From contig NZ_LR597503.1 of assembly GCF_902150035.1 (NCBI RefSeq), positions 62,001-126,000 on the forward strand: DNA of 64,000 nt. The letters are read 5' to 3'. The position numbers and the translations under genes are program-made. This document shows, piece by piece, positions 1 through 64,000 of this stretch. Each line of letters opens with the position of its first letter. Position 1 is the stretch's first letter. This DNA comes from Enorma burkinafasonensis (lineage in GTDB: Bacteria > Actinomycetota > Coriobacteriia > Coriobacteriales > Coriobacteriaceae). Below the pieces are notes generated by a model. It searched no databases and was not told the origin of the DNA. It saw only the letters and a program-made list of their open reading frames with translations.

Positions 1-36
1 TATCGTCAGATCGCTCGTTTGGCGGGTTGGAGATAA
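1..36 (+). CDS. hicA: HicA-family toxin, 3' end only
   Basis: The first 36 bases read in frame 1 as YRQIARLAGWR followed by a TAA stop. This resembles the C-terminal G-T-x-R-x-I-L-x-x-A-G-hydrophobic tail of HicA mRNA interferases. It ends 11 bases before the hicB start, in the usual hicA-hicB order. HicA is a small dsRNA-binding-fold RNase that cleaves mRNA and is neutralised by HicB. Only 11 residues are visible, so the call depends mainly on the adjacent HicB. Confidence 0.55.
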   Translation, partial: YRQIARLAGWR

Positions 37-47
37 GGGGGCTGATC

Positions 48-491
48 ATGGAGCGTTTCGTATATCAAGCGATGCTGCATCCGGAAGATGACGGCTATCG
101 CGTGGAGATCCCGGACCTCCCGGGATGCCTCTCGTTCGGTCGCACCTATCGTGAGGCGATCGAGATGGGAATCGATGCGATGAAGACCTATATCGCGGCG
201 CTCATGGCATGCGGCGACCCTATTCCGGAGGCCCGGTTCGGTCTCGAGCGCTCGGAGGGGTTGCCTGTGGTCCTCTGCGTCGAAACCGACGAGAGCTATA
301 TCGTCGAGGGAGATGTGGTGTCCGCCGCTCAGGCGGCGCGCGACCTCGACATCTCGCCGAGTCGGGTGACGCATATGATCAGGGACGGCATTCTGGTGGG
401 ATATCGTCAGGGCAGAAGAACCTATGTGACGAAGGAGTCGATTCGCCGCAGGAAGGAGTCGCCGGGACACGCGGGACGTCCCCGTCAGTAG
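48..491 (+). CDS. hicB: HicB-family antitoxin with C-terminal helix-turn-helix
   Basis: 147 aa. Residues about 1-60 form the HicB partial RNase H-like fold, with the diagnostic run EIPDLPGC followed by a helix with EAIEMGIDAM. Residues about 89-130 look like an excisionase/MerR-type DNA-binding domain (AAQAARDLDISPSRVTHMI, then a GRRTYVTKESI wing). HicB binds and inhibits HicA and represses the operon through its DNA-binding domain. The ATG at 48 is preferred over an in-frame TTG at 27 because AGGGGG lies 7 bases upstream and the TTG would start inside the hicA end. Family assignment is confident; autoregulation is inferred. Confidence 0.88.
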   Translation: MERFVYQAMLHPEDDGYRVEIPDLPGCLSFGRTYREAIEMGIDAMKTYIAALMACGDPIPEARFGLERSEGLPVVLCVETDESYIVEGDVVSAAQAARDLDISPSRVTHMIRDGILVGYRQGRRTYVTKESIRRRKESPGHAGRPRQ

Positions 492-501
492 ATCGCGGCC
501 G

Positions 502-515
502 CTCCATCGATGGAG
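502..515. repeat. Perfect 14-bp palindrome between hicB and nth
   Basis: CTCCATCGATGGAG is fully self-complementary and lies between the convergent hicB and nth genes. There is no T-run, so it is not an obvious intrinsic terminator. It could be a protein-binding site or chance. Confidence 0.4.
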
Positions 516-585
516 GCGTGGCCTCTCATGAGATCGCGGAGGCGGTGGATTCCGCCGAAGCCGCCGCTGCGCTGTGTTGCGCGAG

Positions 586-1245
586 CTATACCCTGGCGCT
601 CGGGCAGATGTCGGCGAGCGGGCACGCTCCGCAGAGCGGCTTGCGCGCGTCGCAGATCTCGCGGCCGAGCATGATCCACTGGTGGTTCACGTCGTTCCAG
701 TACTCGCGCGGGAGGATCTTGAGCAGGTCCTGCTCGGTCTTGAGGGGCTCTTTCGCATGCGTCTTGGGCGAGAGCATGAGCCGGTGCGCGATGCGGTTCA
801 CATGGGTGTCGACCGCGATGCCCTCCACGATGCCGAAGCCGACGTTGAGCACGATGTTGGCCGTCTTGCGCCCCACGCCGGGGAGCTTCACGAGCTCCTT
901 CATGTCGGCGGGCACCTCGCCGCCGTAGTCGGCGACGATCATCTGCGCGCACTCGACCGCGTGCTTGGCCTTCGTCTTGTAGAAACCGAGCGACTTGATG
1001 ACCTCGGCCACCTCGGCGGGCGTGGCGCCGGCCATGGCCTCGGGCGTGGGCCAGCGGCGGAAGAGCTCCGGGGTGACCTTGTTCACCTGGGCGTCGGTCG
1101 TCTGCGCGGAGAGGAGGACCGATATCACGAGCCGGAACGGGTTCTCGTGGTCGAGGAAGCACTCGACCGGGCCGTAGCGCTCGTTCAGGCGGCGGCACAC
1201 CTCGATGGCGCGCTCGCGTTTCGCGGCGTTGGTCTCGCGCGGCAT
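586..1245 (-). CDS. nth: Endonuclease III, DNA glycosylase/AP lyase
   Basis: 219 aa, full family length. It removes oxidised pyrimidines from DNA and cleaves the abasic site in base-excision repair. The helix-hairpin-helix motif LPGVGRKTAN carries the catalytic lysine, and AVDTHVNR supplies the catalytic aspartate. The C-terminal iron-sulfur motif is complete with C-x6-C-x2-C-x5-C spacing (CDARKPLCGACPLADIC). The start lies 2 bases beyond the rmuC stop, so the two genes are probably co-transcribed and translationally coupled. Nothing is unusual. Confidence 0.97.
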   Translation of the reverse strand: MPRETNAAKRERAIEVCRRLNERYGPVECFLDHENPFRLVISVLLSAQTTDAQVNKVTPELFRRWPTPEAMAGATPAEVAEVIKSLGFYKTKAKHAVECAQMIVADYGGEVPADMKELVKLPGVGRKTANIVLNVGFGIVEGIAVDTHVNRIAHRLMLSPKTHAKEPLKTEQDLLKILPREYWNDVNHQWIMLGREICDARKPLCGACPLADICPSARV

Positions 1246-1247
1246 GG

Positions 1248-2621
1248 CTAGTCCTCCTTAGGGGGCGCCGCCGCTTCCGCGGTGGCGCCATCGGTGTCTG
1301 CGGGGTCGATGCCGAGCAGCCGCTCGGCCTCATCGAGGCTCTCGAGCTCGACGATGCCGTCGAGCGCCCTGTTCATCTTGTTGGCGCGCGCCCCGAGCAG
1401 CTCGTCCACCGTCTTGCCCACGGTGTTGAGCTGCTTTTTGGCCCTGAGCAGCGACTTGTGGTACCGGCCGAACTCGGTCTTCACCGCGGCGAGCACGTGC
1501 TGGATCTCGGCGGCGCGCTTCTGGATGGCGACGGTCTGGAAGCCCATCTGGAGGCTGTTGAGCAGCGCGGCCATCGTGCTGGGGCCGGCGACGTTCACGC
1601 GGTAGGTGCGGCTCAGCTCCTCGATGAGGCCCGGGCGGTTCACGACCTCGGCGTAGAGGCCCTCGAACGGCAGGAAGAGGATGCCGAAGGTCGTGGTCGC
1701 GGGCGGCTCCACGTATTTGTCGCGGATGTCTTTCGCCTCCTGCTTGATGCGGCCCTCGAGCGTCTTCCACGCGGCATCGATGGCGGCGGTGTCGCCCGCC
1801 TCCTCGGCGGCGCGCAGGTGCTCGTAGGCGTCGCCGGGGAACTTCGAGTCGATGGGGAGCCAGACCGTGTCGCCGTCGAGGCCGGGGAGCCGCACGGCGA
1901 ACTCGACGCGCGCGGTGCTGCCGGGGACCGTGGTGACGTTCTCCGCGTACTGGGCGGGCGAGAGGATCTCGCGCAAGATGGCGCCGAGCTGGATCTCCCC
2001 CATGATGCCGCGGGTCTTGACGTTGGCGAGGACCCGCTTCAGGCCGCCGACGTCGCTGGCGAGGTTCTGCATCTCGCCGAGGCCGCGGCTCACGGCGGCG
2101 AGCTGCTCGTTCACGAGCTCGAACGACTGGCGGATGCGCACGGCGAGCGTCTCCTGCAGCTTCTCGTCCACCGTCGCGCGCATGCGGTCGAGCTGCGTGT
2201 TGGTGTCGGTGCGGATGCCCGCGAGCTGGCGGTCCACGACGGCGCGCATCTCGCCGAGCTCGCTTCTGGTCGTCGCGGAGACCCGGTCGAGGCGCTGCTC
2301 GACGTTCTCGCGGTTCAGGTTGAGCTGGCGCGCGGTCTCGGCGCGCAGGGCGTCCATCTTGTCGCCGGTGCGCTCGAGCTGGTGGGTGAGGGCGTCGAGG
2401 CGCTGCTGGATAAGGGGGCTCGTGCCGGCGGCGTGCTGCATGAGGGCCGCGAGCGAGCGCTTCTCGTCCTCGAGCTCATCCTGCACCTCGGCGATTCGCT
2501 GCGTCAGCTCCTCCGTGCGCTCGGACTCGCGGCGCGCGAGCACGAGGGCTGCTATCGATGCCGCTGCAGCGGCGACGGCCGCGACGGCGGCGATGAGCGC
2601 GCAGATGAGAAGCGGGTCCAT
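1248..2621 (-). CDS. rmuC: DNA recombination protein RmuC
   Basis: 457 aa. Residues about 4-30 form one membrane segment (alanine-rich, LLICALIAAVAAVAA). Residues about 35-190 are a long predicted coiled coil, followed by the RmuC nuclease-like core (GIMGEIQLGAILREIL, LPIDSKFPGDAY, GILFLPFEGLYAEV). RmuC is linked to limiting DNA rearrangements at inverted repeats, which is suggestive here because the window carries many long inverted repeats; that link is inference only. AAGGA lies 6 bases before the ATG. It forms an operon with nth. Confidence 0.95.
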   Translation of the reverse strand: MDPLLICALIAAVAAVAAAAASIAALVLARRESERTEELTQRIAEVQDELEDEKRSLAALMQHAAGTSPLIQQRLDALTHQLERTGDKMDALRAETARQLNLNRENVEQRLDRVSATTRSELGEMRAVVDRQLAGIRTDTNTQLDRMRATVDEKLQETLAVRIRQSFELVNEQLAAVSRGLGEMQNLASDVGGLKRVLANVKTRGIMGEIQLGAILREILSPAQYAENVTTVPGSTARVEFAVRLPGLDGDTVWLPIDSKFPGDAYEHLRAAEEAGDTAAIDAAWKTLEGRIKQEAKDIRDKYVEPPATTTFGILFLPFEGLYAEVVNRPGLIEELSRTYRVNVAGPSTMAALLNSLQMGFQTVAIQKRAAEIQHVLAAVKTEFGRYHKSLLRAKKQLNTVGKTVDELLGARANKMNRALDGIVELESLDEAERLLGIDPADTDGATAEAAAPPKED

Positions 2622-2784
2622 GCAAATCCTTCCGGCTGATGACGCGTCCCATTATACGTGCTCGTGCGGTCGACACGCGGAGTCCCCTTTTCGGGACGCT
2701 GCATCATGATGGGCTATAGGTTTGCGGTTGACGGGCTTTTGGATATCTGGAGCGCGTGGTAATTCTTAGATTGATAACGCTCAA

Positions 2785-2814
2785 GCACATACATATAGGT
2801 ATATATGTATGTGC
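2785..2814. promoter_or_regulatory. Palindromic operator of the RelB/YafQ-type module
   Basis: Perfect inverted repeat: 13-base arms at 2785-2797 and 2802-2814 around GGTA. It ends 6 bases before a consensus -10 box. It is much more AT-rich than its surroundings. Autoregulation by a ribbon-helix-helix antitoxin alone or with its toxin is standard for this family, so this is the likely operator. Confidence 0.75.
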
Positions 2815-2820
2815 GGACGG

Positions 2821-2826
2821 TATAAT
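2821..2826 (+). promoter_or_regulatory. -10 box TATAAT for the RelB/YafQ-type operon
   Basis: Exact TATAAT, 34 bases before the antitoxin ATG. No clear -35 box is seen at 16-18 bases upstream, where the palindrome lies. A repressor on the palindrome would cover the polymerase site. Confidence 0.6.
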
Positions 2827-2859
2827 ATAGATGTACATGCCTATCGATTGGAAATCATC

Positions 2860-3132
2860 ATGGCGACTTCGACGCTCACCATTCGGGTTGACGAGGACCT
2901 CAAGCGCGGGGCGGCTCTGGTTGCGGAGTACTACGGCCTCGATCTTTCGTCTGTGACCCGGGCATTCTACAAGCAGATGGTGAATACAGGCAGCATTCCC
3001 CTTACATTCGCTCCCGAAGAGCCTAATTCCAATAGCATATCTGCAATCGCCGAAGGCGAGGCCTTTCTGGCGTCCGGAAAGACGGGGCGGTTCACGACAG
3101 GCCGTGACCTGATCGAAGCGGCGATGTCCTGA
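2860..3132 (+). CDS. RelB/DinJ-family antitoxin
   Basis: 90 aa. The N-terminus STLTIRVDEDLKRGAALVAEYYGLDLSSVTRAF is a typical ribbon-helix-helix DNA-binding domain of the RelB/DinJ family. The C-terminal half would wrap the toxin. The ATG at 2860 is chosen because it begins the conserved strand and has a weak GGA upstream; an earlier ATG at 2809 falls inside the palindrome. Its stop overlaps the toxin start by one base (TGATG). It probably represses its own operon. Confidence 0.85.
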   Translation: MATSTLTIRVDEDLKRGAALVAEYYGLDLSSVTRAFYKQMVNTGSIPLTFAPEEPNSNSISAIAEGEAFLASGKTGRFTTGRDLIEAAMS

Positions 3133-3431
3133 TGTCGCGTCTTACCGCCGACTTCTCTGGGGCGTTCAAGCGCGACCTCAAGAAGAAGGCGAAGCGCAGA
3201 GGATGGGATCTTTCCGAACTTGAGAAGGTCATCGACCTTGTCATCGAAAACAGCGCCGAATCCCTCGAGGTCTTGCGTCGTAGACATAACATGCATGTTC
3301 TTACGGGAAACTGGAGAGGGCGCAACGAATGCCATGTTGCAAATGCCGGCGATTGGCTTGTGATTTGGTCATCGAATGACCGGGTCGCTTTCTTTGAACG
3401 AACGGGGAGCCACGACGAGCTGTTCAGGTAG
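3132..3431 (+). CDS. YafQ/RelE-family mRNA interferase toxin
   Basis: 99 aa. RelE/ParE fold of the YafQ subgroup: F-x-R-D-L-K-K near residue 13, H-x-L-x-G-N-W-R-G-R-x-E-C-H-V in the middle, and LVIWSSNDRVAFFERTGSHDELF at the end, which contains the expected catalytic histidine. YafQ toxins cut mRNA on the ribosome and pair with DinJ-type antitoxins, which fits the upstream gene. Overlap with the antitoxin implies coupled translation. GC content is lower than in neighbouring housekeeping genes, consistent with transfer. Confidence 0.87.
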   Translation: MSRLTADFSGAFKRDLKKKAKRRGWDLSELEKVIDLVIENSAESLEVLRRRHNMHVLTGNWRGRNECHVANAGDWLVIWSSNDRVAFFERTGSHDELFR

Positions 3432-3630
3432 GGCGGTAAAGCGAAAAGCGCAGGGTTTTCGTCAGAGCATCTCTGATCGTCCTCGCGTCTTTCGGCTGCG
3501 GAGAGCTTTCGTGTAAGGATGTCGCTGCAGCCTGCCGGGACCTATACTTAAAGCCCACATCGAGTCGTCCCGAGCGGGCGCGGAGCCTCCGCGTCCGCCG
3601 TTTCGCATGTCGCGTGCAGGAAGGATTCGC

Positions 3631-6600
3631 ATGCTCATCCATCGCATCGCCGCACAGCTCTACACCGCCGAGGCCCCGCGCGCCATCGAGGAGGCACTCG
3701 CCGCCGGCGAGGACGCCACGCTCGCGGTCTCGCAGTCCGGGCGCACCCTCCTGCTCGCCGCGCAGTTCGCGCGCGCTCCGCGTCCGTGCGTCTACGTGGT
3801 CTCGGGCGAGGAGGCGGCAGATCGCGCCGCCCGTGCGCTCGCGGCCTACGTGGGGCTCGAGCACGTGGCGCGCTTCCCCGAGCGCACGGACTACCCCTGG
3901 CAGGACAAGCAGCCCGATGACGCCGTGGTGGCAACCAGGTGCGCCGCGCTCGGCCGCATCGCCCGCGGCGAGGCCTGCATCATGGTCGCCTCGGCCCGCT
4001 CGCTTCTGCGTTGCGTGCCCCCGGCGGAGAGCCGCTACTGGGCGTCGACGACCTTCGCGGTCGGCGAGGAGCAGCCGTTCGAGGACGTGCCGCGCCGCCT
4101 GGTGGGCATGGGCTACACGAGCGCCGACGCAGCGGACGCCCCCGGCCTCTTCCGCGTGCACGGCGACACGGTCGACGTCTTCCCTGCGCAGGCGACCTCG
4201 CCCGTGCGCATCGAGTTCTTCGGCGACGAGATCGACCGCATCCGCCGCATGGTGACCTCCACGGGCCAGACCATCGGCGACGAGGACGCCATCGAGATCT
4301 TCCCCTGCCGCGAGCTGGCGCTCACCGACGACGCCGTGCATCGCCTGCACGTCGCGCTCTACCAGCCCGCGCAGGCCGACACCGAGCTCGCCGCGGTGCT
4401 CGAGCTCGCGGACGCGCGCGTGGTCACGCCCGAGCTCGACCGCTTTTTGCCCTTCATGTACGAGCGGACGGCGAGCCCGCTCGCGCACATGGGCCGCGAC
4501 ACGCTCGTCGTGCTCTCGGAACCGCGCTCGCTTTTCGACGACTGCTCGCGCGCCTACGAGGACCTGGAGCGTCGCGCCGGCGAGGCGACGGGTGTGCGCC
4601 TGGAGGGGCTCTACATGCGCCCCCAGGAGCTCGACTTCGGTCGCCAGCAGCGTCTGAACTACGTCTCGATCATCCGCGCGGGCGGCGCCGTGACGGCCGA
4701 GCTCAAGATCGAGCAGCCCGCTATCGCCGGGTCGGACACGCGCTTCATCTCGCGTATCCAGGAGGTCACGGCGAACAGGTTCGCCTGCGTGTTCGCGGCG
4801 CCCGACCGCGGCGCGCGCGAGTCGCTCGAGCTCTCGTTCACCGACGAGGGCATCTCGTTCGAGGAGTCGCTGCAGGCGGCGCCGGAGAACCGAGAGCGCA
4901 TCGAGCCCGCGGTGAGCGCGCGCCGCGCCGACCCGCTGAACGCGCGGGGTATCGAGACCGGGACGGTCGAGGCCGCCCCCAAGGCCCCGACGCTCACGCG
5001 GGGGCGCGTCACCTTCGTCGACTTGCCGCTGCCCGCGGGCGTGGTGGTGCCCGAGGCGCACCTCGCGGTATTCTCGATCGCCGACCTCAACGCGCGCATG
5101 GATGCCCGCCGCGGCCGCAAGACGCGCCGTCGCGTGGACGTGACCGAGGTCACGTTCCCCTTCAAGCCGGGCGACTACGTGGTGCACGCCACGCACGGCA
5201 TCGCGCACTTCGCCGAGATCGTCCGCCAGGAGGTGGCCGGCCGCGAGCGCGACTACTTCCTGTTGGAGTACGCGGACGGCGACAAGCTCTACGTGCCGCT
5301 CGAGCAGGTCGACCGCATCACGCGCTATGTGGGCCCGGACGGCCAGAACCCGCGCCTCACGCGCCTCAACACGGCGGACTGGAGCCGCGCCACCAAGCGC
5401 GCGCGCAAAAGCGCGAAGAAGCTCGCGTTCGACCTCGTGGACCTCTACACGCGCCGCTCGTCCATCACAGGTATCGCCTGCCCGCCCGACACGCCCGAGC
5501 AGCTCGAGATGGAGGCGAGCTTCCCGTACGAGCCCACGCACGACCAGCTCGACGCCATCGCCGACATCAAGGCCGACATGGAGGCGGCCAAGCCCATGGA
5601 CCGCCTGCTCTGCGGTGACGTGGGCTTCGGCAAGACCGAGGTGGCGCTGCGCGCGGCGTTCAAGTGCGTCGACTCGGGCCGGCAGGTCATGGTGCTCTGT
5701 CCCACGACCATCCTGGCGCAGCAGCACTACCAGACGTTCTTCGAGCGCTTCGCGCCCTTCGGCGTCGAGGTCGAGGTCCTCTCCCGGTTCCGCACGCCCG
5801 CGCAGCAGCGCCGCGCGCTCGCCGCCTTCGCCGAGGGCAAGCTCGACGTGCTCGTGGGTACGCACCGGCTGCTGTCGAGCGACGTGAACCCGGCGAACCT
5901 GGGTCTGGTGATCATCGACGAGGAGCAGCGCTTCGGCGTGCAGCATAAAGAGCAGCTCAAGAACCTGCGCGAGCAGATCGACGTGCTCACGCTCTCGGCC
6001 ACGCCCATCCCGCGCACCATGCAGATGGCCATCTCCGGCGTGCGCGACATGAGCCTCATCACCACGCCGCCCACCGGGCGCCGCCCCGTCGCCGTGCACG
6101 TGGGCGAGTACGACCCCGACGTGGTCTCGGCCGCGATCCGCTTGGAGCTCGGCCGCGGCGGGCAGGTGTACTACGTGTCTAACCGCGTCAAGACCATCGA
6201 CGACGCCGTGGACCGCGTGCACGAGGCCGTGCCCGAGGCTCGCGTGGCCGTGGCGCACGGCAAGATGAGCCCGCGGGAGGTCGAGGACGTGATGATCGAG
6301 TTCGCCGCGGGGCGCGTCGACGTGCTCGTGGCGACCACGATCATCGAGAGCGGCATCGACAACCCCCACACGAACACCCTCATCATCGAGGATTCGCAGC
6401 GTCTGGGCCTGGCCCAGCTCTACCAGCTCAAGGGCCGCGTGGGCCGCTCCGCCACGCAGGCGTACGCCTACTTCATGTTCCCCGGCGAGCTACCGCTCAC
6501 CGAGGAGGCCACGGAGCGCCTGACCGCGCTCTCGGAGTTCCAGGAGCTCGGCAGCGGCATGCGCATCGCCATGCGCGACCTCGAGATCCGCGGCGCGGGC

Positions 6601-7203
6601 TCGCTCGTGGGCGCCGAGCAGCACGGCAACCTCTCGAGCGTGGGTTTCGACCTCTTCACGCAGATGCTGGGCCAAGCGGTCGCCGAGGCCCGGGGCGAGG
6701 ACGATGGCGCGGTCGAGCAGGCGGGCGTGGCCATCAACCTGCCGGCCGACTACTTCCTCGACGAGGAGTACCTGCCCGAGGTCGACCGACGCGTGCTCGT
6801 GTACCGCAAGATCGCGGCGGCGGATACCCTGGCCGCCGTGGACGAGGCCCAGCGCGAGTGCGAGGAGCGCTACGGCGAGCTGCCGCTGGCCGGCAGGAAC
6901 CTCTTCGACCGCGCGCGGCTACGCATCCGCGCCGACCGCCTGGGGCTGGAGAGCATCTCGCTCACGCAGGGGCGCCTGGTGTTCCAGGGGGTCGACGTGC
7001 CCAAGGCCGCTGCCTTCGAGCTGCGCGACCGCCTGGGCGCGGTGAACTTCCCCAAGAGCCGCAAGCTCTCCGTGCCGTACAAGGCGGGCGCGGGCGCCGG
7101 CTCGGGCGTGGGCGTCGGGCTCGACGCCGCGGACGAGCGCGGGGTCGTGGCGGCCGCGCTCGGCGTGCTTGTGGAGCTCGGCCCCTCGGGCGACGACGAC
7201 TAG
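3631..7203 (+). CDS. mfd: Transcription-repair coupling factor Mfd
   Basis: 1190 aa, full length. It displaces RNA polymerase stalled at lesions and recruits UvrA. In order: a UvrB-like N-terminal module (to about residue 330); the CarD-like polymerase-interaction domain near 505-570 (FKPGDYVVHATHG); the superfamily 2 translocase with Walker A CGDVGFGKTE near 660 and DEEQRFG near 765; and the C-terminal TRCF domain (LPEVDRRVLVYRKIA). The ATG at 3631 is preferred to one at 3607 because AGGAAGGA (3618-3625) lies 5 bases before it. The last 40 residues are a low-complexity Gly/Ala/Val tail. Confidence 0.97.
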   Translation: MLIHRIAAQLYTAEAPRAIEEALAAGEDATLAVSQSGRTLLLAAQFARAPRPCVYVVSGEEAADRAARALAAYVGLEHVARFPERTDYPWQDKQPDDAVVATRCAALGRIARGEACIMVASARSLLRCVPPAESRYWASTTFAVGEEQPFEDVPRRLVGMGYTSADAADAPGLFRVHGDTVDVFPAQATSPVRIEFFGDEIDRIRRMVTSTGQTIGDEDAIEIFPCRELALTDDAVHRLHVALYQPAQADTELAAVLELADARVVTPELDRFLPFMYERTASPLAHMGRDTLVVLSEPRSLFDDCSRAYEDLERRAGEATGVRLEGLYMRPQELDFGRQQRLNYVSIIRAGGAVTAELKIEQPAIAGSDTRFISRIQEVTANRFACVFAAPDRGARESLELSFTDEGISFEESLQAAPENRERIEPAVSARRADPLNARGIETGTVEAAPKAPTLTRGRVTFVDLPLPAGVVVPEAHLAVFSIADLNARMDARRGRKTRRRVDVTEVTFPFKPGDYVVHATHGIAHFAEIVRQEVAGRERDYFLLEYADGDKLYVPLEQVDRITRYVGPDGQNPRLTRLNTADWSRATKRARKSAKKLAFDLVDLYTRRSSITGIACPPDTPEQLEMEASFPYEPTHDQLDAIADIKADMEAAKPMDRLLCGDVGFGKTEVALRAAFKCVDSGRQVMVLCPTTILAQQHYQTFFERFAPFGVEVEVLSRFRTPAQQRRALAAFAEGKLDVLVGTHRLLSSDVNPANLGLVIIDEEQRFGVQHKEQLKNLREQIDVLTLSATPIPRTMQMAISGVRDMSLITTPPTGRRPVAVHVGEYDPDVVSAAIRLELGRGGQVYYVSNRVKTIDDAVDRVHEAVPEARVAVAHGKMSPREVEDVMIEFAAGRVDVLVATTIIESGIDNPHTNTLIIEDSQRLGLAQLYQLKGRVGRSATQAYAYFMFPGELPLTEEATERLTALSEFQELGSGMRIAMRDLEIRGAGSLVGAEQHGNLSSVGFDLFTQMLGQAVAEARGEDDGAVEQAGVAINLPADYFLDEEYLPEVDRRVLVYRKIAAADTLAAVDEAQRECEERYGELPLAGRNLFDRARLRIRADRLGLESISLTQGRLVFQGVDVPKAAAFELRDRLGAVNFPKSRKLSVPYKAGAGAGSGVGVGLDAADERGVVAAALGVLVELGPSGDDD

Positions 7204-7256
7204 GCTTGCACGCCTTGCTCGGCGCAGGGAGGCAGCGTATCGGTTTGCAGGTGGGC

Positions 7257-8255
7257 TCAGCGCCCGTCGTCCTGCATGAGCGCGCTGCGGCGCTTGCGGG
7301 CGGCCTCGCGCGCGGGGAGCTTGCTCGGGTCGGGCACGGCGGTGGGCACGGGTTCGTCGGCGTGCCCGCGCCACCAGCCGCCGACGAAGTTGTCGGTGCG
7401 GAAGACGTTGATCACGGCGCCGGGGTCGACCTCCCGCACGAGCTTGATGATGTCCTCGGACTCGTAGGTGGACACGACGGTGTGCAGCAGGTACATGCGC
7501 TCGCGGCTGTAGCCGCCGATGACCTCGGCGCAGCTGATGCCGTGCTGGAAGCTCTCGATGTAGGCGTCCATCACCTCGTCGGCGCGCTTCGTGGTGATCT
7601 GCAGCGTCACACGGTCGTAGCGGTGGTAGAAGCTGTCGATGGTCTTGGTCGCGATGAACTGGAACACGATCGAGTACGCGGCGTTCTCCCACCCGAAGAG
7701 CGCGCCGAAGATGACCAAAAGCGCGCAGTTGCTCGCGAAGATGAAGCCCCAGATGGTCTTGCCGGTGCGGTTGGCGACGAGCAGCGAGATGAAGTCGGTG
7801 CCGCCCGTCGAGGCGCCCGCCTTGAGCGCGATGGCGATCGAGAGGCCCGAGATGAACCCGCCGAAGACCACGAGCATGATCTGGTCGTCCAGGATGGGCT
7901 GGAACTCGAGGAACCTGAGGAACGCTGCCGAGAGCGCGACCTGGAGCATCGAGAAGAGGACGAAGCGCTTGGAGATGCTGCGCAGGCAGATGAGCGCGAG
8001 CGGGATGTTGAGGGCGAGCATGCCCAGGTCGGTCGAGATGCGGATGCCCCACAGGGCGGTGATGCGGTCGATGAGCACGGCCACGCCGGTGAAACCGCTG
8101 GGAAGAAGGTTCGCCGGGTTGATGAACGCCTGGATGAGGTAGGCCTGGAGCAGGGCCGATGCCGTCACGGCGAGCGCGGTGATGATGCGCCGGATGACGG
8201 TGAGCCGGGCAAGCTCATGGCCGAGGTCGCCGATGAGGTCGGTGGCGGTGTTCAC
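7257..8255 (-). CDS. YitT family membrane protein (paralogue 1)
   Basis: 332 aa, GTG start preceded by AAGGAGGAGG. The N-terminal two thirds carry about five to six hydrophobic segments (YitT domain, with FINPANLLPSGFTGVA and KAGASTGGTDF). The C-terminal third is a soluble DUF2179-type domain (DRVTLQITTKRADEV, VDPGAVINVFRT). Function is unknown; DUF2179 resembles ligand-binding regulatory domains. A paralogue at 41886-42980 shares the same architecture and many motifs. It converges with mfd and is divergent from recQ. Confidence 0.85.
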   Translation of the reverse strand: MNTATDLIGDLGHELARLTVIRRIITALAVTASALLQAYLIQAFINPANLLPSGFTGVAVLIDRITALWGIRISTDLGMLALNIPLALICLRSISKRFVLFSMLQVALSAAFLRFLEFQPILDDQIMLVVFGGFISGLSIAIALKAGASTGGTDFISLLVANRTGKTIWGFIFASNCALLVIFGALFGWENAAYSIVFQFIATKTIDSFYHRYDRVTLQITTKRADEVMDAYIESFQHGISCAEVIGGYSRERMYLLHTVVSTYESEDIIKLVREVDPGAVINVFRTDNFVGGWWRGHADEPVPTAVPDPSKLPAREAARKRRSALMQDDGR

Positions 8256-8380
8256 GGGTCCTCCTCCTTAGGTGGTCTGAGCGGTCCGCCATGCGGCGGG
8301 CGCGGCGCGGCCGCCGGTGCGCGCTGCGCCTCGGCGGCTCGATACGATAGCCGTGTACGTTGGGTCGCGCCGATTCTAGC

Positions 8381-8398
8381 ATGCCCGCGGGCGGGCAT
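8381..8398. repeat. Inverted repeat upstream of recQ
   Basis: ATGCCCGC-GG-GCGGGCAT: perfect 8-base arms around a 2-base centre, 78 bases before the recQ start, in the divergent space between the YitT gene and recQ. It may be a regulator site or a leader hairpin. The rest of this 221-bp space shows no clear promoter. Confidence 0.35.
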
Positions 8399-8476
8399 CG
8401 GCTACCATGGAGGCTCCATGCATCTTCCGCGAACGGGGCCGCGCGCGACGCGGCCAGGGCACCCGAGGGGAGGGTT

Positions 8477-10486
8477 ATGACGGCAGGGGCATTCGAGGGA
8501 TGTGACGGCGTGCGGTCGATGGGCGCCGCGCGCGAGGCGCTCAAGCGCTACTTCGGCTACGATGCGTTCCGCCCCGGGCAGGAGCAGGTGGTCTCGGCCA
8601 TCCTCTCCGGGAGGGACGCCCTGGCGGTCATGCCCACCGGTGCGGGTAAGTCCGTCTGCTACCAGGTGCCGGCGCTCATGCTGCCGGGCATCACGCTCGT
8701 GGTGAGCCCGCTCGTCTCGCTCATGGCCGACCAGGTCTTCTCCCTCAAGGCGGCGGGCGCGCGCCCCGCCTACCTCAACTCGACGCTCACGCCCGGCCAG
8801 CAGAACACGGTGCTCAAGCGCGCCGCCGAGGGCTGGTACCAGATCATGTACGTGGCACCCGAGCGCCTCGAGGACCCGCGTTTCCTCGCGTTCGCGCGCG
8901 CGGCGAGCGGCCCGGGCGGTATCGGCATCCCGCTTGTCGCCGTCGACGAGGCGCACTGCGTCTCGCAATGGGGGCAGGACTTCCGCCCTTCGTATCTCGA
9001 GATCGAGCGGTTCGTGCGCGAGCTCGGCAGCCGCCCGGTGATGGCGGCATTCACCGCGACCGCGACGGAGCGCGTGCGCGTCGACATCGAGGGCATGCTC
9101 GGGCTGCGCGCGCCCGAGCGCGTGGTGACCGGCTTCGACCGCGCCAACCTCTACTTCGGAGTCGAGGAGATGGGCGACAAGGCCAAGGCGCGCTGGATCT
9201 GCGACTACGCGCTCGCGCATGCCGGCGAGAGCGGGATCGTCTACTGCTCGACGCGCCGGACGGTCGAGGAGCTCGCCGCCGAGCTGGGGCGCCGGCTCGC
9301 GGTGGCCAACGTGCGCGTGGGCCGCTACCACGCGGGCCTCACGGTCGAGGAGCGGCGCGCCAACCAGGAGGCGTTCATCGCCGACCGCATGCCGGTGATC
9401 GTCGCGACCAACGCATTCGGCATGGGGATCGACAAGCCCAACGTGCGCTACGTCATCCACCATAACGTGCCCGAGAGCATCGAGGCGTATTACCAGGAGG
9501 CGGGCCGCGCCGGACGCGACGGCGACCCGGCGAGCTGCCATCTTCTGTGGAACGGCAACGACTTTCGCCTGCGGCGCTTCCTCATCGACCGCGGTGACGA
9601 GGCCGAGCGCGAGCTCGACCCGGAGCAGCGCGAGCAGGCGCGCCGCAACCGGTACCGCCTGCTCGCCCAGATGGAAGGCTACTGCCAGACGACGGGCTGC
9701 TTGCGCGCGTACATCCTGAGGTACTTCGGGGACGCCGGCGTGCTCGGCGTCGAGGAGGGTGCCTCGCGCGCGGGCAATGTTCAGGGGGACGCCGCCCCCG
9801 GGTGCGGCAACTGCTCGAACTGCCTTACCGATTTCGCGGTCGAGGACGTCACCGATGCCGCGCGCTCCGTCGTCCGCTTCGTGCTCGCGCACCCGGCGCG
9901 CTTCGGCAAGACGCTCATCGCCGAGACGCTCCATGGAGCTATGGGCGAGCGCATCCGATCGCTCGGCCTGGCCGATGACGCGTGCCATGCCGCGCTCGCC
10001 TCCATGCCGACGGCCCGTATCAAGGACGTGATCGACCAGCTCGCGGGGCGGGGCTACCTCGAGGTCTCGCAGGGGCAGTACCCGGTCATCGCGCCCGGCC
10101 CCCGCGCCGGCGAGGCCGTGGGCGCCACGGAGGGCGCCTTCAGCTTCACGATCAAGAGCCGCTCGTCCCGTCGCGCGGCGAACGCCCGCACGCGGCGCGC
10201 GATCGACCTGCTGCGCGAGGAGGCGGCGGGTCCTGCTCGAGATCGCGTGGGTGACGACGCCGAGCTCTTCGAGCGCCTGCGCGCGCTCAGGTTGGAGCTC
10301 GCCGGCGAGCGCGACGTGCCGCCCTACATCATCTGCAACGACAAGACGCTCCGCGGCATCTGCCGGCTGCGCCCGCGCACGCGCGAGGAGCTGCTGCAGG
10401 TCTCGGGCATCGGCGAGCGCAAGGCGGACGAGTTCGGCGAGGCGCTCCTGGCCGCCGTCGCCGCGTTCGAGGAGGAGCGCGGGTAG
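8477..10486 (+). CDS. recQ: ATP-dependent DNA helicase RecQ
   Basis: 669 aa. A 3'-5' helicase in recombination and replication repair. Walker A MPTGAGKSVCYQ is near residue 52 and the DEAH box VDEAHCVSQWGQDFRPSY near 155. The helicase C domain has AFGMGIDKPNVRYVIHH and YYQEAGRAGRDG. The zinc site (C-L-R-A-Y-I-L-R-Y-F-G-D, then CGNCSNC) contains an insertion of roughly 20 residues before its last cysteines. RQC and one HRDC domain (PPYIICNDKTLRGI, SGIGERKADEFG) close the protein. The ATG at 8477 is chosen because AGGGGAGGG lies directly upstream and conserved sequence starts about 15 residues in. Confidence 0.95.
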   Translation: MTAGAFEGCDGVRSMGAAREALKRYFGYDAFRPGQEQVVSAILSGRDALAVMPTGAGKSVCYQVPALMLPGITLVVSPLVSLMADQVFSLKAAGARPAYLNSTLTPGQQNTVLKRAAEGWYQIMYVAPERLEDPRFLAFARAASGPGGIGIPLVAVDEAHCVSQWGQDFRPSYLEIERFVRELGSRPVMAAFTATATERVRVDIEGMLGLRAPERVVTGFDRANLYFGVEEMGDKAKARWICDYALAHAGESGIVYCSTRRTVEELAAELGRRLAVANVRVGRYHAGLTVEERRANQEAFIADRMPVIVATNAFGMGIDKPNVRYVIHHNVPESIEAYYQEAGRAGRDGDPASCHLLWNGNDFRLRRFLIDRGDEAERELDPEQREQARRNRYRLLAQMEGYCQTTGCLRAYILRYFGDAGVLGVEEGASRAGNVQGDAAPGCGNCSNCLTDFAVEDVTDAARSVVRFVLAHPARFGKTLIAETLHGAMGERIRSLGLADDACHAALASMPTARIKDVIDQLAGRGYLEVSQGQYPVIAPGPRAGEAVGATEGAFSFTIKSRSSRRAANARTRRAIDLLREEAAGPARDRVGDDAELFERLRALRLELAGERDVPPYIICNDKTLRGICRLRPRTREELLQVSGIGERKADEFGEALLAAVAAFEEERG

Positions 10487-10632
10487 GCTTCCCCTTGAAG
10501 CGGGCGATCGAACGTGCCTCTCGGGCGGTATTTCGCTCGATACATTGAAAAATGGCCGTGGAATTCAGATATGAACTGCCGGCGCTCGGTACGGGATGGG
10601 ACGCACGGCTCGCGAAGGCGCGCCCAGACCAT

Positions 10633-10663
10633 TTGACGCCCGCCCGCCGGCGTGAAAAGATAA
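10633..10663 (+). promoter_or_regulatory. Candidate metA promoter
   Basis: TTGACG at 10633-10638 is a good -35 match. About 17-19 bases later lies an A-rich AAAGAT/AGATAA stretch, a weak -10. It sits about 85 bases before metA. I see no SAM riboswitch fold in the 258-bp space. Confidence 0.35.
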
Positions 10664-10744
10664 AACGGCACGCGCGAGATGCGGCCGCCTAGATACCGGC
10701 GCGGCATCGGTCGGCGCGGCAAGCGCATGAAGAAGGAGACCGCC

Positions 10745-11692
10745 ATGCCCATCCGCATCCCCAACGCCCTGCCCGCGACCGCTGCGCTCGACAGCGAGAA
10801 CATCTTCGTCATGACGGAGTTCCGCGCGCTGCACCAGGACATCCGTCCGCTGCATGTGCTCATCCTGAACCTCATGCCCACCAAGATCGCGACCGAGACG
10901 CAGATCATGCGCAAGCTCTCCAACACGCCGCTCCAGATCGAGGTCGAGCTGCTGCGCACGGCCACGCACGATGCCAAGAACGTCTCGGAGAGCCATCTCG
11001 AGACCTTCTACCGTACCTTCGAGGAGGTCGAGCACGAGCACTTCGACGGCCTCATCATCACGGGCGCCCCGGTCGAGCAGCTCGACTTCGAGGATGTCGA
11101 CTACTGGCCCGAGCTGCAGCGCATCATGGACTGGTCGGTCGACAACGTGCACTCCACGCTGCATATCTGCTGGGGCGCGCAGGCCGGTCTCTACCATCAT
11201 TACGGCATCCAGAAGCACGAGCTCCCGGCGAAGCTCTCGGGCGTGTACGAGCACTACCTTGTCAAGAAGTCGTCGCCGCTCGTGCGCGGCTTCGACGATC
11301 GCTTCAACGCGGTGCACTCCCGCTACACCGAGGTGAGGCGCGAGGACGTCGAGGCCTGCTGCGACCTCGAGGTGCTCGCGGTCTCCGACGAGGCGGGCCT
11401 CTACATCGTGAAGAGCGTCGACAGCCGGCAGTTCTTCGTGTTCGGCCATCCCGAGTACGATGCCGACACGCTCAAGCTCGAGTACGAGCGCGACCTGGAC
11501 CGCGGGATCGGCCCCGACATCCCGGTGAACTACTTCCCCGATGACGACCCCGCGCGCGAGCCGCTCAACACCTGGTGCAGCCAGGCGCAGCTGCTCTACA
11601 CCAACTGGCTGAACTACTACGTCTACCAGACCACGCCCTATGACATCCGCCTGGCCGGTCGTCTCGCGCGCCGCCGCGCGGGCCTGGTGTAG
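10745..11692 (+). CDS. metA: Homoserine O-acetyltransferase (MetA family)
   Basis: 315 aa. It acylates homoserine at the start of methionine synthesis. The catalytic cysteine is C142 (HICWGAQA), and the His/Glu pair is in GHPEYDA. The residue equivalent to position 111 is Glu ([10 protein letters not shown]). In this family Glu111 is known to give acetyl-CoA use while Gly gives succinyl-CoA use, so acetyl is predicted, although the gene is often annotated as succinyltransferase. The ATG at 10745 has AGAAGGAGA just upstream; an ATG at 10726 in the same frame would lack a ribosome binding site. No other methionine gene is adjacent. Confidence 0.95.
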
Positions 11693-11810
11693 GAACGAGC
11701 AGCGCGGGGGCGGTCGCCGTATCCCTTGATGCGCGGCCTGTACCCGGCCCGGGTGGCTGTTGGCCCCCTGTTTCGTATTCCCAGTTGTCGTTACGTGCGC
11801 CTGATTTCCC

Positions 11811-11878
11811 GTTAGGTGCAAACTCGCAGGGGAAATAAAGAACGGTCGACTTTATTTCGCTGGAGGTTTGCACCTAAC
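11811..11878. repeat. 68-bp long hairpin, arms about 30 nt
   Basis: GTTAGGTGCAAAC at 11811-11823 pairs with GTTTGCACCTAAC at 11866-11878, and GAAATAAAG at 11832-11840 pairs with CTTTATTTC at 11850-11858. A few mismatches lie between them and the loop is 9 bases (AACGGTCGA). It lies in the 377-bp gap between the convergent metA and M16 peptidase genes. It could be a decayed insertion-element end, a small RNA stem or a cruciform. It differs from the 140-bp cassettes, whose loops are near 97 bases. Confidence 0.6.
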
Positions 11879-12008
11879 ACGTTTCGCGATGCACCCAGCT
11901 TGAGGGAGCACTGCGGGAGGCGGCTGGCATGCAGACGCAGAACGAGGGCTGCCGTCGATACAGAGCATCGTTTCATGTACGAAGTGCGCGGTAACGTCGC
12001 ATCGAGTG

Positions 12009-12048
12009 AAAAAGCCGCCCGAGCGGCGCATCGCGCGACCCGGGCGGC
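12009..12048 (-). terminator. Intrinsic terminator of the M16 peptidase gene
   Basis: GCCGCCCG (12014-12021) pairs with CGGGCGGC (12041-12048). On the minus strand the stem is followed by TTTTT (12009-12013). It lies 22 bases past the peptidase stop. Confidence 0.75.
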
Positions 12049-12069
12049 CGAAGGCGTCGAAGAGGGGGC

Positions 12070-15000
12070 CTACCCCAGCAGGTCCACGACGGTCCAGTCC
12101 TCGCTGCTGGCTTCGATGATGTCGCGGCCGCCGAAGACGCAGGCGGGAGCCTCGGAGGCGATGCGCGCGACGTCGTCGCCCAGCTCACGCAGGCGCTCGG
12201 GCGTGGTGGCGAGCATCTCGGCGCGCGTCGCGGAGCGGAAATCCGCCGGGCGGCCCGAGAGATAGGCGCCGTCCTGGCGCTTGGCGAGCGCGTAGGGCTT
12301 CACCGGGGCGTCGAAGTCGGAAACCTTGCTCACGATATAGCCCTCGAAGGTGTCGCGATCGGCATCGAGCTCGCCCAGCCAGGCGCCGGCCTTGGCGATT
12401 CGCGCGAGCGAGGGATCGATCGCGGGGTCGCGGTAGGTGTAGAACGCCGCGCGCCTGCCGGGAACGCTCTGGAAGCCGCAGCCGTACGCACCGCCCTTCA
12501 CGCGGATCTCGTTCCAGAGGTAGCCGTAGGTAAGGGCGTTCGCAGCGATGCTCCATGAGCCGTCAGTCGCGATGCCGAGCACGCGCGGGTCGATGGCCTT
12601 GCCGAGGTAGCAGACGTCGCTCGGAATCACGAACGCCTCGTGCTTGTCCTCGGGCGCGGGCACGTAGAGCTCCTTGGCGGGCGCGGTGCGCGGCGCGAGG
12701 CCGAGGTCTCCGGCGGCAGCCCAGTAGCGCTCGTAGTCCTCGTCCGAACCGGTGAAGCTCGCGATGGTTCCCGTCGAGGTGAAGATGCGGCCCTGCAGCT
12801 CCCGGAGCTTGTCGCAGAGCTCCTCGGCGCGCTCGTCGAAGCGGTCGAGCACGTCGCGCAGGAAGCGGTAGAACTCCACGCCGGCAAGCTGGTCGGAGAC
12901 CACGGCGGCGGGCGAGACGTACGAGAGCGCGCGCCCGAGCGCGGCCTGATGGCCGGCGTTCAGGAAGGCCTGCTCCATGCCGATGCGCATCTGCGTGAGC
13001 ACATCGCGGATGCGGCCGGTGTCCTCGAAGACGGTCCCGGCCCAGACCTCGCGCGGGATGCGCGCGAGCATATCGATCTTCTCCGAGAGCGCGCCGGCGG
13101 AGACGAGCAGCACCGGCCGCGCGAGGCGCCAGTTGCGCTCCTGCAGGTACACCTCGGTCGTGAACGAGAGGAAGCCCAGGTTGGAGCCGATGTAGGTGTC
13201 GAGCTCGGCGGCGCTCATGCGCGCGGTGGCGAGCTGCTGCAAAAGACGGCAGAGCACCTTCACGTAGGGCAGCTCGGCATGGCTCAGGTGGCTCAGGTCG
13301 AAGTACGTGAGCGCGTAGGCGAGCCGGCGCGTGGGGATGTCGTGCTTGAGGCAGGGGATGGGCGCGGTGGTGTCCACGACAAGCGCGGGCTCGGGGCGGG
13401 CGTCGCCGATGTCCGCGACGTGCAGGCGCGGGAGCCTGGCGCGGTCCTCGGGCGCGTCCTCGGCCTCCTGCTGCGCGCGCAGCTCGGCCACGGTGTCGAT
13501 GACCTGCTGGAGCTCCCCGTCGGACATGGCGTCCTTGATGGCGGCGAGGCGCGCGGCCTCGTCGTCGGCGGGGGCGTTGGCGGCGGGGGCGTCGCCGTCG
13601 GCAGCGGCATCCTCACCTGCGGCCTTCTCGTCGGGCGCGGTGCCGCCGGTCGGCACGAGCTCCACGAGGGCATGGTGGTCGCTCTCGAGCACGAGCTCCG
13701 CGAGCAGCCGCTCGAAGAAGTCGCCCTCGAGCTCTTGGCGCAGCCTGGCGTACGTGTCGGCGTACTTGAGGGCGTCCGTGGGCGCGTCGTCGCTGTAGAG
13801 CCAGGTGTTCAGGGCGTCGCAGGCGAGCACCACGCCGTCGGCGGTGCCGTAGTCGCGCTGGCGCAGGGCGTACTCGTTGCCCGAGAGCACGGCATCGAGG
13901 CGGTCGCGCGGGACGCCCTCGCGCACCAGCCGCGCGCACTCGTCGAGTACGAGCCGCTGGAGCTTCTCGGCGGCGCCGGGCCAGACGTTCTGCAGGATGA
14001 GCATCTCGTAGGGCTTGACGCAGGTGGGGGCCGTGTAGCTCACCACGTTGCCGCCGAGGCCCGCCGCGAGGATCGCCTTCTTGAGCGGTGCCTCGTTGGA
14101 GCCCAGGATCGCGTCGAACAGCACGTCCGCCGCGACGGTGCGGAAGGTGTCGAGCGCGTCGCCCAGCACGTAGGCGATGCCCACGAGGGCGTTCTCGGGC
14201 GTGGTGTCCATGTGCACGACGCGGTGCTCGCAGACGACCGGCTCGATCTCGCCGAGCGGGTTGGGCGCGAGCTCGGCGGGCAGCGCCCCCTCGGCGCGGC
14301 GGCGCTCGATGTAGGCGTCGGCGGCGCTCCGTTGCGAGAGGTAGCGCTCGTCCAGGAACGCGAGCTCGCGGCGGACGTCGGCGAAGTCGCCGTAGAGCGT
14401 GATGTAGCTGTTAGCCAGGTTGTAGTGGCGCGCGTGCGTGTCGATGAACTCCTCGTAGGTGAGCTCGGGGATGTGGCGCGGGTCGCCGCCCGACTCGCAG
14501 GCGTAGGCGGTCCCGGGGAAGAGCGAGCTCATCACCGCGTCGTCGAGCACGCTCATGGGGTCGGAGAGCGCGCCTTTCATCTCGTTGAAGACGACGCCGT
14601 TCACGCGGAGGGTGCCCTGGCGCGGCTCGGCGCCTTCCGGCACGTCGAGCTCCAGGTGCCAGCCCTCCTGCTGGAAGATGGTCGGCTTGGTGTAGATCGC
14701 GGGGTTGAGCACGGCGTCCAGGTAGACGTCCATGAGGTTCAAGAGGTCCTGCTCGTTGGTGGACGCCACGGGATAGACCGTCTTGTCGGGGTAGGTCATG
14801 GCGTTCAGGAACGTCTGCATGGAGCTCTTGATGAGGTCGACGAAGGGCTCCTTCACGGGGAACTTCTCCGAGCCGCAGAGGACGGAGTGCTCGAGGATGT
14901 GGAAGACGCCCGTGTCGTTTGCCGGCGGGGTCTTGAAGGCGATGGAGAAGGCCTTGTTCTCGTCGTCGCAGGCGAGGTAGAGCAGGCGCGCGCCGCTCGC

Positions 15001-15147
15001 GGCATGGCGCAGCAGGTAGGCGTCGGCATCGAGTTCGTCGATGGTCTCGCGGCGCTCGATGGAAAACCCGCAGACGCATGAGCCGGGCTCGAGCAGACCG
15101 CGTGCCGCGGCCCGCGGGTCGGCGTGCTCGGTCGAGGGGGTGGACAT
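12070..15147 (-). CDS. M16C insulinase-like metallopeptidase, PreP type
   Basis: 1025 aa, the length of single-chain presequence-protease-like enzymes. The inverted zinc motif HILEH sits at residues 83-87, and GVVFNEMKGALSDP further on supplies the distal Glu region. The four-domain M16 layout with a central peptidase_M16C-associated region fits. These enzymes degrade peptides in a closed chamber; there is no signal peptide, so cytoplasmic peptide turnover is likely. An acidic Ala/Asp/Gly-rich insert (about residues 500-530) probably is the hinge linker. Of two nearby ATGs, 15147 is better spaced (8 bases) from AAGGAG than 15153. Confidence 0.9.
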   Translation of the reverse strand: MSTPSTEHADPRAAARGLLEPGSCVCGFSIERRETIDELDADAYLLRHAASGARLLYLACDDENKAFSIAFKTPPANDTGVFHILEHSVLCGSEKFPVKEPFVDLIKSSMQTFLNAMTYPDKTVYPVASTNEQDLLNLMDVYLDAVLNPAIYTKPTIFQQEGWHLELDVPEGAEPRQGTLRVNGVVFNEMKGALSDPMSVLDDAVMSSLFPGTAYACESGGDPRHIPELTYEEFIDTHARHYNLANSYITLYGDFADVRRELAFLDERYLSQRSAADAYIERRRAEGALPAELAPNPLGEIEPVVCEHRVVHMDTTPENALVGIAYVLGDALDTFRTVAADVLFDAILGSNEAPLKKAILAAGLGGNVVSYTAPTCVKPYEMLILQNVWPGAAEKLQRLVLDECARLVREGVPRDRLDAVLSGNEYALRQRDYGTADGVVLACDALNTWLYSDDAPTDALKYADTYARLRQELEGDFFERLLAELVLESDHHALVELVPTGGTAPDEKAAGEDAAADGDAPAANAPADDEAARLAAIKDAMSDGELQQVIDTVAELRAQQEAEDAPEDRARLPRLHVADIGDARPEPALVVDTTAPIPCLKHDIPTRRLAYALTYFDLSHLSHAELPYVKVLCRLLQQLATARMSAAELDTYIGSNLGFLSFTTEVYLQERNWRLARPVLLVSAGALSEKIDMLARIPREVWAGTVFEDTGRIRDVLTQMRIGMEQAFLNAGHQAALGRALSYVSPAAVVSDQLAGVEFYRFLRDVLDRFDERAEELCDKLRELQGRIFTSTGTIASFTGSDEDYERYWAAAGDLGLAPRTAPAKELYVPAPEDKHEAFVIPSDVCYLGKAIDPRVLGIATDGSWSIAANALTYGYLWNEIRVKGGAYGCGFQSVPGRRAAFYTYRDPAIDPSLARIAKAGAWLGELDADRDTFEGYIVSKVSDFDAPVKPYALAKRQDGAYLSGRPADFRSATRAEMLATTPERLRELGDDVARIASEAPACVFGGRDIIEASSEDWTVVDLLG

Positions 15148-15424
15148 AGGCATGACTCCTTCTGATGGGGCGGCGCGCTCGCGATGGGGGCGCCCGGATG
15201 CGCATGAACACCCACGAGTATACCCATGTGGCCCGCGCCGCCGCGCCCGGGGCGGTATGGAGCGAATGTGAAGCCCAGGGCGTGTGCACCGCGTGGCGGC
15301 GCGCAAACCGAAGGGCATGCTTCGGCGGACTAAAGCGATATCGCCAGATCGCAAAACAACGGCTCTATCCTGCGGAATCTTGGGTTAAGGTGAACGGGTG
15401 CACGAGACGGGGAAGGCGGGGACC

Positions 15425-16573
15425 ATGGCGATGGGCAAGAAGAGGAACGACATGGACGGCACACGGGACATCGAGCCTTCGGCAGCGGATCGCCGCGCGC
15501 CGGAGCGCCAGCTCGCCGACACCCATGAGGCGGCCGTGAGCTACGCCTCGGTCCAGCCGGCCGTCGCGATCCCCGCGCTCGAGGCGGCCGTCACCCGCGC
15601 GATATCCCCGAGCGACCCCGACCTGTACGGCACCGACGCCAAGGCGCGCAAGAAGCGCCGCCGTATGCGCGAGCGCGCCAACGCCGAGAGCAGCCGCCGC
15701 ATGCTCGTCGGCGTGCTCGCCACCTTCTTCGGCGGCCTGTTCTGGGGCTTCTCGGGCACCTGCGCCGACTTCCTGTTCGAGAACTACGCCGCCGACACGA
15801 TGTGGCTGATGTGCATGCGCCAGATCACCGCCGGCGCCATGTTCCTCGTCGTGATCCTCGCGCGCGCGAAGGATCGCGAGCGCCTGCGCCGGCTTTTCAC
15901 CGACAAACGCGACCTCATGGTGCTTCTGGCCTTCTCCGCGTCGGGCGTGCTGCTCAACCAGCTCGGCTACCTCATGTCCATCCGCATCACCAACGCCGGC
16001 ACCGCGACCGTGCTCCAGTGCCTGCAGCTCGTGATCATCATGGTCTACGCCTGCCTTACCACGCACCGCGCCCCGCGGCGCCGCGAGCTCATCGGCGTGG
16101 GCCTCGCGCTGGTGGGCACCTACCTCCTGGCCACGGGCGGCGACCCCTCCAACCTGTCCATCCCACCGTTCGGCCTGTTCATCGGCCTCATCTCCGCGCT
16201 CGGCGCGGCGGCGATGTCGATCGTCCCGGTGCGCATCCTGCCCAAGTACGGCGCGCCGGTCGTGACCGGCTCGGGCATGCTCATCTGCGGCATCGTGTCG
16301 AGCCTCTTCATCCAGCCGTGGGCGCACATGCCGGCCTTCGACGGCATCGCCTGGGGCGCGTTCATCGTGCTCGCGCTCGTCGGGTCGTGCCTGGCCTACT
16401 CGCTCTACATGCAGGGCGTCAAGGACATCGGCTCCATGCGCGCGAGCCTCATCGGCACGGTCGAGCCCGTCTCCGCGGCCGTCACGAGCGCCATCGCGCT
16501 CGGCACGGTCTTCACCGGCACCGATATCGCCGGCTTCGCCTGCATCATCATCATGATGGTCCTCACGGTGTAG
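15425..16573 (+). CDS. EamA/DMT-family transporter with long N-terminal tail
   Basis: 382 aa. About 90 hydrophilic residues come first, ending in a very basic stretch (KARKKRRRMRERAN). About ten membrane segments in two EamA repeats follow (GLFWGFSGTCADFLF; LGAAAMSIVPVRILPKYG; GTVEPVSAAVTSAIALG). Drug/metabolite family members export or import amino acids and other small metabolites; the substrate cannot be told. The ATG at 15425 is preferred over a GTG at 15398 because of GGAAGGCGGGG upstream. The long cytosolic tail is unusual. It is divergent from the peptidase gene. Confidence 0.85.
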   Translation: MAMGKKRNDMDGTRDIEPSAADRRAPERQLADTHEAAVSYASVQPAVAIPALEAAVTRAISPSDPDLYGTDAKARKKRRRMRERANAESSRRMLVGVLATFFGGLFWGFSGTCADFLFENYAADTMWLMCMRQITAGAMFLVVILARAKDRERLRRLFTDKRDLMVLLAFSASGVLLNQLGYLMSIRITNAGTATVLQCLQLVIIMVYACLTTHRAPRRRELIGVGLALVGTYLLATGGDPSNLSIPPFGLFIGLISALGAAAMSIVPVRILPKYGAPVVTGSGMLICGIVSSLFIQPWAHMPAFDGIAWGAFIVLALVGSCLAYSLYMQGVKDIGSMRASLIGTVEPVSAAVTSAIALGTVFTGTDIAGFACIIIMMVLTV

Positions 16574-16814
16574 AGGCCGACCTCTAGAACCTGCCCTGCA
16601 GAACCCGTTTGCATATGGCGGCCTCGGCGGCGCCTGTCGCAGGGGGCCGTTGCGGCCGCTGCCGCACGTGCCCGCTCGCGCCGCCGCTCAACATGAAGAA
16701 AATCTAAGTCTTGCGCGCTAAGGTTTTATGCGTGCGGATATGGGTACCATGGGTGCGGTACATCGCGTCATGCGGCGGGTGGCCGCATGCGGCAACATGG
16801 GAAGGACGCAGCAC

Positions 16815-18866
16815 ATGCGCAAGTTCAAGACGGAGAGCAAGAAGCTCCTCGACCTCATGATCAACTCCATCTACACCAACAAGGAGATCTTCCTGCGCGA
16901 GCTCATCTCCAACGCGTCGGACGCCGTGGACAAGCTCAACTTCAAGAGCCTCACGGACGACTCGCTCGGCGTCAAGCAGGACGACCTCGCGATCCGCGTG
17001 AGCTTCGATAGGGACGCGCGCACCATCACGGTCTCCGACAACGGCATCGGCATGACGGCCGACGAGCTCGAGCGCAACCTGGGCACCATCGCGCACTCCG
17101 GCTCCGAGGAGTTCAAGGAGGCCAACGCCCAGAGCCAGGGCGACGCCGTGGACATCATCGGCCAGTTCGGCGTGGGCTTCTACTCCGCCTTCATGGTCGC
17201 CAAGAAGGTGCGCGTGGTGAGCCGCGCCTACGGCGAGGACGAGGCGCACGCCTGGGAGTCCGACGGCCTGGAGGGCTACACCATCGAGAGCGGCGAGCGC
17301 GCCGAGCACGGCACCGACGTCATCCTCACGCTGCGCGACAACGAGCCCGCGAAGCCGACGCAGCCCGGCGAGCCCGCGGAGCCGGGCGAGAACTACGACC
17401 GCTTCCTCTCCGAGTGGGAGCTCAAAGAGCTCATCCGCCGCTATAGCAACTACGTGCGCTACCCGATCCAGATGATGGTCACCAAGAGCCGCCAGAAGCC
17501 CAAGCCGGAGGACGCGGGCGACGACTACAAGCCCGAGTACGAGGACTACCGGGAGCTCGAGACCATCAACTCCATGACGCCCATCTGGAAGAAGCGCGCA
17601 AGCGAGGTCGAGCAGTCCGACTACGACGAGTTCTACAAGAGCACCTTCCACGACTTCGAGGCACCCGCGCGCACGGTGAGCTTCCACGCCGAGGGCCAGC
17701 TCGAGTACGACGCGCTGCTGTTCATCCCCGGCCGCGCGCCCTTCGACCTCTACAGCAAAGACTACGAGAAGGGGCTCGCGCTCTACAGCTCCAACGTCAT
17801 GATCCAGGAGAAGTGCGCCGAGCTTCTGCCCGACTACTACAACTTCGTGCGCGGCATCGTCGACTCCGCCGACGTCTCGCTCAACATCAGCCGCGAGACG
17901 CTGCAGCACGACCGTCAGCTCCATGCCATCGCGCGCCGCATCGAGAAGCGCATCACGAGCGAGCTCGGCTCCATGCGCGACGACGACCGCGCGGCCTACG
18001 AGAAGTTCTTCGAGAACTTCGGCCGCGGGCTCAAGTACGGCATCTACGCGAGCTACGGCATGAAGGCCGACGACCTCGCTGACCTGCTGCTGTTCTGGAG
18101 CGCGCGCGAGCAGAAGATGGTCACGCTCGCCGAGTACGCCCGCGCCATGTCAGAGGGCCAGAAGGCGATCTATTACGCGGCCGGCGACGACCGCGACCGC
18201 CTCGCGAAGATGCCCGTCGTGACGGGCGTGCTCGCGCGCGGCTACGACGTGTTGCTCTGCACGCAGGACGTCGACGAGTTCACGTTCCAGGCCATGCGCG
18301 AGTACGTGGCGCGCGACATGCCGAAAGTCTATGAGGACGAGGCTGCGCGCGAGGCGGCAGAGAAGGCCGTGGCCGACGGCGCCGAGCCCGAGACCGAGGA
18401 CCGTCACCTCGAGCTCAAGAACGTCGCGTCGGGTGACCTCGACCTCGCGACCGAGGACGAGAAGCGGGAGGCCGAGGAGGCCTCGAAGGAGCACGCCGAC
18501 CTCTTCGAGGCGCTGAAGGAGGCGCTCGGCGACAAGGTCGAGAAGGTCGCGGTCTCATCGCGTCTGGTGGACGAGGGCGGCGCGCCCGCGTGCATCTCGA
18601 CGGAGGGCCCGCTTTCGCTCGAGATGGAGAAGGTCCTGAAGCGCGGCCCCGAGGCCGATACCGAGGACCTGCCCCGCAGCCAGCGCGTGCTCGAGCTCAA
18701 CGCCAAGCACCCCGTCTTCGCGAAGCTCGTCGCGGCGCAGGAGGCGGGCGATACCGAGAAGCTCGGCCTGTACGCGGGGCTCCTCTACGACCAGGCGCTC
18801 CTCGTCGAGGGCATCCTGCCCGAGGATCCCGTCGCCTTCGTGCAGAGCGTCTGCGAGCTCATGTAG
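16815..18866 (+). CDS. htpG: Molecular chaperone HtpG (Hsp90)
   Basis: 683 aa. The N-terminal ATPase has ELISNASDA, DNGIGM and GQFGVGFYSAFMV; the middle domain has NISRETLQ; the C-terminal dimerisation domain follows. A low-complexity Pro/Glu insert (residues about 178-194, KPTQPGEPAEPGE) follows the ATPase domain, where other Hsp90 proteins have a linker. The ATG at 16815 follows GGGAAGGA and begins the conserved RKFKTES. No CIRCE or HAIR element is seen upstream in the 241-bp gap. Confidence 0.97.
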   Translation: MRKFKTESKKLLDLMINSIYTNKEIFLRELISNASDAVDKLNFKSLTDDSLGVKQDDLAIRVSFDRDARTITVSDNGIGMTADELERNLGTIAHSGSEEFKEANAQSQGDAVDIIGQFGVGFYSAFMVAKKVRVVSRAYGEDEAHAWESDGLEGYTIESGERAEHGTDVILTLRDNEPAKPTQPGEPAEPGENYDRFLSEWELKELIRRYSNYVRYPIQMMVTKSRQKPKPEDAGDDYKPEYEDYRELETINSMTPIWKKRASEVEQSDYDEFYKSTFHDFEAPARTVSFHAEGQLEYDALLFIPGRAPFDLYSKDYEKGLALYSSNVMIQEKCAELLPDYYNFVRGIVDSADVSLNISRETLQHDRQLHAIARRIEKRITSELGSMRDDDRAAYEKFFENFGRGLKYGIYASYGMKADDLADLLLFWSAREQKMVTLAEYARAMSEGQKAIYYAAGDDRDRLAKMPVVTGVLARGYDVLLCTQDVDEFTFQAMREYVARDMPKVYEDEAAREAAEKAVADGAEPETEDRHLELKNVASGDLDLATEDEKREAEEASKEHADLFEALKEALGDKVEKVAVSSRLVDEGGAPACISTEGPLSLEMEKVLKRGPEADTEDLPRSQRVLELNAKHPVFAKLVAAQEAGDTEKLGLYAGLLYDQALLVEGILPEDPVAFVQSVCELM

Positions 18867-18900
18867 CCGCAGGATAGGCCGATATTCGTCTTAGGATAGG

Positions 18901-18930
18901 GAGCGAGCGTTCTGCAAAGGGCGCTCGCTC
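18901..18930. terminator. Hairpin after htpG
   Basis: GAGCGAGCG (18901-18909) pairs with CGCTCGCTC (18922-18930), loop 12 bases, 34 bases past the htpG stop. There is no T-run, so it is either a weak terminator or an mRNA 3' end stabiliser. Confidence 0.45.
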
Positions 18931-19000
18931 AATGTCTCGAGCTCGCCGTTCCAGGTGCGGTTGAGGTTCACGCGCTGATCTTGAGAGCGATTGGTGGGGA

Positions 19001-19117
19001 CGAGGAGGCCAGATCTCTGTGTCGGGGGGAAGGAGAAATGGTTCGCACGTTGGGCTGTTTGCAATGGTGACCATGTGCAAGCTGCGTCTCTGGAAGAAAG
19101 CATGCGCGGCCTCCTCG
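19001..19117. repeat. Inverted-repeat cassette, 97-bp interior (divergent member)
   Basis: CGAGGAGGCC (19001-19010) pairs with GGCCTCCTCG (19108-19117); pairing resumes imperfectly outside through GGTGG/CCACC. The interior is 97 bp, matching the spacing of the ACCTG cassettes elsewhere in the window, but no central ACCTG is present. It lies in the 378-bp gap between the convergent htpG and Nudix-Vsr genes. The same gap also holds a second hairpin (TTATGTCCG at 19172-19180 with CGGACATAA at 19190-19198). No gene is seen. Confidence 0.45.
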
Positions 19118-19244
19118 CTCAACCACCTAGGTAGCGACACGGGGTGCTGCTCTCCCGTTCGCTTGTGACCATTATGTCCGCCGCGGCACCGGACATAACA
19201 TAAGAATGGCTTAATCTGCTTTGAAGCCATGATGAAACCGCTGG

Positions 19245-20177
19245 TCAACGACGCTTTTCGGCAGCACGCACCTCACGTATGACGCGTTCCATGGTCTCGT
19301 TGACGCGGTCGCGCTTGAGCTCGCACTCCCAGATGGTGATCGCGGTCCAGCCCTGCTCGGCGAGCTCGGCGAGGGCGCGGGCGTCGCGCTCGACGTTGCG
19401 GCGGAACTTCGCCTCCCAGAACTCCGTGTTGCGCTTGGGCGTCGAGGGGTGGCAGTGCGGGCAGCGGTGCCAGAAGCAGCCGTTCACGAAGATGGCGACC
19501 TTGCGGCCGGGGAAGGCGATGTCGGGGCGACCGGGCGCCTTCTTCCACTGCAGGCGGTAGCCCGTGAGGCCCGCAGCGCGCAGGCGCTGCCGCACGAGAA
19601 GCTCCGGCTTGGTGTCCGCGCGCTTGTTGCCCTGCATGGACTTGCGGATGGCGGCGCGGCGGCGCACCAGCTCGGTCTCGTCGGCCGAGAGGTCGGCGGT
19701 GTCGATCTTCTCCAGGAGTTTTGACCTTTTGCGGCCCGCTGCCGGCTGCCCGTCCTCGGCATCCGCCCCATCGGCGGGAGAGGCCGCGGCGAGCGCGCGG
19801 ACCAGCTCGATGTCGGCGGGCATCCACGTGAGCTTGGCGAGCGAGGCGCGCTCGACCCAGCGGAGCTCGAGCTGCCGGTCGGAGCGCCGGGGCTCGTCGC
19901 CCTCGGCGATGCGGCAGAGGAAGCATTCCATGGAGAGGTGGAAGTCCTCGTAGTCGTACTCCACCGTGTAGAAGTCGCGCAGGTCGCAGATGCGCACCTG
20001 CAGTTCCTCGGCGAGCTCGCGCCGGCAGGCGTCGCGGGCGGTCTCGCCGCGCTCCACCTTGCCGCCGGGGAACTCCCAGAGGCCTGCCATCTCGCCGTAG
20101 CCGCGCTGGACGGCGAGCACGCGGTCGGATCCGTCGCCCGCCTTGATGATGCCGGCTGCCACGTGAACCGTACGCAT
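19245..20177 (-). CDS. Nudix hydrolase fused to Vsr-type endonuclease
   Basis: 310 aa in one uninterrupted frame. Residues 1-130 are a MutT/CTP-pyrophosphohydrolase-like Nudix domain with a full Nudix box at 38-60 (GGKVERGET to REL-x-EEL). A 40-residue charged linker follows. Residues 172-310 are a very-short-patch repair endonuclease: GRPDI with the catalytic Asp219, GCFWHRCPHC (Cys234, His237), TEFWEAKFRRNVERD and IWEC (Cys285). Vsr nicks T:G mismatches from deaminated 5-methylcytosine; MutT-type Nudix proteins cleanse oxidised nucleotides. No cytosine methyltransferase is in the window. Start ATG at 20177 has GAGGAGGG upstream. Confidence 0.85.
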   Translation of the reverse strand: MRTVHVAAGIIKAGDGSDRVLAVQRGYGEMAGLWEFPGGKVERGETARDACRRELAEELQVRICDLRDFYTVEYDYEDFHLSMECFLCRIAEGDEPRRSDRQLELRWVERASLAKLTWMPADIELVRALAAASPADGADAEDGQPAAGRKRSKLLEKIDTADLSADETELVRRRAAIRKSMQGNKRADTKPELLVRQRLRAAGLTGYRLQWKKAPGRPDIAFPGRKVAIFVNGCFWHRCPHCHPSTPKRNTEFWEAKFRRNVERDARALAELAEQGWTAITIWECELKRDRVNETMERVIREVRAAEKRR

Positions 20178-20408
20178 GGGCCCTCCTCTCGCCTGTACCG
20201 CGCGCCGTCGTTTCACGACAAGCAAGCATATCAGATCGCGCACCTTACGAATTTGCAAGCCAACTGTAAGCCAAATCGATGGCTGCCCGCGGCCCGTCTT
20301 GCGACGATAGGGTTGCGAGCGGTGCGGCGTCCCCGACCGCGTCCGTCCACGCCCCGGCCGCACCCGCTCGCGCACGAGGTAAGCTAGGGCACAGGGAAAG
20401 GACCTAAG

Positions 20409-21269
20409 ATGCCAGTGAATTCCAAGACATTCGCCCACTTCGCGCCGGGAGCCGCGCCCGCCGCGCCCGCAGGTGCGCAGCAGGGCGTACCCGCGGGCAC
20501 CGCCGCGCCGGTGCTCGACGTGCGCCACATCGAGAAGGTCTACGGCAGCCGCAACAACGTGACGCATGCCCTGCGCGACGTCTCGTTCACCGTCGAGCGC
20601 GGTGAGTTCGTGGGCATCATGGGCGCCTCCGGCTCGGGCAAGTCGACGCTGCTCAACTGCGTCTCGACGATCGACGCGGTCACGAGCGGCAGCGTCCTCG
20701 TGAACGGTGAGGACATCACGCGCCTGAAGTCGCAGAAGCTCACCCGCTTCCGCCGCGAGCAGCTGGGCTTCATCTTCCAGGACTCCAACCTGCTCGACAC
20801 GCTCACCGCGCGCGAGAACATCGCCCTGCCGCTCACCATCAGCCGCGTGGCGCCCAAGGAGACCCTGCGCCGCGTTGACGAGGTCGCCGGCCGCCTGGGC
20901 ATCCGCGACACGCTCGCCAAGTACCCCTACCAGCTCTCGGGCGGTCAGCAGCAGCGCGTCGCCGCCGCCCGCGCGCTGGTGACCGACCCCGCCGTCATCA
21001 TGGCCGACGAGCCCACGGGCGCCCTCGACTCAAAGAACGCGCGCCTTCTGCTCGAGTGCCTCGAGACCATGAACCAGAGCCTCAAGGCGACCGTGCTCAT
21101 GGTCACGCACGACAGCTTCGCCGCGAGCTACACGCACCGCGTGCTCTTCATCCGCGACGGCCGCATCTTCACCGAGCTGCGCCGCGGCGGCTCCTCGCGC
21201 CAGGACTTCTTCGACCGCATCATGGAGGTCGTGGCCATGATGGGCGGGGAGGGTTCCGATGCTCTGTAA
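20409..21269 (+). CDS. BceA-type ABC transporter ATP-binding protein
   Basis: 286 aa. After a 35-residue Ala/Pro-rich leader come Walker A GASGSGKST, the Q-loop, signature LSGGQQQR, Walker [13 protein letters not shown] and the H-loop MVTHD. It belongs to the MacB/BceA family that pairs with a single FtsX-type permease, encoded next with an 11-base overlap. Such pairs commonly confer resistance to, or sense, peptide antibiotics; here no two-component system is adjacent, so the role is open. Ribosome binding site GGGAAAGGA. Confidence 0.92.
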   Translation: MPVNSKTFAHFAPGAAPAAPAGAQQGVPAGTAAPVLDVRHIEKVYGSRNNVTHALRDVSFTVERGEFVGIMGASGSGKSTLLNCVSTIDAVTSGSVLVNGEDITRLKSQKLTRFRREQLGFIFQDSNLLDTLTARENIALPLTISRVAPKETLRRVDEVAGRLGIRDTLAKYPYQLSGGQQQRVAAARALVTDPAVIMADEPTGALDSKNARLLLECLETMNQSLKATVLMVTHDSFAASYTHRVLFIRDGRIFTELRRGGSSRQDFFDRIMEVVAMMGGEGSDAL

Positions 21270-23457
21270 GATTGCGCTCGGCAACGTGCGCCGTGCGGGC
21301 AGGGACTATCTGGTCTACCTGCTCACGCTCACGCTCGCCGTCACGGTGTTCTACGCGTTCAACACCATCTCCGTCCAGGTGGACATCGCGGGCGTCTCCG
21401 AGCAGAACGCCGGCATGGGCGAGACGCTCGGCGGCATCATCTCCGGCCTCACGGTGTTTCTGGGCTTCGTGATGGGCTTTCTCATGGTGTACGCCAACAA
21501 CTTCATCATGAGGCGCCGCAAGAAGGAGTTCGGTCTGTACCAGGTGCTCGGCATGAGCCGCTGGCAGGTGGCGCGCATCATGGCCATGGAGACGCTCTTC
21601 GTGTCGCTCGCCGCCCTGGTGCTGGGCGTGCTGTGCGGGCTCGGGCTCTCGTGGCTCATGGTGTTCTTCACGGCGGGCATCTTCAAGACGCAGATCGCCG
21701 ACTTCCACTTCTTCTTCTCGATGAGCGCCTTCGTGCTCACGGTCGGCTGCCTCGTGGCGATCTTCCTGGTGACGCTCGTCTTCAACCTGCGCGTGGTGGC
21801 GCGGGCGAAGATCATCGACCTCATGAGCGCCAGCCGCAAGAACGAGACGGTGCGCGTGCGCAACCCGTGGCTCTCCGCCGTGGTGTTCGTGGTGGGCGCC
21901 GTCGCCATCGCGGTCGCGTACGCGCGCCTGCTGCACGACGGCCTGCCCTATGACGGCTCGGCTGACGGCATGACGAACTTCCTGGTCACGACCGTCACCG
22001 TCGTGGTGGGCACGATCCTTCTCTTCTTCGGGCTCTCGGGCTTTTTGCTCAAGGTGCTCCAGGCGGCGCGCGGACTCTACTGGCGCGGTCTCAACATGGT
22101 GACGCTCAGGCAGCTCGCGGCCAAGGTGAACACCGTGAGCTTCTCGATGGCCATGATCGCGATGATCCTCTTTCTGGCGATCACCTCTGTCACGGCGGGC
22201 ATGTCGCTCGCGGGCGTGATGAACGAGAACGTCGAGCACGGCACGCCGGCGGACTACTCGCGCATCGTCACGTACATCGGCGAGCGCTCGGCGGCGGAGA
22301 TGAACGCCATGGAGGAGCAGAACGGCACGGGCGCGCGCTACGCGCTGGCGACCGAGCCCATCGACGTGCTCGAGGCGAGCGCGCTCGACACCATCGATCC
22401 CGACGGGGCGGACGCGCGCCCGTTCGACCTGGCGTCGATCATCGGCCGCTCCGTGCAGCTGGACGTGTACGATTCCACGCCGGTGGGCCAGAGCGTGCCG
22501 CTCGTGACGCTGAACGGCCTGTGCGAGGCCGTCGGCATGCCGTTGCCGGCGGGCACGGAGTCGGCCGACGTGACTGGCCTGGGGCTCGGCGTCGCGAAGG
22601 AAAGCGACTACAACCGCTACCTGCGCTATCGCGGGCTCGACGAGGTCGACCTGGGCGAGGACGGCTACCTCATCACGTCCGACATGGGCGCCTCGGTGAA
22701 CGATGTCTACAACGCGGTCATGGCCGATGGCGTGACGATCGATATCGCCGGACGTGTGTTGCATCCGGTGGCCGATGCGGTGGACCCGGAGGCGAGCGTG
22801 TTCCAGAACGCGATGATGGGCATGAACTCCGGTGTGGTCGTGGTGCCCGATGAGCTGGTGGAAAAGGCGGAGCTTCCGCTCTATTGGAGCTATTTCTTGG
22901 GCGACTACGCAGATGGCGTCTCGACCGAGGAGGGCGACGCCTACGTGAGCGCGCACCGCCGCTACGGCGACCTCACGGATGGTGACGGCGCGGTCGTGGC
23001 GCTCTGGGGCATGGAGGCGACCCGCACCTCGACCTACGAGAGCGTTGACTCCATGAACGGCCTCATCTCGTATCTGGCCATCTACATCGGCTTCGTGCTC
23101 GTGGTTGCGTGCGCCGCGATCGTGACGATCCAGCAGCTATCGGGCGTGGCCGATGCGAGCGGCAACTACCGCATCCTCTCCGAGCTGGGCACCGAGCGCC
23201 GCGACATCGCGCATTCCGTGCTCGCGCAGCAGACGGTGTTCTTCGTGTTCCCGCTCGTGCTGGGCATCGCGCACTCGTGCGTGGCGCTCTCGGTGATCAT
23301 CGACCTCGTCGAGCTCTTCGGCGGGTTCTCGATCGGCGGGGCGGTGGGCTTCACGGCGCTCATCTTCGTGGTGGCCTACGGCGGGTACTTCTTCGTGACC
23401 TACCTCATGAGCAAGGGTATCGTCGGCGAGGTGGTGCGCGTGCGCAACAGCCACTAG
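21259..23457 (+). CDS. BceB-type FtsX-domain ABC permease
   Basis: 732 aa with about ten membrane segments: one near residues 18-38, a block of three between about 50 and 175, two near 205-270, a large soluble extracellular region (about 310-590), and three C-terminal segments. FtsX motifs are present (FIMRRRKKEFGLYQVLGMSRWQ; ILSELGTERRDI). This topology is that of BceB-like permeases. The start overlaps the ATPase gene, so translation is coupled. A perfect hairpin follows 26 bases downstream. Substrate unknown. Confidence 0.9.
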   Translation: MLCKIALGNVRRAGRDYLVYLLTLTLAVTVFYAFNTISVQVDIAGVSEQNAGMGETLGGIISGLTVFLGFVMGFLMVYANNFIMRRRKKEFGLYQVLGMSRWQVARIMAMETLFVSLAALVLGVLCGLGLSWLMVFFTAGIFKTQIADFHFFFSMSAFVLTVGCLVAIFLVTLVFNLRVVARAKIIDLMSASRKNETVRVRNPWLSAVVFVVGAVAIAVAYARLLHDGLPYDGSADGMTNFLVTTVTVVVGTILLFFGLSGFLLKVLQAARGLYWRGLNMVTLRQLAAKVNTVSFSMAMIAMILFLAITSVTAGMSLAGVMNENVEHGTPADYSRIVTYIGERSAAEMNAMEEQNGTGARYALATEPIDVLEASALDTIDPDGADARPFDLASIIGRSVQLDVYDSTPVGQSVPLVTLNGLCEAVGMPLPAGTESADVTGLGLGVAKESDYNRYLRYRGLDEVDLGEDGYLITSDMGASVNDVYNAVMADGVTIDIAGRVLHPVADAVDPEASVFQNAMMGMNSGVVVVPDELVEKAELPLYWSYFLGDYADGVSTEEGDAYVSAHRRYGDLTDGDGAVVALWGMEATRTSTYESVDSMNGLISYLAIYIGFVLVVACAAIVTIQQLSGVADASGNYRILSELGTERRDIAHSVLAQQTVFFVFPLVLGIAHSCVALSVIIDLVELFGGFSIGGAVGFTALIFVVAYGGYFFVTYLMSKGIVGEVVRVRNSH

Positions 23458-23482
23458 ACCTATCCGGCGCGCTTTAACGGCA

Positions 23483-23512
23483 GACGGCCCGAGGCTTGAG
23501 CCTCGGGCCGTC
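23483..23512. terminator. Strong hairpin between the ABC permease and a convergent small gene
   Basis: GACGGCCCGAGGC and GCCTCGGGCCGTC are fully complementary around TTGA. There is no T-tract. It is followed by a second inverted repeat (CTGCAGAG at 23518-23525, CTCTGCAG at 23548-23555). It probably ends both convergent transcripts. Confidence 0.6.
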
Positions 23513-23570
23513 TCGCGCTGCAGAGGGGAGATGAAGGGAGGGAACTTCTCTGCAGCTTGGGGGCTTCGCG

Positions 23571-23912
23571 CTAGACCGACGCCGCGTAGGGGCGGATCGG
23601 CCAGCTCTGGTATGACGTGAGGTGGGCGTCCTGCGGCGAGGCGCCCGCGGGCGCGTTCCCGGCGTTTGGGGCCGTCGCGTTCGCTTTGCGCAGGAACGCC
23701 TGGTAGGCGCGGCGCAGGTTCGTGCGCTGGTCCTCGGCGCGGCTGCGCGGGGTGCGCATGCGGGTCACGCTTCCCGAGGCGTACGGGTAGACCTTGGGCG
23801 CGCCGGTGCGCACCGAGGCCTCGGCTGCCGTGAAGGGGGCGACGCGATCGCGCGGGCGTTCGGGCCCAGGCTTCGCGTTCTTGTGCGAAAGATGTTTGTG
23901 CGAGCGATGCAT
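23571..23912 (-). CDS. Small basic protein of unknown function
   Basis: 113 aa, rich in Arg, Ala, Pro and His, with no membrane segment. I recognise no family. It begins with a His/Lys cluster (MHRSHKHLSHKN) and ends in a hydrophobic SYQSWPIRPYAASV. Codon third positions are strongly G/C as in the neighbouring genes, and GGGAG lies 8-9 bases before the ATG, which supports real coding. An overlapping opposite-strand frame shows less convincing composition. It converges with the ABC permease. Confidence 0.55.
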   Translation of the reverse strand: MHRSHKHLSHKNAKPGPERPRDRVAPFTAAEASVRTGAPKVYPYASGSVTRMRTPRSRAEDQRTNLRRAYQAFLRKANATAPNAGNAPAGASPQDAHLTSYQSWPIRPYAASV

Positions 23913-24076
23913 ACGATGTGCTCCCGTTCTGTGTCGCCGGCGTCGCGCCTCGTGCGGTGCCCAGCCGGCGGTCGTGTATCGAATGCCATTGGATATGTAC
24001 CTCGCGGGCGCAGATTTAGTCTGCGTTCACGACGAACACACGGATTTCGGGGCGTCCCTTCGGGCGCATTGCAAAC

Positions 24077-24213
24077 TCGTTGCGGAATTCGGTGTGAGAA
24101 ACGGCGCGGTACGGGATAGCTCCCATACCGCGCCGTGATTACCTGGGGTTTTGTTGAGCGCAAAATGGGCTTGCGGGCACCAGCGGAGAAGTTCGCACCG
24201 AATACCGCAACGA
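24077..24213. repeat. Inverted-repeat cassette with central ACCTG (member G)
   Basis: Arms of 21 nt at 24077-24097 (TCGTTGCGG-A-ATTCGGTGTGA) and 24193-24213 match at 19 of 21 positions; GCGCATT pairing continues outside after a short bulge. The interior is 95 bp with ACCTG at 24141-24145, 43 bases from the left arm. The left half holds a 16-bp hairpin (24101-24116 with 24121-24136, one G-T pair); the right half holds CGCAA/TTGCG. It occupies the 361-bp gap between two minus-strand genes; no gene is seen there. Confidence 0.7.
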
Positions 24214-24273
24214 ATGCGCGGGGCTCGGTGCGCAAGGCCCCCTTGCCCGCCCGTGCTTCGCGGCAGAGTGCCG

Positions 24274-24462
24274 CTACGCCCCGCGTTCCTTGCCCGCCTC
24301 ATCGGCGCTTTCGTTCTTGGGTAGCCGTCCCGCGCGCTTCAGGGCGTCGCGCAAGATCCATTCCGCCTGGCCGTTGGCGCTGCGCATCTCGTCATCTGCC
24401 CAGCGCTGGACGGCCTCCCAGATCTTGGGATCGATGCGAAGCGGATACTGTTTGCGTGCCAT
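24274..24462 (-). CDS. Arc-like ribbon-helix-helix DNA-binding protein
   Basis: 62 aa. MARKQYPLRIDPKIWEAVQRWADDE, with a second helix through AEWILRDALKRAGRL, is a small ribbon-helix-helix fold: basic beta strand, then two helices. It probably dimerises and binds DNA. It follows the SPFH gene on the same strand, 96 bases away. Upstream of its start are a TTACGTAA palindrome (24475-24482) and AAACCG-CAC-CGGTTT (24482-24496), possible self-operators. No ribosome binding site is evident. It may act as a regulator or orphan antitoxin; there is no toxin beside it. Confidence 0.75.
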   Translation of the reverse strand: MARKQYPLRIDPKIWEAVQRWADDEMRSANGQAEWILRDALKRAGRLPKNESADEAGKERGA

Positions 24463-24520
24463 GCCATCAACTACTTACGTAAAACCGCACCGGTTTCCAG
24501 GCCAGCTCGTGGTGAGCTCT

Positions 24521-24550
24521 GGCGGCGCGGAAAGCGATCTCCGCGCCGCC
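24521..24550. terminator. Hairpin after the SPFH gene
   Basis: GGCGGCGCGGA pairs perfectly with TCCGCGCCGCC around an 8-base loop, 9 bases past the SPFH stop. There is no T-tract. It probably attenuates read-through into the ribbon-helix-helix gene. Confidence 0.55.
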
Positions 24551-24558
24551 CGGGAAGT

Positions 24559-25593
24559 CTAGTACAGCGAGCCGGCGTTCACGATGGGCTTCGCCTCGGA
24601 CTCGCCGCAGAGCACGACCATGAGGTTCGAGGCCATCTGCGCCTTGCGCTCCTCGTCGAGGTCGATCTTGCCGTGCTGGCCGAGCTCGTCGACGGCCATC
24701 TCCACCATGGTGACCGCGCCCTCGACGATCTTCTTGCGCGCGGCGATGACGGCCTCGGCCTGCTGGCGGCGCAGCATCGCCTGGGCGATCTCGGGGGCGT
24801 AGGCGAGGTGCGTCAGGCGCGCGTCATCGATGGCGACGCCGGCGGTCGCGAGGCGCTGCGTGAGCTCGTGCTTGAGCGCGGTCGAGACCTCCTCGATGTT
24901 CGAGCGCAGCGTGATGGAGTCCATGGAGTCGCTCGAGTCCTCGGCGTGGTCGTAGGCGTAGATGCTCGCCACGTGGCGGAGCGCCGTCTCGGCCTGCGTG
25001 GCCACGAACTGCTCGTAGTTGTCGACGTCGAAGAGGGCCTTCGCGGTATCGGCCACGTGCCACACCACGACATTGGCGATCTCGATGGGGTTGCCCATCT
25101 TGTCGTTGACCTTCAGGATCTCACCGTTCAACGTGCGGGCGCGGACGGAGATCTTGGTGGAGAGGGCGGATGAGGCCTTGGTCGCGGTCTCGATCTGCTT
25201 GCCGAGCGAGAGGCCAGACTTGCTGATGACCTCGGCCGTGGCGTTTTCCGCGGCGCTGTTGGAGCCCATGGACCGGCTGTAGAACGGGTTCGCCCAGCGG
25301 AAACCCTCGTCGCGCACGGTGCCCTTGTAGTCACCGAAGAGGATGCACACGCGCGCCTGGCCGGGCTGCAGGGTGAAGAATCCGCTGACGGGAATCCAGA
25401 TGAGGCAGAAGGCCGCGATGCTGATGCCGAGGCCCCAGCCGCAAAGCGGGCTGGTGGCGACACCGGCCTCGTCGGCGGAGGCGAGCCCGATGACGCTCCA
25501 GATGAACAGGGCGATGATCGCCACGAAGCCGATGCACACGACGGCGAGCATCCCCCAACCGGATGCGGCCTTGATCTTCTTCTCCACGCTCAT
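24559..25593 (-). CDS. SPFH/band-7 domain membrane protein
   Basis: 344 aa. Two membrane segments lie near residues 15-40 and 52-75, followed by an SPFH domain ([30 protein letters not shown]) and a helical region ending in [15 protein letters not shown] and a regulatory-like tail ([17 protein letters not shown]). SPFH proteins oligomerise on membranes as microdomain scaffolds. The ATG at 25593 has AAAGGAA 6 bases upstream. It sits directly upstream of a ribbon-helix-helix gene. A different SPFH protein is at 61921-62886. Confidence 0.85.
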
Positions 25594-25707
25594 GGAAGTT
25601 CCTTTCAAGAACGCGCCCGCGTTTGCGTGACAGCCCGGACGCCGCCCCGTGGTGCTTCGGGAAGGGGCGCTCCCGCACGGATCGCGGCTGCGATTCGATG
25701 ATTGCAT

Positions 25708-25719
25708 TGTGATATCACA
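25708..25719. promoter_or_regulatory. TGTGATATCACA palindrome upstream of the SPFH gene
   Basis: Perfect 12-bp palindrome 114 bases before the SPFH start, between the divergent SPFH and pflB genes. It has the shape of a TGTGA-type CRP/FNR-superfamily half-site pair, but the spacing is tighter than the classical CRP site. The regulator is unknown. Confidence 0.45.
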
Positions 25720-26039
25720 TTGCGATCATGTCAACGACCGTTCACCGATTCGGCGAGCGGCCGCGACAAACAAAGTTTGTTACAGATAACTTAGATTTGG
25801 GTCGCGCTGAGCCCCATTAGCAGTCCTTGATGTGATACTCTTTCGCAGAGGAATTTTTCTCGGTGAACGGTTGGAATTTCGGCGTGAACGTAGGCATTTG
25901 CCCTACGTGTTGGTTGGTAGGGCACGACGCGGTTCCGGCCGCTCACAGTCGTCTCGTGCCATGCGCTCCGTCGGACCGCCTTCATGCGGGAAAGCATAAG
26001 CGCGCCGTAAGGCGCACGTTCAAGGAGCGTGGTTACACG
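25720..26039 (+). promoter_or_regulatory. Long leader and control region of pflB
   Basis: No gene is supported in these 320 bases. Visible elements: AACAAA-G-TTTGTT (25769-25781); a possible extended -10 (TGTGATACT, 25831-25839); GTGAACG repeated directly at 25863-25869 and 25883-25889; a hairpin ACGTAGG/CCTACGT (25888-25894, 25902-25908); and GCGCC-GTAA-GGCGC (26002-26015) just before the ribosome binding site. A structured leader suggests regulated expression. Individual elements are tentative. Confidence 0.4.
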
Positions 26040-28121
26040 ATGCAGGAAGCATGGGAAGGCTTCGAGGGCGGCACATGGACCGGTGAGGTCGACGTCCGCG
26101 ACTTCATCCAGCGCAACTACACCCCCTACGAGGGCGACGAGTCGTTCCTCGCGGGTCCCACCGAGCGCACGACGCAGCTGTGGGACTACGTCATGGGTCT
26201 GCTCACCAAGGAGCGCGAGCAGGGCGGCTGCCTCGACATGGACACCAAGACGGTCACGGGTATCGTGAGCCACCCGGCCGGCTACATCAACAACGAGCAC
26301 CCCGAGCTCGAGACCATCGTCGGCCTGCAGACCGACAAGCCGCTCAAGCGCGCGCTGCACGTCAACGGCGGCATCCGCATCTCCGTGCAGGCCGCCGAGC
26401 AGCACGGCTACCACATCGATCCCGACGTGGTCGAGAACTACACCTACCGTCGCAAGACCCACAACCAGGGCGTCTTCGACGTGTACACCCCCGAGATGCG
26501 CGCCTGCCGCTCGGCCCACATCATCACCGGTCTGCCCGACGGCTACGGCCGCGGCCGCATCATCGGCGACTACCGCCGCGTGGCCCTCTACGGCATCGAC
26601 TACCTCATCAAGGACAAGGAGGCCCAGAAGGCCTCCACGCCCAAGGTCATGACCGAGGACAACATCCGCGACCGCGAGGAGCTGCAGGAGCAGATCCGCG
26701 CCCTCGGCGAGCTCAAGATGATGGCCGACTTCTACGGCTTCGACATCTCCGGCCCGGCGAAGAACACGCAGGAGGCCATCCAGTGGATGTACTTCGCGTA
26801 CCTCGCCTCCGTCAAGGAGCAGAACGGCGCCGCGATGTCCATGGGCCGCACCTCGACCTTCATCGACATCTACGCCGAGCGCGACCTCAAGCGCGGCACC
26901 TTCACCGAGGAGCAGATCCAGGAGTTCGTGGACCACTTCATCATGAAGCTCCGCATGGTCAAGTTCGCCCGCACGCCCGAGTACCAGAACCTCTTCTCCG
27001 GCGACCCGCAGTGGGTCACCGAGTCCATCGGCGGCATGGGCGTCGACGGCCGCACGCTCGTCACCAAGACCGCCTTCCGCTACCTGCACACGCTCGAGAA
27101 CATGGGCACCTCGCCGGAGCCCAACCTCACCGTGCTCTGGTCGAAGAACCTGCCTCAGGCCTTCAAGGAGTTCTGCGCCAAGACCTCCATCGCGAGCTCG
27201 TCGATCCAGTACGAGAACGACGACCTCATGCGCGTCTACCACGGTGACGATTACGCGATCGCCTGCTGCGTGTCCTCCATGCGCATCGGCAAGGAGATGC
27301 AGTTCTTCGGCGCCCGCGCGAACCTCGCCAAGTGCCTGCTCTACGCGCTCAACGGCGGCGTGGACGAGGTCTCCAAGAAGCAGGTCGGGCCCAAGTACCG
27401 CGCGGTCGAGGGCGACACGCTCGACTACGACGACGTCATGGCCAAGTACAACGACATGATGCAGTGGCTCGCCGGCGTGTACGTGAACTCGCTGAACATC
27501 ATCCACTACATGCATGACAAGTACTGCTACGAGCGCATCCAGATGGCCCTGCACGACAAGCACGTGCACCGCTGGTTCGCCACGGGCATCGCCGGCCTCT
27601 CCGTCGTGGCCGACTCGCTCTCCGCGATCAAGTACGCCAAGGTCCACCCCATCCGCGACGAGCAGGGAGTCATCGTGGACTTCGAGATCGAGGGCGACTT
27701 CCCCAAGTACGGCAACGACGACGACCGCGTCGACCAGATCGCGCACGACGTGGTGCACCAGTTCATGGAGTACATCCGCATGAACGACACGTACCGCAAC
27801 TCGGTGCCTACCACGTCGGTGCTCACCATCACCTCCAACGTGGTCTACGGCAAGAAGACCGGCGCCACGCCCGACGGCCGCAAGGCCGGCGTGCCGTTCG
27901 CCCCGGGTGCCAACCCCATGCACCGTCGCGACACCCACGGCGCCATCGCCTCGCTCTCGAGCGTGTCCAAGCTGCCGTTCCGCGACGCGCAGGACGGCAT
28001 CTCCAACACGTTCTCGATTATCCCGGGCGCGCTCGGCAAGGAGGACCAGGTGTTCTTCGGCGACATCGACCTCGATGGCGTCACCTTCGAGAACCCCGCG
28101 CCCAACTGCGCCGACTGCTAA
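26040..28121 (+). CDS. pflB: Pyruvate formate-lyase, catalytic barrel without glycyl-radical domain
   Basis: 693 aa. It cleaves pyruvate with CoA to acetyl-CoA and formate. The paired active-site cysteines are Cys409-Cys410 (AIACCVSSM). The homology to full-length PFL (about 750-760 aa) runs through [22 protein letters not shown] and [19 protein letters not shown], then stops at NPAPNCADC. The C-terminal domain that carries the radical glycine is absent and is encoded by the next gene, 119 bases on. The ATG at 26040 begins the conserved sequence; AAGGAG lies 12 bases upstream, rather far. The activase gene pflA lies at 34878. Confidence 0.95.
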
Positions 28122-28201
28122 CGACGGTTCCGATTCGCGGTGATGGGGCTTTTCCCGCCACCGCATCCGGGGCATGAGTTCCCGTGTCCCGGGAGTAATG
28201 C

Positions 28202-28207
28202 TATTAT
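28202..28207 (+). promoter_or_regulatory. Candidate -10 box for the glycyl-radical gene
   Basis: TATTAT, 33 bases before the ATG, in the gap between pflB and grcA. No good -35 box is seen. If real, the small subunit could be made in excess of PflB. Confidence 0.35.
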
Positions 28208-28240
28208 CTAAGTAGCAATTAACGCATGAAGGAGGATCCC

Positions 28241-28492
28241 ATGCAGGTCAAGGACGTTTCCCAGGCTCAGGCCGACAATCTGGTCAACATGATCGACGCG
28301 TACGCCGAGAAGGGCGGCCATCATCTCAACGTGAACGTGTTCAACCGCGACACGCTTCTCGATGCCCAGCAGCATCCCGAGAAGTACCCGCAGCTCACCA
28401 TCCGTGTCTCGGGCTACGCGGTGAACTTCCACAACCTCACCAAGGAGCAGCAGGACGAGGTCATCAGCCGTACGTTCCACGAGGGGATGTAG
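28241..28492 (+). CDS. grcA: Detached glycyl-radical domain of pyruvate formate-lyase (GrcA-like)
   Basis: 83 aa. It matches the last 80 residues of ordinary [38 protein letters not shown] with the radical glycine at Gly58, and [18 protein letters not shown]. PflA would abstract hydrogen from Gly58 and the radical would pass to the PflB cysteines. In E. coli a similar small protein is a spare part for damaged PFL, but here the main PFL has no such domain, so this one should be essential to activity. AAGGAGGA lies 4 bases before the ATG at 28241; an ATG at 28226 contains that site and is rejected. A terminator follows. Confidence 0.93.
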
Positions 28493-28537
28493 GTCGGCCG
28501 CATAGCCTTCGATCCCATCGAACGAGCATGCTTCGAA

Positions 28538-28570
28538 ACGGGCGCATCCATAAGGGTGCGCCCGTTTTTT
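28538..28570 (+). terminator. Intrinsic terminator of the pflB-grcA unit
   Basis: ACGGGCGCA (28538-28546) pairs with TGCGCCCGT (28557-28565), running straight into TTTTTT. Confidence 0.9.
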
Positions 28571-28581
28571 CTCGACGCGGA

Positions 28582-28729
28582 GGGGACTCGCGCATCTTGG
28601 CGGTGGTTCCGCGTGAGCAATTCGAGTAGCCGGACTCGGCGCACGGCGATAACCTGACCATTTTGCGAAGCGGATTCTGGCTTTCGGCCATAGACCCGAG
28701 ATCGGCCACCGCCAAGACGCTCGAACCCC
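28582..28729. repeat. Inverted-repeat cassette with central ACCTG (member A)
   Basis: Left arm 28582-28606, right arm 28706-28729. Both contain CTTGGCGGTGG (or its complement) next to the interior, with partial pairing outside. The interior is exactly 99 bp with ACCTG at 28652-28656. It shares its arm core with the cassettes at 34642 and 53463 but not the interior sequence. The left half can fold as CGAGT/ACTCG and the right half as TGGC/GCCA. It sits 11 bases past the pfl terminator. No gene is seen in the 563-bp gap 28493-29055, which also holds the next cassette. Confidence 0.75.
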
Positions 28730-28751
28730 TCGCTGCATGGCAGCCTCACGA

Positions 28752-28896
28752 AAGCTCAAGTAAGAATACTGTGGGTTTTCCAGGACGGGCTGGGTATATC
28801 GCGTTGTGACGTGAGCAAAACCGCAGGTGAGAACGATTTCCCTTTTGCTTTTACTCGCAACGAAGCCGATAACCCACAGTATTCTTACCTGAACTT
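28752..28896. repeat. Inverted-repeat cassette with central CAGGT (member E)
   Basis: Arms of 26 nt at 28752-28777 and 28871-28896 match at 24 positions; the inner 17 bases (AATACTGTGGGTT and its flank) are exact. The interior is 93 bp with CAGGT at 28824-28828, that is ACCTG when read in the reverse orientation. It starts only 23 bases after member A, and its arm sequence is unrelated to that of A. Confidence 0.72.
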
Positions 28897-29055
28897 GGAC
28901 AACGGCATCCACGGGGCCGCCCGGCGTGGGCTGAACGGGAGGGAATGCCCCCGCATAAGGCTGTTTCGTTCAGTTTTTCCGCCGTTTGCGCGGCGGTGGT
29001 TTGGATGGAGTCCGTGCGGATTCTCCCATACCGTGTTAAGCGAAGGGAGGACGAC

Positions 29056-30969
29056 ATGACCGTCTACGATGCGGACATCATCGAGCGGATCCTGCTTGAG
29101 AGCGGAATAACCCCCACCGATCTCGCGGAACGGCTGCGTGTGAGCACGCGCACGCTGCGCGACCGCATCCACCGGGTCAACGAATCGCTCGACGGCGTCG
29201 CGCGCGTCCATTTCTCGCGCAGCCGTGGCGGTTACGTGCTCGACGTCACCGACCATGCCGCGTTCGAGGCGTGGCGCGAGCGCGTGCGCACGCTCTCCCA
29301 GGACGATCCGGCCTCCTCGGCCGACAGCCGCTGCGCCTATCTCCTGAACGACCTGCTTCTGCGCAACGACTGGATCACGCTCGACACCCTTGCCGAGATG
29401 CTGTTCGTCTCCCGTGCGTGCATCTCCGGGGACCTGAAGCGCATCGAGCCGGTGCTCGCCCATTACAACCTGAGCCTCGAGAAGCGCCCCCGCTACGGGA
29501 TCCGCGTGACCGGCTCGGAGATGGGCCGCCGGCTCTGCCTGGCCGAGGCGACCGTTCGTCGCATGACGAACCGCGATGACGCGGGGGACACCTTCGACCG
29601 CGCGTTCGAGCCCCTGCTCGACGCGGTCTCGGCGTGCGTGGACGAGGTGCTGGAGCGCGAGTCGTTCGCGGTGAACTCCCTTTCGTACCAGAACCTGCTC
29701 GTGCACATCGCCATCGCCGTGCTGAGGATCCGGGGCGGCAACGCCATGCCGCAGGGCTCCCTGCCCGCGTCGGCCGCGGCCGGCACGCGCGAGCGCGCCG
29801 TCGCCGAGCGCATCGCCGAGGCCGTCGCGCGCGACCTCGACGTCACGCTGCCCTCGAGCGAGATCGGCTACATCGCGATCCATCTCGCCGGCAAGCGCGT
29901 GCTCTACGAGGACCAGGTGAGCCAGGAGTCCACCATCATCACCGACGAGATGTGGGACCTCGTGGGCCGCATGATCGACGTGGTCTGGCGCGTGTACAGG
30001 TTCGACTTCCGCGACGACGTCGAGCTGCGCATGAACCTCGCGCGCCACATGGTGCCGCTCTCCGTGCGCCTGACCTACCACATGCATCTCGAGAACCCGC
30101 TGCTCGACGACATCAAGAGCCGCTTCCCGCTCGCGTACTCTATGGCGGGCGAGGCGGCGTGCGTGCTCGCGGACTCGTACGGCTACTACCCCTCCGAGCA
30201 CGAGCTCGGCTACATCGCGATGGCGTTTGCGCTTGCGCTCGAGCGGCAGCGCACCGAGCAGGCCCACAAGCGCATCCTCGTGGTGTGCGCCTCGGGCATG
30301 GCGAGCGCGCGCCTTCTGGCCTTCCGCATCAAGGAGGAGTTCGGCAGCAAGCTCGGCTCCATCAGGACCTGCAACGCGGCGGAGGTCGCCGACCAGGACT
30401 TCGACGAGATCGACTACGTGTTCACGACGGTGCCGCTTAGCGCGCCCGTGCCGGTGCCGGTGCGCGAGATCACGCTGCTTCTGACCGACGCGGACCGCGA
30501 GCTCATGCGCAACGTCCTCGAGGGCGCGCCCGACGACCTCGGGACTTACTTCCCGCGCGGCCTCTTCTTCACGCACCGGCGCTTCGCGAGCAAGGACGAG
30601 GCGATCTCGTTCCTCTGTGGCGAGCTGCGCCGCGCCCGCCCCGACGAGGTGCCCGAGACCTTCGAGGAGCTCGTGTGGAAGCGCGAGGAGGCGGCGCCCA
30701 CGTCGTTCGGCAACGACGTCGCCCTGCCGCATCCCCTGGAGGCGGTGAGCACGTCCACGTTCGCCGCGGTCGCGCTGCTCGACGAGCCGCTCGAGTGGGG
30801 GACGGGCACGGTGCGGGCGATCTTCATGCTCTCGATCTCGCGCCTGCCCGAGGCCAAGCTCGACGGCTTCTACCGGCCGGTCGCGCGCCTGCTCAACGAC
30901 GGCGACGCGATAGCGCGCCTGGTGCACGCCCAAACCTATGACCAGCTCATGGCCGAGCTGAGCGCATAA
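29056..30969 (+). CDS. LicR-type PTS-controlled transcription activator
   Basis: 637 aa. In order: an HTH_11 domain (about 1-60), a second helix-turn-helix (about 90-150), two PTS regulation domains (about 175-385, with histidine-bearing VHIAIAVLRI and IHLAGKRV), an EIIB-like domain (about 390-480, cysteine in VVCASGMASARL) and an EIIA domain (about 490-635, histidine in FGNDVALPHP). Such regulators activate beta-glucoside operons and are set by PTS phosphorylation. The ATG at 29056 follows AAGGGAGGA. It is first in a run with the PTS genes (45-base gap), so it likely controls its own operon. Confidence 0.9.
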   Translation: MTVYDADIIERILLESGITPTDLAERLRVSTRTLRDRIHRVNESLDGVARVHFSRSRGGYVLDVTDHAAFEAWRERVRTLSQDDPASSADSRCAYLLNDLLLRNDWITLDTLAEMLFVSRACISGDLKRIEPVLAHYNLSLEKRPRYGIRVTGSEMGRRLCLAEATVRRMTNRDDAGDTFDRAFEPLLDAVSACVDEVLERESFAVNSLSYQNLLVHIAIAVLRIRGGNAMPQGSLPASAAAGTRERAVAERIAEAVARDLDVTLPSSEIGYIAIHLAGKRVLYEDQVSQESTIITDEMWDLVGRMIDVVWRVYRFDFRDDVELRMNLARHMVPLSVRLTYHMHLENPLLDDIKSRFPLAYSMAGEAACVLADSYGYYPSEHELGYIAMAFALALERQRTEQAHKRILVVCASGMASARLLAFRIKEEFGSKLGSIRTCNAAEVADQDFDEIDYVFTTVPLSAPVPVPVREITLLLTDADRELMRNVLEGAPDDLGTYFPRGLFFTHRRFASKDEAISFLCGELRRARPDEVPETFEELVWKREEAAPTSFGNDVALPHPLEAVSTSTFAAVALLDEPLEWGTGTVRAIFMLSISRLPEAKLDGFYRPVARLLNDGDAIARLVHAQTYDQLMAELSA

Positions 30970-31014
30970 CCGCAACGGAACGTATCGAGGGGAACCAGAG
31001 GAAAGGAGCGACAG

Positions 31015-31350
31015 ATGGAAAACAACGAAGAGCTCGTGATGAAGGCGTTCGAGATCATCGCTTGCGTGGGCACTGCGCGGAGCCAGTACATCGAGGCCAT
31101 CCACGCCGCCAAGGACGGTGACTTCGATCGCGCCGAGCAGCTCATGAAGGAGGGCGGCGAGGCCTTCCTCGAGGGGCACGACGCCCACACCCGCCTCGTG
31201 CAGCAGGAGGCCGCCGGCGACCCCGTCGCCATGACGCTCATGCTCACGCACGCCGAGGACCAGCTCATGAGCGCCGAGGGATTCAAGATCATCGCCGAGG
31301 AGATGATCGATCTGTGCCATCGCGTCGACGTGAAGCTGCGCGAGCAGTAA
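31015..31350 (+). CDS. celC: PTS lactose/cellobiose-family EIIA
   Basis: 111 aa, all-helical EIIA of the Lac family. The phosphorylated histidine is His79 in MLTHAEDQLM. It takes phosphate from HPr and passes it to the EIIB encoded at 34180. Strong AAAGGAG upstream. Confidence 0.93.
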   Translation: MENNEELVMKAFEIIACVGTARSQYIEAIHAAKDGDFDRAEQLMKEGGEAFLEGHDAHTRLVQQEAAGDPVAMTLMLTHAEDQLMSAEGFKIIAEEMIDLCHRVDVKLREQ

Positions 31351-31422
31351 CCGAGGACCGGAGACCATCCGGCGCCGGACGCGCCGGTCTCAGATAACCG
31401 CCCCAGTGAGAAAGGAACCACC

Positions 31423-34479
<3,057 letters not shown>

Positions 34480-34565
34480 GGTCGCGGGCAGCTCGGGGGC
34501 TCGCGCCTCACGGCGCAGGTTCCGGACCGGGCAGCATGCGTGCCCGATTGACATCGCTTTGCAGG

Positions 34566-34595
34566 CGGGAGCGCCCCTATGGGCGCTCCCGTTTT
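34566..34595 (+). terminator. Intrinsic terminator of the cellobiose PTS operon
   Basis: CGGGAGCGCCC pairs perfectly with GGGCGCTCCCG around CTAT and is followed by TTTT. Confidence 0.9.
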
Positions 34596-34641
34596 GCGCT
34601 TCGGGCATCCTTCGAGAAGGCCCTTCGCGGGCTCGCGGGAG

Positions 34642-34782
34642 GTTCGCGCGTCTTGGCGGTGGTCTGTCGCGATTCCTGTTTATAGACGGCAGATGGAGCC
34701 GGAGGAACCTGCTGGTAGAAGCTGTGACGTTCTCGGGCCTGCTCGCCAGGTTGCGCGGCAACCACCGCCAAGACGCGCGAAC
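34642..34782. repeat. Inverted-repeat cassette with central ACCTG (member B)
   Basis: Perfect 22-nt terminal inverted repeats at 34642-34663 and 34761-34782, containing CTTGGCGGTGG. The distance between GGCGGTGG and CCACCGCC is exactly 99 bp, as in members A and C, and ACCTG is at 34707-34711. CCTG/CAGG pairing is possible in the right half. It lies in the 398-bp gap between the PTS operon terminator and pflA; no gene is seen there. No target duplication is obvious. Confidence 0.8.
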
Positions 34783-34877
34783 GTGCCCAAATCCGGTGCA
34801 TGCGATGCGACACGCTGCTATGCTAGTCCACGGATAGCGATTCTGAGGGCGCCCGGCCGGCGCGGAACGGGGATACC

Positions 34878-35684
34878 ATGGCGAACATCGACCTTGATAC
34901 GCTGGATGCCGGCGTGCGCTCGCGCTTTCCGCTGGGGCGCGTCCACTCGCTCGAGTCGATGGGCACGGTCGACGGGCCGGGGATCCGCCTCGTCGTGTTC
35001 GTGCAGGGTTGCCCCATGCGCTGCGCCTATTGCCACAACCCCGATACCTGGGCGGCCGACGCCGGCACCGAGGTCTCGGTCGAGCACATCGTCGAGCTCT
35101 TCGAGAGCAACCGGCAGTTTTACCGCAACGGCGGCATCACGGTCTCGGGCGGCGAGCCGCTGCTGCAGCCGGAGTTTCTGGCGGCGCTCTTCGCCGAGAT
35201 GCACGCCCGTCCGCAGGGGCGGGTCCACACCTGCCTTGATACCTGCGGATACGCGTTCGACCCTAAGCACCCGGAGCACGTCGCCGCGGTGCTCGACGAG
35301 TGCGACCTGGTGCTTCTGGACATCAAGCACGCCGACCCCGAGCGGCACCGCGAGCTCACGGGGCGCCGCCCGGAGCGCATCCTCGCGTTCGGGGACGAGC
35401 TCGCGCGGCGCGGCGTGAAGACCGTGATCAGGCACGTGGTGGTGCCCGGCTACACGGATACGGTCGAGGAGTGCGAGCGCCTGGGCCGCCTGATCGGGCG
35501 CTGGCCCAACGTGGCGGGGCTCGAGATGCTGCCCTACCACACCATGGGCGTGACGAAGTACGAGCAGCTGGGCATCCCGTACAGGCTGGAGGGCGTGCCG
35601 CAGATGGACAAGGCACGCATTCCGGAGCTGCGTGCGGCGGTGCTCTCCGGCATGCGGGAGGCGCACCGCGGCGAGCGGCTATAA
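34878..35684 (+). CDS. pflA: Pyruvate formate-lyase activating enzyme
   Basis: 268 aa radical SAM protein. The cluster cysteines are Cys45, Cys49 and Cys52 (CPMRCAYC); ITVSGGEPLLQ and VVPGYTDT follow as in PflA. It makes the glycyl radical, here presumably on the separate 83-aa subunit. It is separated from pflB-grcA by the PTS operon but lies on the same strand. Ribosome binding site is weak (GGGGA). Confidence 0.94.
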   Translation: MANIDLDTLDAGVRSRFPLGRVHSLESMGTVDGPGIRLVVFVQGCPMRCAYCHNPDTWAADAGTEVSVEHIVELFESNRQFYRNGGITVSGGEPLLQPEFLAALFAEMHARPQGRVHTCLDTCGYAFDPKHPEHVAAVLDECDLVLLDIKHADPERHRELTGRRPERILAFGDELARRGVKTVIRHVVVPGYTDTVEECERLGRLIGRWPNVAGLEMLPYHTMGVTKYEQLGIPYRLEGVPQMDKARIPELRAAVLSGMREAHRGERL

Positions 35685-35728
35685 TTGCACGCGGACAAAT
35701 GCGCATGACACGGGAGGAGAGGGGAGCC

Positions 35729-36493
35729 ATGGCGCTCACGGTCGCGATCATCGGTGCGCTCGAGAAGGAAGTCGCGCAGGTATACGAGACGCTCGAGGAG
35801 CACTCGCAGGTCGATGAGGCGGGCCTTACCGTCTCGCGCGGGCAGCTGGGGGCGGTTTGCGTCGTCGCCTGCACCGCAGGTATGGGCACGGTGAACGCCG
35901 CCGCGGCGACCCAGCACCTCATCAGCGCGTACGGCGCCGACACGGTGATCTTCTCCGGTATCGCGGGCGGCCTCAACCCGGCGCTGCATACAGGCGACGT
36001 GGTCATCGGCGAGCGCCTGCGCTACCTGGATACCGATACCGCGCTCATCGCCGAGTCCGCCCCGGGTCTCGAGGAGTTCGCCTCGACGGGGCACCTGGTC
36101 GCGCTCGCGGAGGAGGAGCTCGCCGCGCAGGGCTTCTGCCCTGTGGGCGCCACCGATGCCTCCGAGCGGCCGGCGGCCGAGGCGATCGATGGGTGCCCCC
36201 GCTACCTGCGCGGCACGATCGCGACGGGTGACCGCTTCGTCACGGGTAACGCGATGCGCGCTGCCGCGATCGAGGCGACGGCTGCCGACTGCGTCGAGAT
36301 GGAGGGTGCCGCCGTCGCGCACATCGCCGCGAAGAACGGCGCCGCGTGCCTCGTGCTGCGCGCGATCTCCGACAACTGCGACGAGGAGTACGACGCGCTC
36401 TCGCAGCGCGAGTTCGACCTCGACGAGTACGCTCGCTCGGCGAGCGCGCTCACCCTCGGTATCGTGCGCCGCCTGGAGGCGGAGGCGCGGTAG
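35729..36493 (+). CDS. mtnN: 5'-methylthioadenosine/S-adenosylhomocysteine nucleosidase
   Basis: 254 aa. Removes adenine from methylthioadenosine and S-adenosylhomocysteine; it would also clear 5'-deoxyadenosine, the radical SAM by-product, which may explain its place after pflA. Motifs: IIGALEKEV at the start, FSGIAGGLNPALHTGDVVIG, and CVEMEGAAVAHIA with the nucleoside-binding Met-Glu. ATG at 35729 follows GGGAGGAGAGGGGAG. The gap from pflA is 44 bases. Confidence 0.95.
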   Translation: MALTVAIIGALEKEVAQVYETLEEHSQVDEAGLTVSRGQLGAVCVVACTAGMGTVNAAAATQHLISAYGADTVIFSGIAGGLNPALHTGDVVIGERLRYLDTDTALIAESAPGLEEFASTGHLVALAEEELAAQGFCPVGATDASERPAAEAIDGCPRYLRGTIATGDRFVTGNAMRAAAIEATAADCVEMEGAAVAHIAAKNGAACLVLRAISDNCDEEYDALSQREFDLDEYARSASALTLGIVRRLEAEAR

Positions 36494-36555
36494 CGCCCGC
36501 GGGGTTCCCGCGGTACCGCACCGTCCCGACCACCCTGAGCCCGAAAGGACCCATC

Positions 36556-37149
36556 ATGGCAGATTCCATCAACTACCAGCTCGCCCGGTTCGTCGCGAGC
36601 TACGGCGAGGTGTCGCAGATTCCGCCGTCGACCCGCCCCGAGGTCTCGTTCGTGGGCCGCTCGAACGTGGGCAAGTCGTCCATCATGAACAAGCTCTTCG
36701 GCCGCAAGGGCCTGGTCAAGGTCTCGAGCACGCCGGGCAAGACGAGCAACGTGAACTTCTTCGAGGCCGATGGCGTGCACTTCGTCGACCTGCCCGGCTA
36801 CGGCTTCGCCCAGCGCTCGAAGGCCGAGCGCGGCCGGTGGGCCCGGCTCATCGGCGACTTCTTCGAGTCGGAGCGCAGCTTCAACCTCGTGGTCTCGCTC
36901 GTCGACATCCGCCACGACCCGAGCGCGCTCGACCACCAGATGATCGAGTTTCTGCAGGAGGGCGGGTTCTCGTTCGTGGTCGCCCTCACCAAGGCCGACA
37001 AGCTCAGCCGCAACCAGCAGGCGAAGCAGGCGGCGGCGATCAAGCGCCAGCTCACCGTGCCCGCGGAGGACATCATCGTCACGAGCTCCCAGAGCGGCCT
37101 GGGCATCGACGAGCTCAAGCGCCGCATCGAGGCCGCCTGCCTCGATTGA
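36556..37149 (+). CDS. engB: Ribosome-biogenesis GTPase YsxC/EngB
   Basis: 197 aa. G1 GRSNVGKSS, G3 DLPGYGFA and G4 TKAD are intact. It assists large-subunit assembly. GAAAGGAC lies before the ATG at 36556. It converges with a toxin-antitoxin pair. Confidence 0.95.
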   Translation: MADSINYQLARFVASYGEVSQIPPSTRPEVSFVGRSNVGKSSIMNKLFGRKGLVKVSSTPGKTSNVNFFEADGVHFVDLPGYGFAQRSKAERGRWARLIGDFFESERSFNLVVSLVDIRHDPSALDHQMIEFLQEGGFSFVVALTKADKLSRNQQAKQAAAIKRQLTVPAEDIIVTSSQSGLGIDELKRRIEAACLD

Positions 37150-37273
37150 TGCGACCCCCGCTCGATTGAGACGTGGTCGCGTCGCGAGCAACGTCGCGCC
37201 TACAAGAGCGTCACGATAACGCGGGAGATGGTGGAGAAGCGTTCGTGCTGTTCGATAGCTACGGAAGCGCCGA

Positions 37274-37750
37274 CTAGATCAGTTTAAGCGCCATACGATG
37301 TGTGCCCGGTAGATGCGCAAAGCCGAAATACTCGTAAAACGACGCGGCCTCCTCGCAGCTGGGATCGACGATAAGCGCCCGCGCTCCGGCTAGGTGAGCG
37401 ACTTTCATGGCGTTTTGTATGGCGTCACGGAGAAGCGAGGCGCCCAAGCCCATGCCTTTGAACCGTTTGTCTACGCCCAGCATACCGAGAAGTACCGAGG
37501 GAACCTGTTCGGGGGCGTTGCGTGCAAACCAGCCGCCGTGAATCTCGGAACGAGCGACCGCATGCGTGCTTAAAGAATAGAAGCCTGCGATTTCATCACC
37601 GCTGCGCACCACATATAAAACAGCGGTTCCTCGCTTGCGCGCCGATGCGGAGTGGAGGCGCACCCAATCGTCGACGATCCTGTCGCCACAACAGAAGCCT
37701 TCGATGCCGACGCCAGACGGAAGCTGCTCGGGCGGTTGGAACGCAGTCAT
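37274..37750 (-). CDS. GNAT acetyltransferase toxin, TacT type
   Basis: 158 aa. GNAT fold with the acetyl-CoA loop near MLGVDKRFKGMGLGASLLRDA and a terminal FYEYFGFAHLPGTHRMALKL. It overlaps a DUF1778 antitoxin gene by ATGA. TacT-type toxins acetylate aminoacyl-tRNA and stop translation; the tRNA target here is unknown. GC content is clearly below that of neighbours, suggesting transfer. Confidence 0.9.
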   Translation of the reverse strand: MTAFQPPEQLPSGVGIEGFCCGDRIVDDWVRLHSASARKRGTAVLYVVRSGDEIAGFYSLSTHAVARSEIHGGWFARNAPEQVPSVLLGMLGVDKRFKGMGLGASLLRDAIQNAMKVAHLAGARALIVDPSCEEAASFYEYFGFAHLPGTHRMALKLI

Positions 37751-38037
37751 TCCCAGACCGCCTTCGAGGTAAGGAGCTTTTTCGTGGCGTCGGGTAGGGG
37801 GGCATCGAGCATGTTGCAGAACGTATCGAACGCTTCGGGTGAAAGGTAGGTCATCGTTGAGTCGCTAATATCGCGCTGGGCATTTTCATCAAGGTGGGTA
37901 GTCGCCCACTGGGTAAGCGTTTTGCCCGTAAGCTCTGCGGCACGTTCGTAACTCGCGCGCTGGCGCTTTGTGAGGCGCAGATCCATGCGGTAACTCTTTT
38001 CCTCTTTTGCCGATGCGGCGATAGGCGCTGTGCGCAT
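37747..38037 (-). CDS. DUF1778 (TacA-like) antitoxin
   Basis: 96 aa. The N-terminal ribbon-helix-helix (KSYRMDLRLTKRQRASYERAAELTGKTLTQW) matches DUF1778; the C-terminal part (YLSPEAFDTFCNMLDAPL) is the toxin-binding tail. Two adjacent ATGs exist (38040, 38037); the second has GGAGG 6 bases upstream. It probably represses through the operator immediately upstream. Confidence 0.88.
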   Translation of the reverse strand: MRTAPIAASAKEEKSYRMDLRLTKRQRASYERAAELTGKTLTQWATTHLDENAQRDISDSTMTYLSPEAFDTFCNMLDAPLPDATKKLLTSKAVWE

Positions 38038-38071
38038 CATGAGCCTCCATTCAAGGACTGCCTTTAAAGCA

Positions 38072-38100
38072 AGTGTACGAAAAAAATCCGTACATATCAA
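38072..38100 (-). promoter_or_regulatory. Promoter and operator of the TacAT-type operon
   Basis: On the minus strand: -35 TTGATA (38100-38095), a 17-base spacer, -10 TACACT (38077-38072). An inverted repeat TGTACG-N9-CGTACA (38074-38079, 38089-38094) lies within the spacer and overlaps the -10. This is a near-ideal sigma-70 promoter that a dimeric repressor could block. Confidence 0.75.
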
Positions 38101-38101
38101 G

Positions 38102-38146
38102 GATTCGTCTTAGTATCCAGTTCAGCATCGAGAACTGCGACGAATC
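38102..38146. repeat. Nested hairpin between the YgiQ gene and the antitoxin gene
   Basis: GATTCGTC (38102-38109) pairs with GACGAATC (38139-38146), and inside it CAGTTC (38118-38123) pairs with GAACTG (38132-38137). It abuts the toxin-antitoxin promoter. It may end the upstream transcript, although no T-run is present. Confidence 0.5.
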
Positions 38147-38230
38147 ATCCGCTCATCTATCATCGCGTCATTCTTGCGTCTTGTCTTGAGTGGTTCGGGC
38201 TTTTTCTGGGGTGCGAATGAGGCTCAAAGC

Positions 38231-40456
38231 TCACCCCCGGTGGCCGCCGCGGTTGGCCTCGCGTCCCTGGCCGGCGCGGTTGCGGCCGGCTGCGTTGCCG
38301 CCGCGTTTGCTGCCTGCGCCCTGCGCGTCAGAGCGCTCGCCGGAGCCTTTGCGCTTCGCGCGGCCGGTGCGTGCCCCGCTCTCCGCCCCGCGCCCGGACT
38401 CCCGCGTCGCAGACGAGGACGAGCCGCCGCGCTGCCCGGACGCCCCCGCGTGCTTGCCCGACTTCACCCCGTGCGGCCGCACGGGCCGGATGAGGCACCG
38501 GGGCCCGTAGCCGATCAGGTCCTCGCGCCCGGCCTTCTGCAGCGCCTCGCGCACCAGGTCGTAGTTCTCGGGCTTGCGGTACTGGATGAGCGCGCGCTGG
38601 AGCGCCTTCTCGTGCGCGGTCTTGGGCACGTAGATGGGCTCCATGGTGCGCGGGTCCACGCCGGTGTAGTACATGCAGGTCGACATCGTGGACGGGGTGG
38701 GGTAGAAGTCCTGCACCTGCTCGGGCATGTAGCCCAGGTCGCGGCAGTACTCGGCGAGCCCCACGGCCTCCGTGAGGGTGCTCCCCGGGTGGCTGCTCAT
38801 GAGGTACGGCACGAGGTACTGGTCGAGCCCCAGCTCGCGGTTCATGTCGCGGTAGGCGGCGACGAAGCGGTCGTAGACGGCGCGGCCCGGCTTGCCCATG
38901 ACCGAGAGCACCGCGTCGCTCACGTGCTCGGGCGCGACCTTGAGCTGGCCCGAGACGTGGTGCGCGCAGAGCTCGCGCAGGAACGTGCGGTCGGGGTCGG
39001 GGTCGGCCATGACGTAGTCGAAGCGGATGCCGCTGCGCACGAAGACCTTCTTCACGCCCGGCAGCTGACGCAGCTCGCGCAGCAGCTGCACGTAGTCGGT
39101 GTGCGAGACGTCCATCTGGCGGCAGACCTCGGGCCACAGGCAGCGCCGGTTCACGCAGGCGCCGTGCGTGAGCTGCTTTTTGCACGCGGGCTGGCGGAAG
39201 TTCGCCGTGGGGCCGCCCACGTCGTGGATGTAGCCCTTGAAGTCGGGCTCCTGCGTGATGCGGCGCGCCTCGGCCAGGAGCGAGGCGTGGCTGCGCGTCT
39301 GCACGATGCGCCCCTGGTGGAAGGTGAGCGCGCAGAAGCTGCACTCGCCGAAGCACCCGCGGTTCGAGATGAGGCTCATCTTGACCTCCTTGAGCGCGGG
39401 CACGCCGCCGGCCGCCTCGTAGTCGGGGTGGTAGGAGCGGGTGTACGGCAGGTCGTAGGCCTCGTCGAACTCGGCTTGGCTGAGCGGCTTCGCGGGCGGG
39501 TTCTGCACCACGTAGACGTCGTGCGGGTAGGGCTCCACGAGCCGCTTACCGCGGAACGGGTCCATGTTGCGGTACTGCTCGTTGAAGCTTCTGGCGTAGA
39601 CGAGGCGATCGGCCTCGAGCTCGTCCCAGCTGGGCAGCACGAGGGCGTCGTAGACCTCGTCGAGCGAGCGCGTGCGGTAGACGGTCCCGTCGACGTAGGT
39701 GACCTGCTCGATGGGAAGGCCCGCGTCGAGTGCCTCGGCCACCTCGATGACGGGCCGCTCGCCCATGCCGTAGATGATGAGGTCGGCCCCGGCGTCGAGG
39801 AGCACGGAGCGCTTGAGGCGGTCTTGCCAGTAGTCGTAGTGCGCAAGGCGCCTCAGGCTCGCCTCGATGCCGCCCATGATGATGGGGGTCTGCTTGAAGG
39901 TGCGGCGGATGAGGTTGCCGTAGACCACCGTGGCGTGGTCGGGCCGCGCGCCCGCCCGCCCGCCGGGGGTGTAGGCGTCGGTGCGGCGCCGGTGCTTGGC
40001 CACGCTGTAGTGGCTGACCATGGAGTCCATGTTGCCGGCTGAGACCAGAAACGCGAGCCGCGGCTCGCCGAGCGCGGCGATGCTTTCGGGGTCGCGCCAG
40101 TCGGGCTGGGCGATGATGCCCACGCGGTAGCCGTGCGCCTCGAGCAGGCGGCATATGATGGCCGCGCCGAAGCTCGGGTGGTCGACGTAGGCGTCGCCGC
40201 ACACGTAGACGAAGTCGCACCGGTCCCAGCCGCGCTCGTCCATGTCCGCGCGGCTCACGGGCAAAAAGTCCGCCCGCGTGAGCCCGAGCGCGGAGGGGCC
40301 GTACGCGTCGCGGGGCGCAGGTGCCCTCTTTGCGGCATGGGCTTTCGCGGCGCTCCCGCCCGCGTTGCCGTGTCCACCGGTGCCGGGCCGCGACGACGCG
40401 ACCCGCTTCTTTCCGGAACGTCCCGAACGCCCCTGTGCCTCTGGCTTGCGTGCCAT
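38231..40456 (-). CDS. YgiQ family radical SAM protein
   Basis: 741 aa. An N-terminal domain (residues about 45-330, with FLPVSRADMDERGWDRCDFVYV) is followed by the radical SAM core with CFGECSFC near residue 368 and HDVGGPTANFR. Reaction unknown. The ends are unusual: about 40 N-terminal and 75 C-terminal residues are low-complexity and rich in Gly, Arg, Ser and Lys, like a nucleic-acid-binding tail. ATG at 40456 has AGAGGG upstream; an in-frame ATG at 40486 is possible. Confidence 0.9.
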   Translation of the reverse strand: MARKPEAQGRSGRSGKKRVASSRPGTGGHGNAGGSAAKAHAAKRAPAPRDAYGPSALGLTRADFLPVSRADMDERGWDRCDFVYVCGDAYVDHPSFGAAIICRLLEAHGYRVGIIAQPDWRDPESIAALGEPRLAFLVSAGNMDSMVSHYSVAKHRRRTDAYTPGGRAGARPDHATVVYGNLIRRTFKQTPIIMGGIEASLRRLAHYDYWQDRLKRSVLLDAGADLIIYGMGERPVIEVAEALDAGLPIEQVTYVDGTVYRTRSLDEVYDALVLPSWDELEADRLVYARSFNEQYRNMDPFRGKRLVEPYPHDVYVVQNPPAKPLSQAEFDEAYDLPYTRSYHPDYEAAGGVPALKEVKMSLISNRGCFGECSFCALTFHQGRIVQTRSHASLLAEARRITQEPDFKGYIHDVGGPTANFRQPACKKQLTHGACVNRRCLWPEVCRQMDVSHTDYVQLLRELRQLPGVKKVFVRSGIRFDYVMADPDPDRTFLRELCAHHVSGQLKVAPEHVSDAVLSVMGKPGRAVYDRFVAAYRDMNRELGLDQYLVPYLMSSHPGSTLTEAVGLAEYCRDLGYMPEQVQDFYPTPSTMSTCMYYTGVDPRTMEPIYVPKTAHEKALQRALIQYRKPENYDLVREALQKAGREDLIGYGPRCLIRPVRPHGVKSGKHAGASGQRGGSSSSATRESGRGAESGARTGRAKRKGSGERSDAQGAGSKRGGNAAGRNRAGQGREANRGGHRG

Positions 40457-40635
40457 CGATCCCTCTTCTCTCGTCGCCTCACCCATTGTCGCATGTCCTC
40501 ATCGGATAAGGGGCCGCGCCCTCCTTTTCTCCTCATGCTAACGACGGTGGCGCCAAGGGGGCCTATAGTCGCAAGATGGATAGATGCGGCGCGCGGCGCC
40601 GCCGGGATGGCATCGTTTGGGAAAGGCGGCATGCG

Positions 40636-41808
<1,173 letters not shown>

Positions 41809-41885
41809 TGCGCACGGGTTCAGGAGGCGGCGTGCCGCCTGAGGGGCGGTCGCCGGGGCATCACCCGGTTGTCGCCGGCGCCGAG

Positions 41886-42980
41886 CTACCTGTGCGGGTC
41901 GCCCTTGTGCCCGCGCGTGCCGCGCTTGTCGCGCTGGAGCGCGCGATGGCGCACGCGTTGCGGCAGGTCGAGCACCGGGTCCTCCTGCGGGGTCTCGGGC
42001 ACCTCGGTGGGCAGCGGCTCGTCGACGGCCTCGCGGTGGAAATTGCCCACGAAGTCCTCGGTCTTCATGATGTTGATCACAGCATGGGGGTCGACGGTGC
42101 GCACGAGCTTGATGATGTCGCCCGCCTCATACGACGAGACCACGGTGTTGAGCAGGCTCATCGGGCGCCCGCTGTAGCCGCCCACGCCGTCGGCGCGGAA
42201 GAGCCCGTGGTGGAAGCTCGCCGTGTAGGTCCGGCAGACGAGCTCGGGGTGCTCGGTCGTGATCTGCAGCGTCACGCGCTCGTAGCGGTGGTAGAAGCTG
42301 TCGATGGTCTTCGTGGAGAGGAACTGGAACACGATGGAGTACGCTGCGTACTCCCACCCGAAGATCGCACCGAAGATCGCGAGCACCATGCAGTTGCCCG
42401 CGAAGACGTAGCCCCAGATGGTCTTGCCCGTCTTGTTGGAGACCATGAGCGCGATGAAGTCGGTGCCGGCGGTGGAGGCGCCGCTCTTGAGCGCGAGCGA
42501 GATGGCCATGCCGTTGAGCACGCCGCCGAACAGCACGATGAGCGCGGTGTCGTCGAGCAGCGGCTTGAACGAGCAGAACTGCAGAAAGCAGCTGGCGAGC
42601 ACCACCTGCAGCATCGAGAAGAGCACGAAGCGCTTGCTGATGGAGCGCCAGCACAGGATGGCGACGGGGAAGTTGAGCGCGAGCATGCCGAGCTGCGTGG
42701 GGAACGAGAACCCCACGAGCGAGGTCACGCGGTCGATGAGGATCGCGACGCCCGTGAAGCCTGACGAGAGCAGCCCGGCAGGGTTGATGAACGCCTGGAT
42801 GACGAAGGCTTGGAGCAGGGCGGACATGAAGACGCTGCAGAGCGTCACGAGGCGGCGCACGAACACGTAGCGGCCGAGGTGCTTGACACGGGCGATGCCC
42901 TCGGTCGCGGGCTCCACCTTGGCGGGGCCGGTGCCGTCTCGGCTCAGGGGCGGCTCCGGGGGTGTTTGCTCATCGGGCAT
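41886..42980 (-). CDS. YitT family membrane protein (paralogue 2)
   Basis: 364 aa. Same two-part architecture as the protein at 7257: about five to six membrane segments (FINPAGLLSSGFTGVAILID, LKSGASTAGTDFIALM) and a C-terminal DUF2179 domain (DRV-like YERVTLQITTEH, TVDPHAVINIMKT). It carries extra charged residues at both ends. GGAGGGACC precedes the ATG. Function unknown. Confidence 0.85.
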   Translation of the reverse strand: MPDEQTPPEPPLSRDGTGPAKVEPATEGIARVKHLGRYVFVRRLVTLCSVFMSALLQAFVIQAFINPAGLLSSGFTGVAILIDRVTSLVGFSFPTQLGMLALNFPVAILCWRSISKRFVLFSMLQVVLASCFLQFCSFKPLLDDTALIVLFGGVLNGMAISLALKSGASTAGTDFIALMVSNKTGKTIWGYVFAGNCMVLAIFGAIFGWEYAAYSIVFQFLSTKTIDSFYHRYERVTLQITTEHPELVCRTYTASFHHGLFRADGVGGYSGRPMSLLNTVVSSYEAGDIIKLVRTVDPHAVINIMKTEDFVGNFHREAVDEPLPTEVPETPQEDPVLDLPQRVRHRALQRDKRGTRGHKGDPHR

Positions 42981-43090
42981 CGGTCGGTCCCTCCATCGGG
43001 TTCGCGTGCGCCATCACCATAACGCGAACCGATGCGGTCTCCTAGCGTCGCGGCGCGAATCCACGGCAACACGACGTCTCTCGCGAGCCC

Positions 43091-43972
43091 CTACAGGTAC
43101 TCGATCTGCGCTCCAGCGTTGTCGCAGGTAAGTATGTGCGTCTCGCAGGCAGGGAACTCCTCGCGCAGGCGCACCTGGAGGAACTTCGCCACGATGGTGT
43201 CATCCGTGACCGCCATGAGCGTCGAGCCCGAGCCCGAGATCCACAGCGTCTTCGCCCCGCCCGCGAGGCACGCGGCGCGGATGGCATCGTAGTCGGGGAT
43301 GAGGGCGCGGCGGTACGGCTCCTGCAGGCGGTCGTCGTTGGCCGCGGCGATGAGGTCGGCGTCGCCGGTCTCGAGCCCGCGGGTGAGGCCGGCGATGCGG
43401 CCCATCTGCCACACGGCGGTCGAGAGCGGGATCTCCTGCGGCACGACCTTGCGCGCCTCGCTCGTGTGGACCTCGTAGGGCGGGATCACGGTGATAAAGC
43501 GCAGCCGCTCGCTCACGTCGTAGCGCAGGCAGCGCGGCAGCTCGCCTGCGGGCGTGAACGAGCAGACGGCGGCACCCAGAAGCGCGGGCGCGACGTTGTC
43601 GGGGTGGCCCTCGATCGCAGTGGCCATGGCGACGAGCTCCTCGCGCGTCACCGTGTGGCGGGTGAGCGCCGCGGCCCCCATGATGCCCGCGACCACGCAG
43701 GTCGAGCTCGAGCCCAGGCCGCGCGCCACGGGGATCTCGGTCTGGATGTCGAGCGCGATGGGGAAGGGTTCCATGCCCCAGGCGTCGAGCGCCTGCTCGA
43801 ACGACTGGTAGACGAGGTTCCCCTCGTTGCGGAACTCCTCCGGGCAGCCCGTGATGGTGAGGGTGTCGGCGTGGTCGAAGGTGAAGTGCGCGTAGAGCGA
43901 GACCGCCATGCCGAGCGTGTCGTAGCCGATGCCGAGGTTCGCGCTCGTGGCGGGTACGGTGATCCTGATCAT
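43091..43972 (-). CDS. thrB: Homoserine kinase
   Basis: 293 aa GHMP kinase. VPATSANLGIGYDTLGMA begins the protein and the ATP loop is PVARGLGSSSTCV; the C-terminal motif is KTLWISGSGSTLMA. It phosphorylates homoserine for threonine synthase, encoded 47 bases upstream. GGAGGAG precedes the ATG at 43972. Confidence 0.96.
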   Translation of the reverse strand: MIRITVPATSANLGIGYDTLGMAVSLYAHFTFDHADTLTITGCPEEFRNEGNLVYQSFEQALDAWGMEPFPIALDIQTEIPVARGLGSSSTCVVAGIMGAAALTRHTVTREELVAMATAIEGHPDNVAPALLGAAVCSFTPAGELPRCLRYDVSERLRFITVIPPYEVHTSEARKVVPQEIPLSTAVWQMGRIAGLTRGLETGDADLIAAANDDRLQEPYRRALIPDYDAIRAACLAGGAKTLWISGSGSTLMAVTDDTIVAKFLQVRLREEFPACETHILTCDNAGAQIEYL

Positions 43973-44019
43973 GGTTGCAGCTCCTCCCAGGGCGCTCGCC
44001 CCGCTCTCGTCGGTCGACC

Positions 44020-45558
44020 CTACAGCTTCGCTACCGCCTGCTCGACGAAGGCGCCCATGTCGGCGATATCGACCACGTCGTCGTGGAGCACGGGCGCTTC
44101 TCTCAGGGCGGCGAGCTGCGCGGGCGGGCGCGTGCCGGTCGCCTGCGCGAGCGCGTCCATGCAGGCGAAGTCGTCCGCGGGGACCTCGATGCCGAGCGCC
44201 TCGGCCACGGCGCGGGGGAACTTGTAGGGGCTCGCGGTCGAGAGTAGCACGCGCGCCTTGGCGCCCGTCGCGGGCGCGAGGTGCCCGAGCACGTGGTAGC
44301 CGCATGCGGTATGCGGGTCGATCAGGTAGCCGTGGTCCTCCCAGCACGCGTGGATGGCAGCCGCGACCTCGTCTTCGCTCGCCCAGCCGCAGCCGAAGAC
44401 CGCCCGGATGCGCTCGAGGAGCTCAGGCGGCACCTCGTAGCGGCCGCGCTCGGCGAGCTCGGCCATGAGCTCGGCCACGAGCTCGCAGTCCCCATCCGAG
44501 AGGTAGTAGAGCATGCGCTCGAGGTTCGACGAGATGAGGATGTCCATGCTCGGCGAGGTGGTGGTGAAAAACGGCCGGTTGCGGTCGTAGACGCCGGTGG
44601 TGAGGAAGTCGAAGAGCACGTTGTTCGCGTCGCTCGCCACGACGAGCCGCGCCACGGGCAGGCCCAAGAGCTTGGCGTAGTAGCCGGCGAGCACGTCGCC
44701 GAAGTTCCCGGTGGGCACGCAGAACTCGACCTTATCGCCCGCCTCGATGGCGCCCGCGCGCACGAGCTGGGCGTACGCGGCGACGTAGTAGACGACCTGC
44801 GGCACCAGGCGGCCGACGTTGATGGAGTTCGCGCTCGAGAGCGTCCAGCCCTGGCGCGCGAGGCGCTCGGCGAGCTCCCGGTCGGCGAAGATGCGCTTCA
44901 CGGCGCTCTGCGCGTCGTCGAAGTTGCCGCGCACCGCGCAGACGGCGACGTTGGCGCCTTCCTGCGTGGTCATCTGCAGCTCCTGCACGCGGCTCACCTT
45001 GCCCTCGGGGTAAAAGACGGTGATGCCGCAGCCCGGGGCGTCCGCGAACCCGGCGAGCGCCGCCTTGCCCGTGTCGCCCGAGGTGGCGGTCACGACCATG
45101 ATGCGCTCGCCGCCACCCGCGCCCCCGCGGGAGTCACCGGCGGAGCCCGCGCGGGCCATGAGGCGGGGGAGCATCTGGAGCGCCACGTCCTTGAAGGCGC
45201 TCGTGGGGCCGTGGAAGAGCTCGAGCACGAAGGTTGCCGGGCCATCGCCGGCGGCGTCCGCCGCGTCGGCGCTTCCGAGCTCCACGACCGGCGTCACCTC
45301 GGCGCTCGCGAACGTGCCGCGGTAGGCCTCGTCGACGCACGCGGCGATCTCGCCTGCGGTGTAATCAGGTAGTAACAATGCCAGCACGGCGCGCGCGATA
45401 GCAGGGTAGTCGGTATCGACCAGCGCGTCTACGTCGAGTTTCTCCGACCCGAGGGCGTCGGAGACGAACAGCCCCCCGTCCGGCGCGATGCCGAGCGCGA
45501 TGGCTTCCTTGGCTGAGCGCGAAATCGTGCGCGAACGTGTACTATGATACCGTTTCAT
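44020..45558 (-). CDS. thrC: Threonine synthase
   Basis: 512 aa. Converts O-phosphohomoserine to threonine. PLP lysine is Lys123 in GPTSAFKDVALQ; VTATSGDTGKAAL and CVPTGNFGDVLAGYYAK are further PLP-site motifs. N-terminal YHSTRS is typical. A Gly/Ser-rich insert follows the PLP lysine. GAGGAG is 6 bases before the ATG at 45558. It is transcribed with thrB and divergently from lysC. Confidence 0.96.
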   Translation of the reverse strand: MKRYHSTRSRTISRSAKEAIALGIAPDGGLFVSDALGSEKLDVDALVDTDYPAIARAVLALLLPDYTAGEIAACVDEAYRGTFASAEVTPVVELGSADAADAAGDGPATFVLELFHGPTSAFKDVALQMLPRLMARAGSAGDSRGGAGGGERIMVVTATSGDTGKAALAGFADAPGCGITVFYPEGKVSRVQELQMTTQEGANVAVCAVRGNFDDAQSAVKRIFADRELAERLARQGWTLSSANSINVGRLVPQVVYYVAAYAQLVRAGAIEAGDKVEFCVPTGNFGDVLAGYYAKLLGLPVARLVVASDANNVLFDFLTTGVYDRNRPFFTTTSPSMDILISSNLERMLYYLSDGDCELVAELMAELAERGRYEVPPELLERIRAVFGCGWASEDEVAAAIHACWEDHGYLIDPHTACGYHVLGHLAPATGAKARVLLSTASPYKFPRAVAEALGIEVPADDFACMDALAQATGTRPPAQLAALREAPVLHDDVVDIADMGAFVEQAVAKL

Positions 45559-45654
45559 GCGAAACTCCTCGAATGCCCGCCGGCTCGTCACGCCCATGGT
45601 ATCAGAAGCGCGCGATGGGACCGGAACCCTGAGCGGAAAGGTAACCTCCTCGTC
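45541..45654. promoter_or_regulatory. Divergent thrC-lysC control region
   Basis: Only 96 bases separate the two start codons. A TATGAT (45543-45548) on the plus strand lies inside the thrC 5' end and may be the lysC -10, although no good -35 is seen. The lysC leader contains AGGTAACCT, a small palindrome, next to its ribosome binding site. No T-box or lysine riboswitch could fit. Confidence 0.35.
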
Positions 45655-47052
45655 ATGATTAAGGTCGCGAAATTCGGCGGTTCCTCGGTCGCCGACGCCA
45701 AGCACTTCAAGCAGATTCGCTCGATCGTCGAGCGCGACCCGGCGCGACGCTTCATCGTGGTGTCGGCCTGCGGGCGGCGCTACAAGAGCGATTCGAAGGT
45801 CACCGACCTGCTCTACCTGGTGAACGCCCACGTGCGCTACCACGTCTCGTGCGACGACCTGCTCGACGAGATCGGCAGCCGCTTTATCGCCATCGCCGAC
45901 GAGCTGGATCTCAGCTACCCCATCCGCGAGGAGTACGCCGCGTTCGCCGAGCGCGCCAAGCAGGGTGGCTACTCGACCGAGGAGCTCGTGAGCCGCGGCG
46001 AGTACTTCACGGCGCGCCTCATGGCCGAGTACCTCGACCTGCCGTTCCTCGACGCCGCGGACGTCGTCGCGTTCCACCACGACGGCACGCTCTCGATGAC
46101 GCGCACCGAGCAGCTCATCCAGGAGCGCGGGATCCCCGGCGGCTTCGTGATGCCCGGCTTCTACGGCGCCACGCGCGAGGGCCGCGTGATGCTGCTCGAC
46201 CGCGGCGGCGGCGACATCTCGGGCTCGATCCTCGCCAAGTGCCTGGGCGCGGACCTCTACGAGAACTGGACCGACGTCTCGGGGTTCCTCTCCGCCGACC
46301 CGCGCATCGTCGCCAACCCGCAGCCCATCAGCCGCATCACCTACGCCGAGCTGCGCGAGCTCTCCTATATGGGCGCCTCGGTCCTGCACGAGGAGGCGGT
46401 CTTCCCGGTCATGGAGGCCGGGATCCCCATCGCGGTGCGCAACACCAACCGCCCCGAGGACCAGGGCACCATCATCTCGGACCGCGAGGACTTCGTGGCC
46501 GACGAGCCCATCATCACCGGCGTGACCGGCAAGCGCAACTTCGTCGCGATCCACATCATGAAGGACCACATGTCCAACGAGGTCGGCCTCATCCGCCGCG
46601 TGCTCTCGATCTTCGAGCGCTACCGCGTGTCGATCGAGCACATCCCCTCGGGCATCGACTCGTTCGCCGTGGTGGTGCAGGGCGAGGACGTCAAGGACTC
46701 GCTGTGGTCGATCGTGGCCGACATCAAGACCGAGATCAAGCCCGACTACATCAAGGTCGTCGACGACCTCGCGCTGATCTCGACCGTGGGCCGCAACATG
46801 ATCGGCCGCCCGGGCGTCTCGGGGAGCCTCTTCGCGGCGCTCGGCCAGGAGGGCATCTCGATCCGCATGATCGCCCAGGGGTCGGACGAGATCAACATCA
46901 TCGTGGGCGTGCGCGACGACGATTTCGAGCGCGCGATCAAGGCTGTCTACCAGGCGTTCTCCGATGGCGACCACCTGCTCGAGCTCTCGGACCTCAAGCG
47001 CGCCGAGGAGGAGGCCCGCGCCGAGACCGCGGTGCTCACCGGCGAGCGGTAG
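45655..47052 (+). CDS. lysC: Aspartate kinase
   Basis: 465 aa. First step of the aspartate family. KFGGSS at residues 6-11, SRGEYFTARLMAEYL, and DRGGGDISGSI form the kinase; two ACT domains (about 315-460, with EVGLIRRVLSIF and GRPGVSGSLFAALGQEGISIRMI) imply feedback inhibition. AAAGGT is 12 bases before the ATG. It is followed by asd. Confidence 0.96.
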   Translation: MIKVAKFGGSSVADAKHFKQIRSIVERDPARRFIVVSACGRRYKSDSKVTDLLYLVNAHVRYHVSCDDLLDEIGSRFIAIADELDLSYPIREEYAAFAERAKQGGYSTEELVSRGEYFTARLMAEYLDLPFLDAADVVAFHHDGTLSMTRTEQLIQERGIPGGFVMPGFYGATREGRVMLLDRGGGDISGSILAKCLGADLYENWTDVSGFLSADPRIVANPQPISRITYAELRELSYMGASVLHEEAVFPVMEAGIPIAVRNTNRPEDQGTIISDREDFVADEPIITGVTGKRNFVAIHIMKDHMSNEVGLIRRVLSIFERYRVSIEHIPSGIDSFAVVVQGEDVKDSLWSIVADIKTEIKPDYIKVVDDLALISTVGRNMIGRPGVSGSLFAALGQEGISIRMIAQGSDEINIIVGVRDDDFERAIKAVYQAFSDGDHLLELSDLKRAEEEARAETAVLTGER

Positions 47053-47196
47053 GCTGCCGGTCCTCTTGATGTGCGGGCGCTGCCGTGTGCCGTTTCGGCT
47101 CGCACCGCGTCCCGTTATCAGGCTGTAACATAGCTGCGATAGGCTGATGCCCAAACTGGGAAGACGCCGTACCGGCCCGAGGACCTGGAGGACACC

Positions 47197-48222
47197 ATGA
47201 AGCAGTACACGATCGCCATCCTGGGAGCGACCGGTGCGGTGGGCACGCAGATGCTCCAGTGCCTGGACGAGCAGCAGATCTCCGTGGGCGAGCTGCGCCT
47301 GCTCGCGAGCGCGCGCAGCGCCGGCAAGACGGTCGCGTTCCAGGGCCGCGAGGTGGCCATCCAGGAGGCGCGCCCCGAGGCGTTCGCCGGGTGCGACTTC
47401 GTGCTGGGCGCCGCGGACGACGCCATCGCGCGCGAGCTGCTGCCGAGGGCCGTCGAGGCCGGCGCCGTCGTCATCGATAACAGCCACGCGTTCCGCCTGG
47501 ACCCCGAGGTGCCGCTCGTGGTGCCCGAGGTCAACGGCGCGGACGCCCTGAACCATCACGGGCTCATCGCCAACCCCAACTGCGCGACGATCATCGGCTT
47601 GGTGCCCGTCTGGCCGCTGCACGAGCTCGCCGGCGTGACGCGCATGATCGTCTCGACCTACCAGGCCGCGAGCGGCGCGGGCGCGCCGGGCATGGCCGAG
47701 CTCGAGGCGCAGATCGCCGCCCTCGGCCGCGGCGAGGAGCTTCCCGCGCCGAAGGCCTTCGCCGCGCCGCTCGTGAGCAACCTCATCCCGCAGATCGGCG
47801 GGTTCGACGACGAGGGCTACACCTCGGAGGAGATGAAGCTCCAGAACGAGGGCCGCAAGATCATGCACCTGCCCGACCTGCGCGTGAACTGCACCTGCGT
47901 GCGCGTGCCGGTGCTGCGCTCGCACTCCGAGAGCATCACGCTCGAGTTCGAGCGCGACATCACGCTCGACGAAGCGCGCGCCGCCCTCGCCGCCGCCCCG
48001 GGCGTCAAGCTCGTGGACGACCGCGGGGCCGCGAGCGCGCACGACCGCTTCCCCATGCCCATCGATACCTCCGACCAGGATCTCATCTGGGTCGGTCGCG
48101 TGCGCCGCGACATCTCGAACCCCGACCCGGCGCGCGGCATCACCTTCTGGTGCTGCGGCGACCAGATCCGCAAGGGCGCCGCCACCAACGCCGTCCAGAT
48201 CCTGAAGCTGCTCGCGCGGTAG
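47197..48222 (+). CDS. asd: Aspartate-semialdehyde dehydrogenase
   Basis: 341 aa. Second step of the pathway. NADP-binding GATGAVG, catalytic Cys129 in NPNCATI, and KLVDDRGAAS/RFPMPIDT. GGAGGA precedes the ATG. Probably in one unit with lysC, 144 bases upstream. Confidence 0.96.
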   Translation: MKQYTIAILGATGAVGTQMLQCLDEQQISVGELRLLASARSAGKTVAFQGREVAIQEARPEAFAGCDFVLGAADDAIARELLPRAVEAGAVVIDNSHAFRLDPEVPLVVPEVNGADALNHHGLIANPNCATIIGLVPVWPLHELAGVTRMIVSTYQAASGAGAPGMAELEAQIAALGRGEELPAPKAFAAPLVSNLIPQIGGFDDEGYTSEEMKLQNEGRKIMHLPDLRVNCTCVRVPVLRSHSESITLEFERDITLDEARAALAAAPGVKLVDDRGAASAHDRFPMPIDTSDQDLIWVGRVRRDISNPDPARGITFWCCGDQIRKGAATNAVQILKLLAR

Positions 48223-48270
48223 GGCCCGCACGGGGCCTCCGTCGCGGTGCGCCGAGAGCCGCTGGCCGCG

Positions 48271-51200
48271 CTACTCGACGCTCTTGAGCGCCTCGATCAT
48301 GTCGATGCGGTTGAGCGTCCGGTTGGTGATGAGGTTCACGACGAGCGCGAACACGAGCGGAAGCACGGCGGCGAGCACATAGCTTATGGGCGTGACCACG
48401 GTGAGGAAGCTGATCGAGGGCATCTTGAGCGCGTGCAGCAGCACGTCGCCCAGAACGTAGCCGAACGGCAGCCCGCACACGATGCCGATGATCGTGAGGA
48501 TGATGGTCTCCTTGTTCACGTAATGGTGCACCTCGCGTGGGCGGAACCCGAGCACCTTGATGGTGGCGAGCTCGCGCTCGCGCTCGGAGATGTTGGTCGT
48601 GGAGAGCGTGAAGAGCACCGCGAAGGCGAGCGCCGCCGCCATGCCGAGCACGATCGCGACGACGGCGTTGATGAGCATGAACGAGTTCGAGAAGTCGTCC
48701 GCGAGCTCGCTGGTGCTCGTGACCGAGAGGAAACGGCTGTCGTCCGAGAGGTCCGCGGCGAGCGAGGCCTCGGCGTCGGCGGCATCGGTGCAGCGGATGA
48801 GCATGCCGTTCGCCTGGAAGGCCCCCTCGTCGTCGAGCGCGCTCGCGCGGTCGCCGAAGGCGTCGAGATAGGCGGAGCGCGTGAGGTACACGTAGTTGCC
48901 GAGGTAGTTCCGGGCGACGTGGGCCACCTCGAGCTCGGCCTGCTCGAGCTGCGAATCCTGGAGCTCCACGGTATCGCCCGCCTCGAAGCCAAGCACCTCG
49001 GAGGCGTTCTGCGTGATCACGGCGCCCTCAAGCGGCAAATCGACGCTCGCGCTCGTGTCGCGGTCCGTCATGCTCACGAAGCGCGAGAACTCGTTTGACG
49101 GCGCGTAGCCGTCGGGCACGACGATGAGCTGGACGGTCTCCTCGCCCTCGCCGTACTTGAGCGTCGCGGAGTCGATGTAGATGGGCACGGCCTCCTCGAC
49201 GCGCGCGTCTGCCTCGATGTCGCGCAGGGCGCCATCGTGGTCCGCCGCCTCCGTCGCCGTGAGGATGCTGTAGTGCGAGATGCGCCCGTACTGCTCGGGC
49301 ACGAGCTCGGCCACGGAGTCCTTGATGGCGAAGCCGCACACGATGAGCGCCGTGCAGCCCAGGATGCCCGCGACCGTCATGAAGAAGCGGCGCTTGTAGC
49401 GGAAGAGGTTGCGCGCGGTCACCTTGTTGAGGAACGAAAGGCGCCGCCAGATGGCGGGGATGCGCTCCAGGAAGATGCGCGAGCCGGACTTGGGCGCCTT
49501 CGGCCGCATGAGCTCGGCCGGGGTGCGGATCACCTCGGAGCGGCAGGCGAGGTAGGCGGTGGCGCCGATCGCGACCACGAAGAGCGCCGTGCCGCCCAGG
49601 CCGTAGAGCGCCTCGAACGCGAAGCCGTAGGCGGGCAGGAGGTACATGATGTCGAAGATGGTGAAGATGAAGGCCGGCAGGGCGATGAAGCCCAAGAACA
49701 GGCCGAACAGGCAGCCCACGATGCAGGCCGAGAGCGCGTAGACGAGGTACTTCGAGAGGATCTCGCCGTTGCGGTAGCCGAGCGCCTTGTAGGTGCCGAT
49801 GAGCCCGCGCTCCTCCTCGACGAGGCGCGTGATGGTGGTGAGCGAGACGAGCATGGCCACGACGAGGAAGACGATGGGGAAGAGCGTGCCGATGGCCTCG
49901 ATCGAGTCGGCGTCGCTCGAGATGGACGACCAGCTGGAGAGCGACGAGCGCGTCTGCACGTACCAGGTCGCGGTGTCGATGGCGTCGATTTCGGCCTGCG
50001 CGTCGGCAAGCTCGGCCTCGGCCTCGGCGAACTGCTCGTCGGCCTCGGCGCGGCCGTCCTGCCATTCCGCGAGGCCGTCGAGGTAGGCGGCCATGCCGTC
50101 CTCGTACTCGGCGCGCCCGCGGTCGAGCTCCGCCTGCGCGTCGATGAGCGCCTGGCGCGCCGCCGGAAGCGCCGCGGCCCCGGCCTCGAGCTCGGCCTCG
50201 GCTTGCTCCAACTTGGCGCGACCGGCTGCCACGCCCTCGTCGAACTCGCGCCAGGAGTCCTCTTCAATCTGCGCGAACGCCGCTTCCGCCTGAGTCTCGG
50301 CCGCGGGGAGCGCTTGGTCGAGCGCTGTCTCGAGCGCGGTATCCATGGCCGTGTCGATGGCGGTCTGGCGACCCTGCTCGAGAAGCTCGTCGATGGAGTT
50401 CACCTGACCCCAGAGCTCAGCTGCCCGGGTCTCCTCGTCGAGCATCGCCTGGAGGGCCTCGAGACCGCCGACCTGCGCGTCTAACTGGTCGATCACGGCC
50501 TGGTGCTCATCGCGCTGACCTTCCAGCGTCTCGATCTGACCCTCAAGCTCTGCCTTGTCCTCCGCATACGACGGGCTTGCCGGGTCGAGGGCGCCGATCT
50601 GGTCTCTGAGCCCGCCGATCTGCCCGCCGAGCTCCTCGATGGCCTGGGCGGCGGTGGTGTAGGCGGAGATGTTGCCGCTCGTCTGCTCGATGGCGGCCTC
50701 GAGCGCCTCGAGCGTGCCCCATTGCTGCTCGATGGGCTCGAGCTGCGCGGCAAGGAGCTCGCGCATCGCGATAGCCTGCTTCACCTGGTCCTGCGCCTCG
50801 AACGCAGCGACGGCTTGCTGCTCGATCATGGGGCGCATCTGCTCGACTTGCGCCTCGGCGGCCGCGGTCGCCTGGTCGCGGGCGGCCTCGAGAGCCTGCT
50901 CGCGGCCGTCGGCGAGCGCATCCTCGAGCTGGGCGCGCGCGTCGGCCGTGCTCTGTTCGAATTGCGCCCAGCCGTCCGCGAGCTCGGCACGGCCGGAGGC
51001 GATATCGGCCTCGCCGGAGCGGACCTCCGCCCAGCCGTCGTCGATCTCGGCCTGGCCGCTCATGATCTCGCGGAGCGCGTCGCCCAGCTGGCGGGCCGCG
51101 TCCTCGAGCTCGGCCCAGCCGTCGGCGAGCTCGGCCTCGGCGTCGGCGCGCTCCTCCTCGTACTCCGCCCGCGCGTCGTCGAGCTCGGCTTGCGCCTCGT

Positions 51201-51969
51201 CCTTGTCCGCCGCGGTGCGGGCGGCCTCGCGGTCGGCGCGGATCTCGTCCTCGATGCGGTCGGTCACCGCCTCGACGCGCTCGGTGTAGGCGTCGGAGTA
51301 GGTGGGCAGCGCGTCCGCGCCCTCGACGGTGAGGTACGCGACGGTGTAGGTGTCGGTCTCGATGGCCTCGGGCGCGACGATGAAGGTGTAGTCGGCGCTC
51401 GAGCTCGAGCGGAACGAGAGCTCGGGGTTGCTCACGTCCATCGCGTCGACGACGATGCCGCAGATGCGGTAGGGATGCCGCGCGAAGACGGCCTCCTCCT
51501 CGTTCTCGGCCTCGGCGATCTCGACGGTGTCGCCGATCCCAAGGCCGCTCGCGTCGATGAACTTCTGCGTGACGGCGACCTCGTCGGCCGCCTCGGGCAG
51601 CTCGCCCTCGATGAGGTACGGGTCGTTCAGCCCCTCAGATGAGCGGGCCTTCACCTCGACGGTGGCGCGCGCGCCGTCGACATCGGTGTAGGCGGTCTCG
51701 GACCAGTCGCCTTCCACGGTCTCGACGCCGTCGACCGTGGCGAGCGCGGCGATGTCGCCGTCATCGAGGCCGAGCGTCGAGAGGACCTGGATGTCGAAGA
51801 GCCGCTGGTCGTCGAAGAAGGCGTCGGCGGCGTCGCGCAGGTCGGTGCACGCGGCGCGCAGGCCGCAGAACATCGCCACGCCGAGCGCGCAGATCACGGC
51901 GATCGACACGAAGCGCTTGAGGTTGCCCCGTATCGTGCGCGCTATGTCTTTGCGGAACGCCGTGGTCAT
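48271..51969 (-). CDS. FtsX/MacB-like ABC permease with a giant coiled-coil domain
   Basis: 1232 aa. One membrane segment near residues 20-40, a first extracellular domain, then roughly residues 230-720 of Ala/Glu/Asp/Gln-rich heptads (coiled coil), three membrane segments (about 735-850), a second extracellular domain (about 920-1080) and three last segments. FtsX signatures: EERGLIGTYKALGYRNGEI and ERELATIKVLGFRPREV. This is the four-plus-four-like layout of large Gram-positive FtsX permeases. The ATPase gene lies 10 bases upstream. A role in export or cell-envelope signalling is inferred; the substrate is unknown. Confidence 0.88.
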   Translation of the reverse strand: MTTAFRKDIARTIRGNLKRFVSIAVICALGVAMFCGLRAACTDLRDAADAFFDDQRLFDIQVLSTLGLDDGDIAALATVDGVETVEGDWSETAYTDVDGARATVEVKARSSEGLNDPYLIEGELPEAADEVAVTQKFIDASGLGIGDTVEIAEAENEEEAVFARHPYRICGIVVDAMDVSNPELSFRSSSSADYTFIVAPEAIETDTYTVAYLTVEGADALPTYSDAYTERVEAVTDRIEDEIRADREAARTAADKDEAQAELDDARAEYEEERADAEAELADGWAELEDAARQLGDALREIMSGQAEIDDGWAEVRSGEADIASGRAELADGWAQFEQSTADARAQLEDALADGREQALEAARDQATAAAEAQVEQMRPMIEQQAVAAFEAQDQVKQAIAMRELLAAQLEPIEQQWGTLEALEAAIEQTSGNISAYTTAAQAIEELGGQIGGLRDQIGALDPASPSYAEDKAELEGQIETLEGQRDEHQAVIDQLDAQVGGLEALQAMLDEETRAAELWGQVNSIDELLEQGRQTAIDTAMDTALETALDQALPAAETQAEAAFAQIEEDSWREFDEGVAAGRAKLEQAEAELEAGAAALPAARQALIDAQAELDRGRAEYEDGMAAYLDGLAEWQDGRAEADEQFAEAEAELADAQAEIDAIDTATWYVQTRSSLSSWSSISSDADSIEAIGTLFPIVFLVVAMLVSLTTITRLVEEERGLIGTYKALGYRNGEILSKYLVYALSACIVGCLFGLFLGFIALPAFIFTIFDIMYLLPAYGFAFEALYGLGGTALFVVAIGATAYLACRSEVIRTPAELMRPKAPKSGSRIFLERIPAIWRRLSFLNKVTARNLFRYKRRFFMTVAGILGCTALIVCGFAIKDSVAELVPEQYGRISHYSILTATEAADHDGALRDIEADARVEEAVPIYIDSATLKYGEGEETVQLIVVPDGYAPSNEFSRFVSMTDRDTSASVDLPLEGAVITQNASEVLGFEAGDTVELQDSQLEQAELEVAHVARNYLGNYVYLTRSAYLDAFGDRASALDDEGAFQANGMLIRCTDAADAEASLAADLSDDSRFLSVTSTSELADDFSNSFMLINAVVAIVLGMAAALAFAVLFTLSTTNISERERELATIKVLGFRPREVHHYVNKETIILTIIGIVCGLPFGYVLGDVLLHALKMPSISFLTVVTPISYVLAAVLPLVFALVVNLITNRTLNRIDMIEALKSVE

Positions 51970-51979
51970 GGCTCTTACC

Positions 51980-52681
51980 TCACCACTCGATCTCGGCGAT
52001 GGGCTGGGGGTGCGCGTTCAGGCTCATCTCGGTCACCTTGCCGCTCTTGAAGCGGATGAGGCGGTCGGCCATGGGCGCGAGCGCCGAGTTGTGCGTGATG
52101 ATGATGACCGTGATGCCGTCGCGGCGGCAGGTGTCTTGCAGCAGCTGCAGGATCTGCTTGCCGGTCTGGTAGTCGAGGGCGCCCGTGGGCTCGTCGCAGA
52201 GCAGCAGCTTGGGGTTCTTGGCGACGGCGCGCGCGATCGAGACGCGCTGCTGCTCGCCGCCCGAGAGCTGGGCCGGGAAGTTGCCGAGGCGCGCGGAGAG
52301 GCCCACCTTGCCGAGTGACTCCGCCGCGTCGAGCGCGTCCGGGCACACCTGTGCCGCGAGCTCGACGTTCTCGAGCGCGGTGAGGTTGGGGACGAGGTTG
52401 TAGAACTGGAAGACGAAGCCCACGTCGGTGCGGCGGTACTCGACGAGCTCGCGCTCGCTCGCGTGCGTGATGTTGCGCCCGTCGACCATGACCGTGCCCG
52501 CGGTCGCGGTGTCCATGCCGCCCAGGATGTTGAGCGCCGTGGTCTTGCCCGCGCCCGAGGCGCCGAGGATCACCGCGAGCTCGCCCCGCTCGACCGCAAA
52601 CGACGCGCCGTCGAGCGCATGGATGAGCGTCTCTTCGCTCCCGTAGGCCTTGATGACATCTTGGAACTCGATATACGCCAT
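51980..52681 (-). CDS. MacB/LolD-type ABC ATP-binding protein
   Basis: 233 aa. Walker [10 protein letters not shown], signature [14 protein letters not shown], Walker [14 protein letters not shown]-loop IITHN. It energises the large permease encoded immediately after. The start at 52681 faces a TetR gene across a region with two inverted repeats. Confidence 0.95.
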
Positions 52682-52740
52682 GGCTGGACCAATCTAGCGG
52701 GCATCCGTCCGCGCGCGACGTGGCGGCTGCCTGCGGTTCA

Positions 52741-52827
52741 CTCGACAGCATGTTGTCTAAACCGTAGTATAGTGGAGCTGCCGGGGCGCTTCGAGGTGCC
52801 CTCGACAACGGGCGCCGAATTGTCGAG
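52741..52827. promoter_or_regulatory. Operator region between the ABC exporter and its TetR regulator
   Basis: A perfect repeat CTCGACAA-N11-TTGTCGAG spans 52801-52827. A related, shorter repeat CTCGACA with TTGTC lies at 52741-52757. Between them is TATAGT (52768-52773), a possible -10 box in either direction. The GACA/TGTC half-sites fit a TetR dimer controlling both divergent genes. Confidence 0.6.
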
Positions 52828-52845
52828 CGATGGGCGGTGGCACGC

Positions 52846-53400
52846 ATGGCCAACAAGCAGCCGCAGGTGACCGAGCAGACGCGCGCGAACCTCACGCAGG
52901 CGTTCTGGTCGCTCTACCTCGAGAAGCCGATCGAGAAGATCACCATCCGCGAGATCACCGACCGCGCGGGATACAACCGGGCGACCTTCTACCTCTACTA
53001 CCGCGACGTGTACGACCTCTTCGATCAGTTCGAGGAGGGCGTGCTGGCACGGGTGCGCGCGCTCGTGGACGGGCACCTCATGCACGACGAGACCCTGAAC
53101 CTGAAGCAGCACATGGGGCTCATCGTCGAGCTCGCGCAGCAGTTCGACGGCTACCTGCCGCGCCTCATGAGCGGGGACCCCTCGTTCAGCGAGCGGCTGA
53201 AGGCGGTCATCACGCCGCTGCTTGACCGGTTCATCCTGGATGGGGCCACCCAGAGCGAGGACGAGCGGCGGCTTCTGCGCGAGTTCTACGCGAGCGGGCT
53301 GCTCGCCTCGATCAACGCGTGGATGGTGGCGCCCGACCGCATGCCGCTCGGCGCGTTCATCGACCTCATCGTGGGCGCGGTGCTGCCCGGGCGGGCCTAG
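52846..53400 (+). CDS. TetR family transcriptional regulator
   Basis: 184 aa. The helix-turn-helix is KITIREITDRAGYNRATFYLYYRDVYDLF; the C-terminal half is a variable ligand domain of the TetR_C_33-like type. A GTG at 52837 in the same frame is an alternative start. Divergent from the ABC exporter genes, which it likely represses through the GACA/TGTC repeats. Confidence 0.9.
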   Translation: MANKQPQVTEQTRANLTQAFWSLYLEKPIEKITIREITDRAGYNRATFYLYYRDVYDLFDQFEEGVLARVRALVDGHLMHDETLNLKQHMGLIVELAQQFDGYLPRLMSGDPSFSERLKAVITPLLDRFILDGATQSEDERRLLREFYASGLLASINAWMVAPDRMPLGAFIDLIVGAVLPGRA

Positions 53401-53462
53401 CGCAGGCAGCCAAAAGCCCGAGTGCGTCTCCGGCGGCGTCGCGGGCTGCTCGCTTTCGGAAG

Positions 53463-53601
53463 TTTAGGCGTCTTGGCGGTGGGTACGGGGATGCTCGACG
53501 GCGATATAGCTATGACGTACGCTTTCTACCTGCGAATATCTTGTCTAAGAGTTTCGGTATAGTCGGGGAAGCGCGAGCCATCCACCGCCAAGGGGCTCGA
53601 A
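53463..53601. repeat. Inverted-repeat cassette with central ACCTG (member C)
   Basis: Left arm 53463-53482 and right arm 53582-53601 share CTTGGCGGTGG with members A and B, with weaker pairing outside. The interior is exactly 99 bp and ACCTG is at 53528-53532. GTACG/CGTAC pairing in the left half is possible. It lies in the 316-bp gap between the convergent tetR and pfk genes, which otherwise holds only the pfk terminator. Confidence 0.75.
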
Positions 53602-53641
53602 GTGCGTGGGCCCGCACGGCATCCGCGTGCGGTGCACCCGA

Positions 53642-53695
53642 AACGCAAGGAAAAGCGCGGCGCCTCCCTCTCGGGAAGCGCCGCACCCTTGCGTT
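53642..53695 (-). terminator. Terminator of the phosphofructokinase gene
   Basis: GCGGCGC (53657-53663) pairs with GCGCCGC (53678-53684); on the minus strand TTTT follows. Outer arms AACGCAAGG (53642-53650) and CCTTGCGTT (53687-53695) also pair, so it may work in both directions. Confidence 0.75.
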
Positions 53696-53716
53696 CATCC
53701 GTTCGCGCGGTGGGGG

Positions 53717-54799
53717 CTACTCGTCGCCGAAGCTGATGCCGAGCGCCTTCGCCTCGCGGATGAGGTCGCACTCGGGGTCGACGTACTTGAGCTTGCCGGC
53801 GACCTCGGAGAGCGCGACGCGCGTCATCTTGCCGCCCACCTGGGCGATCATGTAGCCGAACTCGCCCTCGAGGCAGCCGAGTGCCGCCTCGACGCCGCAC
53901 TGGGTCGCGAAGACGCGGTCCTGCGCATCGGGCTCGCCGCCGCGCTGCGTGTGCCCGGGGATGGCGACGCGGGTTTCTCGGCCGGTCTTCTCCTCGATCT
54001 CGCGGGCGATGTCGTAGACGATCGACGGGCTCGTGCGCTCGGCGAGCTTCTTCTTGTACTCCTTCTTGGAGAGCTTGGCGTCCTCCTTGGAGATGGCGCC
54101 CTCGGCCACCGCGACGATCGTGAAGCGGCTGCCGCGCTCCATGCGGCGCTCGATGGTGCTGATGACGTTTTTCATCTCGAAGGGGATTTCGGGGATGAGG
54201 ATGACGTCCGCGCCGCCGGCGACGCCCGCGTACAGCGGGATCCAGCCGACTTTGTGGCCCATGATCTCGATGACGAACACGCGGCCGTGCGAGCTCGCGG
54301 TGGTGTGGATGTTGTCGATGCACTCCGTGGCGACCTCGACCGCGCTCGAGAAGCCGAAGGTGCGCTCGGTGCCCCACGTGTCGTTGTCGATGGTCTTGGG
54401 CAGCGCGATGACGTTCAGGCCCTCCTGCGCAAGGCGGTTCGCGGTCTTGGTCGAGCCGTTGCCGCCGAGCATAAAGAGGCAGTCGAGCTGCAGCTTGTGG
54501 TAGGTCTGCACCATGGCGGGGACCTTCTCGACGCCGTCGGCCTCGGGGGTGTCGAGCAGCTTGAACGGCGTGCGGCTCGTGCCCAGGATGGTGCCGCCGC
54601 GCGTCAGGATGCCGCTGAAGTCATGCGGCGTCATGATGCGGAACCGGCTGTAGATGAGGCCCTGGTAGCCGTCCTCGAAGCCGTAGATCTCGAGGCCGTC
54701 CGCGCCGAGCCTGTTCTCCAGGGTCTTGACGATGCCGCGCATGGTGGCGTTGAGCGCCTGGCAGTCGCCGCCGCTCGTGAGCAGTCCGATTCGAAGCAT
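53717..54799 (-). CDS. 6-phosphofructokinase, atypical signature
   Basis: 360 aa. Phosphorylates fructose 6-phosphate in glycolysis. The nucleotide-site motif is GGNGS (Asn114, Gly115) instead of the usual GGDGS; further on is PKTIDND (Lys135). In this family Gly after the acidic residue goes with ATP, whereas Lys in PKTIDND is common in pyrophosphate-dependent enzymes, so the phosphate donor is ambiguous. The catalytic aspartates of TIDND are kept. The ATG at 54799 follows GGGAGG and starts the conserved LRIGLLTSGGD. Confidence 0.9.
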   Translation of the reverse strand: MLRIGLLTSGGDCQALNATMRGIVKTLENRLGADGLEIYGFEDGYQGLIYSRFRIMTPHDFSGILTRGGTILGTSRTPFKLLDTPEADGVEKVPAMVQTYHKLQLDCLFMLGGNGSTKTANRLAQEGLNVIALPKTIDNDTWGTERTFGFSSAVEVATECIDNIHTTASSHGRVFVIEIMGHKVGWIPLYAGVAGGADVILIPEIPFEMKNVISTIERRMERGSRFTIVAVAEGAISKEDAKLSKKEYKKKLAERTSPSIVYDIAREIEEKTGRETRVAIPGHTQRGGEPDAQDRVFATQCGVEAALGCLEGEFGYMIAQVGGKMTRVALSEVAGKLKYVDPECDLIREAKALGISFGDE

Positions 54800-54934
54800 G
54801 AGGCCTCCCTTTCCCGAAAACACGCACACCAGTGTACTCCTCGCGATGCGCCGCGAGGTGCTAGGGTGCGTGATTTTACCGTCGCGGCTCGCCGGGCCGG
54901 GCCCCTATGGGCGCGCTGACGCGAGGTGCGTGGC

Positions 54935-55411
54935 CTACCGCCGCACGTAGGACAGCACGGTGGGCACGGCGCCGATGGCGGCGAAGAGGTACAGCCGCAC
55001 GAGGTTCCCGAAGTAGCCGGTGCTCTCGATGTTGCCGTGCTCGAGCAGCCGCGGGATCTCGCCGAGGGACTCGAAGAAGCCGTAGCCGAGCTGCTCGGAC
55101 ACGACGAAGCCCCAGTCGATGTAGTCGCCCACGAAGATCATGACGAGCATGATCGCGACGCAGATCGCGATGCCGCGCACGGTGAGCGCCCCACCGAGCT
55201 TGCGGTAGCCCACGAGCGTGCAGATGGCCATGACCGCGCCCGAGAGCGCGCTCGCGATGCCGAGCCGCCCGAGGAGCACGATGCAGAGCACGCCCGCGAG
55301 CGAGCCCGCCAGCGCGCCCGCCGTCCCGAGCGCCACGTTGTCGACCTGCGGCGGGGTGTAGCGCGGGTCCTGCTGGGGGATGCCGTTCGGGTAATTCATG
55401 TAGCCTGCCAT
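54935..55411 (-). CDS. Small membrane protein of unknown function
   Basis: 158 aa. A 25-residue Pro/Gln/Tyr-rich N-terminus (YPNGIPQQDPRYTPPQ) is followed by about four hydrophobic segments (GTAGALAGSLAGVLCIVLLG, AICVAIMLVMIFVGDYI, LYLFAAIGAVPTVLSYV). I recognise no family. GGAGG lies 4 bases before the ATG. It lies between pfk and a LuxR gene on the same strand. Confidence 0.75.
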   Translation of the reverse strand: MAGYMNYPNGIPQQDPRYTPPQVDNVALGTAGALAGSLAGVLCIVLLGRLGIASALSGAVMAICTLVGYRKLGGALTVRGIAICVAIMLVMIFVGDYIDWGFVVSEQLGYGFFESLGEIPRLLEHGNIESTGYFGNLVRLYLFAAIGAVPTVLSYVRR

Positions 55412-55454
55412 GCTGCCTCCATCGTCGCTCGGCTACCTCATGTGGCAGCTGGGG

Positions 55455-56420
55455 TCACGATTCCTTCCAGAATTCTCTCACGAGCGAACGGCGATCGCTA
55501 CAGTCCGTTTTCTTCAGGATGTTGTGGACATGGACCTTCACGGTGCTCAGCGAGAGCTGGAGGGATGAGGCGATGTTCTGGTTGTCTCGTCCCGCGATGA
55601 TGAGGGCGAGCACATCGAGCTCGCGGGGCGACAGGCGGTAGCGCTTCCCGAACACGGGGAGGTTCTCCGCGACGAACGCCGCCTGCGGGCGCGTGCTCTG
55701 CATCGGGGGATTGTCGAACCTGATCGAGAGGGCCTTGAACGCGCTCTTGCAGGCTGTGACCATGCAGCAGATCATGAGCGCGTTCTCGCAGTAGTTGCGT
55801 TCCGGGGCGACGGCGCGGAGCTCCATGATGATGCCTTCGGCGTGAGGGACCAAGAAGAAGCAGGCATCTTCTACGATGACGCCGATCCCGAGCAGCCAGG
55901 TGACGATATAGATCTTGAGCCCCCGTCGCATGCGCGCCCGCTCGTCGCGGTCATCGGTCCTGAGATACCGGAATGCGGCGTACAGCAGGATCCAGAGTAG
56001 GAAGATCGCGCGCGTCGAGTAGAACGCGAACCTGCCGAGGCCGGTCGTGGGAGGGAAGAAGAGCGAGACGATGCTCATGCATAGGAACGCGACGCAGGGA
56101 GCGACTTTGACGACGCGCCGTTCCTGCCCCATATAGTCGCAGACGAGCAGCCAGAACGATGAGATGAACCCGACGCCGGATATGACGGTCGCCGCGGACC
56201 TGACGGTGATGTAGATGCCATCGGTCCTCCATGGGCGCCCTGCCGAGACGAAGCTGTCCTGGAACACCCAGGCGATATCGAAGAAGTAGAACAGAAAGCC
56301 GATGGCGGCCAGCAGGAACAGGTTCCAGCGCGAGGCGAGGAAGGCGGAGAAGCAGCTCGCCGATGTGAGGATCGAAGCGAGGAGCATGAGGAAAGTGAAG
56401 TGGAGCACGATGAATTCCAT
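55455..56420 (-). CDS. Membrane-bound LuxR-type transcription regulator
   Basis: 321 aa. About seven hydrophobic segments span residues 1-230, then a cytoplasmic LuxR helix-turn-helix (about 255-320: LSPRELDVLALIIAGRDNQNIASSLQLSLSTVKVHVHNILKK). This architecture is abundant in Coriobacteriia. It likely senses a small molecule in or at the membrane. The ATG at 56420 has AAGGGA upstream. It faces the permease-aminotransferase pair across 450 bases and is the likely regulator of that pair. Confidence 0.9.
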   Translation of the reverse strand: MEFIVLHFTFLMLLASILTSASCFSAFLASRWNLFLLAAIGFLFYFFDIAWVFQDSFVSAGRPWRTDGIYITVRSAATVISGVGFISSFWLLVCDYMGQERRVVKVAPCVAFLCMSIVSLFFPPTTGLGRFAFYSTRAIFLLWILLYAAFRYLRTDDRDERARMRRGLKIYIVTWLLGIGVIVEDACFFLVPHAEGIIMELRAVAPERNYCENALMICCMVTACKSAFKALSIRFDNPPMQSTRPQAAFVAENLPVFGKRYRLSPRELDVLALIIAGRDNQNIASSLQLSLSTVKVHVHNILKKTDCSDRRSLVREFWKES

Positions 56421-56870
56421 CTGCCGATCCCTTCTGGCCGTCCGCTTCGCATCCAGCCGTTCGCGCATGGTAGGGAAACGATTTCTGTGAACGCTACGGT
56501 CACCAATGTTACCTGCGACAGGGTTGGTTTCGCTTCAAGGAAGGGCGTGTCATCGGCAGGCGGTGGCTCCGGAAATCGAGCGGTTTCTACGGAAAATACC
56601 ATCTATGACCTGCGGTTTATTTTGGGTTTAGCAGTGATTTCCCTCACGGTAGACCCAAGATACACCGCGCGCTACATCCGGCATAGGCCTTTTGCCCACC
56701 TCTCACGGGCGGTATCGGTATATCGAGGGCAGAGGGGGCGATGGTGCCATGTCCCCCAGCATGGATGCCGCGCTGGGCCCCATCTGCCTGATCGTCCGAC
56801 AGCCCGCCGCCCTCGCGGCGGCGGGGCTCGTCGCACCGCGTGAACGCGCGTGCGGGAAGGGGGTTCGCCC
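56421..56870. promoter_or_regulatory. Divergent region between the LuxR gene and the permease gene
   Basis: No gene is supported. A lower-GC core (about 56570-56660) holds an inverted repeat TTGGGTTTA (56622-56630) with TAGACCCAA (56650-56658), and AAAT/GGAAA-rich repeats before it. A GC-rich imperfect hairpin (56801-56828) precedes the permease. These are candidate regulator sites and a leader hairpin. Confidence 0.4.
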
Positions 56871-58316
56871 ATGGAAGAAGCGAAGGAAAGCAAGAAGGGG
56901 ATCGGGCTGTTCGGCCTCATCGGCATGGTGGTGAGCTCGTGCATCGGCTCGGGCGCGTTCGCTATCTCGGGGCAGCTGTCGCAGGTGGCCTCCCCGGGCA
57001 GCGCGCTCGTCGCCTGGCTCATCGTGGGCCTGGGCTTTCTCGCCCTCGCCCTCTCGCTCAATAACCTCGGCGCCGAGCGTCCCGACCTGCCGGGCATCTT
57101 CTCGTATGCCCAGGAGGGGTTCGGTCCCTTCGCGGGCTTCGTGTCGGGCTGGGGGTACTGGCTCTCGGCGTGGTTGGGGAACGTCGCCTTCGCGACCATG
57201 ATGATGTCCACGGTGGGCTACTTCTTCCCGGCGTTTCTCGCGGGAAACACCGTGCCGTGCATCGCGATTTCATCGGTGGTCATGTGGCTGCTCACGATCT
57301 TCGTGATCCGCGGCGTGGAGAGCGCATCGCTTCTCAACGCCGTCGTGATGGTGTGCAAGGTGGCGTCCCTCGCCGTGTTCGTCCTGTTCTCGGTCTTCAT
57401 GTTCAACGCGGGTGTGTTCACCGCAGATTTCTGGGGCACGCTCTACAACAACGCCGTCGCTGCCGGCTCCGCCGGTGCCGATGCGGTGGCGCTCGGCGAT
57501 GTCGCGCAGCAGATCATGAACTGCTTCATCATCATGTTCTGGGTGTTCGTCGGCATCGAGGGCGCGACGGTCATGTCGTCGCGCGCCGTCCGCAAGAGCG
57601 ATGTGGGCAAGGCCACGGTCATCGGTCTCGCGTGCCTGCTCGCCATCTATATCGGCTGCTCGGTGCTGCCGTACGGCTATATGCCCTATACCGAGATCGC
57701 ACAGCTCGACTACCCCGCGATGGTGTATATCTTCGAGGATATGGCTCCGGGCTGGGGCGGTGCGTTCATCTCTATCGCCATCATCATCTCCATCCTCGGA
57801 TCGTGGCTCTCGTTCACGATGCTCCCGGCCGAGACCACGTCGGAGATGGCCGCCAGCAAGCTTCTGCCCGCTTCGTGGGGCAAGCTTAACGGCAAGGGTG
57901 CCCCGCAGCTCAGCCTCACGGTCGTCGGCGCGTGCACCCAGGCATTCCTCATCGTGCTCCTGGTGAGCGAGGACGCCTATGACTTCGCGTACTCCATGTG
58001 CACCGTCGCCATCGTCATCACGTGGGCGTTTGCCGCTGCTTACCAGGTCAAGTACGCTTTGGAGAACAAGCAGGCCGCACAGCTCGCCATCGGTCTTGTC
58101 GCCACGGTGTTCCTCATCGTGGGCGTGCTGTTCAACGGATGGTCGTTCCTCCTCCTCACGTGCGTCGGTTACATCCCCGGCTTCGTCGTGTATGTCCAGG
58201 CGCGCAGGTCTGAGGGGCTTGAGCTCGGCTCCGTCGACAAGGTGGGCATAGCCGCGATCACCGCGCTCGGCGTCCTTGCGCTCATTTTGCTCGCCATGGG
58301 CGTTATCAGCCTGTAA
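56871..58316 (+). CDS. APC-family amino acid permease/antiporter
   Basis: 481 aa with about 12-13 membrane segments. GMVVSSCIGSGAFAISGQLS is the APC substrate-loop signature, and FWVFVGIEGATVMSSRAVRKSDVGKAT is typical of the basic amino acid/polyamine antiporter branch (ArcD/LysI-like). Arginine-ornithine or similar exchange is likely but unproven. GGGAAGGGGG precedes the ATG. The following aminotransferase is 94 bases downstream. Confidence 0.88.
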   Translation: MEEAKESKKGIGLFGLIGMVVSSCIGSGAFAISGQLSQVASPGSALVAWLIVGLGFLALALSLNNLGAERPDLPGIFSYAQEGFGPFAGFVSGWGYWLSAWLGNVAFATMMMSTVGYFFPAFLAGNTVPCIAISSVVMWLLTIFVIRGVESASLLNAVVMVCKVASLAVFVLFSVFMFNAGVFTADFWGTLYNNAVAAGSAGADAVALGDVAQQIMNCFIIMFWVFVGIEGATVMSSRAVRKSDVGKATVIGLACLLAIYIGCSVLPYGYMPYTEIAQLDYPAMVYIFEDMAPGWGGAFISIAIIISILGSWLSFTMLPAETTSEMAASKLLPASWGKLNGKGAPQLSLTVVGACTQAFLIVLLVSEDAYDFAYSMCTVAIVITWAFAAAYQVKYALENKQAAQLAIGLVATVFLIVGVLFNGWSFLLLTCVGYIPGFVVYVQARRSEGLELGSVDKVGIAAITALGVLALILLAMGVISL

Positions 58317-58410
58317 CGTATAGATTGGGACGCCGCGGCGGCTTCGCCGGAGGCGGCAATCGCCGCGGCGCTTCGGGGTTTCTCGAAGGAGTAGGGGAAG
58401 GGAGTACCCC

Positions 58411-59529
58411 ATGAAGATCGCAACCATCGGCGTCGAGGACTGGCTCAACGTCCACGAGAAGAGCGCCACGGTCGATATCGCGCAGTCGACGATCGCGTCG
58501 CTCACCATGGACGAGATCCTGCACCTGGACGGCACGGACGGCAGCGGGTTCTACGAGCAGCTCGGCCGCGAGAAGATGAACTACGGCTGGATCGAGGGCT
58601 CGCCCGAGTTCAAGGAGGAGGTGGCCCGGCTCTACGATAGCGTCGAGCCCGATAACATCCTCCAGACCAACGGCGCCACCGGCGCGAACCTGCTCGCGCT
58701 CATGACGCTCGTGGAGCCCGGCGACCACGTGATCGCCGAGTACCCCACCTACCAGCCGCTCTACGAGATCCCGCGCACGCTCGGCGCCGACGTCGAGTAC
58801 TGGCACATCCGTGAGGAGCTGGGCTGGCAGCCTGACATCGCCGAGCTCGAGCGGCTCATCCGTTCCGACACCAAGCTCATCTGCATCAACAACGCTTCGA
58901 ACCCGCTCGGCACGGTGCTCCCGCGCGAGACGCTCGAGCGAATCGTCGAGATCGCGCGCTCCGTGGGCGCCTACGTGCTCTCCGACGAGGTCTACCTTCC
59001 GCTCGAGGACACCGAGAGCTTCGTCTCGATGGCCGACCTCTACGACCGCGCCGTGGTCACGAACAGCATCTCGAAGACCTACTCGGTGCCGGCGGCGCGC
59101 ATCGGCTGGACGGTCTCGAACGCCGAGGTGGCGGACCGCATCCGCACGTACCGCGACTACACGCTCATCTGCGGCGGCATCTTCAACGACGCGCTCGCCG
59201 TCCACGTGCTCCGCAACCGCGGGCGCATCCTCGAGCGAAACCGCGCCATCGTGCTGGGCAACCGCGCCATCGCGCAGGCATGGGTCGACGCCGAGCCGCG
59301 CGTGCGCTGGGTCGCGCCCAAGGGCGTCTCGACCTCCTATATCCAGTTCGACATCCCCATGGACGACGAGGAGTTCTGCCTCAAGCTGCTGCGCGAGCGC
59401 GGCGTGCTGCTCGTCCCCGGCGGCCGCTTCGAGCTGCCCTGCGGCGCGCGGCTGGGCTACTGCGCACCCGAGCAGACGCTGCGCGAGGGGCTGGCGCTGC
59501 TCTCGGAGGCGCTGCGCGAGTTCGACTAG
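58411..59529 (+). CDS. PLP-dependent class I/II aminotransferase
   Basis: 372 aa. PLP lysine is Lys222 in NSISKTYSVPAARIGW; other motifs are LQTNGATGANLLAL, CINNASNPLGTVL and LSDEVYLPL. It begins with an unusual conserved MKIATIGVEDWLNVHEK. Substrate not identified. Pairing with an amino acid permease suggests it deaminates the imported amino acid. Confidence 0.88.
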   Translation: MKIATIGVEDWLNVHEKSATVDIAQSTIASLTMDEILHLDGTDGSGFYEQLGREKMNYGWIEGSPEFKEEVARLYDSVEPDNILQTNGATGANLLALMTLVEPGDHVIAEYPTYQPLYEIPRTLGADVEYWHIREELGWQPDIAELERLIRSDTKLICINNASNPLGTVLPRETLERIVEIARSVGAYVLSDEVYLPLEDTESFVSMADLYDRAVVTNSISKTYSVPAARIGWTVSNAEVADRIRTYRDYTLICGGIFNDALAVHVLRNRGRILERNRAIVLGNRAIAQAWVDAEPRVRWVAPKGVSTSYIQFDIPMDDEEFCLKLLRERGVLLVPGGRFELPCGARLGYCAPEQTLREGLALLSEALREFD

Positions 59530-59647
59530 GGGGTCCCGCTCCTTCTGCCGATGCGGGGGCGCCGTAGGAAGTTTGTCGTTTGGCATGGAGGTGGGCTGTC
59601 GCCTGCCTCCATGCCGCTTTTTCGGGGCTTCGATGGAGGCGCTGTTT

Positions 59648-59790
59648 CAGTTTTTCAAGTAGTAGGTACCTTTATTGAGAACTTCCGAGTAGAGGCTACC
59701 TGGGCATGATGAACCGTGCAGCTCGGCACGTCGAAACCCTACCGCTTACCGCGCGATAGCCAGAAAAGGTACCGACTACTTGAAAAACTG
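59648..59790. repeat. Inverted-repeat cassette, 97-bp interior (member D)
   Basis: The left arm starts at 59648 with CAGTTTTTCAAGTAGT, an exact complement of the outer right arm (59775-59790); after one mismatch GGTACC pairs as well. The interior from GGTACC to GGTACC is 97 bp. ACCTG occurs at 59698-59702, off-centre. CGTGC/GCACG forms an inner hairpin. It lies between the convergent aminotransferase and dxs genes (284-bp gap). The arms are AT-rich, unlike the region. Confidence 0.68.
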
Positions 59791-59813
59791 TTGTCGCCGC
59801 ACGGATTCCAGCC

Positions 59814-61589
59814 CTACGCGAGCAGGTTCTCGATGTCGGCCGCGATGCCCTCGACGGTGATGCCGTTCTCGGCGAGCAGCTCCTCGGGTTTGAAGCGGTC
59901 GGGGAAGCCCTTCCGGATGCCGTAGCAGCGCACGCGCAGGTCGCTCCCGGCGAGGAAGCGCGCGACCTTCTCGCCCCAGCCGCCCTCGAGGACGCCGTCC
60001 TCGAGCGTGACGAGCGCGCGGTAGCGGCCGCGGGCGTCGGAGAGGAACGCCTCGTCGAGCTCGGTCGCGAAGCGCGGGTTCACGACGGCCGCGTCGATGC
60101 CTCGCGCGGCGAGCGCGGAGGCGATTTGCTCTCCGAGCGACAGGAACGTGCCGAGCGCCAGGATCGCGACGTCTGAGCCCTCGCGGACGGTCCGGTAGGC
60201 GGGGGCGGAGAAATCGGTATCGCCGCTCTGGGATACGAGCTCGGGCCGGGAGACCACGGGGCCGACGGGCATGCGGATGACCACGGGCACCTCGCGCTGC
60301 CGGAGCGCCCAGTCGAGCATGGCGAGGTACTCCTCGCGGCATGCGGGGACAAGGCAGCGCAGGCCGGGCATGCTCCCGAGCATGGCGAGGTCGAAGAAGT
60401 TGAGGTGGGTCTCCGCAGACGCCCCGAAGACCGAGGCGCCGATATCCAGGATGGTCGCCGGTGCGCGGTTGAGGCAGAGGTCGTGCCAGAGCTCGTCGTA
60501 GGCGCGCTGCAGGAAGGCGCCGTACACGCCGAAGACGGGGCTGGCGCCGGCGCGCGCGAGGGCGGCACAGTAGGTCACGGCGTGCTCCTCGGCGATCCCG
60601 ACGTCCACGAAGCGCTCGCCCGCCTGCGCGCGGCGCTCGGGCGTGAAGCCCATCACGTAGGGCATGCCGGCGGTCACGGCGACGATCCGCGGGTCCTCGC
60701 CCATGCGCGCGAGCAGGTGCTCGGCCGTGAGGTCGGCATAGGTGCCGCGGGGCACGTCCCCGCTGATGAGCGCGATCTTCTCCCCGGCCTCGGGGTCGAA
60801 GGCGCCCACGTGGTGCCAGCCCTCGGGGTCGCGCTCCGCGGGCTCGAAGCCAGCACCCTTGACGGTATGGATATGCAGGACGACTGGGTGGTCGCAGCCG
60901 CGCAGCTCCGTGAGCGCGTCGACGAGGGCGAGCGCGTCGTTTCCCGCCTCGACGTAGCGGTAGTCGAAGCCCATGGCGCGAAAGAGGTTGTTCTCGGCCG
61001 TGCCGCCGGTCGCCCGCAGCGCGGCGAGGTTGCCGTAGATGCCGCCGTGGTTCTCGGCGATGGACTGGTCGTTGTCGTTCACGATGACGATGATGCCGCT
61101 GCCGAGCTCGGCGGCGTTGTCGAGGCCCTCGAACGCAAGGCCGCCGGAGAGCGACCCGTCGCCGATGACGGCCACGACGTCGTAGTGCTCGCCGGCGAGG
61201 TCGCGCGCCTTGGCGAGGCCGCATGCGAGGCTCAGCGAGGTCGAGGTGTGCCCCATCGAGAAGAGGTCGTGCTCGGACTCGCGCGGGTTGGAGAACCCGG
61301 AGACCTCGCCGAAGTGCGCGGGGTCGGTGAAGGCAGCCGCGCGGCCGGTGAGCGCCTTGTGGGCGTAGCACTGGTGCGAGACGTCGAAGACGATCTTGTC
61401 GCGCGGGGAGTCGAACACGCGGTGCAGCGCCACCGTGAGCTCGATGATCGCGAGGTTGGGGGCGAGGTGCCCGCCCACGGCGGCGGACTGGCGGACGATC
61501 GCGCGGCGGAGCTCGTCGCTGAGCCTAGGCAGGTCCGCGGCGTCCAGCGCCTTGACATCCTCAGGTGATGTGATGTGTTCCAAAAGCAT
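59814..61589 (-). CDS. dxs: 1-deoxy-D-xylulose-5-phosphate synthase
   Basis: 591 aa, slightly shorter than the usual 620. Condenses pyruvate and glyceraldehyde 3-phosphate for isoprenoid, thiamine and pyridoxal precursors. DVSHQCYAHK, thiamine-diphosphate motif GDGSLSGGLAFEGLDNAAE, and the C-terminal transketolase parts (DVGIAEEHAVTYCAAL, LEDGVLEGGWGEKV) are all present. The ribosome binding site is weak (GGAGC 9 bases upstream). Confidence 0.94.
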   Translation of the reverse strand: MLLEHITSPEDVKALDAADLPRLSDELRRAIVRQSAAVGGHLAPNLAIIELTVALHRVFDSPRDKIVFDVSHQCYAHKALTGRAAAFTDPAHFGEVSGFSNPRESEHDLFSMGHTSTSLSLACGLAKARDLAGEHYDVVAVIGDGSLSGGLAFEGLDNAAELGSGIIVIVNDNDQSIAENHGGIYGNLAALRATGGTAENNLFRAMGFDYRYVEAGNDALALVDALTELRGCDHPVVLHIHTVKGAGFEPAERDPEGWHHVGAFDPEAGEKIALISGDVPRGTYADLTAEHLLARMGEDPRIVAVTAGMPYVMGFTPERRAQAGERFVDVGIAEEHAVTYCAALARAGASPVFGVYGAFLQRAYDELWHDLCLNRAPATILDIGASVFGASAETHLNFFDLAMLGSMPGLRCLVPACREEYLAMLDWALRQREVPVVIRMPVGPVVSRPELVSQSGDTDFSAPAYRTVREGSDVAILALGTFLSLGEQIASALAARGIDAAVVNPRFATELDEAFLSDARGRYRALVTLEDGVLEGGWGEKVARFLAGSDLRVRCYGIRKGFPDRFKPEELLAENGITVEGIAADIENLLA

Positions 61590-61920
61590 CGCGCGCCGCG
61601 CTCCGAAATCTATGGTCCCGTCCCCGTCAGTTCAGCGTGAATACCTAGTTTCTCACAAGAACCGCGGGGAAATGTGTATGCTCTGCGATGGGTGTGCGGT
61701 CGATGGAGGGGGACGGTAGCTGCGCGGCGCTGAACGGCAGGCGGATTGCGCGCAGGTTTTGCCGCGGGGCATCTGGAGCCCTGCTCCGGCTACCGGATAG
61801 CCGCCCGCGCCCGTGTCCTGGCACCCCCGCGAAACCTTTATACGATGCTGCCGGGGTGCGGGCTGTCGAACCTGCTATGCTATCGCGTAACGCATCGGGC
61901 GGATGTTAGGAGGACACCCC
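61590..61920. promoter_or_regulatory. Divergent region between dxs and the stomatin-like gene
   Basis: No gene is supported in these 331 bases. Two TATGCT boxes on the plus strand (61677-61682 and 61876-61881) could be -10 elements; the second is 40 bases before the SPFH start. Neither has a clear -35. Confidence 0.35.
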
Positions 61921-62886
61921 ATGATCGATTCCGTTCTGTCCGGTATCGGCGGACTGTTCTGGCTCATCGTCATCGTCGCCCTGATCGGCGTCGTGCTCGC
62001 CAACACGCTCTTCGTGGTCAAGCAGCAGCACGCGGTCATCATCGAGCGGCTCGGCAAGTTCAGCGGCATCGTGGGCGCGGGCATCCACGCCAAGATCCCC
62101 GTGATCGACCGCAAGGCCGCCACCGTGAGCCTGCGCACGATGAAGAACGGCTTCGATATCGACGCGAAGACCGAGGACAACGTCACCATCGGCCTCGAGG
62201 TCTCCGTGCAGTACCACGTCTCCTACGACATGGGTCGCGGCCCGGCCGACTCCGGCGTCTACAAGAGCTACTACATGCTCCAGCAGCCCGTGGCGCAGAT
62301 GCGCGACTTCATCACCGACGCCCTGCGCTCGTCGATCCCGGTCTACACGCTCGACGAGGTCTTCGCCAAGAAGGACGACATCGCGCAGGACGTGAACGCC
62401 ACGGTGTCCGAGCAGATGGCCGCCTACGGCTTCACGCTCGTGTCGACCCTCATCACCCGCATCGCGCTGCCTGCCGAGGTCGAGGACTCCATGAACCAGA
62501 TCAACGCCGCCCAGCGCACCAAGGCCGCCGCGCAGGACCTGGCCGAGGCGGACCGCATCCGCCGCGTGACCGAGGCCCGTGCCGAGGCCGAGGCGATGGA
62601 GAAGTCGGGCGAGGGCATCGCCAACCAGCGCAAGGCCATCGCCGTGGGCATCAAGGACTCGCTGGAGTCCATCCAGGAGACCGGCGTGTCCAACACCGAG
62701 GCGAACCTGCTGTTCATGTACACGCAGTGGACCGAGATGATGACCGAGTTCGCGCGCACCGGCAAGAGCTCCACGGTCGTGCTGCCGGCGAGCTTCAAGG
62801 AGAGCGCCTCGATGTTCGAGCAGATGCTCGCCGCGAGCGAGGCGGGCGAGCAGGGCAACGTCCCGCCGACCGCGCCGGGCAAATAG
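61921..62886 (+). CDS. Stomatin-like SPFH/band-7 protein
   Basis: 321 aa. One N-terminal membrane segment (LFWLIVIVALIGVVLANTLFVV), an SPFH domain (VVKQQHAVIIERLGKFSGIVGAGIHAKIPVIDR), then a helical region (AAQRTKAAAQDLAEADRIRRVTEARAEAEAMEKSGEG). This is the QmcA/HflC-like single-span class, different from the two-span protein at 24559. Membrane microdomain scaffold or protease-associated role is usual. AGGAGG precedes the ATG. Confidence 0.9.
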   Translation: MIDSVLSGIGGLFWLIVIVALIGVVLANTLFVVKQQHAVIIERLGKFSGIVGAGIHAKIPVIDRKAATVSLRTMKNGFDIDAKTEDNVTIGLEVSVQYHVSYDMGRGPADSGVYKSYYMLQQPVAQMRDFITDALRSSIPVYTLDEVFAKKDDIAQDVNATVSEQMAAYGFTLVSTLITRIALPAEVEDSMNQINAAQRTKAAAQDLAEADRIRRVTEARAEAEAMEKSGEGIANQRKAIAVGIKDSLESIQETGVSNTEANLLFMYTQWTEMMTEFARTGKSSTVVLPASFKESASMFEQMLAASEAGEQGNVPPTAPGK

Positions 62887-62897
62887 GGAAGCCCCCG

Positions 62898-63434
62898 TTA
62901 GGATCTCGCGGGCCGGACGCTCACGGCCTTCCGCACGATGCGGCCCACCTGCACGCCGATCACGGCCTTGACGGCGTCGGCCACCACGAAGGGCGCCACC
63001 GCCGCGGCGAGCGCCTCGGTAAGGCCCATGCCGGAGATGGCCATGAGCTGGAGCGTCCCCGCCGCATAGGAGATTGCGATAAGGCACGCGATGGCGAGCG
63101 GCTCGCGGATGCCCAAGGGGATGCGCCCGCGGTCGAGCACGCCTGCCGCGGCGATTGTCCCGAGCAGGAAGCCCCACAGAAAGCCGCCGGTCGGTCCGGC
63201 GAGCGATGCGATGCCGCCGGAGAACCCGGAGAACACGGGCATGCCGATGCCGCCCAGAAGCAGGTAGACGGCGACCGTGACCACGGCGTCGCGCCCGCCG
63301 AGCGCGATGGGCAGCATGGCGAGGACGAGCGTCTGCAAGGTGAAGGGGATCGGTCCCAAGGGGATGCTGATCGAGGACGCCACGGCGAGCAGCGCAACGC
63401 TCAGGCCGCAGCGGGCGATGCGGACGGTTTCCAT
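62898..63434 (-). CDS. bioY: Biotin transporter BioY
   Basis: 178 aa, about six membrane segments, S-component of an energy-coupling factor transporter. The signature GPIPFTLQTLVLAMLPIALGGRDA and LLLGGIGMPVFSGFSGG are present. AAAGGAGG precedes the ATG. No bio synthesis genes are nearby, so the cell probably takes up biotin. Last gene of a possible three-gene minus-strand unit. Confidence 0.95.
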   Translation of the reverse strand: METVRIARCGLSVALLAVASSISIPLGPIPFTLQTLVLAMLPIALGGRDAVVTVAVYLLLGGIGMPVFSGFSGGIASLAGPTGGFLWGFLLGTIAAAGVLDRGRIPLGIREPLAIACLIAISYAAGTLQLMAISGMGLTEALAAAVAPFVVADAVKAVIGVQVGRIVRKAVSVRPARS

Positions 63435-63446
63435 GGTTGGCCTCCT

Positions 63447-63779
63447 TTAGAGCAACAAGCCGAAGACGAGCGGCAGGAGCACTGCGATGAGCATCATGAC
63501 GACGAAGAAGACGATGATGCTCCGCAGCTGCGATAGGATCGCCGATGCCTGTTGGGGTGCGGTTGACGCGGGCCTACGATGCCAGGCATGGCGCTGGTGA
63601 TGCTCCACCTCGCGACGGGCCTGCTCATGGCGTCTTTGCGCCTCGTGCGCCCGGAGCCGCTCGGCGCCGTCGGTCATATCGGGCGCCTCGAAGCCGGGCT
63701 CATCGGTCGGCATGATGGGATCCGGTGCGTTGAACGGATCGATATCGGGCGCGTAGCGAGGTGTCTGGCTCCAGGCCAT
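63447..63779 (-). CDS. Small C-terminally anchored membrane protein
   Basis: 110 aa. About 85 polar residues (Asp/Pro-rich, then His/Arg/Gln-rich RLRAHEAQRRHEQARREVEHHQ) followed by one strongly hydrophobic C-terminal segment (IIVFFVVMMLIAVLLPLVFGLLL). No family recognised. It sits 12 bases before bioY and 27 after the next small gene. Confidence 0.75.
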   Translation of the reverse strand: MAWSQTPRYAPDIDPFNAPDPIMPTDEPGFEAPDMTDGAERLRAHEAQRRHEQARREVEHHQRHAWHRRPASTAPQQASAILSQLRSIIVFFVVMMLIAVLLPLVFGLLL

Positions 63780-63806
63780 GGGTCTCCAACCTTCCGAGAA
63801 CCGTCG

Positions 63807-63977
63807 CTAGAAGAGGCTGCCGTCCTCGTCCTCGGGCTTGGGCCCGCGGTCGACGTACATCTTGCTCGTGCGCTTCTCCAAGATGAAGGCAACGACCGCC
63901 GCGACGACGATGCCCCCGAAGAACAGGACGGCCAGGCCGCCGCGCGTGCCGAAGAGAAACGAAAAGACATCGCCCAT
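63807..63977 (-). CDS. 56-residue single-span membrane protein
   Basis: Reads MGDVFSFLFG, a hydrophobic span (LAVLFFGGIVVAAVVAFIL), then EKRTSKMYVDRGPKPEDEDGSLF and a TAG stop. GGGAGGG lies 6 bases before the ATG. It has an N-out, charged C-tail form and the same codon bias as its neighbours. No family recognised. Probably first in a unit with the 110-aa protein and bioY. Confidence 0.7.
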   Translation of the reverse strand: MGDVFSFLFGTRGGLAVLFFGGIVVAAVVAFILEKRTSKMYVDRGPKPEDEDGSLF

Positions 63978-64000
63978 GGTGAGCCCTCCCGGAGCTTGCG

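Follow-up and report, generated by a model that had tools for sequence, protein, structure and literature searches.

Why are a nucleotide hydrolase and a DNA mismatch endonuclease built as one protein? This question is raised by a gene on the minus strand of the window, the whole stretch of 64,000 nucleotides of DNA from the gut bacterium Enorma burkinafasonensis that we analyzed. An earlier note on this DNA had read a Nudix hydrolase and a Vsr endonuclease in one frame, and this reading is upheld: a single unbroken open reading frame runs from an ATG at position 20177 to a stop codon at 19245, and each domain of the 310-residue product has significant profile matches, with Pfam placing NUDIX (PF00293, 6e-19) at residues 5–128 and Vsr (PF03852, 8e-20) at residues 178–238. 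In an AlphaFold2 model of the protein (mean pLDDT 85.6, pTM 0.62), both domains are predicted confidently and residues 135–148 score below 50, as expected of two tethered enzymes. The features of the gene are collected in Table 1.

Table 1. Features of the Nudix–Vsr gene (positions in the window; residues of the encoded protein)
Feature	Position	Strand	Basis or remark
Nudix–Vsr fusion gene, 310 aa	19245..20177	(-)	One ORF; Pfam and NCBIfam matches for both domains
Shine-Dalgarno-like AGGAGG, 5' of the ATG	20182..20187	(-)	Read from sequence
Nudix hydrolase domain, residues 1–131	19785..20177	(-)	PF00293, 6e-19; pLDDT ~87–96; Foldseek
Nudix box, residues 38–61 (catalytic G38, E45, R53, E54, E57, E58)	19995..20066	(-)	Invariant in 53 distinct fusions
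W118-M-P-A-D122 base-recognition motif	19812..19826	(-)	Asp at the MutT Asn119 position; compare NudG, MutT2
Low-complexity linker, residues 132–172	19662..19784	(-)	Predicted disorder at 135–148, pLDDT <50
Vsr endonuclease domain, residues 173–308	19254..19661	(-)	TIGR00632, 114 bits; phmmer to 1cw0, 1.4e-21
Catalytic Asp219 (= E. coli Asp51)	19521..19523	(-)	Invariant in 213 Vsr domains compared
F230-V-N232-G-C234-F235-W236-H237-R-C239-P-H-C242-H (catalytic His237, intercalating Phe235/Trp236, zinc cysteines)	19449..19490	(-)	Alignment to E. coli Vsr
Cys285, fourth zinc ligand (= E. coli Cys117)	19323..19325	(-)	53/53 fusions

A frameshift at the linker, or an assembly artefact, can be ruled out, since 60 of 65 Coriobacteriaceae genomes, from five genera, carry both domains in the same in-frame arrangement; the suggestion that most relatives might keep the two as separate genes fails on the same count. 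The fusion occurs in all five genomes of the window's genus, in 42 of the 43 of the genus with named Collinsella records and in every genome of three other genera. In the four genomes of another genus Vsr stands alone, two of them also encoding a similar Nudix elsewhere as its own gene, and no Vsr was found in one small genome of the Collinsella genus (G029). Across 69 loci (some genomes represented twice) every fusion is in frame, joined by linkers of 8–116 residues in which Ala, Asp, Lys, Arg and Glu abound. Comparison of 22 close relatives gave a dN/dS of 0.035–0.042 for the Nudix domain, 0.028–0.045 for the Vsr domain and 0.18–0.20 for the linker; both domains are under purifying selection. 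A neighbouring ABC-transporter gene adjoins the fusion at 58 of the 69 loci, which marks it as a chromosomal gene of largely conserved position. One genome from another family of the order (G284, contig C26, 29.7 kb) holds a fusion 70–76% identical to the window's, reflecting either misbinning or transfer. The fusion had also been called unusual, which stands in so far as the literature is concerned but not as regards its frequency: both component families are known, and neither the fusion, its near-universality in the family nor the pairing in a second phylum described below was found in the open-access literature searched, but in Coriobacteriaceae it is the norm rather than a one-off.

The Vsr half passes the cut-offs of both of its family models (TIGR00632, 114.4 bits against 97.85; PF03852, 70.9 bits against 27), and phmmer matches it to the E. 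coli Vsr structure 1cw0. In the alignment to the E. coli enzyme, Glu192, Asp219, His237 and Asp265 correspond to Glu25, Asp51, His69 and Asp97, and the zinc site consists of Cys234, Cys239 (in the place of His71), Cys242 and Cys285. The catalytic set, previously described as complete, is thus intact in Asp219, His237 and the zinc site but not at the position of E. coli His64, occupied by Asn232; among the other Vsr homologs compared, Asn is again what most often stands there. E. coli Vsr cuts mismatches of T or U opposite G, and from the intact active site we predict T:G nicking for this domain as well.

The Nudix half carries the pattern G38x5E45x7R53E54xxE57E58. Here too the claim of completeness holds for the metal-binding and catalytic Arg and Glu residues, which are all present, but not for the terminal Gly, which is replaced by Gln60. 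Across the fusions compared, the catalytic residues of either domain vary hardly or not at all. Two further residues bear on the substrate: Trp118, found in 53 of 53 fusions, and Asp122, found in 51 of 53, each also aligned in 13 of 14 Vsr-linked Nudix domains. Among solved structures, 3r03, 4v14 and 3hhj match the sequence slightly better than 3GWY, which ranks fourth at ~32% identity, an order too close to decide the matter; Foldseek places 3r03 first, then MutT2 complexes, among them one with 5m-dCTP (5zro), with MutT lower and the differences small. As 3GWY is only fourth, and Arg72 and Arg77 of NudG are not conserved, the substrate was assigned through the subfamily motif and not through close identity. 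3GWY hydrolyzes 5-Me-CTP, 5-Me-dCTP and 5-hydroxymethyl-dCTP, with a kcat/Km of 4.8e6 on 5-Me-dCTP and a value ~50-fold lower on 5-OH-dCTP (PMC5158307), and E. coli Orf135/NudG and mycobacterial MutT2 act on 5-methyl-dCTP (PMC10742078). With moderate confidence, the sequence thus points to a 5-substituted dCTP as substrate, of the NudG/MutT2/3GWY type with Asp at the Asn119 position, and not to 8-oxo-dGTP.

Taking the two halves together, we propose a two-stage guard against C-to-T mutation derived from cytosine, an account to which we give about an even chance of being right. In the first stage, the N-terminal Nudix domain would hydrolyze 5-substituted cytidine triphosphates, chiefly 5-methyl-dCTP, to the monophosphate and so keep them out of DNA. 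In the second, the C-terminal Vsr domain would nick the T-containing strand at T:G mismatches, arising from deaminated 5-methylcytosine or from replication errors, after which the patch would be resynthesized. The flexible linker would make these two independent enzymes in one polypeptide and not one joint active site. For each half the activity and its substrate are inferred here, as is the role in the cell, and the two halves plausibly act against this same hazard, one in the nucleotide pool and the other in DNA.

The pairing recurs in a second phylum. Since a query with both domains is biased toward linked loci, linkage was measured with a Vsr-only family search in Bacteroidaceae. A Nudix gene lay within 1.5 kb at 7 of 70 loci, always co-directional, against ~0.5 expected (from 65 Nudix genes per 15 genomes and 326 kb read); six of these neighbours belong to the 3GWY-like subfamily and the seventh, at locus L201, to a more distant Nudix type. 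Mapping over the same 399 genomes placed a 3GWY-like Nudix no more than 2 kb from Vsr in 15 genomes (14 of these pairs co-directional; 0.12 expected); at 4 kb the count was 19 (18 co-directional; 0.25 expected). These are Poisson expectations that assume independence and ignore relatedness. The pairs occur in both gene orders. Scored by presence and absence, the Nudix subfamily shows a weak co-occurrence with Vsr (Fisher p of 0.04 at E 1e-35 and of 0.22 at E 1e-15), and the association is strong in physical proximity only.

A separate, direct fusion with a linker of about one residue is found in a Prevotella MAG (L057:5001-5921), between a helix-hairpin-helix protein and TatC; that genome gave no C5-methyltransferase match. 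In a tree of Vsr domains, the fusions of Coriobacteriaceae group in a single clade (SH-aLRT 93), set apart from all Bacteroidales copies by a fully supported branch, and within Bacteroidales the linkage label requires at least five changes on starred branches, gains and losses together. Transfer of the Coriobacteriaceae fusion from Bacteroidales is unsupported, as its Vsr clusters with those of other Coriobacteriales. Some Nudix-linked Bacteroidales Vsr proteins (L042:5391-6020, L064, L102, L200) carry a variable insertion of ~15–45 residues directly after the catalytic FVNGCFWHGH motif. One Bacteroidaceae operon (L226:1890-5700) encodes, in a single direction, a C5-methyltransferase, an EcoRII-type restriction enzyme, Vsr and a 3GWY-like Nudix, and another linked operon has a C5-methyltransferase downstream. 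Proximity in this family may be due in part to both genes residing in the same restriction or defence islands.

These results bear on a competing account, which sees in the Nudix half an ordinary MutT acting on 8-oxo-dGTP and in the fusion merely a means of expressing two unrelated anti-mutators jointly, with no shared substrate logic. Gene fusions often do no more than ensure co-expression, the MutT model TIGR00586 scores 73.2 bits on the window's domain, and the MutT structures 4v14 and 3hhj score about as well as 3GWY. That score, however, lies under the model's cut-off of 97.9, and Asp122 takes the place of the MutT Asn119 in nearly all fusions. Moreover, the 13 linked Nudix proteins examined from Bacteroidales all fall in one 3GWY-like subfamily, despite about four Nudix genes per genome there, and the nearest solved relative of the one tested from Bacteroidaceae is 3GWY itself (2e-28). 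We consider an ordinary MutT unlikely, if a serious contender.

If the fusion guards against cytosine-derived mutation, where is the methyltransferase that Vsr usually accompanies? The earlier note was correct that no Dcm gene is nearby: the window holds none. The sole C5-methyltransferase locus of the genome lies on a different contig and is frame-broken at a run of nine G (L257:1793; G000:C32, ~18592), and nine relatives (L260-L267, L269) have runs of 7–13 G at the corresponding site. The run looks like possible phase variation, with homopolymer sequencing errors in single assemblies as the alternative. The neighbour of the broken gene (L257:2039-3700) encodes a large protein that contains a DGQQR motif and looks like a DUF262-type, GmrSD-like restriction protein. 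No C5-methyltransferase family match was obtained in 20 of the 65 Coriobacteriaceae genomes, among them the single-contig G006, and all twenty have Vsr. Selection on the gene is likewise similar in relatives with and without the enzyme, dN/dS being alike in 14 and 8 genomes, respectively. That Vsr is retained solely for a resident Dcm is thereby ruled out. Where no C5-methyltransferase is detected, the source of 5-methyl-dCTP is a weak point of the proposal, and salvage of foreign DNA is our guess.

E. coli Vsr is stimulated by MutL. Stimulation by MutL has also been reported for Neisseria Vsr, and one gonococcal Vsr recognizes T:G in all nucleotide contexts (PMC6116569). Set against Dcm–Vsr very short patch repair, the present locus has no cognate C5-methyltransferase and its host no MutL; the lack of MutL weighs against our proposal. 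Since Vsr is kept without either, it probably acts on T:G in a relaxed context, with the gonococcal enzyme as a precedent, and does not serve one particular methyltransferase.

The lack of MutL extends through the order: it was found in none of the 65 Coriobacteriaceae and none of the 297 Coriobacteriales genomes, by a search that was positive in 11 of 14 controls. The MutS N-terminal domain (MutS_I) was found in one of the 65 family genomes; the sole such case consists of two matches in one 3249-residue open reading frame (G010:C11:111334-113181). Sixteen family genomes gave weak, partial-domain matches to NucS, and the two examined are UPF0102 proteins. With MutL absent and the examined NucS matches so explained, Vsr is the only mismatch endonuclease recognized in the order, where 221 of 297 genomes encode it (200 of 245 good ones). 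At the sister-family loci read, Vsr mostly stands alone, with no C5-methyltransferase detected in the flanks; the profile used for these neighbourhoods was narrow, built from few sequences, and counts of nearby methyltransferases are accordingly lower bounds. All Coriobacteriia analyzed by Castaneda-Garcia in 2017 were likewise without NucS and MutS-MutL, and further mismatch-repair pathways could not be discarded (PMC5290159).

This background lends some force to the view that the Vsr half is simply a stand-in for the missing mismatch repair, acting on any T:G and perhaps on other mismatches, with methylcytosine irrelevant and the Nudix half incidental. But Vsr is limited to T or U opposite G and could cover only part of mismatch repair; if the T were always removed, roughly half of the T:G errors of replication would be repaired the wrong way; and repeated pairing with one Nudix subfamily is left unexplained. 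We therefore rate this view as quite improbable. Being family-wide in a group where searches turned up no known system of general mismatch repair, the fusion is nevertheless a candidate for part of the missing repair. A bolder version, which we advance only tentatively, is that the fusion, with the free-standing Vsr of sister families, forms a core part of mismatch repair in Coriobacteriia: a context-relaxed T:G endonuclease joined to a 5-methyl-dCTP cleanser, operating without MutS, MutL, NucS or a resident Dcm.

Could the Nudix half instead serve against phages, by depleting, alongside restriction genes, the 5-hydroxymethyl- or 5-methyl-dCTP on which phages with modified cytosine depend? 3GWY does hydrolyze 5-hydroxymethyl-dCTP (PMC5158307), some Bacteroidaceae copies sit in restriction operons, and the window protein matches the PADLOC candidate PDC-S07, a MutT-like Nudix (2e-38), which in Streptococcus suis accompanies type IV restriction in 23 of 23 cases (PMC12813430). 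However, E. coli MutT and NudG match PDC-S07 equally well, which makes the match unspecific and weak as evidence of defence, and the Coriobacteriaceae gene is near-universal at a largely conserved chromosomal place, unlike mobile defence genes; we think an anti-phage role very unlikely. Finally, a non-hydrolytic Nudix that reads lesions or mismatches for the Vsr nickase, as the C-terminal domain of MutY does for its glycosylase, would suit the match to PF14815 NUDIX_4 (64 bits, cut-off 35), the family of that MutY domain, but it is barely credible given invariant metal-binding residues in the Nudix box, a linker of variable length and predicted disorder, and the usual encoding of the same kind of Nudix as a separate gene in Bacteroidaceae.

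The two-stage guard remains our preferred reading. A Vsr present across an order, and in one family fused to a pool enzyme, offers a concrete gene for the question of mismatch repair in Coriobacteriia, and the repeated association of Vsr with a single Nudix subfamily, seen in two phyla, suggests that 5-methylcytosine may be kept in check both among free nucleotides and in DNA, an arrangement for which we found no description in the open-access literature searched.

How does the protein compare with known systems? NucS/EndoMS, of non-canonical mismatch repair, is likewise a mismatch endonuclease of Actinobacteria without MutSL, but it belongs to a different family and was not found in the Coriobacteriaceae genomes searched. 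Caulobacter VsrA resembles the present case in being a Vsr-like gene unlinked to its methyltransferase, ScmA; by contrast, ScmA is present in that genome, and VsrA has a DUF559 domain with no Nudix reported (PMC12907096). To E. coli Vsr (1cw0; TIGR00632), the enzyme of very short patch repair, the C-terminal half is alike in sequence, in the catalytic Asp, His and Glu, in the intercalating Phe-Trp and in the zinc cysteines, and it differs in being fused to a Nudix domain, in lying away from any dcm, in carrying Asn at the His64 and Cys at the His71 position, and in a host without MutL. The N-terminal half shares with the 5-methyl-(d)CTP pyrophosphohydrolase of Bacteroides fragilis (Q5LBB1, 3GWY) the motifs Tyr-x-x-Phe-x-x-x-Met-x-x-Phe-Leu-Cys and Trp...Ala-Asp, whereas 3GWY is a single-domain protein and the window's domain bears a likeness to MutT-type structures as well. 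NudG/Orf135 of E. coli and MutT2 of mycobacteria are single-domain proteins too, and differ, in the case of NudG, by the two arginines that the fusion does not conserve, but like it they have Asp where MutT has Asn119.
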